40,557 nucleotides of DNA from a virus. The translations under genes were made by a program, and so were the position numbers. The stretch is taken from positions 1-40,557 of the IMG/VR virus record IMGVR_UViG_3300030943_000064. One strand, 5' to 3'. Of the stretch, positions 1 through 40,557 are shown in pieces (positions within the stretch are counted from its first letter, which is position 1; each line of letters opens with the position of its first letter). Under the pieces are notes generated by a model, which was given only the letters and a program-made list of their open reading frames with translations, had not been told where the DNA came from and searched no databases.

Positions 1-739
1 TATACTTGTCAGAAATAGTTGTACCAGAGTGCATCATGCTTCTATCTTCCTTGGCGAAGTAGTTAGGGAAATTATTCGTTACTACTTGCTTTGCAATACC
101 TTGTACGTTCTCATTATTGATATACATTATTGTAACAACATCGTCATCATCGTTCGCATTGTTGCCAGCTATATCATCAGTCTGCGTGTCGGCTAATGAT
201 GTTTTATAAGTAGCTATCTTTCTAAATAACTCGTAATCTGTTGGCAATGGTGGGTTGTCAGAGGAGGTAGATATTAATACATCTACAGATGCCCCTAATG
301 CCTTGGCTATTAAGTACACATAATAAACTGTATTAGCTGACTGGGTGGAGTTAGCTTTAGATAATGCTGTATCTAATACCATTACTTGTTCAAAGGTAGA
401 GTCGTATGCACTACCGATTGAGATAGCTATAGTGTTATCGTTAGTCTTAGTTACATTCAATCCATTAACATATCTTCTAGCATTATGTATGTATTCATAG
501 GCTGTTTGTTTATTTACTGCATGTGTTGCGTTAATAGCATTGGCTACATCAAATGTATTACTAGCACTACCGTTTAAGCCTGCCTTGGTAGAACCCAATA
601 GGGATATTGCTGATGTATTACCAGCTACTGTAGTTTCTAAAGCATCTACAAAGCTCTGTACTAATGAGAAGTTAGTATTAACCTCACCAGCCTTAGCTTT
701 TGTACCAGCTATAAAAGTTATTAATCCTGTTAAAGCCAT
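1..739 (-). CDS. Tail appendage/baseplate-type protein, C-terminal side cut by window edge (continues at right edge)
   Basis: Open frame from an ATG at 739 that overlaps the stop of the ejection-protein gene (TAATG) and stays open to base 1, 246 codons. The N-terminus (MALTGLITFIAGTKAKAGEV) is typical of small phage virion appendage proteins: an 'initiate sample then count objects' style N-terminus followed by a Ser/Asn/Thr-rich beta body. One base is left over at the edge; added to the two left over at the right edge it restores the same reading frame, giving a 327-residue protein ending in the 40313-40557 segment if the molecule is circular. It sits between ejection proteins and the BppU-like and fibre genes, which fits a tail appendage. 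The exact function is not recognised. Confidence 0.8.
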   Translation of the reverse strand, partial: MALTGLITFIAGTKAKAGEVNTNFSLVQSFVDALETTVAGNTSAISLLGSTKAGLNGSASNTFDVANAINATHAVNKQTAYEYIHNARRYVNGLNVTKTNDNTIAISIGSAYDSTFEQVMVLDTALSKANSTQSANTVYYVYLIAKALGASVDVLISTSSDNPPLPTDYELFRKIATYKTSLADTQTDDIAGNNANDDDDVVTIMYINNENVQGIAKQVVTNNFPNYFAKEDRSMMHSGTTISDKY

Positions 740-3693
740 TATTTATTTCCTTTCTGCATATTAATCTCTTGTGCATATTTTCTAAACGCTTTGCGTAATG
801 TACTATGGGAAGCTGTAGGTCTATCTGGATAAAGCTTAACAGTTCTAAGCCCACCCATTGAACCAAGTAGTTCGCTTATCCCACTCTTACCCTCCCCTCT
901 AGTCTTACCTTCAAAGATATAAGGTACTGTCTCCATTGAAGACGATTGTCCCATCATTGAGGTATCATAAGGTTGGTAATAACTCTCGCCTCTCATTGCA
1001 GAAGCTATAGGCATATAGGCTCTATTCATTTGTACTACTGGTACATTGAATCTGTTAGCCAATAGTGATAGTGCAAGTCCACCTTTATCGTCTACTGACG
1101 GTTTGTCAAATCTAATGTCGGTAGGCTTTCCGTTACCATCTCTTATAATAGTTTCGTTGCCTATGTTCATATATTTAGGAGAGGATAAAGTCCTCCCATA
1201 TCTATCTTTAAAGTTAACCATCTTGTTTACGTCTTGGAAGATAGGAGATAGTGTATTGCCAAAATCTTCTCCACGTCCAGACAATAAGTTATATCCTAAT
1301 TCAAAAGGAGCAGTCATTGGGTTAGCCGTAAAGCGCTCTAGCTTAGCAGGACTCATCCTACTACCTTTATCAGTAACTACACCACCAAGTTCGTCCTTAC
1401 CTATTCCTAGGTCTTCTACTTGGTTAGCATATTCTTTTACCCCAGCCTTAGCTGGTAGTAACATCATTGCCTGAGAGCGTAATGGATTAGCTTCTAACTG
1501 CCTAGAAATAACTCTAGCTGATTGTGTAGGGTACTTCCAGAATGGAGTAGCCCATGAAGCTGTGTCATATACTTTAGGGTTGATGTAATAGTTACGTCCA
1601 ATATAATCACCTAACGATTCATCTACCTTGTTATTAAGTTTATTAAATAACTCATCATTGGTCTTAATGCTTTTAATAACATCATCATACTTTAAGTTGT
1701 TCTCTTTGGCATAACGTTTAGCTTGTCTAATCATATTAGCCCATCGGTCTGTCTTCTCCATGGTAGCCTCTGCGCTTACAAAAGGAGATGCAAAGAATTG
1801 GTTAGCACTTGCATAAGCATCAAACAACGCCCCCTTCTTAGCATGGTGTACGGTATTCTGTGCTGAGTTTTTCATAGCTTCAATAGCTTTACTGCCAGCA
1901 AAGTTCTCACCTAGTAGTCCTGAATAACTAGTACCAAGTTCTAATTGCCTAGGTACATCTTTCCAGTACTTACCGACAAACTTATTAGCCTCCAAGTAAT
2001 CCTTTAGATTAACTCCTTCTAGGCTGTTTAATATTGTGTTACCTATTCTGTTCTCAGCTACCCACTTAGGAGTAACTAACTGTGAGGACTTAAATAGAGA
2101 GTTAGCTTTTCTACTCCATGATGGAGGTTGAGATGCTTGCGCCCTTCTTAATGCTTCTAGTATATCTTTATCAACGGCATACAAGTCATTACTATATTTA
2201 CCGATAGCATCTTTACCTAGAGAGGAAGAAGTTAATCTATTAACCACTTCTCCCCTTTGTTGTTCACTACCACCATATAAAGTCTTACCTAATGCTTGTG
2301 ATAATGCCTTAGGGGACGTGACAATCTCATTGCCACCAAGAGCCATAGCTTCTTCTGGAGTTAGCTTACGCCCTATTGCTTTACTTATTTCTGCCAATGA
2401 ATCAACTGCTGATTTAGATTTAGTTGTTTGTTTATTCAAGAAATAGTAGGTATCAAACAGTACGTCACCTAATTCTTCGGGGCTTGTTAAGCCTTGTACA
2501 CGCTGTGTTAAGAACCCTCTATTCTCTAGCTCATCATTACTAATGGGTCTATCTTTAGTTGGTCTCATAACTTCTGATATATGCTTGATAGAACCATTAT
2601 CATAAAGCTCATTACCCTTGGCTATTAGTTCTGATATAGCTGGGTCAACTGGTTGCCCACCATAAAACTTACCCATCTCTTTTTTAATATCGTCAACAGT
2701 TAAGCCCTTAACTCTATCTGGGTCTACTTGTTCGAGTATATATTTACTAACAGTCTCCTGCCTAGTAACCTCTGGAGATAATCCAAAGTGGGTGTGGAGG
2801 TCTTTGTTGATACTATCATTAACTCTAGCAAACTCCTCAGTAGCTTTAATAGTTTGAGGATTACCCTCTCTAACCCCTGTAATGAGGTTACGAGTAATCT
2901 GCTTAGGGTCAACACCTTTAGTATTTTTTATATCGTTTAATGCTTTAGTAATTGGCGCAGTTCTAACTTCATTAGTTAGCTTCTGTCCTTTTATAATTCT
3001 ATTTACTTTGCCCATATCTTCTGTTGGTATAAAATATTTAAGCTCATTGAGTGCCTTGTTTGCTTTTACCATATCTTCTGGTAGTGATATTTTATGTATA
3101 GCTTTAACAATCGCCTTCTTTGGTATAAGTTTACCAGCACCTAGTGTAGCCAAGTCCATACCAGCAAACACTGGGTTCTCATAAGCACCTTGACCTACGT
3201 TCTTTAATATCTCTTTAGCTGGAAGTTTACCGAAGTCACTTGTCTTTGTATTGTAAGTTGATAGTAACACATCCCCCAAGCCACCCATGGCTTTGTTGAA
3301 TGGCAATATGTCTCTGGAAGCCTGTGGTAAATCGCCACTTAATGCCGAACCAGATGCTTTTAAATAAGCCTTAGCTGGCACACCAACCGCTTTGTTTAAA
3401 GTAGATGCTATATTTTTTAGTTCTTTCTGTGGATTAGCCTTTAGCTTCTTAGCCTCTTGATAACCCATAGAACCTAGAGTAGTTAGCCCAGTAGCTATCT
3501 CTCCTAAGTCTCCAACAGCGTTCTGACCTAATCTAATTAAAGGGTTGTCGCTTGCTAGTGGCATATTCTTTAGATAAGAATAATCGCTTTTGCTCAGAGG
3601 AGCATAACCACGAGTAGCTAATATCTTCTGGATATCTCCTAGCGACTTCTTGTTGTCTATAGCATATCTTATTGTACCTTGCCTTGAACCCAT
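739..3693 (-). CDS. Large internal virion (DNA ejection) protein, 984 aa
   Basis: The largest gene of the window, last of three consecutive large proteins after the tail nozzle, the position of the ejection proteins in podoviruses (T7 gp14-gp16, P22 gp7/16/20). The sequence is long, mostly helical, with Ala/Lys/Gly-rich segments at the N-terminus (about 60-200) alternating with charged helices, consistent with a protein that is packaged and released through the tail. The C-terminal 250 residues are richer in Pro/Gly/Tyr. I see no lytic transglycosylase or peptidase motif, so the role is inferred from size and position. The start ATG at 3693 has a good AGGAG site. It lies 13 bases after the preceding gene and overlaps the next by one base. 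Confidence 0.7.
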   Translation of the reverse strand: MGSRQGTIRYAIDNKKSLGDIQKILATRGYAPLSKSDYSYLKNMPLASDNPLIRLGQNAVGDLGEIATGLTTLGSMGYQEAKKLKANPQKELKNIASTLNKAVGVPAKAYLKASGSALSGDLPQASRDILPFNKAMGGLGDVLLSTYNTKTSDFGKLPAKEILKNVGQGAYENPVFAGMDLATLGAGKLIPKKAIVKAIHKISLPEDMVKANKALNELKYFIPTEDMGKVNRIIKGQKLTNEVRTAPITKALNDIKNTKGVDPKQITRNLITGVREGNPQTIKATEEFARVNDSINKDLHTHFGLSPEVTRQETVSKYILEQVDPDRVKGLTVDDIKKEMGKFYGGQPVDPAISELIAKGNELYDNGSIKHISEVMRPTKDRPISNDELENRGFLTQRVQGLTSPEELGDVLFDTYYFLNKQTTKSKSAVDSLAEISKAIGRKLTPEEAMALGGNEIVTSPKALSQALGKTLYGGSEQQRGEVVNRLTSSSLGKDAIGKYSNDLYAVDKDILEALRRAQASQPPSWSRKANSLFKSSQLVTPKWVAENRIGNTILNSLEGVNLKDYLEANKFVGKYWKDVPRQLELGTSYSGLLGENFAGSKAIEAMKNSAQNTVHHAKKGALFDAYASANQFFASPFVSAEATMEKTDRWANMIRQAKRYAKENNLKYDDVIKSIKTNDELFNKLNNKVDESLGDYIGRNYYINPKVYDTASWATPFWKYPTQSARVISRQLEANPLRSQAMMLLPAKAGVKEYANQVEDLGIGKDELGGVVTDKGSRMSPAKLERFTANPMTAPFELGYNLLSGRGEDFGNTLSPIFQDVNKMVNFKDRYGRTLSSPKYMNIGNETIIRDGNGKPTDIRFDKPSVDDKGGLALSLLANRFNVPVVQMNRAYMPIASAMRGESYYQPYDTSMMGQSSSMETVPYIFEGKTRGEGKSGISELLGSMGGLRTVKLYPDRPTASHSTLRKAFRKYAQEINMQKGNK

Positions 3694-3706
3694 TCGTATC
3701 TCCTAA

Positions 3707-5074
3707 TTAAAACGCATCTTCTTTCGTTACACCAACATCAGGCATTACATAATTGCCTCCATTCATATTCACCACTGGCATCATGGCAGATGGTTGTACT
3801 CCAAAGCTCATTGCTCCCAACATTGCAGGAGGTATTTTACCACTAGCGATTATTTTGGCAATAGCTTGTGCATTTTTCATCTTCGCCTTTTCGGTAGTAG
3901 CCGTAGCATCTATACCATATTTCTTTAATACGTTGTTTAGGTTAGCTACACTATAAGCATTAGCACCTTGTTGCTTAGATAAGTCAATCTGACCTTGTGC
4001 TGTTATTTGTGGACGTATGATATTAGCCAACACATCTTTAGGGTCTTCAAACATTGAGCTTGGTAATCCAGTAGCCTTAGTCATAGCATCAGCTTCTGCT
4101 AACTTTCTAGCTGTATTAGCCAATCCCATATCCGCATTATAACCATTCTGTAAATATTCAAGAACCTTAGCTTGTCTCTCTTGTTCAGTAGGTATATTGG
4201 CTAGTGCTGGATTCCTAAACGTATTTGCGAATGATTGGTTCATCATAGTGTTTCTAGCATCAGTATCTACGACTTGTCTGTATGACTCTGGGGTATACTT
4301 ATTTAGATATTCTCTTATTTGATTTAATCTTTCGGTAGCTAATGGAGTTGTCATTGCCTCATCTGGTTGTACGTAACCACCAAGGCCTAACTTTTCAGCT
4401 AGAGATTGTGCAACTTGTTGTTGAGGAGAGTATTGCTGACCTCCACCATTACCAGTAATTGTATTGCCTTGTGCATACTCTGCGTTTTGAGCTGGTGATC
4501 CACTAAAGTTATCAAGTATGGGTATGCCAGCATTTTTTAACAATTGCTGATAACTTATATTGTTACCCATACCCCCAGTATTAGAGGATTGAGGTTCAGC
4601 CTGTTGTTTATTTGTAATTGGTTTTGCAATAGGCTTTGGACTTGCCTTAGCTGGTGGAGTTGTTCTCAATGCCGATGGTTTGTATGCAGGGGCGGTAGCT
4701 TTATTATACATGTCATAAGCCTTACCTACTCCTTGTCCTACTAATTGACCACCAGTAATTCCAAGCCCCACGATACCTAATCCTTTTAATAACGCTGGAT
4801 TAACCATAGGGGCTACCAATCTAGCACCAGTACCAACTTCTTCTGCCAAGCCACCTAGACCAGCAGAACCTTTTTTAAATAGAGCAGATAGTATATCATC
4901 TGTTGCTCCACCAGCCTTACTAGCAATACTCTTGACATTTATAGGTCTTGCATTTGCGAAGCCACTAGTTCCAGTTCCAGCCCCTATCTTTCCAGTAGGC
5001 GTTGAACCCTTTAGGTGATTACTTAATAAAAAATTTATATACCCTCTTGGGTCAAATGGTAAATTACTGCTCAT
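3707..5074 (-). CDS. Internal virion protein, about 455 aa
   Basis: Second of the three ejection-type proteins. I place the start at the ATG at 5074 (MSSNLPFDPRGYINF) because GGAGG lies 5 bases upstream and it overlaps the end of the preceding gene; the longer frame to 5143 would begin deep inside that gene. The protein has a Gly/Ala-rich hydrophobic stretch near residues 75-115 (GLGIVGLGITGGQLVGQG), then a Pro/Lys/Gln-rich low-complexity linker, then a helical C-terminal half. A membrane-active segment followed by a disordered linker would suit a protein ejected into the host envelope, but no family is recognised by sequence alone. Confidence 0.65.
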   Translation of the reverse strand: MSSNLPFDPRGYINFLLSNHLKGSTPTGKIGAGTGTSGFANARPINVKSIASKAGGATDDILSALFKKGSAGLGGLAEEVGTGARLVAPMVNPALLKGLGIVGLGITGGQLVGQGVGKAYDMYNKATAPAYKPSALRTTPPAKASPKPIAKPITNKQQAEPQSSNTGGMGNNISYQQLLKNAGIPILDNFSGSPAQNAEYAQGNTITGNGGGQQYSPQQQVAQSLAEKLGLGGYVQPDEAMTTPLATERLNQIREYLNKYTPESYRQVVDTDARNTMMNQSFANTFRNPALANIPTEQERQAKVLEYLQNGYNADMGLANTARKLAEADAMTKATGLPSSMFEDPKDVLANIIRPQITAQGQIDLSKQQGANAYSVANLNNVLKKYGIDATATTEKAKMKNAQAIAKIIASGKIPPAMLGAMSFGVQPSAMMPVVNMNGGNYVMPDVGVTKEDAF

Positions 5075-6092
5075 TACTACCTCCAAATAAATCTGTGTAA
5101 CCAGAGAAGCTTGGATTAAATCCACCTCCAGTTGTACCGCCACCTTGTTCGGCTCCGAATAATTTCATTAACAATGCCATGATATCTTCTCGTGATAGTT
5201 GTGAACTATTAGAACTTCTAGGGTTTGCTAATGGGTCTTTTTTCCCCATGGTTTGTCTCTTTGCTATAATCTTTTGTCCAAACTCAGTACCGCCCATAAT
5301 GTCACCAATCTCTTCTCTGCTCATGCCAGTAGAAGCTTTACCCCAGTCGCTATACCCAGCCCCAGTTGTGTCACCAGCTCCTAGAGCAGTACCCCAACCA
5401 GTGCGTCCTGAGTAATTCATGTCTGCATTAGGGGTCATTAAGCCATTAACACTACCCTTTAGGGCACTAGATAATACGAGCGACCCACCAGCAGTAAGTG
5501 GAGCTAATGCGAATCCTAATGCATCCATCCCACCATTGGTAAGTGCTTGTTGAGTTTGTTGTTTTCCCTTCCAAGAGTTGAAGTCATTCTGATAAGCTCT
5601 ATCTTGGTTAGTTAAATCCATCTTATAATTTTGGTCATCATACTGTTGAGGTATTTGTCCGTAACCGTACAATCCCTTGTACATATTCATTGCGTTATAT
5701 CTTCTTTGTAATTCTATATCAACATCAGTCTCGTAGTTCTCGGCTTTGTTATATGCTAAGTCTGCAAGCTTACGTTGAGCAGTTCTATTAGTCATATCTT
5801 CTCTGTATAGAGATGGTGTACCATTAGTAGTACCAAACCTACCGTAGTTCTCTGCCATGGTCTCACCCATAGCATCACGATAGTCTATATCAAAATTGTT
5901 CTTGGCTCTACCGTAGATATCTCCAAGTCTAGAGTTGATATCATTCTGAGTGTTCTCGTTCATGACATCTATTCTAGGGATGGTATCATTCATACCCTTA
6001 TAGCCAGTCTCCATTAGGTTACGTGCGTGGGCTACATAGGGAGAGTCTTCTTGCTTTTTATAAGCTTGTAATTCTGGTGGTGTCTTTGCCAT
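5064..6092 (-). CDS. Internal virion protein, 342 aa
   Basis: First of three ejection-type proteins. The N-terminal half (residues 1-170) is Tyr/Asn/Asp-rich and helical; around residues 185-220 there is an Ala/Gly/Leu-rich hydrophobic patch (MDALGFALAPLTAGGSLVLS), like the glycine-zipper stretches of small internal virion proteins such as T7 gp14. The rest is Gly-rich. The start ATG at 6092 has an AGAGGAC site. It overlaps the 455-aa gene by 11 bases, so the two are probably translationally coupled. Assignment rests on context and composition. Confidence 0.6.
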   Translation of the reverse strand: MAKTPPELQAYKKQEDSPYVAHARNLMETGYKGMNDTIPRIDVMNENTQNDINSRLGDIYGRAKNNFDIDYRDAMGETMAENYGRFGTTNGTPSLYREDMTNRTAQRKLADLAYNKAENYETDVDIELQRRYNAMNMYKGLYGYGQIPQQYDDQNYKMDLTNQDRAYQNDFNSWKGKQQTQQALTNGGMDALGFALAPLTAGGSLVLSSALKGSVNGLMTPNADMNYSGRTGWGTALGAGDTTGAGYSDWGKASTGMSREEIGDIMGGTEFGQKIIAKRQTMGKKDPLANPRSSNSSQLSREDIMALLMKLFGAEQGGGTTGGGFNPSFSGYTDLFGGSNEQ

Positions 6093-6094
6093 AG

Positions 6095-6622
6095 TTATAT
6101 GTCCTCTCTTATAATTGAATAAATTAATTCATCATAATATTTTTCTTGTCCTAGTTTGTTCTTAAATACTAGATTACTTTTTAATGTACCTTCATGTTTA
6201 AACTTTAAATCCTTTAATAGTTTTACTACTCCAAAGTTGTGTTGAGGTACAAACGCTACAAGGCGTTTTAAGGGGGGTAGATTTTCTTTTAGGTAATCTA
6301 ACATATACTGACCTAGGTCTCTGCTCCTCTTACCCCAGCAGTGCTTCCTAACTGCGCAATGTAGTTCTGCTGATAGGATAATATTCCCTATAGGTTTAAT
6401 ATGTTCTAACATAAAGAAAGCACAAACGACATCTTCATTATCTATTATAACATATATTTTATTTTTTTGCACGTGGTATTGTACATAATCCATTATATTC
6501 ATATCACCTACGGATAAATCGAATATCTTATTCTCTTGGTCTTTTAATAACCTATATACTTCTGAGATATACTTCTCATGCTCTGGAGTCCATTCTACTT
6601 CTATAGCTTTGTAATCTACCAT
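6095..6622 (-). CDS. GNAT-fold acetyltransferase-like protein in the virion cluster
   Basis: 175 aa. The C-terminal two thirds read like a GNAT fold: a central strand (NIILSAELHCAV), a basic acetyl-CoA-loop-like segment (RKHCWGKRSRDLGQYMLDY), a strand RLVAFVPQHNFGVVKLLKDLKFKHEG resembling the 'N..a...yeklGFk.eG' motif, then the terminal strand YYDELIYSI. Such proteins occupy the position of T7 gp13 between the tail nozzle (gp12) and the ejection proteins, so it may be an assembly or virion factor rather than a metabolic enzyme. The loop lacks a textbook Q/RxxGxG/A signature, so catalysis is uncertain. It overlaps the tail gene by 7 bases. Confidence 0.7.
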   Translation of the reverse strand: MVDYKAIEVEWTPEHEKYISEVYRLLKDQENKIFDLSVGDMNIMDYVQYHVQKNKIYVIIDNEDVVCAFFMLEHIKPIGNIILSAELHCAVRKHCWGKRSRDLGQYMLDYLKENLPPLKRLVAFVPQHNFGVVKLLKDLKFKHEGTLKSNLVFKNKLGQEKYYDELIYSIIREDI

Positions 6623-8397
6623 TTAGACTCCTCCGTTTGGATATCATGTAGTTCATAACCATACATCGCCATGCCCTGCGTAGTACCTTCTGCTGTCATC
6701 TCTAAGTTACCACAGAACTCAACTTGCATTTGCTGGAAGTAAGAGTTTGCTAATGGGAATCTATATGTAGTAAACCCAGTATCACTCCATTCGTAGTCAT
6801 CCCATACTGTATCAGTAATGAGACCATCATCATCACTCCACACCAATGCAGATTTCAATCCAGATTTATTTCTTATTCTTCTAGACTTATGATTATCTAG
6901 ACCATCTCTATAATTCCTAACAAAAAAGTCCTCATTAAAGTCTTCTGCTATTTGAGTACGGAACTCTCTTATTGATTGATAATGTGAGCCATCCCCAAAG
7001 TCATACCAAGGGGACTTCCAGTAGAAAGGTATCTTAATGTCACCATCAAACGTCAACCCACTAAACTCTTCTAGCACGTCACCATCAGCTGTACCTATAT
7101 ATACTTTACTATCATAATTAAAAGCACATGTAACGTCTTGTGGCACTACACGTCTTAACCATGAGTTAGTTTGGAAATCATATACCATAGCTATATTGCT
7201 ACCAGTACCTTGCACAAATGGCATGTACATAATTAACCATCTCTTACGAGGAGAGGCTATTGCAAATATACTATTAAGATTGCTATTGTTTAAGTTATCA
7301 AAAAGATTACGAACCTTAATTGAGAGTTCATCACCTACGAATCTATCACTAAACATATTTCTTTTCATTAGTGGATATATGCCTCTATTCTTTTTACTAT
7401 ATACATAGTAGGCATTATTGGTTACTATAAAAGATTGTTGACTATCACAAGATATATCTGCGAATGGGTCTATCTGCCAATTAGTAGGGTCACTATCAGT
7501 ACCTGATAATAGGTAGCTAAAGTCTTGTCTATGGATTACTAGGCTCTCACCGTACAATCCAAGAGCCAATATATCAGAGGTATCATTATAGAATGGGTCG
7601 AAAGCACCAGCTCCATATTTAATATCCCATCCAAAGAACTTACCTAGTTCGGAATAGTAAAGGTTGTTATCGCTTCCACCTACCATCAGTCTGCCTCTAT
7701 ATACATTAAGAGCCAACCCTCTGATTGGTTTGCTTACTGCTGAGTCATCTGTATTCTTTAATGTGGCGTTACATAAGCTTATTTCAGTTAGGTTATATGT
7801 TGCTGTTGTAAACGTAGTAGTAATATTTGTAGTTAATTTTAAATGGGTATCGTCTGTAATTTCTTTTACTATATAAGTTTCATCACCTACTATAAAGTAT
7901 TCACCAACGTGAAGCTCAGTAGTGAACTTAGTTGATATACCAGTTACATCGTCATCTCCAGATGTACCAGATATAGAACCAGATAATTGAGTAGCTCTAC
8001 CTTTTTGGTAGTATACCATATCATCAACCCCATTAGATATAACAACACCTAGCGAGAATGGAACTATAGAATGACGAGTAGTATCAGTAGGGAATGTATA
8101 CTTTAAATCAAACTCCGCAGTAACAGGATTATATTCATATACTTCACCATCAGTAGTAGTAACCATCATATACTTAATGTTATTAATATGATACTCACAT
8201 CCACAGTCTACCGTAGCTGGTAATGTATTGCCAAGCTTGGTATTACCCTCCATAGACTTTAGACCACCAAGTAGAAAGTACTCTACGTTCTGGCAGTCAG
8301 GGGTCTCTGTCTTATTAGGGGATTGATTGATTGTGCCAATTGATGATACTGTGTTCAATCCACCAGTTAGGTTATCATATCTAATTCTTCTACCCAA
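6616..8397 (-). CDS. Tail nozzle / tail tube protein (P22 gp10 or T7 gp12-like), 593 aa
   Basis: A long beta-rich protein starting MGRRIRYDNLTGGLNTVSS, the usual opening of podovirus 'stabilisation' or tail nozzle proteins (NLTGGLNT...). The body shows repeated blade-like beta segments (VYEYNPVTAEF, RGLALNVYRGRLMVGGSDNNLYYS, AMVYDFQTNSWLRR, KVYIGTADGDVLEE), consistent with a beta-propeller. It directly follows the 241-aa adaptor, the conserved order adaptor-nozzle of short-tailed phages. Role: closes the tail knob below the portal and forms the channel for DNA exit. Assignment is by sequence style and synteny. Confidence 0.75.
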   Translation of the reverse strand: MGRRIRYDNLTGGLNTVSSIGTINQSPNKTETPDCQNVEYFLLGGLKSMEGNTKLGNTLPATVDCGCEYHINNIKYMMVTTTDGEVYEYNPVTAEFDLKYTFPTDTTRHSIVPFSLGVVISNGVDDMVYYQKGRATQLSGSISGTSGDDDVTGISTKFTTELHVGEYFIVGDETYIVKEITDDTHLKLTTNITTTFTTATYNLTEISLCNATLKNTDDSAVSKPIRGLALNVYRGRLMVGGSDNNLYYSELGKFFGWDIKYGAGAFDPFYNDTSDILALGLYGESLVIHRQDFSYLLSGTDSDPTNWQIDPFADISCDSQQSFIVTNNAYYVYSKKNRGIYPLMKRNMFSDRFVGDELSIKVRNLFDNLNNSNLNSIFAIASPRKRWLIMYMPFVQGTGSNIAMVYDFQTNSWLRRVVPQDVTCAFNYDSKVYIGTADGDVLEEFSGLTFDGDIKIPFYWKSPWYDFGDGSHYQSIREFRTQIAEDFNEDFFVRNYRDGLDNHKSRRIRNKSGLKSALVWSDDDGLITDTVWDDYEWSDTGFTTYRFPLANSYFQQMQVEFCGNLEMTAEGTTQGMAMYGYELHDIQTEESKW

Positions 8398-8402
8398 TGC
8401 AA

Positions 8403-9128
8403 CTACCTCCCAGCTCTAGGGTTGTAGAACACGCTCAACATTGATTCTTGTAGTGAAGGTATCTTGCTATTAATATCCAATCCATTAGGGAAGTCAGCAG
8501 TATGATTGCAACTAGATAACATAGAGCGATAAAGTTCCTTATATCTCTTGTCGAAGAACTGAGACTTAGTGTCGTTAATATCTGCACGTAAATCTTTACA
8601 TACGGCATATACTAAAATATCCCTATATCTTTCTGGGATAATAGGTTCATCATCTTCTGCTACCATCTCCTCTATATCACAATTGTTATTATCTTTAGCA
8701 CAGTTGTAAGTAAGGTATTTAATCTCATGAGCTAACCCATCATTACTTTGGTTAGGTACTGGGAACATCTCTATCTTCTCATTATAAACTCTATAATAGA
8801 TTGGTCTACCTTGTGAGTTACGTGGTAGGTATTTCCAGTTAGGGTTATATAGCAAAGGCGCTGGGTACTTCTCAGGAACTATATATTCTATATACCCATT
8901 AACCATAGGATATTTATCTATCCCTTCAATTAAGTATAAAGTATTAGTACGTTCTCTGAATGTCCATATATCTTTTTCGTTGATAGTAATCTCGGTATTA
9001 AGTTGGTTAAGCTTTCTCTTTACTCTCTTCCCTTCAACAGTATCGTTAAGGTCTGCGAAAGTATCAGCTTCCTCATAATACATCTCTGATAGTATATCAT
9101 TACATAGTGAAAAATAATTCTTTGCCAT
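8403..9128 (-). CDS. Head-tail adaptor / tail tubular protein A-like, 241 aa
   Basis: Acidic helical N-terminus (LCNDILSEMYYEEADTFADL) typical of podovirus adaptor proteins (P22 gp4, T7 gp11 group), followed by a beta segment with aromatic residues and a helical C-terminus that includes YRDILVYAVCKDLRADI, close to the conserved 'p..y...lv..aa..la...' helix of this group. It lies between the major capsid and the nozzle protein, as expected. The start ATG at 9128 is preceded by AAGGAG. It should bind the portal ring and dock the nozzle. Confidence 0.7.
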   Translation of the reverse strand: MAKNYFSLCNDILSEMYYEEADTFADLNDTVEGKRVKRKLNQLNTEITINEKDIWTFRERTNTLYLIEGIDKYPMVNGYIEYIVPEKYPAPLLYNPNWKYLPRNSQGRPIYYRVYNEKIEMFPVPNQSNDGLAHEIKYLTYNCAKDNNNCDIEEMVAEDDEPIIPERYRDILVYAVCKDLRADINDTKSQFFDKRYKELYRSMLSSCNHTADFPNGLDINSKIPSLQESMLSVFYNPRAGR

Positions 9129-9156
9129 TTCGACTCCTTATCAATTAGGGAGAATA

Positions 9157-9172
9157 CCTAGCCGAAGCTAGG
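9157..9172 (-). other. UUCG-tetraloop hairpin after the major capsid gene
   Basis: On the transcribed strand CCTAGC-TTCG-GCTAGG: six perfect base pairs closed by a C(UUCG)G tetraloop, 21 bases after the coat stop codon and 28 bases before the next start. There is no following T-tract, so it is more likely an mRNA-stabilising or 3'-end-protecting element, or a partial terminator, helping keep coat mRNA in excess. Confidence 0.6.
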
Positions 9173-9192
9173 CAATCCCAAGTAAACCGCTA

Positions 9193-10095
9193 CTAAGATA
9201 TAGAGCAGAAACCTTTGATAAGAGATTTAGGGTGGATGATTTCATAACCATACAATTCCAACGCTCTTACGATGTCAGCAAAGCTATCAGGGTCACGAAG
9301 TTTTTCAACTTTGTCAAACTGGTTAGCGAATGTGATACCCATTTTTGTACCAGCGATATAAGGGAACAATGAAGTTGTTGCACCAGTTACGCTAGAGATT
9401 TGTGTATCAGGGTAGATTTCAAATCCAGCAATTTGTTTTCTTTGACCAGATTGTAAGATGTCATCCCCAGCTACAGTTGGGTGAGTTAGGTGAGTTGACT
9501 TCAAGAAAGTCCCATACAACTTAGGAGATACTGTCAACATAGGAGCTAGTTGTTTAGCATCTTCTTTGTTGCCTTTGAATAGGTAGTAACCCTCAGCGTT
9601 CAATACACCTTTCTCTGTCAATTTGATTTTAACGTCAACAACAAAGTCGTATACTGTAGAAGCAGTTACGGCAATAGCTGAACTAGTCGTTCCGTAAGTT
9701 TCAACATTGGTGTTAGCGAAAACAGCTTCTTGCAATTCAAGACAAATCTCATCTTGGATTTTTTGAAGACCTAGGTTTAAGTAACCTTCAATCATATTGA
9801 ATTGGGATTGAGCTTGTTCGATGTCGTTGAACTTGAACCCTACGTTTTTAGACTTGTTGATAACAAGAGTTTTTTGAGTAGGAGTTACGCTAGACACGTC
9901 AGCTACAACACCTGAACCAGTAACGATGCTATCTGGGTCTGGAGCAGAAATACGTACTGTATCTCCGAAGCCTTTGATTTCGCCTTCCCATTCTCTGTTG
10001 GCGTAGTTGTTCAAGAAGTTAGTCATCTTCTTCTCTTGTGATGCAAGCTTCTGAGACCAAATCTCAGGAACAAATGCGTTTACATTATTAGACAT
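9193..10095 (-). CDS. Major capsid protein, HK97-fold, 300 aa
   Basis: Starts MSNNVNAFVPEIWSQKLASQ, the classic opening of the P22-coat-like branch of HK97-fold capsid proteins ('fiPevWs..l...l.....'). An N-arm of about 40 residues leads into a beta-rich E-loop region (GDTVRISAPDPDSI), a spine helix (FNMIEGYLNLGLQKIQDEICLELQEAVF) and a C-terminal P/A domain with IAGFEIYPDTQIS. It follows scaffold and decoration genes and precedes the adaptor. A stable UUCG hairpin lies just beyond the stop, consistent with a need for abundant mRNA. Confidence 0.88.
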   Translation of the reverse strand: MSNNVNAFVPEIWSQKLASQEKKMTNFLNNYANREWEGEIKGFGDTVRISAPDPDSIVTGSGVVADVSSVTPTQKTLVINKSKNVGFKFNDIEQAQSQFNMIEGYLNLGLQKIQDEICLELQEAVFANTNVETYGTTSSAIAVTASTVYDFVVDVKIKLTEKGVLNAEGYYLFKGNKEDAKQLAPMLTVSPKLYGTFLKSTHLTHPTVAGDDILQSGQRKQIAGFEIYPDTQISSVTGATTSLFPYIAGTKMGITFANQFDKVEKLRDPDSFADIVRALELYGYEIIHPKSLIKGFCSIS

Positions 10096-10120
10096 AATTT
10101 AATTCCTTTCTTAAATTCTA

Positions 10121-10501
10121 TTAAACGTATGATACTTTGATTACTGCTGTACCAGCTGTCAATGAAGCTGTAGCAACTGTCAAGTAAACTTTGCGAGATG
10201 TAGCAGAGTATGTAGCAATTACATCCTCGGCAGGAGCAATACCAGTTCCTTTAACTGACGCAATCGCAGTAGCCGCGACCGTTGCAGTCGAACCAACCTT
10301 GACGGCTAAAGTTGCAGAACCACCAGATGTTAAGTCATCTGCTTGGTTAGACAAAAATGCTCTTGTCAAAAACTTACCAGCTGGGACTACTAGTCCAGTA
10401 TCTAAGTCTCCTATCGCTACTCCAGCGCAGTCGATTGTAATTTCTTTAGTAATCTCTCTTATTACTTGTGGCTTTCTTAAAGCTTGATTTGCTGTACTCA
10501 T
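10121..10501 (-). CDS. Head decoration / Ig-like capsid-associated protein, 126 aa
   Basis: A small Ala/Thr/Val-rich, almost all-beta protein (SATLAVKVGSTATVAATAIASV ... VYLTVATASLTAGTAVIKVSYV) placed immediately before the capsid gene, the position of decoration or stabilising proteins. The ending 'TAGTaviKVsYv' is common in the capsid-associated beta proteins of phages with P22-like coats. No catalytic motif. Expected to bind the outer shell after expansion; inferred from composition and position. Confidence 0.6.
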   Translation of the reverse strand: MSTANQALRKPQVIREITKEITIDCAGVAIGDLDTGLVVPAGKFLTRAFLSNQADDLTSGGSATLAVKVGSTATVAATAIASVKGTGIAPAEDVIATYSATSRKVYLTVATASLTAGTAVIKVSYV

Positions 10502-10514
10502 TTATAATTCCTTT

Positions 10515-11411
10515 CTAATTTATTTTGCCTTCTTTGTAAAGACGTTCTATTATATGTGCGTTTTTATCGAACTCCGCAGTACTCATATTACGAATCTGTT
10601 CTCTAGTAAATACTTTATCAGTAGCCATATCGTAACCGCTAGTGTTAGCCGTAGCTATTGATGAAGCAGAACTTACTCCAGTTCTATCGTTCTTAATAGA
10701 GTCAACCTTGCTAGCTTGCTTGCCCATCTCTAACGCTTCACCATATATCATAGTGATAGCTTCCATTAAGCTGGATAGTTGTTGCTGAGGGTTTGTCATC
10801 GTGTTGTAGTTCTCTTTGATAAAGTTACCTACCAATTGATTAACTACTGGTGACGCCTCTAGGATTGCTCTGTTCTGATTAACAAATTCTCCTACACCTT
10901 GGCTTATTCTAGCTTCTCGTATTTGACTCTTGCCTGATTGAACTTCTTGGAATAATTTTTCACCTTCCGCTTTCCATTGGTAATAAGCTTTAGGGTCTTT
11001 GTTTAATAGTTCTTCTGATGTTTTATCTACACCATTAGGGGTATAGTCAACTCCAAAAGTATTACAAAGTTTAATCCATTTTTGTTGAGCCTGATTGTCT
11101 ATAGATGCTTCTACAGAGTCTAGGTAGAAATTAGAGTCGTCCTCTATTCCTAATCTATTTCTTAACTCCAAGGCTTCTTGTTCTTTAACTTCGTATTCTC
11201 TAAGCTTAGCTTCAAGTTGCTCTTGTGTTAATACTGGAGTGGTAGGCTTTTCAGTTTCTACAACTTCCTCAGTAGTTATTTCATCAGGAACATTTTTTGT
11301 AACTATCTCTGAGTTATTATTTTCTTCCACTACATCAGTAGCTGGAGTTTCTGTTATAACGTCTTGTGTTACTTGTTCTACTGTCGGTGCTTGTGCTATA
11401 GTTTCATCCAT
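10515..11411 (-). CDS. Scaffolding protein, 298 aa
   Basis: Highly acidic, Glu/Thr/Val-rich disordered N-terminus (residues 1-70, repeated TEE, VEE and ETP blocks), a coiled-coil middle (QEQLEAKLREYEVKEQEALELRNRLG) and a helical C-terminus ending in a Lys/Arg-containing helix-turn-helix (MSTAEFDKNAHIIERLYKEGKIN). This acidic N-terminus with a coat-binding helical tail is the usual architecture of podovirus scaffolds, and the gene is between portal and coat as in P22 and T7. It should direct procapsid assembly and then leave. Confidence 0.8.
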   Translation of the reverse strand: MDETIAQAPTVEQVTQDVITETPATDVVEENNNSEIVTKNVPDEITTEEVVETEKPTTPVLTQEQLEAKLREYEVKEQEALELRNRLGIEDDSNFYLDSVEASIDNQAQQKWIKLCNTFGVDYTPNGVDKTSEELLNKDPKAYYQWKAEGEKLFQEVQSGKSQIREARISQGVGEFVNQNRAILEASPVVNQLVGNFIKENYNTMTNPQQQLSSLMEAITMIYGEALEMGKQASKVDSIKNDRTGVSSASSIATANTSGYDMATDKVFTREQIRNMSTAEFDKNAHIIERLYKEGKIN

Positions 11412-11415
11412 AAGA

Positions 11416-11727
11416 TTACTCCTTACCTAGTTGTTCAAACGCTGAATCAAATTCTGTTACTCTTGAATCAACTAATGTAACAACGTATTTAATACCGTCT
11501 AGGAAATCTCTTGATACCAACTCTCTGTTGTCTAGTGATAGGATAGAGAATACATGGTCGGCTAAAACTTTCTTTAGTTCTTCCCATTCTTTTTCCTTAC
11601 CGAACACGAAGTCTTTAAACGGTTTAGATTTCTCTAAGGTATTCTTAATCATTTTCTTTCTAGCAATTGCTTCCGCTTCTTCCTGCGCTCTTTGTTCATC
11701 AACGAACATTTCTTCTGTTTCACTCAT
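11416..11727 (-). CDS. Small acidic helical protein between portal and scaffold, 103 aa
   Basis: Strongly charged and almost entirely helical (EEMFVDEQRAQEEAEAIARKKMIKN), with no cysteines and no membrane segment. Its place between portal and scaffold suggests a capsid-assembly accessory, perhaps a scaffold partner or a protein that helps portal incorporation. The family is not recognised. It follows the portal stop by 19 bases and precedes the scaffold start by 4 bases. Confidence 0.65.
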   Translation of the reverse strand: MSETEEMFVDEQRAQEEAEAIARKKMIKNTLEKSKPFKDFVFGKEKEWEELKKVLADHVFSILSLDNRELVSRDFLDGIKYVVTLVDSRVTEFDSAFEQLGKE

Positions 11728-11746
11728 ACAAAAATCCTTTCTTGAT

Positions 11747-13567
11747 TTATTGTGGCAACTGTTCTGGTTGCTCTTGTAATGCTTGTGCCATATCTGGTAT
11801 GGACTTCCCTATAAGATTCTGCATATCACCTACAAACCCATTTTGGTTTTGAGGTTGTACGCCCATCTGTTTAGCTTGTTGTAATATCTTAGAGTTAAGA
11901 TTCATGATGTCAAATATCTGGTCAGTGCCTTTGAAGTTAGCTCTGTTCAATATCCATTTCAATATCTCGGATGCGGTCTGTACATCCATCAACTGAGACA
12001 ATGATTGGAAAGCTGGAGTTCCAAGGAGAGAGAATAGTTTCTGTATATCAGCTTCTCTTTCAACTTGTGATTGGCTACCACCAATTATAAATGTATATCT
12101 TCCATTTCTTATCTCGTCATCAATCTTGGCAAATGCTGTAGACCCATCATTATTTGTTATCTTTATTTCTTTTTCTTCGGTCTCCATAACTCTTTTGAAT
12201 AGTGAGTGGGTCTCAACCATAGGTATAATGATTCTGTTAATGAATAGGTTAGCTTCTCTGTTAATCCTCATAGTAGCACCTTGCTGGATATAAGAGGACT
12301 CACTAGCAGTACGCACAGTACCCTCTGTTGACCCTTGGAGGTACTGGCTAATACCAGTAGAACCTTCCATTGAATCTCTAAAGAACTTTTGGAACTCGAA
12401 GTTGCTCATGCCTGATGAGAAGTCTACCTTCTGTGGAGGTTGACCACCTAGTGTTGCTGGGTCATACTCTAATGGTTTACCAGCTTCTAGTTTAGTATAG
12501 GATTGGAAAGCCCCCTTTGGTGCAATGAACACTGGATTAGTATTCAGCTCCCAAGCCTTTAAGCTTAAATCCATACACATGTTTTCTACTTCATTAATAA
12601 TATACACAGGCTTCAATGGAGATTGTCCACGTCCTGTGTCTGGTCTATCTAGGTACGAACCGTACACGATAGGGCATTTAACATATTCACTCTCTTCGAG
12701 TTGAGCTAGGTATTTACCAGCTACGACAACTATAACAACATCCTTAATTACTTTACCAGTAACTGGGTGGATGTAATCCCCTCTGTATTCTAATACTTCT
12801 ACAGTTTTCCCTAGGACTTTTCTATCTTTTGATTTCTTCTCTTCGTGTATATCAACAGTCTTTGGAGTATTTGATATTAACGATTCAAGTTCAATCCTCT
12901 CTTCTTTTGTAAACTTGTACAGCTGGTTAGTTAATACATATTGGATAGGAATAAACTCTCTAATAATCTTACCACACATATTCCAGTTGTGACGCTGTGA
13001 CTTATCAAAGTATAAGTTATGTGGGTCTATTCTTCTTATGTGGACATGTGCGTCCTCTGATTCATATACAAATGATTTTGTAGGTTCACCAGTCAACTCA
13101 TCCATTACTATGGTGGGCTTCTTAACAATATGCTCATCCCAGTGGACAAACATTGCTCCTTCACCTTTAATAGTCCAGTCGTCTAATACTGCGTCTAAAC
13201 TATTCTTTAGGTACATCTTGTTATAGTCGTATATCAACGAAGCCTTGTACGTTGCTGATAGGTTGTTACTACGTAAGTCTTGACCTTCTATATCAAACAT
13301 TCCTTCATAGCTACCGTATGTAGATTTACTTATAGCGGACGTATATGTTTTATACTGCTCGTATAAGCTAGGAATCTTTTTAACATCTTTTTTATTTCTA
13401 TTGTAATCTGGGAAGAGTTCTCTTAATAAAGCAATAGTGTCTCTTCTTGGTTGGTCTAGGTCATCATACCATTCATTAAACTTATTGTTAATATCTTCAA
13501 CTATCTCAGTTCGTTTTAGTTTTCTTAATTCTTTTTTTGAATCGCCATCATTAAGGTATATACCCAT
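11747..13567 (-). CDS. Portal protein (podovirus head-tail connector), 606 aa
   Basis: Length and order (directly after TerL) match large podovirus portals. N-terminal helices with RDTIALLRELFPDYNRN and the membrane-like 'KSTYGSYEGMFDIEG' region, then the characteristic 'VHWDEHIVKKPTIV...RIDPHNLYFDKSQ' stretch (wing/stem entry), then LDRPDTGRGQSPLKPVYIINEVENMCMDLSLKAWE, a conserved portal helix, then TASESSYIQQGATMRINREANLFINRIIIPMVE, the usual C-terminal stem and crown helices. The start ATG at 13567 overlaps the TerL stop (TAATG), so translation is coupled. It forms the dodecameric vertex for packaging and ejection. Confidence 0.88.
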   Translation of the reverse strand: MGIYLNDGDSKKELRKLKRTEIVEDINNKFNEWYDDLDQPRRDTIALLRELFPDYNRNKKDVKKIPSLYEQYKTYTSAISKSTYGSYEGMFDIEGQDLRSNNLSATYKASLIYDYNKMYLKNSLDAVLDDWTIKGEGAMFVHWDEHIVKKPTIVMDELTGEPTKSFVYESEDAHVHIRRIDPHNLYFDKSQRHNWNMCGKIIREFIPIQYVLTNQLYKFTKEERIELESLISNTPKTVDIHEEKKSKDRKVLGKTVEVLEYRGDYIHPVTGKVIKDVVIVVVAGKYLAQLEESEYVKCPIVYGSYLDRPDTGRGQSPLKPVYIINEVENMCMDLSLKAWELNTNPVFIAPKGAFQSYTKLEAGKPLEYDPATLGGQPPQKVDFSSGMSNFEFQKFFRDSMEGSTGISQYLQGSTEGTVRTASESSYIQQGATMRINREANLFINRIIIPMVETHSLFKRVMETEEKEIKITNNDGSTAFAKIDDEIRNGRYTFIIGGSQSQVEREADIQKLFSLLGTPAFQSLSQLMDVQTASEILKWILNRANFKGTDQIFDIMNLNSKILQQAKQMGVQPQNQNGFVGDMQNLIGKSIPDMAQALQEQPEQLPQ

Positions 13568-14928
13568 TAATCAACTCCATAATCATATTTACCACCGAAG
13601 ATGTCCATCATCTTACCTTTGTATTCAGTTACTGTTAAATCCTTTATAGGGTAGTATAAACATATTAAGTAACTACATGCGTCTATAGGGTGTCCTAGAT
13701 ATTTAGCTTTCTCATTAGACCTTAGCTTACCGCTTGATATTATCTTAGGTCGAGAGCCACCTTCCTCAGTCTCTAGGGTATCTATATTATATAACAACCA
13801 TTTACATTGAGGGTGGATTAATATATTGTGAGAACCGTTGCCATCTTTTATCATAGTGTTCCAACAATTGATTCTCCATCCTATATCAGGGTTCTTGTTC
13901 ATTACCCTGATGTCTATATTTATGAATCCATGCTGGGCTAGCGTGTTCTTTAGGATTATATAATCGCTACCCTTTGTTGTATCACTTCTACCAGATGCGT
14001 CTCCATTTATAATTATAGCATGGTTCTTATACTTTGTCAATAGCTCCGCAACTAATCCTGCACAAAATTCTGTAGTTGTATGTTGCTGAACAATCTCATG
14101 TAGGTAATAAACCTTGCCATCATAGTGTTGTGCGATGTACCAACACATAGGGTCTTTGTTAAAGTCACAAGTTAAATGGATAGGAAATGCTGGATTAATC
14201 TTGATAGTGTCTTGCACTTGCTCTTTGAAGCTAAATCCTTTTGTGACCAATCCTATTGTACTATCAACGTCTTCGCCCAATACATTTATTCTATAGTATT
14301 CTTCTGAATAGGATTTCTTTAATGTGTCAACGAATCCATCAGGTAGGAATGTGTTATCTGTAGTAGGGGCTATGATTCTTCTAAAGTTTTCCTCTGGTTC
14401 TTTCACAAACCTTTCATATATCCAACCTCTAGACTTCTCTGGGTTTGTGTGTCCGAATAGTCTATATCTAAAACCATCTCCCCATTCAGGGTTAGGTGCT
14501 TGTCTAAGTCTTGATAGCAACATATTAAAAGTAGACTCAGGAGTATCACTCACCTCCTCAATCTCTACGAACCCTAGGTTCAACGATTTAATCTTATCTG
14601 GTTCTTCTAAGTGACGGAATAGAATCTCACTACCATTGTATAAAGTTATTTTATTCTGAGACTTGTTATGGGTATATTTAATCCCCATCTTCTCAAAGTG
14701 TTCTAGGTACGAAACCATTGTGGTATCACGTACTAGCGATATAGTCTGCGCTCCAACCAACCCTCTAATCTTAGGATACTTTAGACAAAGCAATGTGCCT
14801 AATAAGCTACCAGAGAAAGTCTTTCCAGACCCGAAGCCACCTTGGTATAAGGCTATGTCCATCTTCTTATCATGAGGAACTTCTATGAACTTACGTTGTG
14901 CTGGTAGTAGTTGGTATTCACAACTCAT
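13567..14928 (-). CDS. terL: Terminase large subunit, 453 aa
   Basis: The ATPase domain carries a Walker A GGFGSGKT (residues 30-37) and a Walker B-type acidic strand LGFVEIEEVSD (about 118-128), with the coupling motif near FGHTNPE. The nuclease domain follows with the three RNase H-like acidic sites CDFNKDP, IINGDASGRSD and HPIDACSY. Length is normal for phage-type TerL (about 450). It pairs with TerS (15080-15463) but is separated from it by a small membrane protein gene. Packages DNA through the portal; the circular coverage of the window would agree with headful cutting, but cos or pac cannot be decided here. Confidence 0.95.
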   Translation of the reverse strand: MSCEYQLLPAQRKFIEVPHDKKMDIALYQGGFGSGKTFSGSLLGTLLCLKYPKIRGLVGAQTISLVRDTTMVSYLEHFEKMGIKYTHNKSQNKITLYNGSEILFRHLEEPDKIKSLNLGFVEIEEVSDTPESTFNMLLSRLRQAPNPEWGDGFRYRLFGHTNPEKSRGWIYERFVKEPEENFRRIIAPTTDNTFLPDGFVDTLKKSYSEEYYRINVLGEDVDSTIGLVTKGFSFKEQVQDTIKINPAFPIHLTCDFNKDPMCWYIAQHYDGKVYYLHEIVQQHTTTEFCAGLVAELLTKYKNHAIIINGDASGRSDTTKGSDYIILKNTLAQHGFINIDIRVMNKNPDIGWRINCWNTMIKDGNGSHNILIHPQCKWLLYNIDTLETEEGGSRPKIISSGKLRSNEKAKYLGHPIDACSYLICLYYPIKDLTVTEYKGKMMDIFGGKYDYGVD

Positions 14929-15080
14929 TAATTACCTAGCCCCCATATTACTGCTACTGCAAAGGATATTAGGATGAGACAGAAAAGCATCTGTGTCCAC
15001 TCTGGCACATGTGCCAGTATATATAATACGAAGCAAGCTCCTACTAATACTACGAATGTAATTATAAAAACTTCTAGCAT
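14928..15080 (-). CDS. Two-helix membrane protein between TerS and TerL (holin or spanin candidate), 50 aa
   Basis: ATG at 15080 overlaps the TerS stop (TAATG), and its own stop overlaps the TerL start (TAATG), so it is locked into the operon. The protein MLEVFIITFVVLVGACFVLY-ILAHVPEWTQ-MLFCLILISFAVAVIWGLGN has two strongly hydrophobic helices (about 3-23 and 31-47) joined by a short loop, the topology of class II holins. In T7 the holin and spanin genes (17.5, 18.5, 18.7) also flank and interrupt the terminase genes. A membrane protein of other function remains possible. Confidence 0.75.
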   Translation of the reverse strand: MLEVFIITFVVLVGACFVLYILAHVPEWTQMLFCLILISFAVAVIWGLGN

Positions 15081-15463
15081 TAAATACTCCCCTCATCTAA
15101 GTTGTTGATAATAATCTGAGGAGCTTCTAGCCTAGCCTTGTCAGGTTCTATCCCACAGAACTTAGCTATCTGTTGTAGGATTGCTGTAGCCTCTGTAGTC
15201 TTGTTTAGGTTATTAGCCTTACCGTATTGATAGTACATAGCCCTTAGAAGCCTATCCTTATCCATACGTTGAACTTCTGATACCTTTTTAAACTGAGCTT
15301 CTCTAACATCTATATAAGATTGAATCTCATCATTAGCCAGTAGGTCATATGCTATTGTCCTAGCATCTTTCTTATTATACCCTGCCATAATAGCAGAAGC
15401 TTCTGGAGAAGAAGTCTCTAGGAATATATCTATAAATTGTAGTTGTTGTTCAGTAAGTGTCAT
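15080..15463 (-). CDS. terS: Terminase small subunit, 127 aa
   Basis: The N-terminal helix-turn-helix reads LTEQQLQFIDIFLETSSPEASAIMAGYNKKDARTIAYDLLANDEIQSYID, which matches the Terminase_2 pattern 'lt.kq..Fi..yl.t.n...Aa..AGYs.ktA...a..lL.n..i..yi'. A helical oligomerisation region follows. It recognises packaging sites on the concatemer and activates TerL. Start ATG at 15463 overlaps the stop of the upstream membrane protein gene. Confidence 0.85.
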   Translation of the reverse strand: MTLTEQQLQFIDIFLETSSPEASAIMAGYNKKDARTIAYDLLANDEIQSYIDVREAQFKKVSEVQRMDKDRLLRAMYYQYGKANNLNKTTEATAILQQIAKFCGIEPDKARLEAPQIIINNLDEGSI

Positions 15464-15648
15464 TATCTTTTATATAACCTTTCCAGATACCCAATAGCCT
15501 TTTGTTTTTTATTAGTCTTTACCTTCTTCATTTCAGAATAGGTATTAGTAACTGAATATCCGTCCCACCATATCAATACTATTGTTTGGATTGTTTGTGA
15601 GACTATTAATACTAAAAGCTTTATGGTTTGTGATATCTTGAATAACAT
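15463..15648 (-). CDS. Small membrane-anchored basic protein upstream of TerS, 61 aa
   Basis: I choose the ATG at 15648 (MLFKISQTIKLLVLIV) because AAAGGAA lies just upstream; a longer frame to 15684 would start inside the terminator hairpin. A hydrophobic helix at residues 8-27 is followed by a very basic tail (KKVKTNKKQKAIGYLERLYKR). Function unknown; topology would suit a lysis accessory or a membrane anchor. It is the first gene after the terminator at 15660-15691, so it probably opens the late unit. Confidence 0.6.
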   Translation of the reverse strand: MLFKISQTIKLLVLIVSQTIQTIVLIWWDGYSVTNTYSEMKKVKTNKKQKAIGYLERLYKR

Positions 15649-15659
15649 AATTTCCTTTA

Positions 15660-15691
15660 AAGAAAACTCTAGGGTTACTGCCAACCTAGAG
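15660..15691 (-). terminator. Rho-independent terminator or attenuator between the early minus genes and the late operon
   Basis: On the minus strand a 7-bp perfect stem CTCTAGG / CCTAGAG encloses an 11-base loop and is followed directly by TTTTCTTT. It lies after the metallophosphoesterase gene and just before the first late gene, so it could separate the two early genes from virion genes unless read-through is allowed. Confidence 0.7.
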
Positions 15692-15754
15692 ATATACAGC
15701 TTACACTAGGGGGATAGAATATGTGGAAGTGACAGTTTCGGTATTGAGAAAGTA

Positions 15755-16654
15755 CTAATATTTTTTACCATTAAATCTAAACTTACCTTTGTTGACATAT
15801 ACCTGATGTACATCAAATGCGTTATCATCAAAGTATATTACATTGAATCCGTTTTGCCAATCAGGAGTACCCTTGATATATTCTGGGTTAAGGTCACAAG
15901 CGCAACCATCTTCCCACCAACCAAACGTACCATTCTTTGTAGTCTTGCAATAGCTACCCATACGATGTGTATGACCTGAACAGCCGCTAGCATTACGCCT
16001 ATCGTATTCTGCCTTAGCTGAGTAGCTACCGTATGCTCTTACTACTTCCCCATGGGAGAACTCAAATCCATTTAACATATAGCTTGTCTCTACAAGTTCT
16101 ATACGTAGCTTCTTTAATTGTAGTAACTCTTCAAACGATAACGCTCTTAGTGAATGGAGGGCTTTAGCGTTCTTCCAAAGATAGCGTCTTAGTCTATCTT
16201 CATGATTACCCATGATATATATCATCTTGGCATCTGGACAAGCCTTACGCATCTTGCGCAATATCCCTTGCAATATATCTAGCTCCTCTTGTAGCCTTCC
16301 TTCTCTCAAAGGATTCTTGTCGAAGCTAGATAGGTCGTAGAAATCTACCATATCGCCTTTAAGGATAATTTGGTCTGGTTGTTCTTGTTTTAAGAAATCA
16401 ATTAATTTATTTACCATCACCTTATTATGATACGGTACATGCAAGTCGTTTAGTGAAACCACCTTAATTGTGGTTGTTGGTACTTCGCCTGTGTTCTTAA
16501 TATCTTTCCGATACTCAGCAAAGTAACCTTCAATAATTTGTTTATTAACGTCTTCTGTTTTAATTTCATTTATCCTGTCCCTGAGTTTTTCCCTTGACTC
16601 TATAGCCAATGAAGCGAACTCGTTATATAACTTATCTTTAATTGTGTCTACCAC
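15755..16654 (-). CDS. Calcineurin-like metallophosphoesterase, 299 aa
   Basis: All five signature blocks of the calcineurin-like phosphoesterase fold are present: D70-x-H72 in NDLHVP, G100-D101-x2-D104 (GDMVD), G149-N150-H151-E152 (GNHED), H201 in SHGE, and G227-H228-x-H230 (GHTH). The first 60 residues form a charged helical extension. The enzyme should bind two metal ions and hydrolyse a phosphoester; the substrate cannot be told. The start is GTG at 16654 with TAGGAG 10 bases upstream. It belongs to the short early minus transcript with the 84-aa gene. Similar phage enzymes are sometimes annotated as DNA repair exonuclease-like or nucleotide phosphoesterases. Confidence 0.88.
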   Translation of the reverse strand: MVDTIKDKLYNEFASLAIESREKLRDRINEIKTEDVNKQIIEGYFAEYRKDIKNTGEVPTTTIKVVSLNDLHVPYHNKVMVNKLIDFLKQEQPDQIILKGDMVDFYDLSSFDKNPLREGRLQEELDILQGILRKMRKACPDAKMIYIMGNHEDRLRRYLWKNAKALHSLRALSFEELLQLKKLRIELVETSYMLNGFEFSHGEVVRAYGSYSAKAEYDRRNASGCSGHTHRMGSYCKTTKNGTFGWWEDGCACDLNPEYIKGTPDWQNGFNVIYFDDNAFDVHQVYVNKGKFRFNGKKY

Positions 16655-16657
16655 AGT

Positions 16658-16912
16658 TTATACTCCTACAACAATCTCTTGTACTAATTCGGTAAGCGAT
16701 GGTACTGAGTCAAACAATCTATTTGCAAACTCAATAGGTGAAGTTAGGTAGTCATTAATTGTATTAAACAAATCAATTGCTTCTAATGAAGAGTAGCTAT
16801 ACCATACTTCCAAATCTTCCCCTACTACTTCACATTGAATCTCATTTCCTATAGATGAGAACTTTAAAGAGAGGTTTGATTCTCCAGCTTTTTTTACTAA
16901 TTCTAAAATCAT
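16658..16912 (-). CDS. Small early protein, 84 aa, unknown
   Basis: The frame is open from GTG 16942, but the -10 box of the minus promoter lies at 16949-16954, so transcription should begin at about 16942; the ATG at 16912 (MILELVKKAGESNLS) with AGGAG 9-10 bases upstream is the sensible start. A small acidic alpha/beta protein without cysteine clusters or membrane segments. As the first gene on the minus transcript it may modify host function. Family not recognised. Confidence 0.7.
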   Translation of the reverse strand: MILELVKKAGESNLSLKFSSIGNEIQCEVVGEDLEVWYSYSSLEAIDLFNTINDYLTSPIEFANRLFDSVPSLTELVQEIVVGV

Positions 16913-16948
16913 ACTTGGTCTATCTCCTAGTTGTTGTAACACATCCTT

Positions 16949-16977
16949 AGTATACCATATAGCTTATTGTTTGTCAA
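16949..16977 (-). promoter_or_regulatory. Minus-strand sigma-A type promoter
   Basis: On the minus strand TTGACA (16977-16972), 17-base spacer, TATACT (16954-16949). Perfect -35, five of six in the -10, with ATGG before the -10 (extended -10 TGG). Drives the early minus genes and perhaps the late block by read-through. Its elements are mirror images of those of the plus promoter next to it. Confidence 0.85.
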
Positions 16978-16980
16978 CCC

Positions 16981-17008
16981 TTGACATTTAAAAAATATAT
17001 GGTATAAT
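16981..17008 (+). promoter_or_regulatory. Plus-strand sigma-A type promoter
   Basis: TTGACA (16981-16986), 16-base spacer ending TATATGG, TATAAT (17003-17008). Perfect hexamers plus an extended -10 (TGGTATAAT). Expected start near 17014-17016, at the 5' end of the structured leader. The same TATGGTATAAT box recurs in the internal promoter at 26643-26670. Confidence 0.9.
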
Positions 17009-17013
17009 GGTTG

Positions 17014-17684
17014 TACAGCCAGTAGGGATATTGGTTGTGAGATTGAACTCATTCTACGGCTCACACTGGGGGTTAACCCACAGTTAGTGAATCTAACGAA
17101 TCAATTAAATAGCATCAACGACCCAAGGTTCAGATAAAGAGCGTTGGGTATGATAGTGTAAAGAACCATTAGGGAAGGAAACCTTCTTTCTTTGTATATA
17201 TGTATATATATTTCTTTCTTAAAGGATAGGTAAAGGAGATAAGAATCTATTCTCTAACTCTACTAAAGGTTAGAATATATAATAGCTCTATTCATCTATT
17301 TATTCTCTGTCTGAAATAGGGTTTTGTAAGTGTGGGTGCTAACCCCCCACTATATACGCCCCTACCATGTGCTATCGATGGGGAGGGCGTTACCCCTTTG
17401 TCTAATAAGGATAGGGGAGGCAACAACCTAACTCACACACACATAACTCTACACAGTTTAAGTATATCACTAGCCGATATATATATTTCAAGCTTTAATA
17501 TATTCGATTGTTTATATATGGTTTTATGTATATTGATATTAAGAAGATATTAAGATTGTAGTTTTGTCGTTACAATTCTTAACAAGTTCTTTACATATCA
17601 TCTTTATGTATGATTTAATTAACCTACTTAATGATATATTAAGTATTATTACAAACCAACCTTGAAAGTGAGGTGGTGGTACAA
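17014..17684 (+). ncRNA. Large structured non-coding RNA candidate (about 670 nt)
   Basis: No credible gene lies between the plus promoter and 17813. The stretch is full of complementary pairs: CCAG/CTGG with TGTGAG/CTCACA (17019-17069), the self-complementary GGGTTAACCC (17070s), GTTAG/CTAAC, ACCCAA (17121) with TTGGGT (17144), GGTTC (17127) with GAACC (17163) forming a possible pseudoknot, GAAGG-AAA-CCTTC, GTGGG/CCCAC (about 17330-17349), CGCCC/GGGCG (17358-17389), CCCCT/AGGGG (17393-17418) and a long TTAAGATTGTA/TACAATTCTTAA hairpin (17549-17582). The start, TTGTACAGCC (17011-17020), can pair with GGTGGTACAA (17675-17684) in 9 of 10 positions, so 5' and 3' ends would meet. This resembles the ornate phage RNAs GOLLD and ROOL in size and context; I cannot assign it to either. 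Confidence 0.6.
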
Positions 17685-17812
17685 TTGATTCAAGCGAATA
17701 AGATTCGCACAATTTGTTAAAATTGCACATTGACAACTGAATAACTGCAAATCATACGTTACATAAGTAACTGCGAGCATTGTAATACATAGGTAATAAT
17801 GGAGTAGAGACA

Positions 17813-17983
17813 ATGACAAGTAAACAAGAGACAAGAGCAATTATTGAAGGTTATCACAATTTACCAATACAAGAATATTGTAGATTAAAAGCGATTATGG
17901 TTGAATTTGTAAGGCTTAATCAAGTCATAACATTTATGAATTCACCTTATAATCAGGTTGTACAATATGAAAGTGATAATTAG
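17813..17983 (+). CDS. Small early protein, 56 aa, unknown
   Basis: ATG at 17813 with GGAG 7 bases upstream, first translated gene of the plus arm. MTSKQETRAIIEGYHNLPIQ begins an alpha-helical, mildly basic protein that ends in YESDN. Short helical proteins with an 'ii.gY..L....' start are frequent in Bacillota phage early regions (ArpU or small regulator style), but I cannot assign a family. Confidence 0.6.
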   Translation: MTSKQETRAIIEGYHNLPIQEYCRLKAIMVEFVRLNQVITFMNSPYNQVVQYESDN

Positions 17984-18008
17984 TTAGTAATTGAGAGGGG
18001 ACAAAATA

Positions 18009-18335
18009 ATGGGTAAAAAGAGACTCCAAATTGTGTCAGTTAGAGCAATTAAAGACAATTACAATTCATTTTGTATTGTTTATAAAATTGGTAATGATAC
18101 AAGCCTTGCAAGGGTAGATGTGAGGGGTAAAGAGACTATATATCAATCACTGGAAAGATATATAAAAAATGAACTTAAATTGAGTTTAAATAGTAATATC
18201 GCAAAGGATTATTCAAGTTATAATTATGATAGTGAGCTAGAGAGAGACAATATAATTAAATCTTTAATATTGCTAGATAATTATGGTGAGAATTTATACA
18301 ATCCAAAAATTAAAGAATATATATTACAAGTATGA
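18009..18335 (+). CDS. Early protein, 108 aa, unknown
   Basis: Start placed at the ATG 18009 (MGKKRLQIVSVRAIKDN) which has GAGAGGGG upstream; the frame extends to a TTG at 17991 but that overlaps the ribosome site. Beta-rich N-terminal half (IVSVRAIKDNYNSFCIVYKI) then Asn/Tyr/Lys-rich helices. A strong terminator follows 9 bases after the stop, so this gene ends the first short plus transcript. No recognised family. Confidence 0.65.
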   Translation: MGKKRLQIVSVRAIKDNYNSFCIVYKIGNDTSLARVDVRGKETIYQSLERYIKNELKLSLNSNIAKDYSSYNYDSELERDNIIKSLILLDNYGENLYNPKIKEYILQV

Positions 18336-18343
18336 ATATTTCA

Positions 18344-18380
18344 AGCGGTTTAACCTAATAATAAGGTTGACCGCTTTTTT
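18344..18380 (+). terminator. Strong Rho-independent terminator
   Basis: AGCGGT-TTAACCT pairs with AGGTTGACCGCT around an AATAATA loop (about 12 bp, one internal mismatch) followed by T6. It would end most transcripts from the early plus promoter unless antitermination or a downstream promoter is used. Confidence 0.9.
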
Positions 18381-18462
18381 ATTGAGGACTGCCGAAAGCT
18401 AGTAAAATCAATATTCTTTCCCTCTTTACCGTAAAAAAATAATTACTTGTGGTAATATAGAT

Positions 18463-18514
18463 TTATACCAAGGGGCGAGTTAATCACTCGGTTAACTCAA
18501 ACCCCAAAGTATAA
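18463..18514 (+). other. Long three-step RNA hairpin in a 254-base gene-free stretch
   Basis: Three nested perfect helices: TTATAC/GTATAA (6 bp), GGGG/CCCC (4 bp), GAGTTAA/TTAACTC (7 bp), separated by short A-rich internal loops and capped by TCACTCGG. No T-tract follows. It is upstream of the 91-aa gene and after a terminator, so it may be a leader element, a processing site or a protein-binding operator. The rest of 18381-18634 holds a small hairpin CGTGG-GTTT-CCACG (18604-18617) just before the ribosome site. Confidence 0.6.
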
Positions 18515-18634
18515 ACAAATAAATAGGACTTGTCGAAATATCAAGTATAAAAAATACTACTACTAATCTATTTACTAACTAAAATTGAATAATGTAGTAA
18601 GTGCGTGGGTTTCCACGTAGAAGGTGAGTTTTTT

Positions 18635-18910
18635 ATGCGCTTAAGTAATAGGGCTAAAAAGCGCTTAATGGACAAACTCAACTATTGTAAGGCTATCAAT
18701 TTAAGTATGGAAAACACCATTAAAAAATTTGATAGACAAGTAATAAAAGAGTATAACTCCATTATCGGCTTGGAAAGTAAAAAATTAAAAAGTGCTAGTT
18801 TTGTTACTATACCACAAAGAGCAAGAGTGACAAGAAGTAATGAGCTAGGACACTACAACAAAGGTGACTATTATTATAGTGATTTGAATTGTGTTTTTCA
18901 AAGGGCATAA
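18635..18910 (+). CDS. Small basic early protein, 91 aa, unknown
   Basis: ATG at 18635 has AAGGTGAG upstream; the frame continues to 18605 but there the sequence is the hairpin CGTGGGTTTCCACG. Very basic N-terminus (MRLSNRAKKRLMDKLNYC), helical, then a Tyr/Asn-rich tail. Possible nucleic acid-binding protein; no family recognised. Flanked by a leader hairpin and by a terminator at 18919, so it appears as a monocistronic unit. Confidence 0.6.
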   Translation: MRLSNRAKKRLMDKLNYCKAINLSMENTIKKFDRQVIKEYNSIIGLESKKLKSASFVTIPQRARVTRSNELGHYNKGDYYYSDLNCVFQRA

Positions 18911-18918
18911 AACGACTA

Positions 18919-18945
18919 GGGGAGGGCAACTTCCCCATTTTTTTT
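18919..18945 (+). terminator. Rho-independent terminator
   Basis: GGGGAG pairs with CTTCCCC around GGCAA and is followed by A then T8. Lies 9 bases after the stop of the 91-aa gene. Second terminator in 600 bases, which suggests each of these small early genes is separately controlled or that the arm uses antitermination. Confidence 0.85.
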
Positions 18946-19082
18946 AAAGGTAGTTAACACGCCACAACGAAGCGCACAAGAAAAATTGAAAAAGTTTTAT
19001 ACAGGATTGCGTAATTCCCCTCGGGTAGCAAGTGCATTTTTCAAGCTATGTTTTAAGCGTAAAAAACATGCAAAGAAAAACA

Positions 19083-19182
19083 AGGATATTAGTTTAACAT
19101 GGGTATATTGTTTGCACATAATACCTAATAGAACAGCGGACTTGTAATCCGCAGATGTAGATTTGGAGTTCTACATAGTCTT
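19083..19182 (+). tRNA. tRNA-Thr(UGU)-like element with enlarged D-loop and abnormal T-loop
   Basis: The 3' half is clearly tRNA-derived: D-stem end GAAC, A26, anticodon arm GCGGA-CTTGTAA-TCCGC with anticodon TGT, variable AGAT, T-stem GTAGA/TCTAC, then acceptor ATAGTCT. The 5' half AGGATAT-TA-GTTT supplies acceptor strand (6 of 7 pairs, one A-G mismatch), T8-A9, and D-stem GTTT/GAAC. Oddities: the D-loop is about 35 bases instead of 7-11, and contains an own hairpin GGTAT/ATACC; the T-loop is TTTGGAGT (8 bases) in place of the usual TTCGAnT. No CCA is encoded. It may be a decayed tRNA, a tRNA mimic, or a tRNA carrying a small insertion. Confidence 0.55.
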
Positions 19183-19210
19183 TTTCTTTTTAATATAGAA
19201 AGGTAAAATT

Positions 19211-19528
19211 ATGACAATAAAACATACTGTAAAATATACAATCTATTTAGGATTGAACAATAAAGACACAAAGAAACAAAAATATGACGATAAAACATCG
19301 TTATCAATAGCCAGTAATATACTGCTAAACGAAGGCATAGAGTGCTTTACGGCTATTACTTGCTACGGAGTTTATAAGCATGATGATGGAGTAGTAGTAA
19401 ACGAGACTTCTCTAAAAATAGAAGTAGTTGACACATCTATAAAAGAAATACCTAACTTGCTAAAATACGCCTTTAATCAAGAGTGTGTGTTGGTAACGAA
19501 GAGTATGATTGAAATGGAGTTGGTCTAA
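19211..19528 (+). CDS. Hypothetical early protein, 105 aa
   Basis: ATG 19211 with GAAAGG upstream. Alternating strands and helices: VKYTIYLGLNNKDTKKQKYDD, a helix LSIASNILLNEG, then two strands CFTAITCYGVYKHDDGVVVNETSLKIEVVD and a final helix with VLVTKSMIEMELV. This ferredoxin-like beta-alpha-beta-beta-alpha-beta pattern recurs in small phage proteins of unknown role. It is followed by three further small genes with 0-4 base junctions. Confidence 0.65.
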   Translation: MTIKHTVKYTIYLGLNNKDTKKQKYDDKTSLSIASNILLNEGIECFTAITCYGVYKHDDGVVVNETSLKIEVVDTSIKEIPNLLKYAFNQECVLVTKSMIEMELV

Positions 19529-19651
19529 ATGGAAGCAATAATATTTTTCTTTGAATGGATATTACCGCTTATACTCCTATGTGGAACTATATACCTAGGC
19601 ACACATATTGGGAGTGCAAATATTTGGTCAGGAAGGGACAATATAGAATGA
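19529..19651 (+). CDS. Small single-pass membrane protein, 40 aa
   Basis: ATG 19529 directly abuts the preceding stop; MEAIIFFFEWILPLILLCGTIYLGTHIG has one strongly hydrophobic helix (about 3-26), then a short polar tail ending GRDNIE. Stop TGA overlaps the next start (ATGA), which supports real translation. Function unknown. Confidence 0.6.
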   Translation: MEAIIFFFEWILPLILLCGTIYLGTHIGSANIWSGRDNIE

Positions 19652-19827
19652 AAACACTTACAATTAACGATACTAAAAAGCTAGATAACTCGATATTAAA
19701 CATCATGTTATTACTAGCCAAAGAATCAGAACTGATGGAAGCCAATGCGTCATGTACATATAGATATATGCACGACAATGGCAAATATTATAAGCTAACA
19801 TTAAATTTTGAAGAGGTAGAAAAATGA
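19648..19827 (+). CDS. Hypothetical early protein, 59 aa
   Basis: ATG at 19648 overlaps the stop of the membrane protein (ATGA), and its own TGA overlaps the next ATG (ATGA). The same frame is open further upstream to 19555, but that part is a shadow of the membrane gene. Helix-rich N-terminus (TINDTKKLDNSILNIMLLLAKESELMEA) then strands YRYMHDNGKYYKLTLNFEE. No family recognised. Confidence 0.6.
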   Translation: MKTLTINDTKKLDNSILNIMLLLAKESELMEANASCTYRYMHDNGKYYKLTLNFEEVEK

Positions 19828-20081
19828 CAAATTGTAATAAACCTAGATGTTATTGGAGCGGACAATTAAATAGTGGCGAGTGTGAGTGCCATATGGCTAA
19901 TACAATATCACAAAATAAAGATTATCTTGCGGATGAAACACTTATAGGCATGCTAGAAGAGGGTAGATTTGAGAATAGCTCAAAGCTAGTTGCTGATTAT
20001 ATATCTAGAAGGCTACAAGCTTTTACTGGACAAGATAGAATTTTTAGATTAATAAACAAAATGGTTGCTACTAGCAAGTAA
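19824..20081 (+). CDS. Hypothetical protein with Cys-rich N-terminus, 85 aa
   Basis: Starts ATG 19824 within an ATGA overlap. The N-terminal 24 residues hold C4, C9, C20 and C22 with H23 (MTNCNKPRCYWSGQLNSGECECH), a plausible small zinc site. The rest is helical (DETLIGMLEEGRFENSSKLVADYISRRLQAF). Possible nucleic acid-binding or regulatory protein; not assigned. Confidence 0.6.
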   Translation: MTNCNKPRCYWSGQLNSGECECHMANTISQNKDYLADETLIGMLEEGRFENSSKLVADYISRRLQAFTGQDRIFRLINKMVATSK

Positions 20082-20093
20082 AGGAAGGACTAA

Positions 20094-20246
20094 ATGCTTA
20101 AATCACAACAATGTGCAAGATGTTATGGCATGTTTGAATCAAACAAGGGTGCGCACATCAAGCATACTGAAAAGACAAATGAAACACCTAAAGGAACAAA
20201 GCAAGAATGGGTTTGTTTTACTTGCCTCGAACAAGAAAAGAGGTAG
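20094..20246 (+). CDS. Zinc-finger mini-protein, 50 aa
   Basis: ATG 20094 has AAGGAAGG six bases upstream. C7-x2-C10 (CARC) and C41-x2-C44 (CFTC) separated by a basic loop (HIKHTEKTNETPKGTKQ) make a one-zinc ribbon. It stands directly before the JAMM gene (3 bases) in the same transcript and could be a partner or adaptor of that module, but this is inference. The larger open frame 20065-20337 crosses it in another phase and is rejected. Confidence 0.65.
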   Translation: MLKSQQCARCYGMFESNKGAHIKHTEKTNETPKGTKQEWVCFTCLEQEKR

Positions 20247-20249
20247 TAA

Positions 20250-21338
20250 ATGGGCAGAGGTAAGAACCGCAGTAGAAGGCGAGAGAAGGAGCGACAGATG
20301 GGATTCTTTAACAATCAACATGGCGGTCATAAGATAGTAAACCTAAACCGCCATCCACATTGCGCTAACAATGGTAGTGCTAGTGAAACATTAGTAAAGG
20401 CTAGTGATGCGTTCAAGGATATTAGGAATATGTTTATTCCAAAAGTGCCTGAGATTAGTAGCTTAGTATTTTCTGAATTAGCTTGGGTAAAAATTAATTG
20501 CTACATCAGATTAGTAGGTAGCTACGAGGTGACTGGATTCGGCAAGATAGAAAATGGAATCATAACCGATATCAAAATAATTAAACAATCAATCAAGTCA
20601 ACCCTAGTTGATTCCACATGTGAACAACTAATGGAATTTATACGAGAGGTTGGGGGTAAAGAGATTGCCAAGTGGAGTTTAGACTGGCACTCACATGTTG
20701 AGATGGGTACTAGCCCAAGCGGTACTGATACTACCAACTGGCGAGAGCAACACGAAGCAAGGGATGGCAAGCAATTCCCAGTAATGATTATCAATAAGCG
20801 AGGTAGCGTATACTGCCATTGCTATATGGGTGATGGTGATAGCAAAGCTATTGATGTCAAATACTTGACCCCTACCTTTACGGTAGATGAACTAAGGGCC
20901 ATCTATGATGGGTGTGCTAAAGATGTTGAAGAAAAATGTACACGAACATCATACTCGTCACCAACTTATCCAAGAGCTACTAACTTTTATGGGCAAGGAT
21001 ATGATGATGGAGGTTATAACTATGCCCATGGCAAGTGCGACCCCCCAGCTAGTAACAAGATTATAATTCCCGACAGTGCAACAACTCAAAAGATTACACG
21101 CACAACGAGTGGGGTTGAAATAGCTGAGGACTTATGTTGCTTCTGCGGTGAGGAGTTGTTATCACCTACTGAAAAACAAAATACAGTATGCACATCATGC
21201 TTTGAAAAGTATAACTGCGAGGACGTATGGGTTAGTAAGTGTCCAGTCTGTGGCGACGAGATGGATGACGATGAAACTAAGAACGGTATATGTGATGGGT
21301 GTTTGGAGGAGCCATCAACTACCGAAGATAAAAAATAA
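20250..21338 (+). CDS. JAMM/MPN+ metallopeptidase (deubiquitinase-like) with C-terminal zinc ribbons, 362 aa
   Basis: A complete JAMM signature is readable: E93 in the strand SYEVTGFGKI, then H147-x-H149-x7-S157-x2-D160 (WHSHVEMGTSPSGTD). In the family these bind one zinc and cleave isopeptide or peptide bonds after a ubiquitin-like Gly. Before it is a basic N-terminal tail (1-30); the core spans about 70-215; a Tyr/Gly-rich linker (235-265) leads to two zinc-binding units: C296/C297-x-C299 with C314-x2-C317, and C331-x2-C334 with C348-x2-C351, typical of target- or Ubl-binding modules. It is followed 92 bases later by the Ubl gene and then the E1-like gene. It is in the early arm, unlike lambda-type tail JAMM proteins (gpK). 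PRTRC-A-like relationship is plausible but untested. Confidence 0.85.
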   Translation: MGRGKNRSRRREKERQMGFFNNQHGGHKIVNLNRHPHCANNGSASETLVKASDAFKDIRNMFIPKVPEISSLVFSELAWVKINCYIRLVGSYEVTGFGKIENGIITDIKIIKQSIKSTLVDSTCEQLMEFIREVGGKEIAKWSLDWHSHVEMGTSPSGTDTTNWREQHEARDGKQFPVMIINKRGSVYCHCYMGDGDSKAIDVKYLTPTFTVDELRAIYDGCAKDVEEKCTRTSYSSPTYPRATNFYGQGYDDGGYNYAHGKCDPPASNKIIIPDSATTQKITRTTSGVEIAEDLCCFCGEELLSPTEKQNTVCTSCFEKYNCEDVWVSKCPVCGDEMDDDETKNGICDGCLEEPSTTEDKK

Positions 21339-21430
21339 CTAGAGAGCTTATAGCCTATGAGACTATATAACTAGATGATAGACTAGATAAACTATCGAGC
21401 ATTACAATAACACGAAAGGGGATTAACATC

Positions 21431-21646
21431 ATGGCAAGAACAACAGCAACATTCAACGTAGAGATTAACTCTATGTCTGGAACAAGAACAGTAGCAGTAA
21501 AAGTAGGTACAACTGTATCAGCTTTCAAATCTGCAAACGCTATTCCTGCAACTTCAAAACTATTTGATGATGGCGGTGAATTAAGCAACACATCTATTCT
21601 TGTAAGCCAATCTGTAACAGTAGTTACTGCTAAGAAAAACGGCTAG
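21431..21646 (+). CDS. Ubiquitin-like (beta-grasp) protein candidate with C-terminal Gly, 71 aa
   Basis: Order of elements fits a beta-grasp fold: strand TTATFNVEIN, turn SMSGT, strand RTVAVKVG, helix TTVSAFKSANAI, strand/loop SKLFDDGGEL, short SNTSIL, last strand QSVTVVTAKKNG, ending exactly in Gly-71. This parallels ubiquitin, where the helix is followed by '..G..L.d..tL' and a final strand ending in Gly. The protein is small, has no Cys, and lies between a JAMM peptidase and an E1-like enzyme. The mature Gly end would need no trimming, so the JAMM may act in deconjugation. AAGGGG lies about 11 bases before the ATG. Fold not proven by sequence alone; it could alternatively be a sulfur-carrier type protein. 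Confidence 0.7.
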   Translation: MARTTATFNVEINSMSGTRTVAVKVGTTVSAFKSANAIPATSKLFDDGGELSNTSILVSQSVTVVTAKKNG

Positions 21647-21667
21647 TCAATAGCTGAGGTTAATTTT

Positions 21668-21703
21668 AATAGAGGGATGGGCAACTGTTCCTCTATTTTA
21701 TTT
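21668..21703 (+). terminator. Attenuator-type hairpin between the Ubl and the E1-like genes
   Basis: AATAGAGG (21668-21675) pairs with CCTCTATT (21690-21697) perfectly, followed by TTTTATTT. It should end a part of the transcripts after the Ubl gene, so the small protein is made in excess over the enzyme, the stoichiometry expected for a modifier and its E1. Confidence 0.75.
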
Positions 21704-21723
21704 AAAAAGGAAGAAGGTATTAT

Positions 21724-23400
21724 ATGACACGAAAGAAAAAAGTTGAGTCAACTTTGACACTACCATTCGGCAATCATGTTGATGGTACTCATATTGGTGG
21801 CTTTACTAAATATAAAATATTTGCATGGGATAAGCCAGTTAGCTGGAAGAACTATACTACTGGTGAGTTACAAACCCTACCCCACTTAGTTTTCTGTGGG
21901 CATAGTGGTGGTAGCATTAGGCTAGTGACCAAAGTCGTAGACCTAACAGACAAGAAGGAATATGTAATTAACAGATACCATTACCACGTAAATGTATACT
22001 CATCTATCGAGACCAATAGTGTTAGGATAGACGGCAAGGGTTATAAAATTTATTATCAAAACTTTTGTACTGGGGCTAATGGAATCCATGGGGAGCAGTT
22101 GATTAAGAACCCAGAGATTACGGCTCTTACTTGTGCTGAGATATTGAAAGAACAAAACATAGACAGCCCAGCTTACGATTCATCTAGGCGGTCAGTCCAT
22201 ATAGGATGTCTTGATAGAATTATATGTGATAAAAACGGTACGGCTATTGACCCAGCTAAGGCAAGCTACCTATCATTAATTAAAAGATGTAGCGATAAGG
22301 CTATGCTACCAAAGATATACCAAGAACTTGCATCAATACCAAAGAATAGATGGTACTACAAGCATGAGAATGAAACATCTTATCGAGTGACTAGCATCAA
22401 CCCTAAAGGTGCTAGTGGGTTGTCTAGTTACTATCCAATCATAGATAGCAACGAGGTGGCTGAGAACCTAGGCGAGTTACCTAAGCAAGAGGTTGACATT
22501 GCAATACTGGGATTAGGTAGTGCAGGTGGTAACATAATAGAACAACTCATGAGAACCACTATGGTTAGTAAGTATTTAGTATGTGACTTTGATATGGTAG
22601 AGAAAAAGAATTTACGCAACCAGCCATTTAACGCAGAACATATAGGTTATGACAAGGCATACTCAACCCACCATTTAATTATGCAGAGGTTGGCAAAGGG
22701 TGGTGACAGTTGCATCCACTTTAAATCTAAGTTCCAAGAAATACAATGGAAGCATTATACTACTAAGTATATCGTACTAGGATTTGATTCAATAGCTACT
22801 AGACTTGAAGCCTTTAAGATGGTTGCTGATGGTACAATCCAAGCTGAATATATAATTGATACAAGGTATGATGACCTTGAAGCGTCAATATATTTTGTTG
22901 ATGTTAAGGATAAAGTACAGATGGATTACTACTACCAACAGTTGCTAAGTGATGGTAACATATTGGAGTCTACTACCGCCAAGGCAGAGGAAGGAAAATT
23001 TAAACGATGGGACAAGAATACCATTGCGCCATTCGTTGGGATAGCGAGCAGGATGGGTGGCTGTGGTGGCTCTCATCATTCTGTAGGCATAGAGATGGTG
23101 AAATGTAACTGCTCCTCTCCATGTGGTAGCACTGAGTGTATAGCCCAGAGGGTTAGAATATTCAACGAGTGTAAGATTCCAAAGCATATAGTCGATGAGT
23201 TTGTAGCGAAAAGGCAAAGTTCAGCAACCCCAGTGGTTGAGACAACATGTGTTAAGTGGAACATAATAGATATATATAAGTTCGCTTCAAGCTATGTGAC
23301 CTGTACAATCAGGGAGATACAGGACAAGCGACCTAAACAATTCACCCACATTGAGGTGACAACTGATGGGCTACCTAAACAAATTGTAATGAAGAAATAG
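21724..23400 (+). CDS. E1/ThiF-like adenylating enzyme with a large N-terminal domain, 558 aa
   Basis: The C-terminal half is an E1-like Rossmann domain: DIAILGLGSAGGN (G263-L-G265-x2-G268) for ATP, then CDFDMVEKKNLRNQPFNAEHIGYDKA, the MoeB/ThiF/E1 hallmark 'D.D.Ve..NL.RQ.f....iG..Ka' with D288, D290, N296, R298, Q300 and K311. D356 in VLGFDSIATR matches the 'c.D....R' strand. Later C447, C461, C463, C467 and C472 are candidates for zinc and for the thioester Cys. The first 250 residues form a separate domain I do not recognise; PRTRC ThiF proteins are much shorter, so this fusion is unusual. It should adenylate the C-terminal Gly of the neighbouring Ubl and may pass it on as a thioester. AAGGAAGAAGG precedes the ATG. 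Confidence 0.88.
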   Translation: MTRKKKVESTLTLPFGNHVDGTHIGGFTKYKIFAWDKPVSWKNYTTGELQTLPHLVFCGHSGGSIRLVTKVVDLTDKKEYVINRYHYHVNVYSSIETNSVRIDGKGYKIYYQNFCTGANGIHGEQLIKNPEITALTCAEILKEQNIDSPAYDSSRRSVHIGCLDRIICDKNGTAIDPAKASYLSLIKRCSDKAMLPKIYQELASIPKNRWYYKHENETSYRVTSINPKGASGLSSYYPIIDSNEVAENLGELPKQEVDIAILGLGSAGGNIIEQLMRTTMVSKYLVCDFDMVEKKNLRNQPFNAEHIGYDKAYSTHHLIMQRLAKGGDSCIHFKSKFQEIQWKHYTTKYIVLGFDSIATRLEAFKMVADGTIQAEYIIDTRYDDLEASIYFVDVKDKVQMDYYYQQLLSDGNILESTTAKAEEGKFKRWDKNTIAPFVGIASRMGGCGGSHHSVGIEMVKCNCSSPCGSTECIAQRVRIFNECKIPKHIVDEFVAKRQSSATPVVETTCVKWNIIDIYKFASSYVTCTIREIQDKRPKQFTHIEVTTDGLPKQIVMKK

Positions 23401-23407
23401 CGCAAGT

Positions 23408-23659
23408 GTGGTTGATGTAGTGACTAGCTTTATGTTTATTTCGCTTAAAGTAATGTTGATAGTTATATTTCTTTTCTTTCTTTTACCATTCATTACTATT
23501 ATTCAGAGCTACGCTAGAGACGATAGAAGAATTACACTAAACGGTGAGGAAGATTATTTGTGGCGACCAAGACCTAGTAACAACTACAATATAAAATACA
23601 TTGCATCTAAATATATTCATGAGCTAAGAGAGATTATTAAAAGCATAAAGGAGGAGTGA
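23408..23659 (+). CDS. Membrane-anchored small protein, 83 aa
   Basis: Begins at GTG 23408 (no good ribosome site; an in-frame ATG at about 23432 is an alternative). A long hydrophobic helix (residues 9-34, FMFISLKVMLIVIFLFFLLPFITII) precedes a polar, Arg/Tyr-rich domain ending HELREIIKSIKEE. It follows the E1-like gene within 8 bases and overlaps the next gene by one base, so it is in the same operon. It might tether part of the Ubl module to the membrane, but this is only suggested by position. Confidence 0.55.
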   Translation: MVDVVTSFMFISLKVMLIVIFLFFLLPFITIIQSYARDDRRITLNGEEDYLWRPRPSNNYNIKYIASKYIHELREIIKSIKEE

Positions 23660-24030
23660 TGGGTTACTTAAACGACATAAGAAAACAAGAAGCAATCAAG
23701 AGTGAGATACGATATACTAGAGATAACTTTAATGGTAGCGGTACTAGTAGAACTCTAAGATATATCGAAGCTATGAACCAATACAAATACTCCACTGATA
23801 TTACATTCTACTTTGATTCATTAGAAGAGTTAGATAAGGATGGGTATGCTAGGGTAAGAAAGATGTTGGCTATGGAGTCACTATCAAACATGTCAGTCAT
23901 CAACCATCCTGTATGTAATGATGATAATATTGATGAACTCACCAAGGGCATGATGGAGGATAGCGATTCTACTACTGATTCATCATCCTCATTAAAAGAT
24001 TTAATTAACAAAATGAAAGGGGATAGGTAA
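23659..24030 (+). CDS. Hypothetical protein, 123 aa
   Basis: ATG 23659 lies in a TGATG overlap with AAAGGAGG 4 bases before it; the frame also offers a GTG one codon earlier. Helical, with an Asp/Ser-rich acidic linker (EDSDSTTDSSSS) before a final basic helix SLKDLINKMKGDR. No family recognised. In the operon between the E1-like and the MoxR-like genes. Confidence 0.6.
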   Translation: MGYLNDIRKQEAIKSEIRYTRDNFNGSGTSRTLRYIEAMNQYKYSTDITFYFDSLEELDKDGYARVRKMLAMESLSNMSVINHPVCNDDNIDELTKGMMEDSDSTTDSSSSLKDLINKMKGDR

Positions 24031-24034
24031 TACT

Positions 24035-24421
24035 ATGGGACTATTTAAAAAAAGCCAAGAGGAAATCTTGGAGGGTAGGATAAGAAAGTTGATGGGTAAT
24101 CAACCATATAAAAAAGAAATCGAATCAGACCCAGATAAATTTGTGGTAGCTGTAATGGAGCAGGACATATCAGTGGCGTTGATAGTAGATAAACACGCTA
24201 CAACTCCTGATGAATTTGCTAAGGCTGGTAAGATGTTATCAGAAAAGTTTAGCGAAGAGGTAAGCAATAAGGTAATGGAATTATATGTAGACTTCTGTGA
24301 GAAGTATGGGGTTACACCATTTAAGGTCAACACCAAGGCATGTACCCAACCGTTTACTGGCTACTACTCCAAGCTATCTATGGAGAAAATGATGGGAGGA
24401 ATACTAGATGGAAAAGGATAA
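24035..24421 (+). CDS. Hypothetical protein, 128 aa
   Basis: An all-alpha, charged protein (MGLFKKSQEEILEGRIRKLMGN...), with two cysteines far apart and no motif. It starts 4 bases after the previous stop and overlaps the AAA+ gene by 14 bases, implying coupled synthesis with the ATPase; it may be an adaptor. No homologous family recognised. Confidence 0.6.
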   Translation: MGLFKKSQEEILEGRIRKLMGNQPYKKEIESDPDKFVVAVMEQDISVALIVDKHATTPDEFAKAGKMLSEKFSEEVSNKVMELYVDFCEKYGVTPFKVNTKACTQPFTGYYSKLSMEKMMGGILDGKG

Positions 24422-25535
24422 GCTATTAGATGGGTTACTTGATGTAGCCTTACAAGAACTTAATAAGAAAGTTGATGAAAGAGTTGACAAACTCCAAGCT
24501 TCAATCGAAGCAAAGGTTGAAGGGGTTGAGGTAGGATTAAGGGAGCGTATAGCTACGCTCGATAGTTATACTACCCAAGCACCATTGGTTGTCAACATAG
24601 GTAAGGTAGGCAAACCAAAGAGCAAGGTTGTCCACTCGTCACTCGATTTGATTATGAGGATTCTTAAATCAACTAAGCGTAAAGAGAAGAACATCATGCT
24701 TGTAGGTGGTGCTGGTAGTGGTAAGACACACCTAGTATCGACGATAGCAGAAGCCCTCGATAGGCAGTTCTACCCCATGAGTGTAGGGTTACAGACAACT
24801 AAGTCAGACTTACTAGGGTTTATAAATGCGACTGGGAATTATATTACTACCCCATTACGCAAGGCGTATGAAGAGGGTGGGGTATTACTACTAGATGAAT
24901 TTGATTCAGCCCATGCTGGTGTTGTTACTATACTTAACTCGTTACTAGCTAATGGGCATTGCTCATTTCCCGATAAGATAATTACAAAACATCAAGACTT
25001 TATTTGCCTATGTGCATGTAATACTTATGGTAAAGGTGGGAGTATAGATTACGTTGGACGTAATAGGCTAGACGGTGCAACACTTGATAGATTTATAATG
25101 GTAAACGTAGGGTATGATACTCAACTCGAAAGAGCGTTGACTAACCATAAGCCTTGGGAAGATGTTATATATAAGATAAGGGAGAACATTGCCTCTCATG
25201 GAATCAAGATGATAGTATCACCAAGAGCATTGATGGATGGGGCTGACCTACTTGATGAAGGTATATGTCTTACTGATGTATTAGATATGGTTATCTTTAA
25301 GGGATGTGATGATGATATAATTGCAAAGCTTATGGATGGCGTAGACCTAGAGGATTTTAAATCTATCCCACCTAAGTTTTTAAGTAAGCTAACTGGTACT
25401 ACTCATGAGCATAAATCCAAGGAGGAATCTGGCTCATCGCCAACACCCTCAGTTTCTGTTTATGGAAGGACAGGAGGAAGTAAGTCTAAGCCTTGGTACA
25501 ATATTACACCACCACCCTACCCAGAAATGTTTTAA
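24408..25535 (+). CDS. MoxR-type AAA+ ATPase, 375 aa
   Basis: A coiled-coil N-terminus (LQELNKKVDERVDKLQASIEAKVEGVEVGLRERI, about 16-48) leads to the AAA+ core: Walker A GGAGSGKT (100-107), Walker B VLLLDEFD (159-166), sensor-1 Asn in CACNTYG (N205), and the arginine-finger region ATLDRF (R228). The run 'LLDEFDSAHAGVVTILNSLLANG' and 'LDRFIMVNVGYD' is typical of the MoxR/CbbQ/NorQ clade. Such ATPases act with VWA proteins as chaperones that remodel a target; the gene two places downstream is a VWA-like candidate. The C-terminus has a Ser/Pro/Gly tail. Confidence 0.88.
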   Translation: MEKDKLLDGLLDVALQELNKKVDERVDKLQASIEAKVEGVEVGLRERIATLDSYTTQAPLVVNIGKVGKPKSKVVHSSLDLIMRILKSTKRKEKNIMLVGGAGSGKTHLVSTIAEALDRQFYPMSVGLQTTKSDLLGFINATGNYITTPLRKAYEEGGVLLLDEFDSAHAGVVTILNSLLANGHCSFPDKIITKHQDFICLCACNTYGKGGSIDYVGRNRLDGATLDRFIMVNVGYDTQLERALTNHKPWEDVIYKIRENIASHGIKMIVSPRALMDGADLLDEGICLTDVLDMVIFKGCDDDIIAKLMDGVDLEDFKSIPPKFLSKLTGTTHEHKSKEESGSSPTPSVSVYGRTGGSKSKPWYNITPPPYPEMF

Positions 25536-25839
25536 AGCAACGGTAGAGTTTAACTATAAGACAGAGCAGTACAGTTATTATAGTAGGTGCAAGTCAAAAC
25601 AAATATTTGAAGATGGTCTAAGACTTGGTGATGGATGGAGTCCACATATTGGTGGAGATATATTCATGCCAACTAGTGACACACACTTTGACTATAAATC
25701 ATCAGTAGGCTATGAGAAGGCGATAGTGCTACTTAAAAGTTTAAAGAATACTTACAGAAGTGATGGGTCTTTTAGGATTAAAGTATTACTTGTGGCACCA
25801 GAAGGTCACAGTTCTGTATACGTACTAGGAGGTGGATAA
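25462..25839 (+). CDS. Hypothetical protein between the AAA+ and VWA-like genes, about 125 aa
   Basis: The frame is open from 25405 and has ATGs at 25405 and 25462; neither has a clear ribosome site. I give the second as start, overlapping the AAA+ gene by 74 bases. The body (ATVEFNYKTEQYSYYSRCKSKQIFEDGLRLGDG ... KVLLVAPEGHSSVYVLGGG) is beta-rich with one helix. The stop overlaps the next start (TAATG). No family recognised. Likely part of the ATPase-VWA set. Confidence 0.5.
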   Translation: MEGQEEVSLSLGTILHHHPTQKCFKATVEFNYKTEQYSYYSRCKSKQIFEDGLRLGDGWSPHIGGDIFMPTSDTHFDYKSSVGYEKAIVLLKSLKNTYRSDGSFRIKVLLVAPEGHSSVYVLGGG

Positions 25840-26669
25840 TGAGTAGACTATTTACTCACAATGGTTGCAAGGCTATAGAGTTCAATGGCATGGTTGACCA
25901 TGTAGAATTTCTAGAAAGTAATAATGGTAGCCGTCACCACCACCTGAAAGCTATGGCTAGAGAAGGAGATTTCTTTGGTTGCGATAACTATGAAGAGTTA
26001 ATAACTAAGATGAAATATGGTGATAGTAAGGCAACAGCCTCCCTGTTAGATAAACTTAAATCATCCCAAGTCTATAGCGATATAGACAATGGGGTTAAGA
26101 TGGATATAGATGGGTTCGCTTATGACATGGGAAGTGTGGTAAGTGGTGAGCCTGAGTGTTGCCTATCTAGTGGTAGCCCACAAGCCAAGCCTTATATAAA
26201 AATATTTGTAGACCAAGGATATAGTGGGCATACAGATGTAGATGTTATAAACAATAGAAGTGTGGGGATTGTTAACCTCGTCACATCATTACAGACAATG
26301 GGATATGTTGTTGAGTTAGTAGTAGGCAACTACGAAAGAGGGACAAAGATATATGGGTTCACTAAGTTATCAACTGATAGCCTATGTGTTAGTCAAATAG
26401 CAGTAGCTACATCGCCATACTACTGGAGGTGTGGTAGCTGGATGACCACTATGATGTTGGGCAAGACTACTGATACTGGTCACAGCCTGATGGACTATAG
26501 TGACATAGAAGCTATGGAAAAAGAGGGATGGTTCTATATAGGTGGAGGTTATACCGATAGCAAGATGAATAGTTTATCTACTGGGGATGATGGTACTGAA
26601 TATATAACAGAACTATTCAATAAATATTGTTCAACTAGGGGGTTGAAAAAAGAAATTTGTATGGTATAA
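25839..26669 (+). CDS. VWA-like protein paired with the MoxR ATPase, 276 aa
   Basis: The segment FAYDMGSVVSGEPECCLSS (93-111) followed by IKIFVDQGYSGHTDVDVINNRSVGIVNLVTSLQTMGYVVELVVGNYERG (120-168) matches the 'D.G....GeP.cm ... ..i.v......s......i..rg.ai..lv..Le..Gy.Vel.v' pattern of a phage protein group often seen beside AAA+ genes (DUF7192-like). The strand-helix-strand alternation resembles a VWA Rossmann fold, with DQGYS in the place of the DxSxS metal site, i.e. degenerate. It would be the substrate adaptor of the ATPase. The gene end contains an internal promoter. Confidence 0.65.
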   Translation: MSRLFTHNGCKAIEFNGMVDHVEFLESNNGSRHHHLKAMAREGDFFGCDNYEELITKMKYGDSKATASLLDKLKSSQVYSDIDNGVKMDIDGFAYDMGSVVSGEPECCLSSGSPQAKPYIKIFVDQGYSGHTDVDVINNRSVGIVNLVTSLQTMGYVVELVVGNYERGTKIYGFTKLSTDSLCVSQIAVATSPYYWRCGSWMTTMMLGKTTDTGHSLMDYSDIEAMEKEGWFYIGGGYTDSKMNSLSTGDDGTEYITELFNKYCSTRGLKKEICMV

Positions 26670-26670
26670 T
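26643..26670 (+). promoter_or_regulatory. Internal promoter for the replication genes
   Basis: TTGAAA (26643-26648), 16-base spacer, TATAAT (26665-26670) with TATGG before the -10, matching the early plus promoter over TATGGTATAAT. It overlaps the last codons of the VWA-like gene and lies about 50 bases before the Gly/Gln/Tyr-rich protein gene. It would let the replication block be expressed independently of the Ubl block. Confidence 0.75.
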
Positions 26671-26722
26671 AATCATATAGAAACAAAAGCGTATTACACA
26701 AACAAAATGAAAGGGGTACGAT

Positions 26723-26989
26723 ATGGCGTACGGCAGTCAGCCTTATGGCGGTGGTGGTTATCAAAAACCACAAGGACAATTTCAAAGTGGAGGATACTCA
26801 AAAACTCCATACCAAGCACCTCCAAGAAAAGAATTTAACTTGGAAGATGAAGCTAACAAATATGGAATTGTTTATCTGACACTAGTAGAGCAACTTAAAG
26901 CAGTCGGTGTATCTATCGAGGATGTAAAAGATTACCTTGGTGGATGGACTACAAGCTTGAAGATGAATCTAGACAAGTCAGGTATGTAG
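26723..26989 (+). CDS. Protein with Gly/Gln/Tyr-rich disordered N-terminus, 88 aa
   Basis: ATG 26723 with GAAAGGGG upstream. Residues 1-36 are low-complexity (repeated GGGGYQKP, GQFQSGGYSKTPYQ), an intrinsically disordered, prion-like composition; residues 37-88 are a compact helical part (NLEDEANKYGIVYLTLVEQLKAVG). First gene after the internal promoter and directly before the initiator pair, so an ssDNA-associated or condensate-forming replication factor is possible, though unproven. Confidence 0.65.
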   Translation: MAYGSQPYGGGGYQKPQGQFQSGGYSKTPYQAPPRKEFNLEDEANKYGIVYLTLVEQLKAVGVSIEDVKDYLGGWTTSLKMNLDKSGM

Positions 26990-26991
26990 CA

Positions 26992-27258
26992 ATGGAAAGA
27001 AAACCAAAAGCTTTTATAATACCTTCTTGGCTTTTGGAAGCAATAGAGGAGCGACCAGACATTCTGGTTGCCCTACTAAAGCTTTCTGTTGACCAGAGAA
27101 GTAATATTGTTAAGATAACTTTTGATGAGTTGGCAGTTACTTGTGGCTATGCAAACCGTAGCGGTGTGTGGAAGGCCATATGTAAGATGGAAGATAGTGG
27201 TATGTTAAAGAGATATAGCAGAGGTTATATCAAACTAAACCTACTGACATTGGTGTAG
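26992..27258 (+). CDS. Winged-helix DNA-binding protein (initiator N-domain-like), 88 aa
   Basis: Start taken at ATG 26992 (MERKPKAFIIPSWLLEAI), 2 bases after the preceding stop; the longer frame overlaps it. The core ITFDELAVTCGYANRSGVWKAICKMEDSGMLKRYSRGYIKLNL is a winged helix: a helix-turn-helix followed by a hairpin wing. In many Bacillota phages this domain is fused N-terminally to the DnaD-like domain of the next gene, so here the initiator seems split into two proteins. Confidence 0.7.
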   Translation: MERKPKAFIIPSWLLEAIEERPDILVALLKLSVDQRSNIVKITFDELAVTCGYANRSGVWKAICKMEDSGMLKRYSRGYIKLNLLTLV

Positions 27259-27263
27259 AGACG

Positions 27264-27875
27264 ATGACAGAAAAGTATAGAGATAATAAGATTGGCTCTG
27301 TCGATTTAGTCAAAGAGTTGTTAGTGAATAGATACCTACTATCATCTATACTTTCATCTCTCTATCGAATCCAACAGGCTAATGATTACAATTTTAAGGT
27401 GTTGATGGGACAAGCAAAAGAAAAGAAGAAAGAACAGAAAGAAAATCCCCTTGCCCCTAAAGAAAGAAAAGAAATAAGAAAAGAAAAGAAGCGTTTACTT
27501 GAAGTTAACATAATCGCTTTTGAAAAGTTCTCCATAACTATTGAACAGTATGATGCTCTTGTAAAAGAGTATGGGGTAGAGGTAGTAACCGAAGCCTGTG
27601 TACTACTGGATGGTTATCTAAGAACAAACAATAGTAACTTAAAAGATAGCTACAAGAAATTAAAAGAGTGGGCTATCCACCAAGCAATGAAGAACAGACT
27701 TAATAGTCTACGGTCTAGCATAGTCCAAGCTACAACAGAGATAGACTATATGGCTATAGAGGACAAGGCAACTGCATTGAAGTATATCAATTCAGTACCA
27801 GCCCATAGACGCAACATAGATAGCAAGGTAAAGTATTTAATAGCTAAGTTCAACTTAGTAGAAGGGGTAGAATAA
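27264..27875 (+). CDS. DnaD-like replication initiation / helicase-loading protein, 203 aa
   Basis: An N-terminal helical region with a very basic Lys/Glu stretch (KEKKKEQKENPLAPKERKEIRKEKKR, 51-76) is followed by 'ITIEQYDALVKEYGVEVVTEACVLLDGYLRTNNSNLKDSYKKLKEWAIHQAMK', which matches the common phage replisome organiser C-domain 'lt..ey..Lv..yG...v....e.l..Yk...gk.Ykd.y..i..W'. It should bind the origin and recruit DnaB (30540-31856). The preceding 88-aa gene supplies the winged helix. Confidence 0.75.
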   Translation: MTEKYRDNKIGSVDLVKELLVNRYLLSSILSSLYRIQQANDYNFKVLMGQAKEKKKEQKENPLAPKERKEIRKEKKRLLEVNIIAFEKFSITIEQYDALVKEYGVEVVTEACVLLDGYLRTNNSNLKDSYKKLKEWAIHQAMKNRLNSLRSSIVQATTEIDYMAIEDKATALKYINSVPAHRRNIDSKVKYLIAKFNLVEGVE

Positions 27876-27876
27876 A

Positions 27877-28692
27877 ATGGGGAAGAAATTTTTAAGATTT
27901 GATGATAAGATTATGACCATCAAGGGTGATGACATATCTATATCTGATAAGCTATATGGTGGCATCTATACATTAAAACAATCACAAATGATAGGGTTAT
28001 ACTTAGAGCCAATAAAAGAATTTGATATGCCGAGTAAACTATATGGTGATGTAGTTGGTACTGAACCACAAGATGGATTACTTACTCTATTAGATGGACT
28101 CTATTCATCAATAAAGTTATTTGTATTTACTTGCAATGAGATAAGAAAAGTAAATGACTATATGATTCATAGACCATCAAGAATAAAATATCTATTTGAA
28201 TATACAACTCTAGACGCTCAGACTATAGAGGATATAACTAACGACATGTTGAAGAATAAATATAACGTTCAGAACATGTGTGTGCTTGCAGATATATATA
28301 GCACCTTCACATACGACACTTTGAAAGCATTGATAGATGAATGTAACATGTTAGGGGTGTCCCCTGTCGAAGCAATAGACGGTATGAATATCAAGATGGA
28401 ATGTAATGACATAAGAACAAGGGACGATTATGAGTTTACTTTATTCGACAAGGATGGAAAGGCTACCCATACTAGAGAATGTTTTGATACCAAGATAAAT
28501 CCTATAGGTTCTATGAGATTTATAGAAGTATATGATGAAAATGGCAAATACAAGAGAGTATGCTACGGTAGGGACAACCTTATCGGATATGATAGAGATA
28601 CTAAACTGTTCTCGTTTGCCACACCAGAGGGAACTCTGGTAATAAAGAGAAGAGAAATAATTATACCAAAAGATATTAGTGGTATAATCTAA
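27877..28692 (+). CDS. AAA+-like protein lacking Walker A and B (degenerate), 271 aa
   Basis: Residues 66-120 look like the second half of an AAA+ core: LLTLLDGLYSS, sensor-1-like LFVFTCNE (N87), HRPSRI arginine-finger-like R99/R102, YLFEYTTLDAQTIEDI, then a helical lid (130-165). The N-terminal part GGIYTLKQSQMIGLYLEPIKEFDMPSKLYGD resembles the beta-strand collar that precedes the P-loop in phage AAA+ proteins, but the P-loop and Walker B segment that should lie between residues 58 and 66 is absent. The DNA is in frame with no remnant, so this looks like a clean loss. A C-terminal beta-rich domain (190-271) follows. It could be a non-catalytic partner of an ATPase. Confidence 0.6.
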   Translation: MGKKFLRFDDKIMTIKGDDISISDKLYGGIYTLKQSQMIGLYLEPIKEFDMPSKLYGDVVGTEPQDGLLTLLDGLYSSIKLFVFTCNEIRKVNDYMIHRPSRIKYLFEYTTLDAQTIEDITNDMLKNKYNVQNMCVLADIYSTFTYDTLKALIDECNMLGVSPVEAIDGMNIKMECNDIRTRDDYEFTLFDKDGKATHTRECFDTKINPIGSMRFIEVYDENGKYKRVCYGRDNLIGYDRDTKLFSFATPEGTLVIKRREIIIPKDISGII

Positions 28693-29054
28693 TGATTATA
28701 AACAAAGCATTATACAATTACCATGGGATAGTGTCACACCTAGCATCTGGTGTAAGCCCAGAGCATAACCTAAAGTACACAATCATAAAAGCTTTTGGTC
28801 AGTGCGAGGTAGTGGATGATACCAAACCAACTGGTAGAAGATTAAAGAAGCAGGACATGACGGCATATGCCCATAGTGGTTTGTCATGTTATGTGGACGC
28901 TGAGATAAGCGTAGGTGACAAGGTTCTAATAGTAGGAAAGATTATAACCAAGTCAATTAAGAAGGGTGGAGTATGGCGATTAGAGCAATGTATTGAAGCC
29001 GAAGAAGTTTACAAGAATGAATGGGTAAAGTATTATAAAGGAGAACAAGTATGA
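28692..29054 (+). CDS. OB-fold (SSB-like) protein candidate, 120 aa
   Basis: The sequence has the order of an OB fold: YTIIKAFGQCEVVDD, GLSCYVDAEISVGDKVLIVGKIITKSIKKGGVWRLEQCIEAEEVY, with the 'v..GD.v.V.G.l' strand pair and a last 'ieaeev' strand as in single-stranded DNA-binding proteins. It lies in the replication block. The start ATG 28692 overlaps the previous stop (TAATG). It lacks the acidic SSB tail. Confidence 0.6.
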   Translation: MIINKALYNYHGIVSHLASGVSPEHNLKYTIIKAFGQCEVVDDTKPTGRRLKKQDMTAYAHSGLSCYVDAEISVGDKVLIVGKIITKSIKKGGVWRLEQCIEAEEVYKNEWVKYYKGEQV

Positions 29055-29224
29055 TTAGTATTATTTATTTATTAGGGTTTGTTATTACATTCGCATGTGT
29101 ATTAACTATAAGCGTTAAGTATTTACCTGAGTATGGTTGGAAGAATTTTATTTACAGTACAGTTACTGCATTAATATTCCCTGTGTTTTGGATTTACTTT
29201 CTGCTACCAAAAAAGAGAGTATAA
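29051..29224 (+). CDS. Two-helix membrane protein, 57 aa
   Basis: ATG 29051 overlaps the previous stop (ATGA). MISIIYLLGFVITFACVLTISVKYLPEYGWKNFIYSTVTALIFPVFWIYFLLPKKRV has two hydrophobic helices (3-22 and 35-52) with a basic C-terminus. Function unknown; possibly a superinfection or membrane-recruitment protein. Confidence 0.6.
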   Translation: MISIIYLLGFVITFACVLTISVKYLPEYGWKNFIYSTVTALIFPVFWIYFLLPKKRV

Positions 29225-29227
29225 ACT

Positions 29228-29830
29228 ATGGCTAAGAAAGATACTATATCTGTTATACATCACAGTGTGTTGTCTAGCCAAGATGTATTAATAGCTTACT
29301 GTTCTACATTGTCAGAAGAACGAGCCAAGCGTGCATATAAGATGTTACGTGAGGAGTTTGAGGTTGACCGTAGTAAAATGGTTAGGTTTAATAAGCATGG
29401 CAACGTAGATGATGGTGGCTTAATCAGAATGACTACTCGTCAATACAACAAGATGTTAAAAGAATGTGGTGAGTATAAGTTCCATTGGTTAGTTGACTGT
29501 GTGTATGGTTATGTAGAATTTATCAAAACCCAAATGGAGGCTGGTGACGCTAGAGCTAAGAAGCAATACAAACTTTATACAACAAGTTCTTGCTACCCTA
29601 AACTTATGAAGGGTTGGGTAATGGATAGGTATAAGCGTGACGCTACTCCTCCTCCTGAAAGTATGAGGGCTGGTAGTATAGATTTCTATTCTATAGATTG
29701 TGAGCGTAAGGCATTAGAATATATATCATCGTTACCACAAGAGTTACTGATAGATTCAACCCCAGAGATTGAGTTCTTATCCACACGTTACCCAAAAGTG
29801 TTAGAGTATATACAAGAGGAGTTAAAGTAA
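29228..29830 (+). CDS. Hypothetical protein, 200 aa
   Basis: Helical and basic, with a beta-hairpin near 45-70 (DRSKMVRFNKHGNVDDGGLIRMT), which could be a wing of a winged-helix protein, and a Cys/Tyr-rich middle. The last part KALEYISSLPQELLIDSTPEIEFLSTRYP is similar in style to the end of the DnaD-like protein (ALKYINSVPAHRRNIDSKVKYLIAKF), suggesting a related terminal helical motif. No family assigned. Confidence 0.6.
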   Translation: MAKKDTISVIHHSVLSSQDVLIAYCSTLSEERAKRAYKMLREEFEVDRSKMVRFNKHGNVDDGGLIRMTTRQYNKMLKECGEYKFHWLVDCVYGYVEFIKTQMEAGDARAKKQYKLYTTSSCYPKLMKGWVMDRYKRDATPPPESMRAGSIDFYSIDCERKALEYISSLPQELLIDSTPEIEFLSTRYPKVLEYIQEELK

Positions 29831-30033
29831 TGAGCAGGAGTAAGCGTGAACCTTGGTGGGTTGATGGTTACGGTAGCAAGGGTAAGATAAAAGAAAAGCG
29901 TTGGGCTAACAAGAAAGTTAGAAGGTCGGCTACATTGGCTGATGGCATGGAGTATAAAAGATTATATTGTTCGTACGATATATGTGATTATAAATGGTAT
30001 GATAAAGATAATAAGAAAGCAGGAAGAAAGTAA
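29830..30033 (+). CDS. Small basic protein, 67 aa
   Basis: TAATG overlap at 29830. Lys/Arg/Trp-rich (SRSKREPWWVDGYGSKGKIKEKRWANKKVRR), with C48 and C53 near the end. Very basic and probably nucleic acid-binding; the family is not known to me. Followed by another TAATG junction. Confidence 0.55.
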   Translation: MSRSKREPWWVDGYGSKGKIKEKRWANKKVRRSATLADGMEYKRLYCSYDICDYKWYDKDNKKAGRK

Positions 30034-30194
30034 TGGCAGATATAACAATGTGTGAAAACCAAATGTGTAGCAAGAGAGATAAGTGCTATCGTGCAATGGC
30101 TACGCCAAATGAATACCGTCAGAGCTACAGCTACTTTGTCCCTATAAACGATTGTTTTATCCCATATGACATAGAGGTAGGTAGTGATGAGTAA
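30033..30194 (+). CDS. Small Cys-containing phage protein, 53 aa
   Basis: Start within a TAATG overlap. C7, C12 and C18 in the N-terminal part (TMCENQMCSKRDKCYRAMATPN), then YRQSYSYFVPINDCFIPY. This 'C....C.....CyR....pn...QsY..f.....C..f' arrangement is common in small phage proteins of unknown role and may bind a metal ion. Too short for standard length cut-offs. Confidence 0.55.
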   Translation: MADITMCENQMCSKRDKCYRAMATPNEYRQSYSYFVPINDCFIPYDIEVGSDE

Positions 30195-30363
30195 CGAATA
30201 TAAAGATTGGTTACGTGACCATGAGTATGATGTAACCAAGGCTATGATAGACCTAATGGTTGGCGACATAAAGATATGTATCTATTCTTCTTCAATGAGC
30301 AGGGATGACGTTGAAGAGATGTATAGAGCGCAAGCAGTCAAGGAGGTACTAGGTGACGATTAA
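30187..30363 (+). CDS. Hypothetical protein, 58 aa
   Basis: ATG 30187 overlaps the end of the preceding gene by 8 bases; the end overlaps the next gene by 11. Sequence MSNEYKDWLRDHEYDVTKAMIDLMVGDIKICIYSSSMSRDD, ending in an acidic helix VKEVLGDD. No recognised family; retained because of the overlaps and lack of any other gene in this gap. Confidence 0.5.
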   Translation: MSNEYKDWLRDHEYDVTKAMIDLMVGDIKICIYSSSMSRDDVEEMYRAQAVKEVLGDD

Positions 30364-30553
30364 ATATTTTTATGATATATGTGGTGAGGAGATAATAGAC
30401 TCCCAGCATCCATGGGTAAAGATGGAACTACACACTCCACCAATGTTAGGCAGACTGTTCAGTAAGACAAAATATATACGGACACATTTATCTTGTATTA
30501 CTAATACGAGTAAGCTTAAAAAATTAACAGGAGATATAGATGGAGGAGAGTAA
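30353..30553 (+). CDS. Hypothetical protein, 66 aa (GTG start)
   Basis: GTG at 30353 has AAGGAGG six bases upstream, better than any later start. C10 and C48 could bind metal together with H19 and H45 (YDICGEEIIDSQHPWVK ... YIRTHLSCI); the opening 'yDiCG.ei' is reminiscent of small zinc-binding phage proteins. Overlaps the helicase gene by 14 bases. Confidence 0.55.
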   Translation: MTIKYFYDICGEEIIDSQHPWVKMELHTPPMLGRLFSKTKYIRTHLSCITNTSKLKKLTGDIDGGE

Positions 30554-31856
30554 GTTATATAACAATGACGCAGAGATGGAAATACTTGGCGCAATGTTGG
30601 TTGACAATTCCAATATAGCCTTAATAAAAGCGTTGGTTAATACTGATGACTTCTTTCCTCGTAGCCATAAGTTTATATACTCAGCTATAGTATCTATATA
30701 TGATGAAGGTAAACCAGTAGATATGGTTACAGTCAGCGAGCAACTAGACTTTGACGATAAGCTTACGGCTGTAGGTGGTAGGGCTATTATCAATGACCTA
30801 GTAGTTAACTCTTGTTCTCCATCAAACTATAAATCTTATTGCAAGATAATATCAAACTACAGCAAGAAGAGAAAGCTGTTAAAGGTTTATGAAGATTCTA
30901 TATCCTCATTAAACAATAATACAGATGTTAAAGATGTAGCCATGGAAAGCAAGATAGCCATAGAGGAAGTTATGATTAGTAAGTCTAGTAATAACTTAAC
31001 CCACATAGTAGATGGTGCATCAGAAGTACTGGAACAAGTCGAAAGGATTATGACCAGTGACACAAACATACTAGGACTACCTACCCCATTCAATACATTG
31101 AACAAGATGACAAGTGGATTGGTTAAAGGCAGGCTTTATATATTGGGCGCACGTCCAGCAATGGGTAAGAGCGCAATGGCTATGCAGATAGCAGATACTA
31201 TATCGGTTAACTCTAATGTAGTCTTTGCTTCTTTAGAGATGAGTACTACTGAGTATACACAACGTAAACTATTCTCTATGTGTAAGACTAACCAAGACTT
31301 ATTGTCAAGCGGTATGGTTGGTGAAGATATATATACTAAACTTATATCAGCATCAGAAGAGATAGATAAGTTAAACCTATACATTATAGATGACGCTAAC
31401 TGTACTCTTAACTCTATAGAGAATGGCATACTTAATTGTATATCTAAAAATGGTAGCTGTGAGTTAGTATGTGTTGATTACCTACAGCTTATGTCTAGTG
31501 ATGATAAGAAGAGGAGAGAGGATTACGACATCGTAACTTATAACTCTAAAGGTTTAAAGAAGTTAGCACGTAAGTATAACGTACCAGTATTGGCACTATG
31601 CCAGTTGTCTCGTAGCTTAGAACAACGTATGGATAAACGTCCTGTACTATCTGACCTAAGAGATAGTGGAGCTATAGAGCAAGACGCTGATGTAGTTATG
31701 TTTGTATATAGAGAAGAGATGTATGACCCAAGAGAAGATAACAAAGCTCATGCTGAACTTATTATAAGAAAGAATAGACAAGGTAGATGTGACGTTATAC
31801 CTATGATATTTGAAGCATCGGCTACAAGATTTACAGAGAGAAGGTTGACGAGATGA
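30540..31856 (+). CDS. dnaB-like: Replicative DnaB-type helicase, 438 aa
   Basis: N-terminal DnaB collar domain (residues 8-100: NNDAEMEILGAMLVDN, FFPRSHKFIYSAIVSIYDEGKPVDMVTVSEQL), linker helix, RecA-like motor with Walker A GARPAMGKS (203-211), FASLEMS (H1a), Walker B VCVDYLQLMS, and the ALCQLSRSLEQRMDKRPVLSDLRDSGAIEQDADVVMFVYRE block with the arginine finger and DnaB motifs H3-H4. Length is normal. It should be loaded by the DnaD-like protein and drives the fork. Start ATG 30540 has AGGAG upstream. Confidence 0.93.
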   Translation: MEESKLYNNDAEMEILGAMLVDNSNIALIKALVNTDDFFPRSHKFIYSAIVSIYDEGKPVDMVTVSEQLDFDDKLTAVGGRAIINDLVVNSCSPSNYKSYCKIISNYSKKRKLLKVYEDSISSLNNNTDVKDVAMESKIAIEEVMISKSSNNLTHIVDGASEVLEQVERIMTSDTNILGLPTPFNTLNKMTSGLVKGRLYILGARPAMGKSAMAMQIADTISVNSNVVFASLEMSTTEYTQRKLFSMCKTNQDLLSSGMVGEDIYTKLISASEEIDKLNLYIIDDANCTLNSIENGILNCISKNGSCELVCVDYLQLMSSDDKKRREDYDIVTYNSKGLKKLARKYNVPVLALCQLSRSLEQRMDKRPVLSDLRDSGAIEQDADVVMFVYREEMYDPREDNKAHAELIIRKNRQGRCDVIPMIFEASATRFTERRLTR

Positions 31857-32038
31857 GAATACATAGAGTAAATGATATAAACTACCCAAGGCGTAAGCCT
31901 ACCCCTATGCCTCCATTTAGAGGAGGTATTGGTTATATACCAGTACTACCTATGGCTATGGGTATGGCTGGCGGTGCATTGGCAACATGTTTAATTATAG
32001 AGTATCTATTAAGGTTAGCAAGAAGGGCAGGACAATGA
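31853..32038 (+). CDS. Small membrane protein, 61 aa
   Basis: Overlaps the helicase stop (ATGA) and the next start (ATGA). A basic, Pro-rich N-terminus (NYPRRKPTPMPPFRGG) is followed by a Gly/Ala/Met-rich hydrophobic helix (YIPVLPMAMGMAGGALATCLIIEYLLRL). Single-pass membrane protein of unknown role. Confidence 0.55.
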   Translation: MRIHRVNDINYPRRKPTPMPPFRGGIGYIPVLPMAMGMAGGALATCLIIEYLLRLARRAGQ

Positions 32039-32628
32039 TATACAGTATCTACGGTTATGGCAAGATGAAAACAGAAGCATCTATCGGCTGTGCTATAAGG
32101 GCATTAGGCAATGGCGAGAGTGTATTGTTTGTTCAGTTCTTAAAAGACGGTACTTCAACTGAGGTAGACTACTTTAAAGGTAAGAATAATATATTAGTAA
32201 TGAATGGGGATGTAGATAAGATTACACTACCAAGTAACTTAACAACTGTAGATAAGTTCAAGGCTCAGAGTCTTTATAACCAAGTAGATGAGAAGTTAAA
32301 GGATGACTATGGTCTAGTTATACTAGATGAAATACTTCCTGCTGTTGATATGGGATTGATTACTATAGAGCAGATTGAATATCTAATATCTAAGTGTGAC
32401 AAGATGTGCATTGACTTGTTTATGACAGGCAGAGTTAGACAGAAGTCTCTACGCTTAAAGATAGCAGAACTTAGTGATGTATGTACTGACGCTCATTGTG
32501 TTAAGCATAATCATAATTCACATTGTGAGAAGTGTGGGAAGGATTATCCCTATCACTATACTTATTGCTGTGACTGTGGCGCACAATTAGTTGAAAGCAA
32601 GGAGGCTAAACTTGGTCGTGACTTTTAA
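32035..32628 (+). CDS. CobA/BtuR-type corrinoid adenosyltransferase homologue with C-terminal zinc ribbon, 197 aa
   Basis: ATG 32035 (MIYSIYGYGKMKTEAS) overlaps the previous stop and has GAAGGGCAGG upstream; the frame opens earlier at 31987 but that is inside the membrane gene. The fold signature of the ATP:cob(I)alamin adenosyltransferase family is clear: P-loop G7-x-G9-K10-x-K12-T13, 'AIRALGNGESVLFVQFLKDG', Walker B LVILDEILPAVDMGLI (94-109), FMTGR (129-133). The P-loop is shortened (GYGKMKTE for GDGKGKTT), and the usual 'T.......KH' end is replaced by a zinc ribbon C164-x2-C167 ... C178-x2-C181. Could be a cobalamin enzyme or a recruited nucleotide-binding protein. Confidence 0.75.
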   Translation: MIYSIYGYGKMKTEASIGCAIRALGNGESVLFVQFLKDGTSTEVDYFKGKNNILVMNGDVDKITLPSNLTTVDKFKAQSLYNQVDEKLKDDYGLVILDEILPAVDMGLITIEQIEYLISKCDKMCIDLFMTGRVRQKSLRLKIAELSDVCTDAHCVKHNHNSHCEKCGKDYPYHYTYCCDCGAQLVESKEAKLGRDF

Positions 32629-32725
32629 AAGAACGCTGAACGGACGCATGGTTCATTTTTATATGGCATATCAAAATATGAAATCTCGTGTTAGAAGAAG
32701 GGAAGAGATAACTAATGGTTTATAA
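32612..32725 (+). CDS. Small basic protein with TTG start, 37 aa
   Basis: TTG at 32612 lies 6 bases after a perfect AAGGAGG; the reading frame VVTFKRTLNGRMVHFYMAYQNMKSRVRRREEITNGL overlaps both neighbours by 17 and 11 bases, filling an otherwise gene-free gap. A GTG two codons later is the alternative start. Basic and helical; function unknown. Confidence 0.5.
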   Translation: MVVTFKRTLNGRMVHFYMAYQNMKSRVRRREEITNGL

Positions 32726-33161
32726 AAAATATATCGCACCGTTATTTACTGGTACTGGTAATGGAAAGTTTATACTTAACTTAAACCAATACCGTAATGC
32801 ACACTTCCGTAAGACCAACAATGCCAAGCATAAGTATAAAGAGTTTATGAAGGCTCAGATACTAAGGACTAAAGGCAAGCTTAGTAAATCCTTATTTATA
32901 TATACTGTATACAAAGGGGATAAGAGAAGCTTTGATATAGGTAATATAGTCTCAATCCATCAGAAGTTCTTTGAGGATGCGATGGTTGAACTAGGTAGAA
33001 TTGATGATGACAAGTTTAGTAACATCCCTATGTATATAGGTTGTTATGGTGGGATAGATAAAGATAATCCTCGTGTGGAAATAGTGGTAGTAGAAGTAGG
33101 CAAAGGATTTAAGGTAAAGGTTCTTAAATTAGTAGCGTCTATTCTAGAAAGGCTGTACTAA
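32715..33161 (+). CDS. RusA-like Holliday junction resolvase, 148 aa
   Basis: Resembles the RusA family: an N-terminal 'SLNQYRNAHFRKTNNAKH' style segment, strand SLFIYTVYKGDKRSFDIGNIVSIHQKFFEDAMVELGRIDDDKFSNI with the acidic triad D74, D88 and D97/D98 ('D..N..k...Da...gii.DD..i'). It should cut four-way junctions made during replication and recombination and so clear DNA for packaging. Start ATG 32715; the stop overlaps the next mini-gene. Confidence 0.8.
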   Translation: MVYKKYIAPLFTGTGNGKFILNLNQYRNAHFRKTNNAKHKYKEFMKAQILRTKGKLSKSLFIYTVYKGDKRSFDIGNIVSIHQKFFEDAMVELGRIDDDKFSNIPMYIGCYGGIDKDNPRVEIVVVEVGKGFKVKVLKLVASILERLY

Positions 33162-33226
33162 TGCTAGAAGGAATTATTATAGGAAGTGTACTAGTAGTAT
33201 CTTTCCTAGTAATGATGAGCGAGTAA
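33161..33226 (+). CDS. Single-helix membrane micro-protein, 21 aa
   Basis: ATG 33161 overlaps the resolvase stop (TAATG); MLEGIIIGSVLVVSFLVMMSE is one hydrophobic helix with acidic ends. The overlap and AGAAAGG upstream support translation, but at 21 residues it is not secure. Confidence 0.4.
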   Translation: MLEGIIIGSVLVVSFLVMMSE

Positions 33227-33238
33227 AGGAGAAGAGGA

Positions 33239-34021
33239 ATGAGTAAGTTTGACACATTAATCATAGACATCGAGTCGTATGTCTACCAAGCATGTACATC
33301 GTGCAAGACGATAGTGCCAATGGAAAAAGGTGAGAAGAATAAGTTTGTTGAGATATACGACTTACGTCTTGGGCAAGAATATATTAACAATATTATCCAG
33401 CAGTTCAAGGATAAGTTTATCTGCGGTAGTGTAGTATTAGTTATCGGTGATAAGAACAATAACTTCCGTAAGGGGTTGAACCCAATGTATAAATCGGCTA
33501 GAGGTAGCAAGCCTTTAATGTATGATAAGTTAATAGACTGGATGGTAGGTGAACATAATGTAGTTAGCTTGCCTACCCTAGAAGCTGATGATATATGTAG
33601 GATTGTATATGAGGATGATGATAACTTTAAAGGTGAGAAGTTAATCATAACAATAGACAAAGACTTCTATTCAGTACCTTGTAATCTATACAGAGACAAC
33701 CCTAAAGACCGAGTAGTAGTTCAGGTAACTGATACTGACGCTAGGTTAAATGAGTTTGTTCAAGTAGTTATGGGTGATAAGACTGATGGGTATAGTGGTA
33801 TACCAAACTTCGGGGAGAAGAAAGCTAGAGACTTTATCACGCTTACCACAACGTGGGAAGATATAGTTAAGTTATACATAGCTAACAAAACTACAGAAGA
33901 GGAAGCCATTATGAATTACAATATGGCACACATAGTAGGGAAGGATGATTATGATATTAAGACGTATAAAGTTAAACCGAGAACTCTACCTAAAGCAGAA
34001 GCTAAGGAAGATAAGAAGTAA
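33239..34021 (+). CDS. 5'-3' exonuclease (FEN/T7 gp6-like PIN-fold), 260 aa
   Basis: Acidic metal sites in the expected order: TLIIDIESYVY (D10), VLVIGDKNNNFRK, LPTLEADDICRIVYE, LIITIDKDFYSV, and the helix-hairpin-helix region VMGDKTDGYSGIPNFGEKKARDFI ('GD..Dn.pGvpGiG.k.A'). This is the FEN-like 5' nuclease family; the phage version removes primers and works in recombination or host DNA turnover. Lys-rich C-terminal tail. AGGAGAAGAGGA lies just before the ATG. A coding-like segment in the +1 frame follows the stop (see findings). Confidence 0.85.
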   Translation: MSKFDTLIIDIESYVYQACTSCKTIVPMEKGEKNKFVEIYDLRLGQEYINNIIQQFKDKFICGSVVLVIGDKNNNFRKGLNPMYKSARGSKPLMYDKLIDWMVGEHNVVSLPTLEADDICRIVYEDDDNFKGEKLIITIDKDFYSVPCNLYRDNPKDRVVVQVTDTDARLNEFVQVVMGDKTDGYSGIPNFGEKKARDFITLTTTWEDIVKLYIANKTTEEEAIMNYNMAHIVGKDDYDIKTYKVKPRTLPKAEAKEDKK

Positions 34022-34083
34022 GTATAATCTATGGTTTACAAATGATGATTGGCAAGAGACAATAGAAAGGATGAGGTTGAATA

Positions 34084-34317
34084 GTGGGAATTGAAGATGA
34101 GATTTTTAATCAGTTAGTTAGATTGGATATACTAAACTATATACCAACTGACGGAATAGTCAGCCATGAATGTACATGTTGTGGGGCTACTGCTAGTTAT
34201 AAACTTAGCGATGAAGCTAGTGATGCAATGGACAGTGATAGACCGTACCTATATATATGTGAGCAGTGTTACAAAGATGCCTTGGAGATTCCAAGGTGGC
34301 AAGCAAAGAAGGGGTAA
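34084..34317 (+). CDS. Zinc-ribbon protein, 77 aa (GTG start)
   Basis: GTG 34084 with GGATGAGG upstream. C30-x2-C33 (CTCC) and C59-x2-C62 (CEQC) separated by a 25-residue beta-hairpin/helix make one zinc ribbon; the rest is acidic. Small ribbons of this kind in phages are often transcription or recruitment factors, but no target is evident. Stop lies 2 bases before the next start. Confidence 0.65.
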   Translation: MGIEDEIFNQLVRLDILNYIPTDGIVSHECTCCGATASYKLSDEASDAMDSDRPYLYICEQCYKDALEIPRWQAKKG

Positions 34318-34319
34318 CT

Positions 34320-34697
34320 ATGAGTATAGGACAGAAGTTTGACAATGGTAAGTTGGAGATGGCAGAGTTCTTCTCTCAGTTTCCTAAGTCCTTAAAAGGA
34401 TTATGTACGGTAGCACAGTACGGTAAGATTAAGTACGGTGAAGGCAATGGCAATGTTAACTTCAAAGAAGTACCTGATGCAAAGAAGAGATATAAAGATG
34501 CAATGGTGCGCCATATGATGGACTATCTTAATGGTGAGTTCATTGATAGCGAAAGCCAATGTCCCCATCTATTCCATCTACTATGGAACGTAGGGGCTTT
34601 AATAGAGCTTGACGCTACTGCAATAGCTTTTGATATACAGAAAGCACTAGACCCAAAAAGGATTAAGGACTTGACAAAAAGAAAATTCAAGTTATAA
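34320..34697 (+). CDS. DUF5664-type dATP/dGTP pyrophosphohydrolase-like protein, 125 aa
   Basis: Opening GQKFDNGKLEMAEFFSQFPKSLKGLCTVAQYGKIKYGEGNGNVNFKEV is the family hallmark ('kfD.gKlr.dllP...l.e.a.v..yGa.KYg..nW'), followed by YKDAMVRHMMDYLNGEFIDSESQCPHLFHLLWNVGALIEL, with the 'R.....d...G...D.esg..hl.h...n...l' helix. In the family the conserved acidic residues bind magnesium and hydrolyse (d)NTPs, changing nucleotide pools. Start ATG 34320; the upstream frame to 34266 is inside the previous gene. The end of the gene carries the promoter of the next RNA. Confidence 0.75.
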   Translation: MSIGQKFDNGKLEMAEFFSQFPKSLKGLCTVAQYGKIKYGEGNGNVNFKEVPDAKKRYKDAMVRHMMDYLNGEFIDSESQCPHLFHLLWNVGALIELDATAIAFDIQKALDPKRIKDLTKRKFKL

Positions 34698-34698
34698 T
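34671..34698 (+). promoter_or_regulatory. Strong promoter at the end of the plus arm
   Basis: TTGACA (34671-34676), 16-base spacer, TATAAT (34693-34698). Both hexamers are perfect although they overlap the last codons of the DUF5664 gene. No gene follows before the terminator at 34848, so it must serve the small RNA. Confidence 0.8.
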
Positions 34699-34704
34699 AT
34701 TAAT

Positions 34705-34880
34705 GTAAACAAAGAAGGTAGATAGTAGCGCAGTTAGTCTTCTGCGAGATAGACAAGACACGTAACTGTGTCGACAACCAAAAAGAACTACCTATTCCAA
34801 AGTTTTTTCTCCTCACAATACCTCCTCCTCTTCCTCCCCAAGAGAGAAGCCTCCTTCCAGAAATGGTTGGGGGCTTTTTC
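34705..34880 (+). ncRNA. Small RNA gene: tRNA-like fold plus CCUCC-rich anti-Shine-Dalgarno tract
   Basis: Between a perfect promoter and a Rho-independent terminator. The first part folds like a cloverleaf: outer helix AGGTAG (34716-34721) with CTACCT (34788-34793), inside it hairpins CGCAG/CTGCG and GACAC/GTGTC, and an ATTCCA after the closing strand, i.e. CCA at 34797-34799. There is no proper anticodon or T-loop, so it is not a normal tRNA. The second part is an unstructured pyrimidine tract CTCCTC ... CCTCCTCCTC ... CCTCCCC (34809-34839), complementary to AGGAGG ribosome binding sites. This suggests a translational regulator. Confidence 0.6.
34848..34879 (+). terminator. Rho-independent terminator at the meeting point of the two arms
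   Basis: AGCCTCC (34848-34854) pairs with GGGGGCT (34869-34875) with one G-U, extended inside by CCA-GAAA-TGG, then T5. Ends the small RNA and the plus operon before the convergent minus genes. Confidence 0.9.
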
Positions 34881-34912
34881 TATTTCAACTTGTAAGTATT
34901 TCTTAATAGTTC

Positions 34913-35104
34913 TTAGCGAATCAGCATAGATTTAATACCATCTATAATAAAGCTACCTATAATAGTTATTGCTCCGCAGAATCCCATGAGATAGTTTTTC
35001 CATCTCTTAATTTCTGCTATGTCTCTTTCAATTGCTTCAAATCTTTTTGCGTTCTGGTCTCTTATATCGCATACCACATCATATATTAAATCTTCTTTAT
35101 TCAT
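34913..35104 (-). CDS. XhlA-like small membrane protein (holin partner), 63 aa
   Basis: Charged coiled-coil N-terminus (NKEDLIYDVVCDIRDQNAKRFEAIERDIAEIKRWKNYL) followed by a hydrophobic helix (LMGFCGAITIIGSFIIDGIK), the architecture of haemolysin XhlA family proteins encoded beside holin and amidase in Bacillota phages. Last gene of the late minus operon. Probably helps endolysin release or stabilises the holin. Confidence 0.7.
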   Translation of the reverse strand: MNKEDLIYDVVCDIRDQNAKRFEAIERDIAEIKRWKNYLMGFCGAITIIGSFIIDGIKSMLIR

Positions 35105-35226
35105 CTTGTCTTATCCTTATGTCTACAACTCGTATAATCGTTTTTAATTGGCTTCGACTAGTTGTTTAGGAACTATCTATCGTCAGGCTATATAACAAGC
35201 CTCTACGTGTCTGCTAGTACCATATC

Positions 35227-35526
35227 CTAGTATACCCTGTTTTCAACCGCACTTCTTGGTCTAGTTTGCCGTGCAAATTGTTGCATGAAGTTCATATTAG
35301 GTTGAGGAACAGAAAATTCCCTTGCCCCATCTTGCTGAGGCATCAACCTTCTAAGCATATTATTTAATTGTTCTCCTGATGGGATAGGATTTATTTGTCT
35401 TACTCCATCACCTTGTGGCATTGAGCCGTATAGGTTCATTAGGGTTTGTAATATATCATTTCCTCTATTGGGTTGAGGTTGGTGTGCTGATAAGTATGGT
35501 GAGTATGGGTTATATTGTCCGTCCAT
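35227..35526 (-). CDS. Pro/Gln/Asn-rich small protein, 99 aa
   Basis: ATG 35526 with AAAGGAA upstream. The sequence (MDGQYNPYSPYLSAHQPQPNRG ... QQDGAREFSVPQPNMNFMQQFARQTRPRSAVENRVY) is low in hydrophobic residues and rich in Gln/Pro/Arg, hence disordered. Between the deacetylase virion protein and XhlA-like gene; a structural appendage or chaperone is possible. The 122 bases between it and the XhlA-like gene show no gene. Confidence 0.55.
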   Translation of the reverse strand: MDGQYNPYSPYLSAHQPQPNRGNDILQTLMNLYGSMPQGDGVRQINPIPSGEQLNNMLRRLMPQQDGAREFSVPQPNMNFMQQFARQTRPRSAVENRVY

Positions 35527-35540
35527 TATTATTCCTTTCG

Positions 35541-36743
35541 TTAAGTTCTAGTTATACTTTTTCTAGGGTACGTCAGCTGTCTATAAAGTTCCACAATGGT
35601 TACATTGTCAGTTTTCTTCATGACGTGGTAGCCAATCATTGCTTGGAAATTGGCAGTAGACATGTTATATGTTTGGGTTGTTGATGCTTCTATTGCGTGT
35701 AGCATAGGTATGATAGTACCACCTTGATATATATGTTTGTCTACGTATAAAGATTTTAAATTTGCAACTGTAATAGTAGTATCATAAGCTACGTTATTTA
35801 ACTTCAATAAGCTTTTGAATGGTACATTATTAACTCCATTAGTTGTAGTTCTTGCTATCTTTATTTTAAGCTCCCCACATAAATCTAAAGTGTCTTGATT
35901 GTATGAACCGTAAGGGAAGGCTACATAAGGAGTGCCATCACTAAACCCATTAGCCTTTAGCCAGTCGATACAAGTTTGTAATTCAACTCTCTGCTCTGCC
36001 TTAGTTAGTTCAGCTAAGTGTTGATGAGTAGCTGTATGGTTTGATATTATCCATCCTGCATTATGCAATTCTGTCAATTGTGCAAGCGTCATATAGTTGT
36101 TGTTTCCAACCGAGCCTGATATTACAAATACGGTGCCTTTTATCCCTCTTGCTTGCATATACGGAAAAGCTTCCGTATAGACAGAGGTATAACCATCATC
36201 AAAAGTAAAAACACATTTAGGTAATGACTTTTGATTAGCCGTTATGTTATCAATATTTATTGTAGAATTTGTCCCTGTTTTAGGTGCAATCGTAAATTGT
36301 ATTTTTTTGATAATGTTATTAAAATCAGGTGTACCCCCACCGACTGTGAAATCTTGCTTATAAATTCTTACTTTATTCCAAGCGTTTACAACCAAATCTG
36401 CAACATTTATACCCTTTAAATAATAATTATTATTTGTAGCATCTGTGAACAAATATACAGAAGATGCACTAAAATTATCATCAATATACAAATCGAACTC
36501 TATGTAGGTGCTATTGTTTAGATTCAAATCCGCAGTTTTATAAAATCTGTTAAATCCTGCCGAACCTAAAAGAGTTGTCGCCTTCAAAGATGATGTTCCA
36601 CTCGTAAACTTAGTAGTGTCGGCACTAAGAGTAATGCTATAGCCTCCAATAGTCCAGCCAGTATCTCCACTATTACAAGCATCTAAAACACTTGCAGGGA
36701 TTTTTATAAAGTTTTGTGGTAATGAATTTCTAACCATACCCAC
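35541..36743 (-). CDS. Virion-associated polysaccharide deacetylase (NodB domain), 400 aa
   Basis: N-terminal domain 1-165 is a beta-sandwich resembling carbohydrate-binding modules (SITLSADTTKFTSGTSSLKATTLL, STYIEFDLYIDDNFSASSVYL). From residue 177 a NodB fold: motif 1 TFDDG (180-184, D182/D183), motif 2 H236-x3-H240 (NHTATH), motif 3 AFPYGSY (275-281), and motif 5 IIPMLHAI. These are the metal-binding and catalytic positions of N-acetyl-glucosamine/peptidoglycan deacetylases (CE4). In a late operon with tail appendages it is likely a receptor-binding or cell wall polymer-modifying tail protein. The start ATG at 36743 abuts the preceding gene. Confidence 0.82.
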   Translation of the reverse strand: MGMVRNSLPQNFIKIPASVLDACNSGDTGWTIGGYSITLSADTTKFTSGTSSLKATTLLGSAGFNRFYKTADLNLNNSTYIEFDLYIDDNFSASSVYLFTDATNNNYYLKGINVADLVVNAWNKVRIYKQDFTVGGGTPDFNNIIKKIQFTIAPKTGTNSTINIDNITANQKSLPKCVFTFDDGYTSVYTEAFPYMQARGIKGTVFVISGSVGNNNYMTLAQLTELHNAGWIISNHTATHQHLAELTKAEQRVELQTCIDWLKANGFSDGTPYVAFPYGSYNQDTLDLCGELKIKIARTTTNGVNNVPFKSLLKLNNVAYDTTITVANLKSLYVDKHIYQGGTIIPMLHAIEASTTQTYNMSTANFQAMIGYHVMKKTDNVTIVELYRQLTYPRKSITRT

Positions 36744-37193
36744 CTACGCGTTCGTTGGTTGGACGTAAACAGTACACGCTTTATCGACAGATATTTTAAC
36801 GAAGTTACTTATCCCAGTCATTGTTGCCCATGTGTTAGTCATAGATACTCCAGCTACTTGGCTTGCGTAAGCAGTCCCTCCAGTTATAGGTGCGCATTTA
36901 ACTATAGTAGTTACTGCTGTTCCCACTACTGCATACCATATAGAATTAAATCCTGCACAAGGTATCTCTGCACTATCTCCTGCACCAGCAAAGGTTAATA
37001 GAGTAACTGCACCTTTAGACATCTTGCTTACATCAATAGAGTCAATGTCGTCCTGCAATCCAGCTTCGTTTATAGCGTGCTTTACTCCTTGCTCTACCAT
37101 TTTAGCGGTAGTCTTATCTTGTTCAGATAAATATATTTCTATATTATCATCTACGTTTTCATCTAATATCTCTGTATAATCTCCAGTTGCCAT
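36744..37193 (-). CDS. Appendage protein, 149 aa
   Basis: Acidic helical N-terminus (MATGDYTEILDENVDDNIEIYLSEQDKTTAKMVEQGVKHAI) followed by an Ala/Thr/Gly/Val-rich beta domain. The design (helical base for trimerisation, beta head) suits a small tail spike or appendage part. It abuts the deacetylase gene and may form its mounting piece. No family recognised. Confidence 0.6.
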   Translation of the reverse strand: MATGDYTEILDENVDDNIEIYLSEQDKTTAKMVEQGVKHAINEAGLQDDIDSIDVSKMSKGAVTLLTFAGAGDSAEIPCAGFNSIWYAVVGTAVTTIVKCAPITGGTAYASQVAGVSMTNTWATMTGISNFVKISVDKACTVYVQPTNA

Positions 37194-37196
37194 TTG

Positions 37197-37730
37197 TTAT
37201 TTTCCTTCCTTTGTGTTATCGTAATACCATTTAACTTTATTCCTAATGTAATCTCCACACTCATCTTTTCCTAGGAGATTTAAATATGGGATATACATTA
37301 TATCTATCTTGCCTTCTTTTGCACCATGCTCGCCAGAGTCATATTCCATGTGGGTGTAGACGGTAGAACTATCTACCTTTATTTTGTATTTCTTACAGAG
37401 TTCTGCAATCTTCTTGCAACCAGCTTCAATCTGAACTCTTGTTATATTACTATGACTTGTAAGTGTATTGGTACTAAACCCAGCCATACCACAAAGAGCT
37501 ATCCCGATAGTTCCTGTGTTGCCTAATGCACAATGCTGGGCATAATTACCATCCTTGCAATCAATGTTATCTTCAATTTTATGGTAGCCATTATGATAGT
37601 TACCTTTATCATCCACCATTATATGATAGTGTTGGCAATCTAGGTTATTAGGTCTAGCATAACCTGCCGTCCAATGCCAGCAGATACGGTTGATACCTTT
37701 ATTTGATTCTTGTTTTTTTGGTGTTGCCAT
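37197..37730 (-). CDS. N-acetylmuramoyl-L-alanine amidase endolysin (Amidase_2), 177 aa
   Basis: An N-acetylmuramoyl-L-alanine amidase type 2 domain with zinc ligands H19 (CWHWTAG), H127 (VYTHMEYD) and D143 (KIDIMYIP, a Cys in many relatives). YHIMVDDKGNYHNG (35-48) and GTIGIALCGMAG (73-84) are characteristic. Cleaves the lactyl-amide bond of peptidoglycan for lysis. There is no separate wall-binding domain and no signal peptide, so a holin or membrane protein must give access. Ribosome site GGAAGG. Overlaps a 53-aa frame at its start. Confidence 0.88.
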   Translation of the reverse strand: MATPKKQESNKGINRICWHWTAGYARPNNLDCQHYHIMVDDKGNYHNGYHKIEDNIDCKDGNYAQHCALGNTGTIGIALCGMAGFSTNTLTSHSNITRVQIEAGCKKIAELCKKYKIKVDSSTVYTHMEYDSGEHGAKEGKIDIMYIPYLNLLGKDECGDYIRNKVKWYYDNTKEGK

Positions 37731-37860
37731 TTTTATTAGTCCTTCCTAGGATAATCTTCACCTTGAACTCTGTGTGCTTTCGACCATTAAGGTCGTACGA
37801 GTAGAGCCAACCAGTGACGCTACTCTTAACCCAATTCGTAATACTATTTAAGTAACCCAT
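37699..37860 (-). CDS. Small basic protein, 53 aa
   Basis: ATG 37860 overlaps the end of the 93-aa gene (17 bases) and the frame runs 32 bases into the amidase gene. MGYLNSITNWVKSSVTGWLYSYDLNGRKHTEFKVKIILGRTNKNGN is amphipathic and basic, with no clear ribosome site; coupling from the upstream gene would be needed. It fills the 113-base gap between two certain genes. Confidence 0.45.
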   Translation of the reverse strand: MGYLNSITNWVKSSVTGWLYSYDLNGRKHTEFKVKIILGRTNKNGNTKKTRIK

Positions 37861-38125
37861 CTATTAACTTTAGATTGATAAGCTTAACAGCTTCATCCCT
37901 TACTCTGTCTAGAATAGTATCTAGATTCTTTTCGATAACATCAGCTATGAAAGATGGAAGGACGATTCCTTTTTTCTTTAGCAATGTTTCGGCAACTGCT
38001 ACAATTCTATCAGCAGTAATACCTAGGTCTAACTTGTCAAGAGTTACTACCCCTTGCTCGGCTAGCTTCCTTGCTTGACCTTTAACTTGTGATAACACAA
38101 CCTTTTGAATTAATTTATCAAACAT
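37844..38125 (-). CDS. Helical small protein, 93 aa, upstream of the endolysin
   Basis: ATG 38125 with AAAGGAG 5 bases upstream and a promoter-like sequence 38163-38184. Entirely amphipathic helix-rich (KLIQKVVLSQVKGQARKLAEQGVVTLDKLDLG ... LIDGLLK) with no transmembrane helix. Its position at the head of the lysis group suggests a lysis or tail accessory role; no family recognised. Confidence 0.6.
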   Translation of the reverse strand: MFDKLIQKVVLSQVKGQARKLAEQGVVTLDKLDLGITADRIVAVAETLLKKKGIVLPSFIADVIEKNLDTILDRVRDEAVKLINLKLIDGLLK

Positions 38126-38162
38126 ACCATGCTCCTTTCGTTTCGCAATATGTACCTTTATA

Positions 38163-38184
38163 ATTATACCACATTGTTATGTGG
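38163..38184 (-). promoter_or_regulatory. Extended -10 promoter with operator-like palindrome before the lysis group
   Basis: On the minus strand TGTGGTATAAT contains an extended -10 (TGG-TATAAT, -10 at 38168-38163). The region just upstream is an inverted repeat CCACAT-AACA-ATGTGG (38184-38169) overlapping the -10 spacer, suitable for an operator. No good -35 is seen. Confidence 0.55.
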
Positions 38185-38209
38185 ATTACTAGCCTACCAA
38201 ATATCATTG

Positions 38210-39922
38210 TTAATATCCTTTAGCCTCCCACCACCATTCAGTAACGGATCTATCTCCTTCATTTACAACATACAACGTAGTAGCACTAGTACTTGCACCT
38301 GAACATAAACTTGGTGCGCCCGAACCATTAGCGTCTGTGGCTACTTTACCAGTCAATCCAATCCAGTCTTGCCAATAACCAAAGCTATAATAAAATGGAA
38401 TATTAGTAGCTCCACCAGCAGAAATTGCCGAATTAACATATCCATTTTGTTTTATATATCCATCTGACCAAACCTCTACATAGTTAAAGGCATCACGTTG
38501 CGTAAAAAGTACTTCCATTACTAAGTTCCATTTAGTGCCATCATATAAAAATTTAATATATCTTTTTGGAGATGAGCTTGCTATGAATCTTGCAAGATTT
38601 GTAGCAGATAATACAGTACCGCCTTTATAAATAGCCAAAGCACCCCCACCATTTACATTTAAAGTTGGGGCTGACACAACACTCCCATTGGTAAACTCTA
38701 CATTTATTGTAACTCCAGCCACAAGCGTAAGTCCAGATATAGTAACTTCTTTTGCACTTGTAACACTAGCCGTAGAGCAAGTTCCATATAAGTTATTGTT
38801 TAAAGCAATAGATTTAACCTCATTTGCGCCAGCATTAGTAGTGGTTATATTGACCCCATATCCTGCTGATATTTTATTACCTAAGTAATCTGATGTAGTA
38901 TCGGTAGCAGAAACTAGCACCTTCCCAGAAGTACCAGATGCACTGTCCCAAGATGCTTTTTGCGTAGGGGTAACATAACCTTCATTAGATGCAGAGACAA
39001 CACCAAGCTTTGTTTTAATTGTAGCATTTGTCTCATCTCCTGTGTTCGTATTAGATGTATTACTTATCACTGTTTTCTGTGCGTCTGTGCAATATCTTTT
39101 ATTAGTACTGTCTGCTATGTCGGCAGTAGATAAAGTTATATTATCTGAAAGCGCCTTTGAGTTTACTGTAGTTGTTTTAGGAACTAACAAACCTATAGAC
39201 GTGTCAACTGCTGTTTTAGTATATGTTGTAGCCTGATTAGCCTTTAAGTTCAAAGCTGTTTGTTGAGCGGTAGACACTGGCTTGTCAGCATCTGACGTAT
39301 TATTCACGTTACCTAAACCTATATGTGCAGGAGTAGTATTGTGTGGATTCCCAGTTGTCTGTGAATGACTATATGCTGTATCATAGTTAGATTTAAGGGT
39401 AGTTGTTAGACTCTCTTGGATTGCATCAAGTATTGTTTTATTACTATGGGTATGAGTATTAGTATAGGCTGTATCGTAGTTGCCTTTTAATGTATCTGTT
39501 AAATCATTAGTTGATAACCCCTTGCCAGCAACCTTGTCCACCTTGTTGCCTAATGCTGTAGCGGTAGCTGTAGAGATAGGCTTATTTGCATCACTAGTAT
39601 TATCTACTTGGTCTAGTGATAGTTCTGTTTTATCTACAGATATTGTTTGAACATTATCAACGTCTACTATATCTATACCAGCTCCCTCGGCTAATCCCTT
39701 GCCTCTAGGTATTCCAAAATTAAAGATAGCATCTTCTATAGTTCCTACATTTTCTACCGTAGGGTCAGCAAAGGTATCAATAGAAGTAACTTCTCCTACT
39801 GCTATAGTACCAGCTTTACCTCTAGCTCCTGTAGTTCCTAGCTCCACAGTATACACAGCATCTCCGTCTACTGAAATTGTAAACTCTGAGTTCTGTACGT
39901 TAATTGTAAATTCTTCGCTCAT
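38210..39922 (-). CDS. Tail fibre / receptor-binding protein with repeats, about 570 aa
   Basis: Start taken at the ATG 39922 (MSEEFTINVQNSEFTISVDG) because of GAGAG upstream; the frame to GTG 39979 overlaps the preceding gene. Two copies of the classic fibre repeat are visible: LSLDQVDNTSDANKPISTA and LGNVNNTSDADKPVSTA, each followed by a Thr/Ala/Lys-rich shaft. A collagen-like GTTGARGKAG start and IFNFGIPRGKG resemble fibre shafts; the C-terminal 150 residues are aromatic/Gly/Ser-rich with EVWSDGYIKQNGY and WWWEAKGY, typical fibre heads. It binds the host surface. Confidence 0.85.
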   Translation of the reverse strand: MSEEFTINVQNSEFTISVDGDAVYTVELGTTGARGKAGTIAVGEVTSIDTFADPTVENVGTIEDAIFNFGIPRGKGLAEGAGIDIVDVDNVQTISVDKTELSLDQVDNTSDANKPISTATATALGNKVDKVAGKGLSTNDLTDTLKGNYDTAYTNTHTHSNKTILDAIQESLTTTLKSNYDTAYSHSQTTGNPHNTTPAHIGLGNVNNTSDADKPVSTAQQTALNLKANQATTYTKTAVDTSIGLLVPKTTTVNSKALSDNITLSTADIADSTNKRYCTDAQKTVISNTSNTNTGDETNATIKTKLGVVSASNEGYVTPTQKASWDSASGTSGKVLVSATDTTSDYLGNKISAGYGVNITTTNAGANEVKSIALNNNLYGTCSTASVTSAKEVTISGLTLVAGVTINVEFTNGSVVSAPTLNVNGGGALAIYKGGTVLSATNLARFIASSSPKRYIKFLYDGTKWNLVMEVLFTQRDAFNYVEVWSDGYIKQNGYVNSAISAGGATNIPFYYSFGYWQDWIGLTGKVATDANGSGAPSLCSGASTSATTLYVVNEGDRSVTEWWWEAKGY

Positions 39923-39938
39923 TGATAACTCTCTTTCT

Positions 39939-40301
39939 TTACTGAGTACATATTCTATATATTGCATTACTGCAATCACTAGATGATATAATATCCTTTT
40001 GGTTGTTTAGGTCTAATCTAATTACTAAATAGTAATCGCTAGGGGCAAAGGAAGTATCAGCAGTTAGTAGTCTTAATACAAACTTACCTTGAAGGGGATA
40101 GGTTATTTTACCTATAGTTTCTTCATCACTAGCTTCTGTTATTGTCTTAGAGAAGATAGGGGTCTGTGAAGCGTATGGTGCTTTCTTGGCTTCTACTACT
40201 ACAGTAGCCCCAGTTAAATCCATCGCTACCCCATCTGCTTTAAGCGTGAAGTCCTTACTTAGCTCTTCGCCCTGTTTAACTTTTAATATTAATTGTGTCA
40301 T
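39939..40301 (-). CDS. BppU N-domain-like baseplate/appendage protein, 120 aa
   Basis: Reads as an Ig-like beta domain: LKVKQGEELSKDFTLKADGVAMDLTGATVVVEAKKAPYAS, then GKFVLRLLTADTSFAPSDYYLVIRLDL, as in N-terminal domains of BppU family and similar baseplate attachment proteins ('kqGdt....f.l...g...dltGa.v.f..k.....'). Adjacent to the fibre gene, so it probably attaches the fibre. ATG 40301 has AAGGAG upstream. Confidence 0.72.
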   Translation of the reverse strand: MTQLILKVKQGEELSKDFTLKADGVAMDLTGATVVVEAKKAPYASQTPIFSKTITEASDEETIGKITYPLQGKFVLRLLTADTSFAPSDYYLVIRLDLNNQKDIISSSDCSNAIYRICTQ

Positions 40302-40312
40302 TACCTATCTCC

Positions 40313-40557
40313 TTATAAACCTGATGCTACTGGAAACCAGCTGTACACTAGGTTGGTAGTATTTTGTGTCGGTTGTGCATAGTACCAAGTACCAGCTTTT
40401 ATTGGGACTAGACCAGATGTAGTTATGTGTCCTTGGTCTCCATTACTTGGACTCATTATTTCTGTGTATGTAGAGTTGTCAGCACTAACGGATAACTTAA
40501 AGCCCCATGGTCTTTCAATATATATATACCCATCAGACAATGCTTGGTACTTATACT
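40313..40557 (-). CDS. C-terminal part of the appendage protein that starts at 739
   Basis: Frame is open to the right edge (…YKYQALSDGYIYIE) without a start with ribosome site, and two bases are left over at the edge. Joined to the left-edge gene (one base left over) it continues in frame. The domain is beta-rich with Ser/Thr/Gly and two prolines, ending VYSWFPVASGL. An internal TTG at 40540 is the only start in this segment and has no ribosome site. Confidence 0.75.
   Translation of the reverse strand, partial: YKYQALSDGYIYIERPWGFKLSVSADNSTYTEIMSPSNGDQGHITTSGLVPIKAGTWYYAQPTQNTTNLVYSWFPVASGL

Follow-up and report, generated by a model that had tools for sequence, protein, structure and literature searches.

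Bacterial sets of Ubl, E1 and JAB genes were discovered by genome comparison, and several of them are anti-phage. In CBASS, Cap2 and Cap3 conjugate and deconjugate proteins (PMC10097602), and in Bil, BilA has a pair of Ubl domains while the E2, of the CEHH type, is a protein of its own, BilB (PMC11354881). Bacteria are known to have E2-E1 fusions adjoining a JAB gene, and the ParB-related, ThiF-related cassette known as PRTRC (type 6d) brings together a Ubl, a JAB, an E1, an E2-like protein and a helical protein (both Iyer 2006, PMC1779556). In the open-access library that we searched, we found no paper on an E1/Ubl/JAMM set in a phage.

IMG/VR virus record IMGVR_UViG_3300030943_000064, analysed here over its full 40,557 nucleotides (the window), carries such a set. 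Three plus-strand ORFs within 20250-23400, in the order JAMM-Ubl-E1, form a cassette of about 3.1 kb (Table 1); they are consecutive and lie at the coordinates given in the original prediction, which had named them as parts of a Ubl system. We read the triad as a compact, reversible, phage-encoded Ubl conjugation system, a reading to which we assign a probability of roughly 0.6.

Table 1. Genes and sequence features of the triad (window coordinates)
Feature	Position	Strand	Basis
Gene for JAMM/MPN+ metallopeptidase (362 aa), putative Ubl isopeptidase	20250..21338	+	Prok-JAB, PADLOC JAB, motif
JAMM core HSH...PSGTD (H147-x-H149-x7-S157-x2-D160)	20688..20729	+	invariant in six phages
Two C-terminal Cys-rich, zinc-finger-like units, residues 296-317 and 331-351	21135..21302	+	sequence
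Ubl gene, 71 aa, predicted beta-grasp, ends KKNG-stop (Gly end already mature, without precursor tail)	21431..21646	+	AF2, Foldseek
Intrinsic-terminator-like hairpin, 13 bp stem then TTATTT, Ubl-E1 gap	21668..21697	+	z=-5.2
E1-like gene, 558 aa: ~250-aa N-domain, ThiF/E1 adenylation domain, Cys-rich C-terminal part	21724..23400	+	profile matches
N-domain motif H88-x-N90...C115...N119, candidate E2-like active site	21985..22080	+	invariant in six
E1 adenylation core GLGSAG, D288/D290, KNLRNQ, K311, GFD355-x4-R360	22510..22803	+	sequence
Other invariant cysteines C447 and C467/C472, putative structural zinc site	23059..23139	+	six-phage alignment
TTC509VK, invariant Cys before last helix, candidate thioester Cys of E1	23242..23256	+	six-phage alignment

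Scans with sequence profiles brought up five more IMG/VR phages in which all three genes are present, intact and identically ordered; their triad proteins are about 28-40% identical to those of the window. A triad split up in relatives had been named in advance as evidence against the Ubl reading; instead, it is together and ordered in all six phages that cover the region (the window and the relatives found), which is more than chance would give in genomes this diverged. In one case (IMGVR 3300047552_000782), the triad is the sole detectable block in common with the window, and because nothing else in that relative is detectably similar, we regard the triad as a unit of selection. These relatives can be reached by profile scans only: single-sequence searches with the E1 and JAMM of the window returned nothing from IMG/VR or 50,697 GenBank phages, those with the relatives' JAMM and E1 likewise gave no matches, and the GenBank phages contained no match to the triad. 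GTDB gave a single match, a ThiF-like protein of Streptococcus that is encoded next to a transporter and has no relation to the triad. A phage related through its AAA-ATPase (L005) is without the triad, and three terminase relatives (L002-L004), all short fragments, stop before the region. The in-frame TGA stops that appeared to break the JAMM gene of one record (G011) all come before the start codon, so that gene is intact.

As had been predicted, the triad is in the early, replication-side arm, away from the tail genes, which share the opposite arm with the portal and terminase genes. It precedes the replication genes, and this position is shared by the window and the relative closest to it. 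A gene resembling a SAM lyase of the anti-restriction type (Pfam, 28.4 bits against a cut-off of 28) lies 0.7 kb upstream of the triad, and three relatives have a ParB/DGQHR-like gene nearby.

The JAMM/MPN+ signature (E...HxHx7Sx2D) is complete in the window protein, and its E93, H147, H149, S157 and D160, all listed in the original prediction, are invariant in the six phages. The protein matches the PADLOC JAB model (E=2.7e-6) and Pfam Prok-JAB (E=9.5e-4, under the curated cut-off). Both of the zinc units proposed for its C-terminus are present as Cys units; the first recurs in most relatives and the second occurs in the window only.

The adenylating domain of the E1 occupies residues ~253-390, and the protein has homologs over nearly its full length in the five other phages. 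It matches NCBIfam ThiF PRK08644 (ThiS adenylyltransferase; 3.3e-9, its best NCBIfam match), PADLOC E1-E2 (6e-8) and, sub-cutoff, Pfam ThiF (E=7.3e-6). Against the PDB, the family profile finds UBA3 and UBA5, the E1s of NEDD8 and UFM1, at about 2e-6, with MccB and Cap2 also among the closest, and the single window protein finds Cap2 as its best match (0.0015). The features that define E1, ThiF and MoeB enzymes (GxGxxG, D, N-R-Q, K and a catalytic Asp) are all there. GLGSAG, D288/D290, N296-R298-Q300 and K311 are as first described, to which we add K295 and the previously unmentioned D355-x4-R360. G263/G265/S266-G268, D288, D290, E293, K295-Q300, K311, D355 and R360 are invariant across the six phages. 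Because the JAMM E/H/H/S/D residues, the E1 ATP-site residues and the catalytic Asp355 do not vary, we take both proteins to be selected as active enzymes.

C509 of the E1 is likewise invariant in all six phages. There are four invariant cysteines to choose from, and that C509 is the catalytic one is our guess, made by analogy with MoeB/ThiF and the PRTRC E1. One alignment made C461 the counterpart of the catalytic Cys of PRTRC, but it has gaps in that region and the six-phage alignment favours C509. Using hhalign on the C-terminal halves of this E1 and PRTRC E1s gave no usable alignment.

For the Ubl, the AF2 model (pLDDT 77.9) has a bb-a-b-b-b topology, and its top Foldseek matches are ubiquitin, NEDD8, Ubl and MoaD structures (prob 1.00, TM 0.6-0.79, best E 1.1e-3); viral Ubls likewise come out on top in BFVD. 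The model thus bears out the beta-grasp-like, Gly-ending protein of the original prediction, for which a structure without that fold at 21431-21646 would have been the counter-evidence. By sequence, the 71-aa protein had zero matches in the family libraries searched. It ends K[KR]NG-stop in all six phages, with K68, N70 and G71 invariant, leaving the C-terminal glycine exposed as in a conjugable Ubl. None of the six has the Gly-Gly end of the ThiS/MoaD sulfur carriers. An NG rather than a GG end also counts against the conjugation reading. A hairpin with a T-run is also found in the Ubl-E1 gap of all four relatives examined (five phages with the window); a terminator 3' of the Ubl gene would yield Ubl in excess over E1.

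The idea that the N-domain of the E1 (about 250 aa) may replace the absent E2 is plausible. H88-x-N90 and C115 are invariant in 6/6 phages, and the N-domain Cys aligns with that of Prok-E2_D in hhalign, not significantly (4 of the 60 column shuffles score at least as high). E2 family HMMs gave no significant match to this domain, its N90 and C115 are more widely spaced than their counterparts in classical E2s, and its AF2 model (pLDDT 35) is too poor for a fold search. Judging by its motifs, the N-domain may be a fused E2. We identified no E3-like factor.

In the conjugation system that we propose, the E1 domain would bind ATP and adenylate Gly71 of the Ubl, which would then be loaded, presumably as a thioester, on an E1 cysteine, with C509 as our candidate. 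The N-domain would probably act as a built-in E2-like step, handing the Ubl over to lysines or to other amines on its targets, and the JAMM would cleave the isopeptide bond so that the Ubl is recycled. The tagged proteins would most likely be those of the host or phage and, since the triad is in the early, replication-side arm, tagging would most likely happen during takeover or genome replication. Somewhat short of even odds, in our judgement, is the fuller claim that this phage family has its own complete reversible pathway (Ubl, single-chain divergent E2-E1 and JAMM) for tagging host or replication proteins early in infection. If true, it would be a phage counterpart of ubiquitin signalling and a compact, divergent model for combining E2 and E1 functions in a single chain. 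An intact unit across otherwise unrelated phages suggests that some phages tag proteins during infection, i.e., that phages may employ ubiquitin-like tagging for themselves. The cassette is only three genes, so that reconstituting activation, conjugation and deconjugation is feasible, whether in vitro or in E. coli, and C-terminal remnant proteomics could reveal the targets directly.

The alternative that fares best, still an unlikely one, is that the triad is a divergent PRTRC cassette and has the role of PRTRC in plasmids and in large phages, which is probably the modification of DNA-maintenance proteins. This is compatible with conjugation and differs from it in descent and target. The PRTRC-like sets that we compared contain a Ubl ending KKG/GSKG, an E2_D, a JAMM and an E1. 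They are found next to dnaN or Rad52 genes, both on plasmids of Bacillota and in phage records of 103 kb and 318 kb. The position of the triad before the replication genes of the window and the ParB/DGQHR-like gene of three relatives also fit. The triad is related to these cassettes, with no PRTRC model reaching its cut-off. In the HMM check proposed at the outset, ThiF-family models match the E1, but PRTRC_ThiF (TIGR03736) stays far under its threshold, with 19.5 bits against a cut-off of 144.75, and PRTRC_A JAB (TIGR03735), which matches the JAMM of the 318-kb phage (8.1e-12), has no match to that of the window. A separate Prok-E2_D/PRTRC_B gene (PF14460) is absent from the window and four relatives.

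Sulfur-carrier or small-molecule chemistry is improbable. Here, the ThiF-like protein would activate a ThiS/MoaD/CysO-like Ubl, giving a thiocarboxylate or an adduct of aminoacyl type, and the JAMM would free the product, as Mec+ does with CysO-cysteine. The ThiS adenylyltransferase and MccB matches of the E1 point this way, as does the nearest Ubl model of one relative (a ThiS-like Pfam family, 0.13), and JAB, ThiS and E1 sets for sulfur assimilation are tabulated in Iyer 2006 (PMC1779556). However, the Ubl lacks the GG end, we saw no rhodanese, sulfurtransferase or biosynthetic partner gene common to the six phages, and ThiF/MoeB do not require an N-domain that is large and conserved and has an invariant Cys.

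Just as improbable is superinfection exclusion or defence, i.e., a Ubl tag aimed at competing phages, for which Bil (tagging virion parts) and CBASS Cap2 (priming cGAS) are the models. PADLOC E1-E2 and JAB models match, and of the characterised Ubl/E1/JAB systems, those closest to the triad act against phages (PMC10097602). Yet no nucleotidyltransferase, effector or Bil-type tandem Ubl adjoins the triad, and its fixed site in the window and closest relative resembles a core early position, unlike a swapped accessory slot. Counter-defence, with the Ubl and JAMM as decoy and deconjugase against host Ubl-based systems (Bil, Bub, CBASS), is more doubtful still: the JAMM belongs to the deconjugating class of those systems and the SAM lyase-like gene is close by, but a decoy or deconjugase needs no E1 of its own, and the ATP site is intact and conserved in six phages. 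Lambda/T1-type tail assembly (TAPI/TAPK), which has a phage-encoded Ubl and JAB in common with the triad and accounts for the phage Ubl/JAB proteins in Iyer 2006 (PMC1779556), is refuted by gene context, as the original prediction held, and is extremely improbable, since those proteins have a tail location, an NlpC/P60 domain and no E1, whereas the triad sits opposite the tail genes with an E1 and no NlpC/P60 domain.

As a proposed Ubl conjugation system, the triad can be set beside four known types. The 6A operons (an E2-E1-JAB fusion plus MBL) would share the E2-E1 order if the N-domain is an E2, and their NCBIfam models match weakly (9e-5 for the E1), but in the triad the JAMM is separate, a Ubl is present and the MBL gene is absent. 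Bil (BilA-D) and Bub also have a full set of Ubl, E1 and JAMM deconjugase; they are anti-phage systems of bacteria, whereas the triad is phage-borne and, unlike Bil, has a single Ubl of 71 aa and lacks a separate gene for an E2. CBASS type II Cap2/Cap3 resembles it in that one chain combines the E1 with a transfer domain (proposed, in the triad) on its N-terminal side, with a separate JAMM. It differs in that the triad has a dedicated Ubl rather than cGAS as the tag, an N-domain not homologous to Cap2 by HMM, a Cap3 score of 14.7 of 200 bits for the window, and no CD-NTase and effector among its flanking-gene matches. PRTRC differs in its separate E2_D/PRTRC-B and other PRTRC genes, none of which accompany the triad, and the triad has a long E1 N-domain and the order JAMM-Ubl-E1. 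What the two share is a small single-domain Ubl with a single C-terminal Gly after basic residues (KKG/TKG/SKG there, KKNG here), a JAMM with an N-terminal extension, a ThiF-type E1, and a place on mobile elements near replication genes.

The evidence, all of it comparative, suggests that the JAMM, ubiquitin-like (Ubl) and E1-like genes of the window operate like a Ubl conjugation system. The JAMM motif claimed in the original prediction (E93, H147-x-H149-x7-S157-x2-D160) is complete, and structure prediction favours the beta-grasp fold claimed for the Ubl. The 71-aa protein had no match in the family libraries searched, and its AF2 model (from five homologs, pLDDT 78) runs strand-strand-helix-strand-strand-strand. 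Ubiquitin, other Ubls and MoaD-like proteins make up nearly all of its Foldseek neighbours in the PDB (probability 1.00, TM ≤0.79), with modest E-values (best 1.1e-3), as expected for only 71 residues, and its best matches in a viral structure library include giant-virus and baculovirus ubiquitins. PDB matches of the E1 family profile include UBA3, UBA5, MccB and Cap2.

Features of the window and of compared records (L-numbers)
Feature	Position	Strand or setting	Evidence
Podovirus-type portal	11747-13567	minus-strand arm	phrog_332 3e-19
Terminase	13567-14928	minus-strand arm	phrog_2 6e-39
Tail-fibre matches		farther along minus-strand arm	
Two back-to-back sigma-70 promoters	16949-17008	junction of arms	near-perfect consensus; plus-strand TTGACA-16-TATAAT
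S-adenosylmethionine lyase match, 105 aa	19211-19528	just upstream of triad	Pfam 28.4 bits (cut-off 28); phrog_2226 9.7e-8
JAMM	20250-21338	plus	Prok-JAB, PADLOC JAB
Ubl, 71 aa	21431-21646	plus	AF2 fold, Foldseek neighbours
E1-like	21724-23400	plus	residues ~253-390 match ThiF/E1 models
CobS/MoxR-like AAA ATPase	24408-25535		phrog_249 3.5e-56
DUF7192 protein	25839-26669		
ATP:corrinoid adenosyltransferase family (CobA/CobO/BtuR)	31987-32628		93 bits
DnaB helicase, RusA, exonuclease, T7-lysozyme-like gene		plus-strand arm	
ParB/DGQHR-like proteins	L029:7829-8539, L019:7279-7983, L030:2222-2929	near triad	ParB_N ≤0.0023, sub-threshold
IF-2/Ubl fusion	L017:7214-7708	relative	Pfam IF2_N 34.8 bits, above cut-off
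PRTRC-like sets (Ubl, E2-like, JAMM, ThiF)	L021:6878-10819, L018:5643-8681	318-kb and 103-kb phage records	PRTRC_A 8e-12, PRTRC_B 3e-7, PRTRC_ThiF 1e-21
JAMM	L006:3980-4933	Bacillota plasmid	

Among 50,697 GenBank phages, nothing similar was found except a marginal ThiF-type match in a gut fragment bearing a set like PRTRC (ParB-related, ThiF-related cassette). A profile including Bacillota plasmid ThiF proteins recovered a first triad relative, IMGVR 3300047552_000782, and iteration added 3300031994_000762, 3300012973_000128, 3300031993_000650 and 3300028797_000027; all five keep the genes together in the order JAMM, Ubl, E1. True kinship with the window phage is seen in 3300012973_000128 (terminase 62%, portal 52%, replication genes in common). 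Terminase (45%), portal, helicase and amidase link 3300028797_000027 more distantly to the window phage; the E1 gene of this record spans the contig ends, whose exact overlap over 127 bases points to a probably complete genome. Since, at an E-value threshold of 1e-5, 3300047552_000782 and, within the compared part of its record, 3300031994_000762 have only the triad in common with the window, the triad acts as one unit in differing phage backgrounds. Pattern scans give at least six carriers, and the true spread is probably larger. ParB/DGQHR-like neighbours in three of the six recall the ParB of PRTRC.

Across the six phages (roughly 28-40% identity), the JAMM proteins retain E93, D145-W-H-S-H149 and S157-G-T-D160, and the Ubls retain G26, L51, K68, N70 and G71, ending K[KR]NG-stop. 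Invariant in E1 are G263, G265, S266-G268, D288, D290, E293, K295-N-L-R-N-Q300 and K311 around the ATP site, D355, R360, C447, C467, C472 and C509, and H88, N90, C115 and N119 in the N-domain. In the relative L017 the Ubl is fused behind an IF-2 N-terminal domain, so that the tag would bring along a translation-factor domain.

The window, a 40,557-base IMG/VR virus record, is a podovirus-like phage whose GC skew changes sign near 18 kb. As originally predicted, the triad lies apart from the tail genes, which are in the minus arm; it sits in the plus arm, 3' of the promoter pair and 5' of the replication genes. The lyase match upstream belongs to the family of the T3-type anti-restriction enzyme. 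Phage L005, although unrelated, also has the AAA ATPase and DUF7192 pair (59% and 33%). Besides its CobS-like ATPase, the window phage encodes the corrinoid adenosyltransferase family protein.

Purine-rich ribosome sites precede both Ubl and E1, and the gap between them in the window holds a terminator-like hairpin with a T-run (13-bp stem, z=-5.2). Such a hairpin recurs in all four relatives examined. Three of them give whole-gap z of -2.9 to -6.6; the whole gap of 3300012973_000128 does not fold exceptionally (z -0.7), although it does contain a CTAGGG-loop-CCCTAG hairpin and a T-run. Partial termination there would leave Ubl in excess over E1, as expected of a tag and its catalyst.

The E1 domain would adenylate Ubl Gly71 using ATP, and the Ubl would then be thioester-bound to C509, the invariant cysteine just before the last helix and the candidate thioester residue by analogy with MoeB/ThiF and PRTRC E1s. 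From there it would reach amines of target proteins by way of the N-domain, where an invariant H-x-N and Cys resemble an E2 active site; JAMM would later take it off these proteins. Because the Ubl gene ends at glycine, JAMM is more likely a deconjugase, dispensable for maturation. The E2 assignment is the weakest link of this mechanism, and we lean only slightly towards it. With hhalign, C115 aligned on the Prok-E2_D (PF14460) Cys, although 4 of 60 column shuffles reached that score, and a comparably long N-to-C spacing ('NVYSAFTFNIDG...VC' against 'NVYSSIETNSVRIDGKG...FC') occurs in the protein L016, which takes the E2_D position on a Rubrobacter plasmid. The N-domain matched no E2 HMM, and AF2 gave no usable model (pLDDT 35).

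PRTRC is among the closest known systems. PRTRC-like sets, which we identified on Bacillota and Rubrobacter plasmids and in two large phage records, resemble the cassette in Ubl C-terminal end and gene content, but the cassette scored far under the PRTRC cut-off (19.5 against 144.75 bits) and contains no separate gene for an E2, which is why we do not file it as PRTRC. One Bacillota plasmid JAMM has an N-terminal segment ending AKKKG before its JAMM domain and is possibly a self-cleaving Ubl-JAMM fusion. Bil does not fit a single 71-aa Ubl with no separate E2, nor CBASS a cassette with no CD-NTase or effector alongside; a tail module is dismissed by the distance from tail genes and the presence of E1. 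The open-access journal literature searched yielded no phage E1/Ubl/JAMM set. In the relevant sections of Iyer et al. 2006 (PMC1779556), phage Ubl/JAB sets are lambda/T1 tail modules without E1, the small Ubl/JAB/E1/E2 operon is type 6d, which we infer to be the PRTRC of NCBI models, and E2-E1 fusions adjoin JAB genes in bacterial operons of types 6a-6c.
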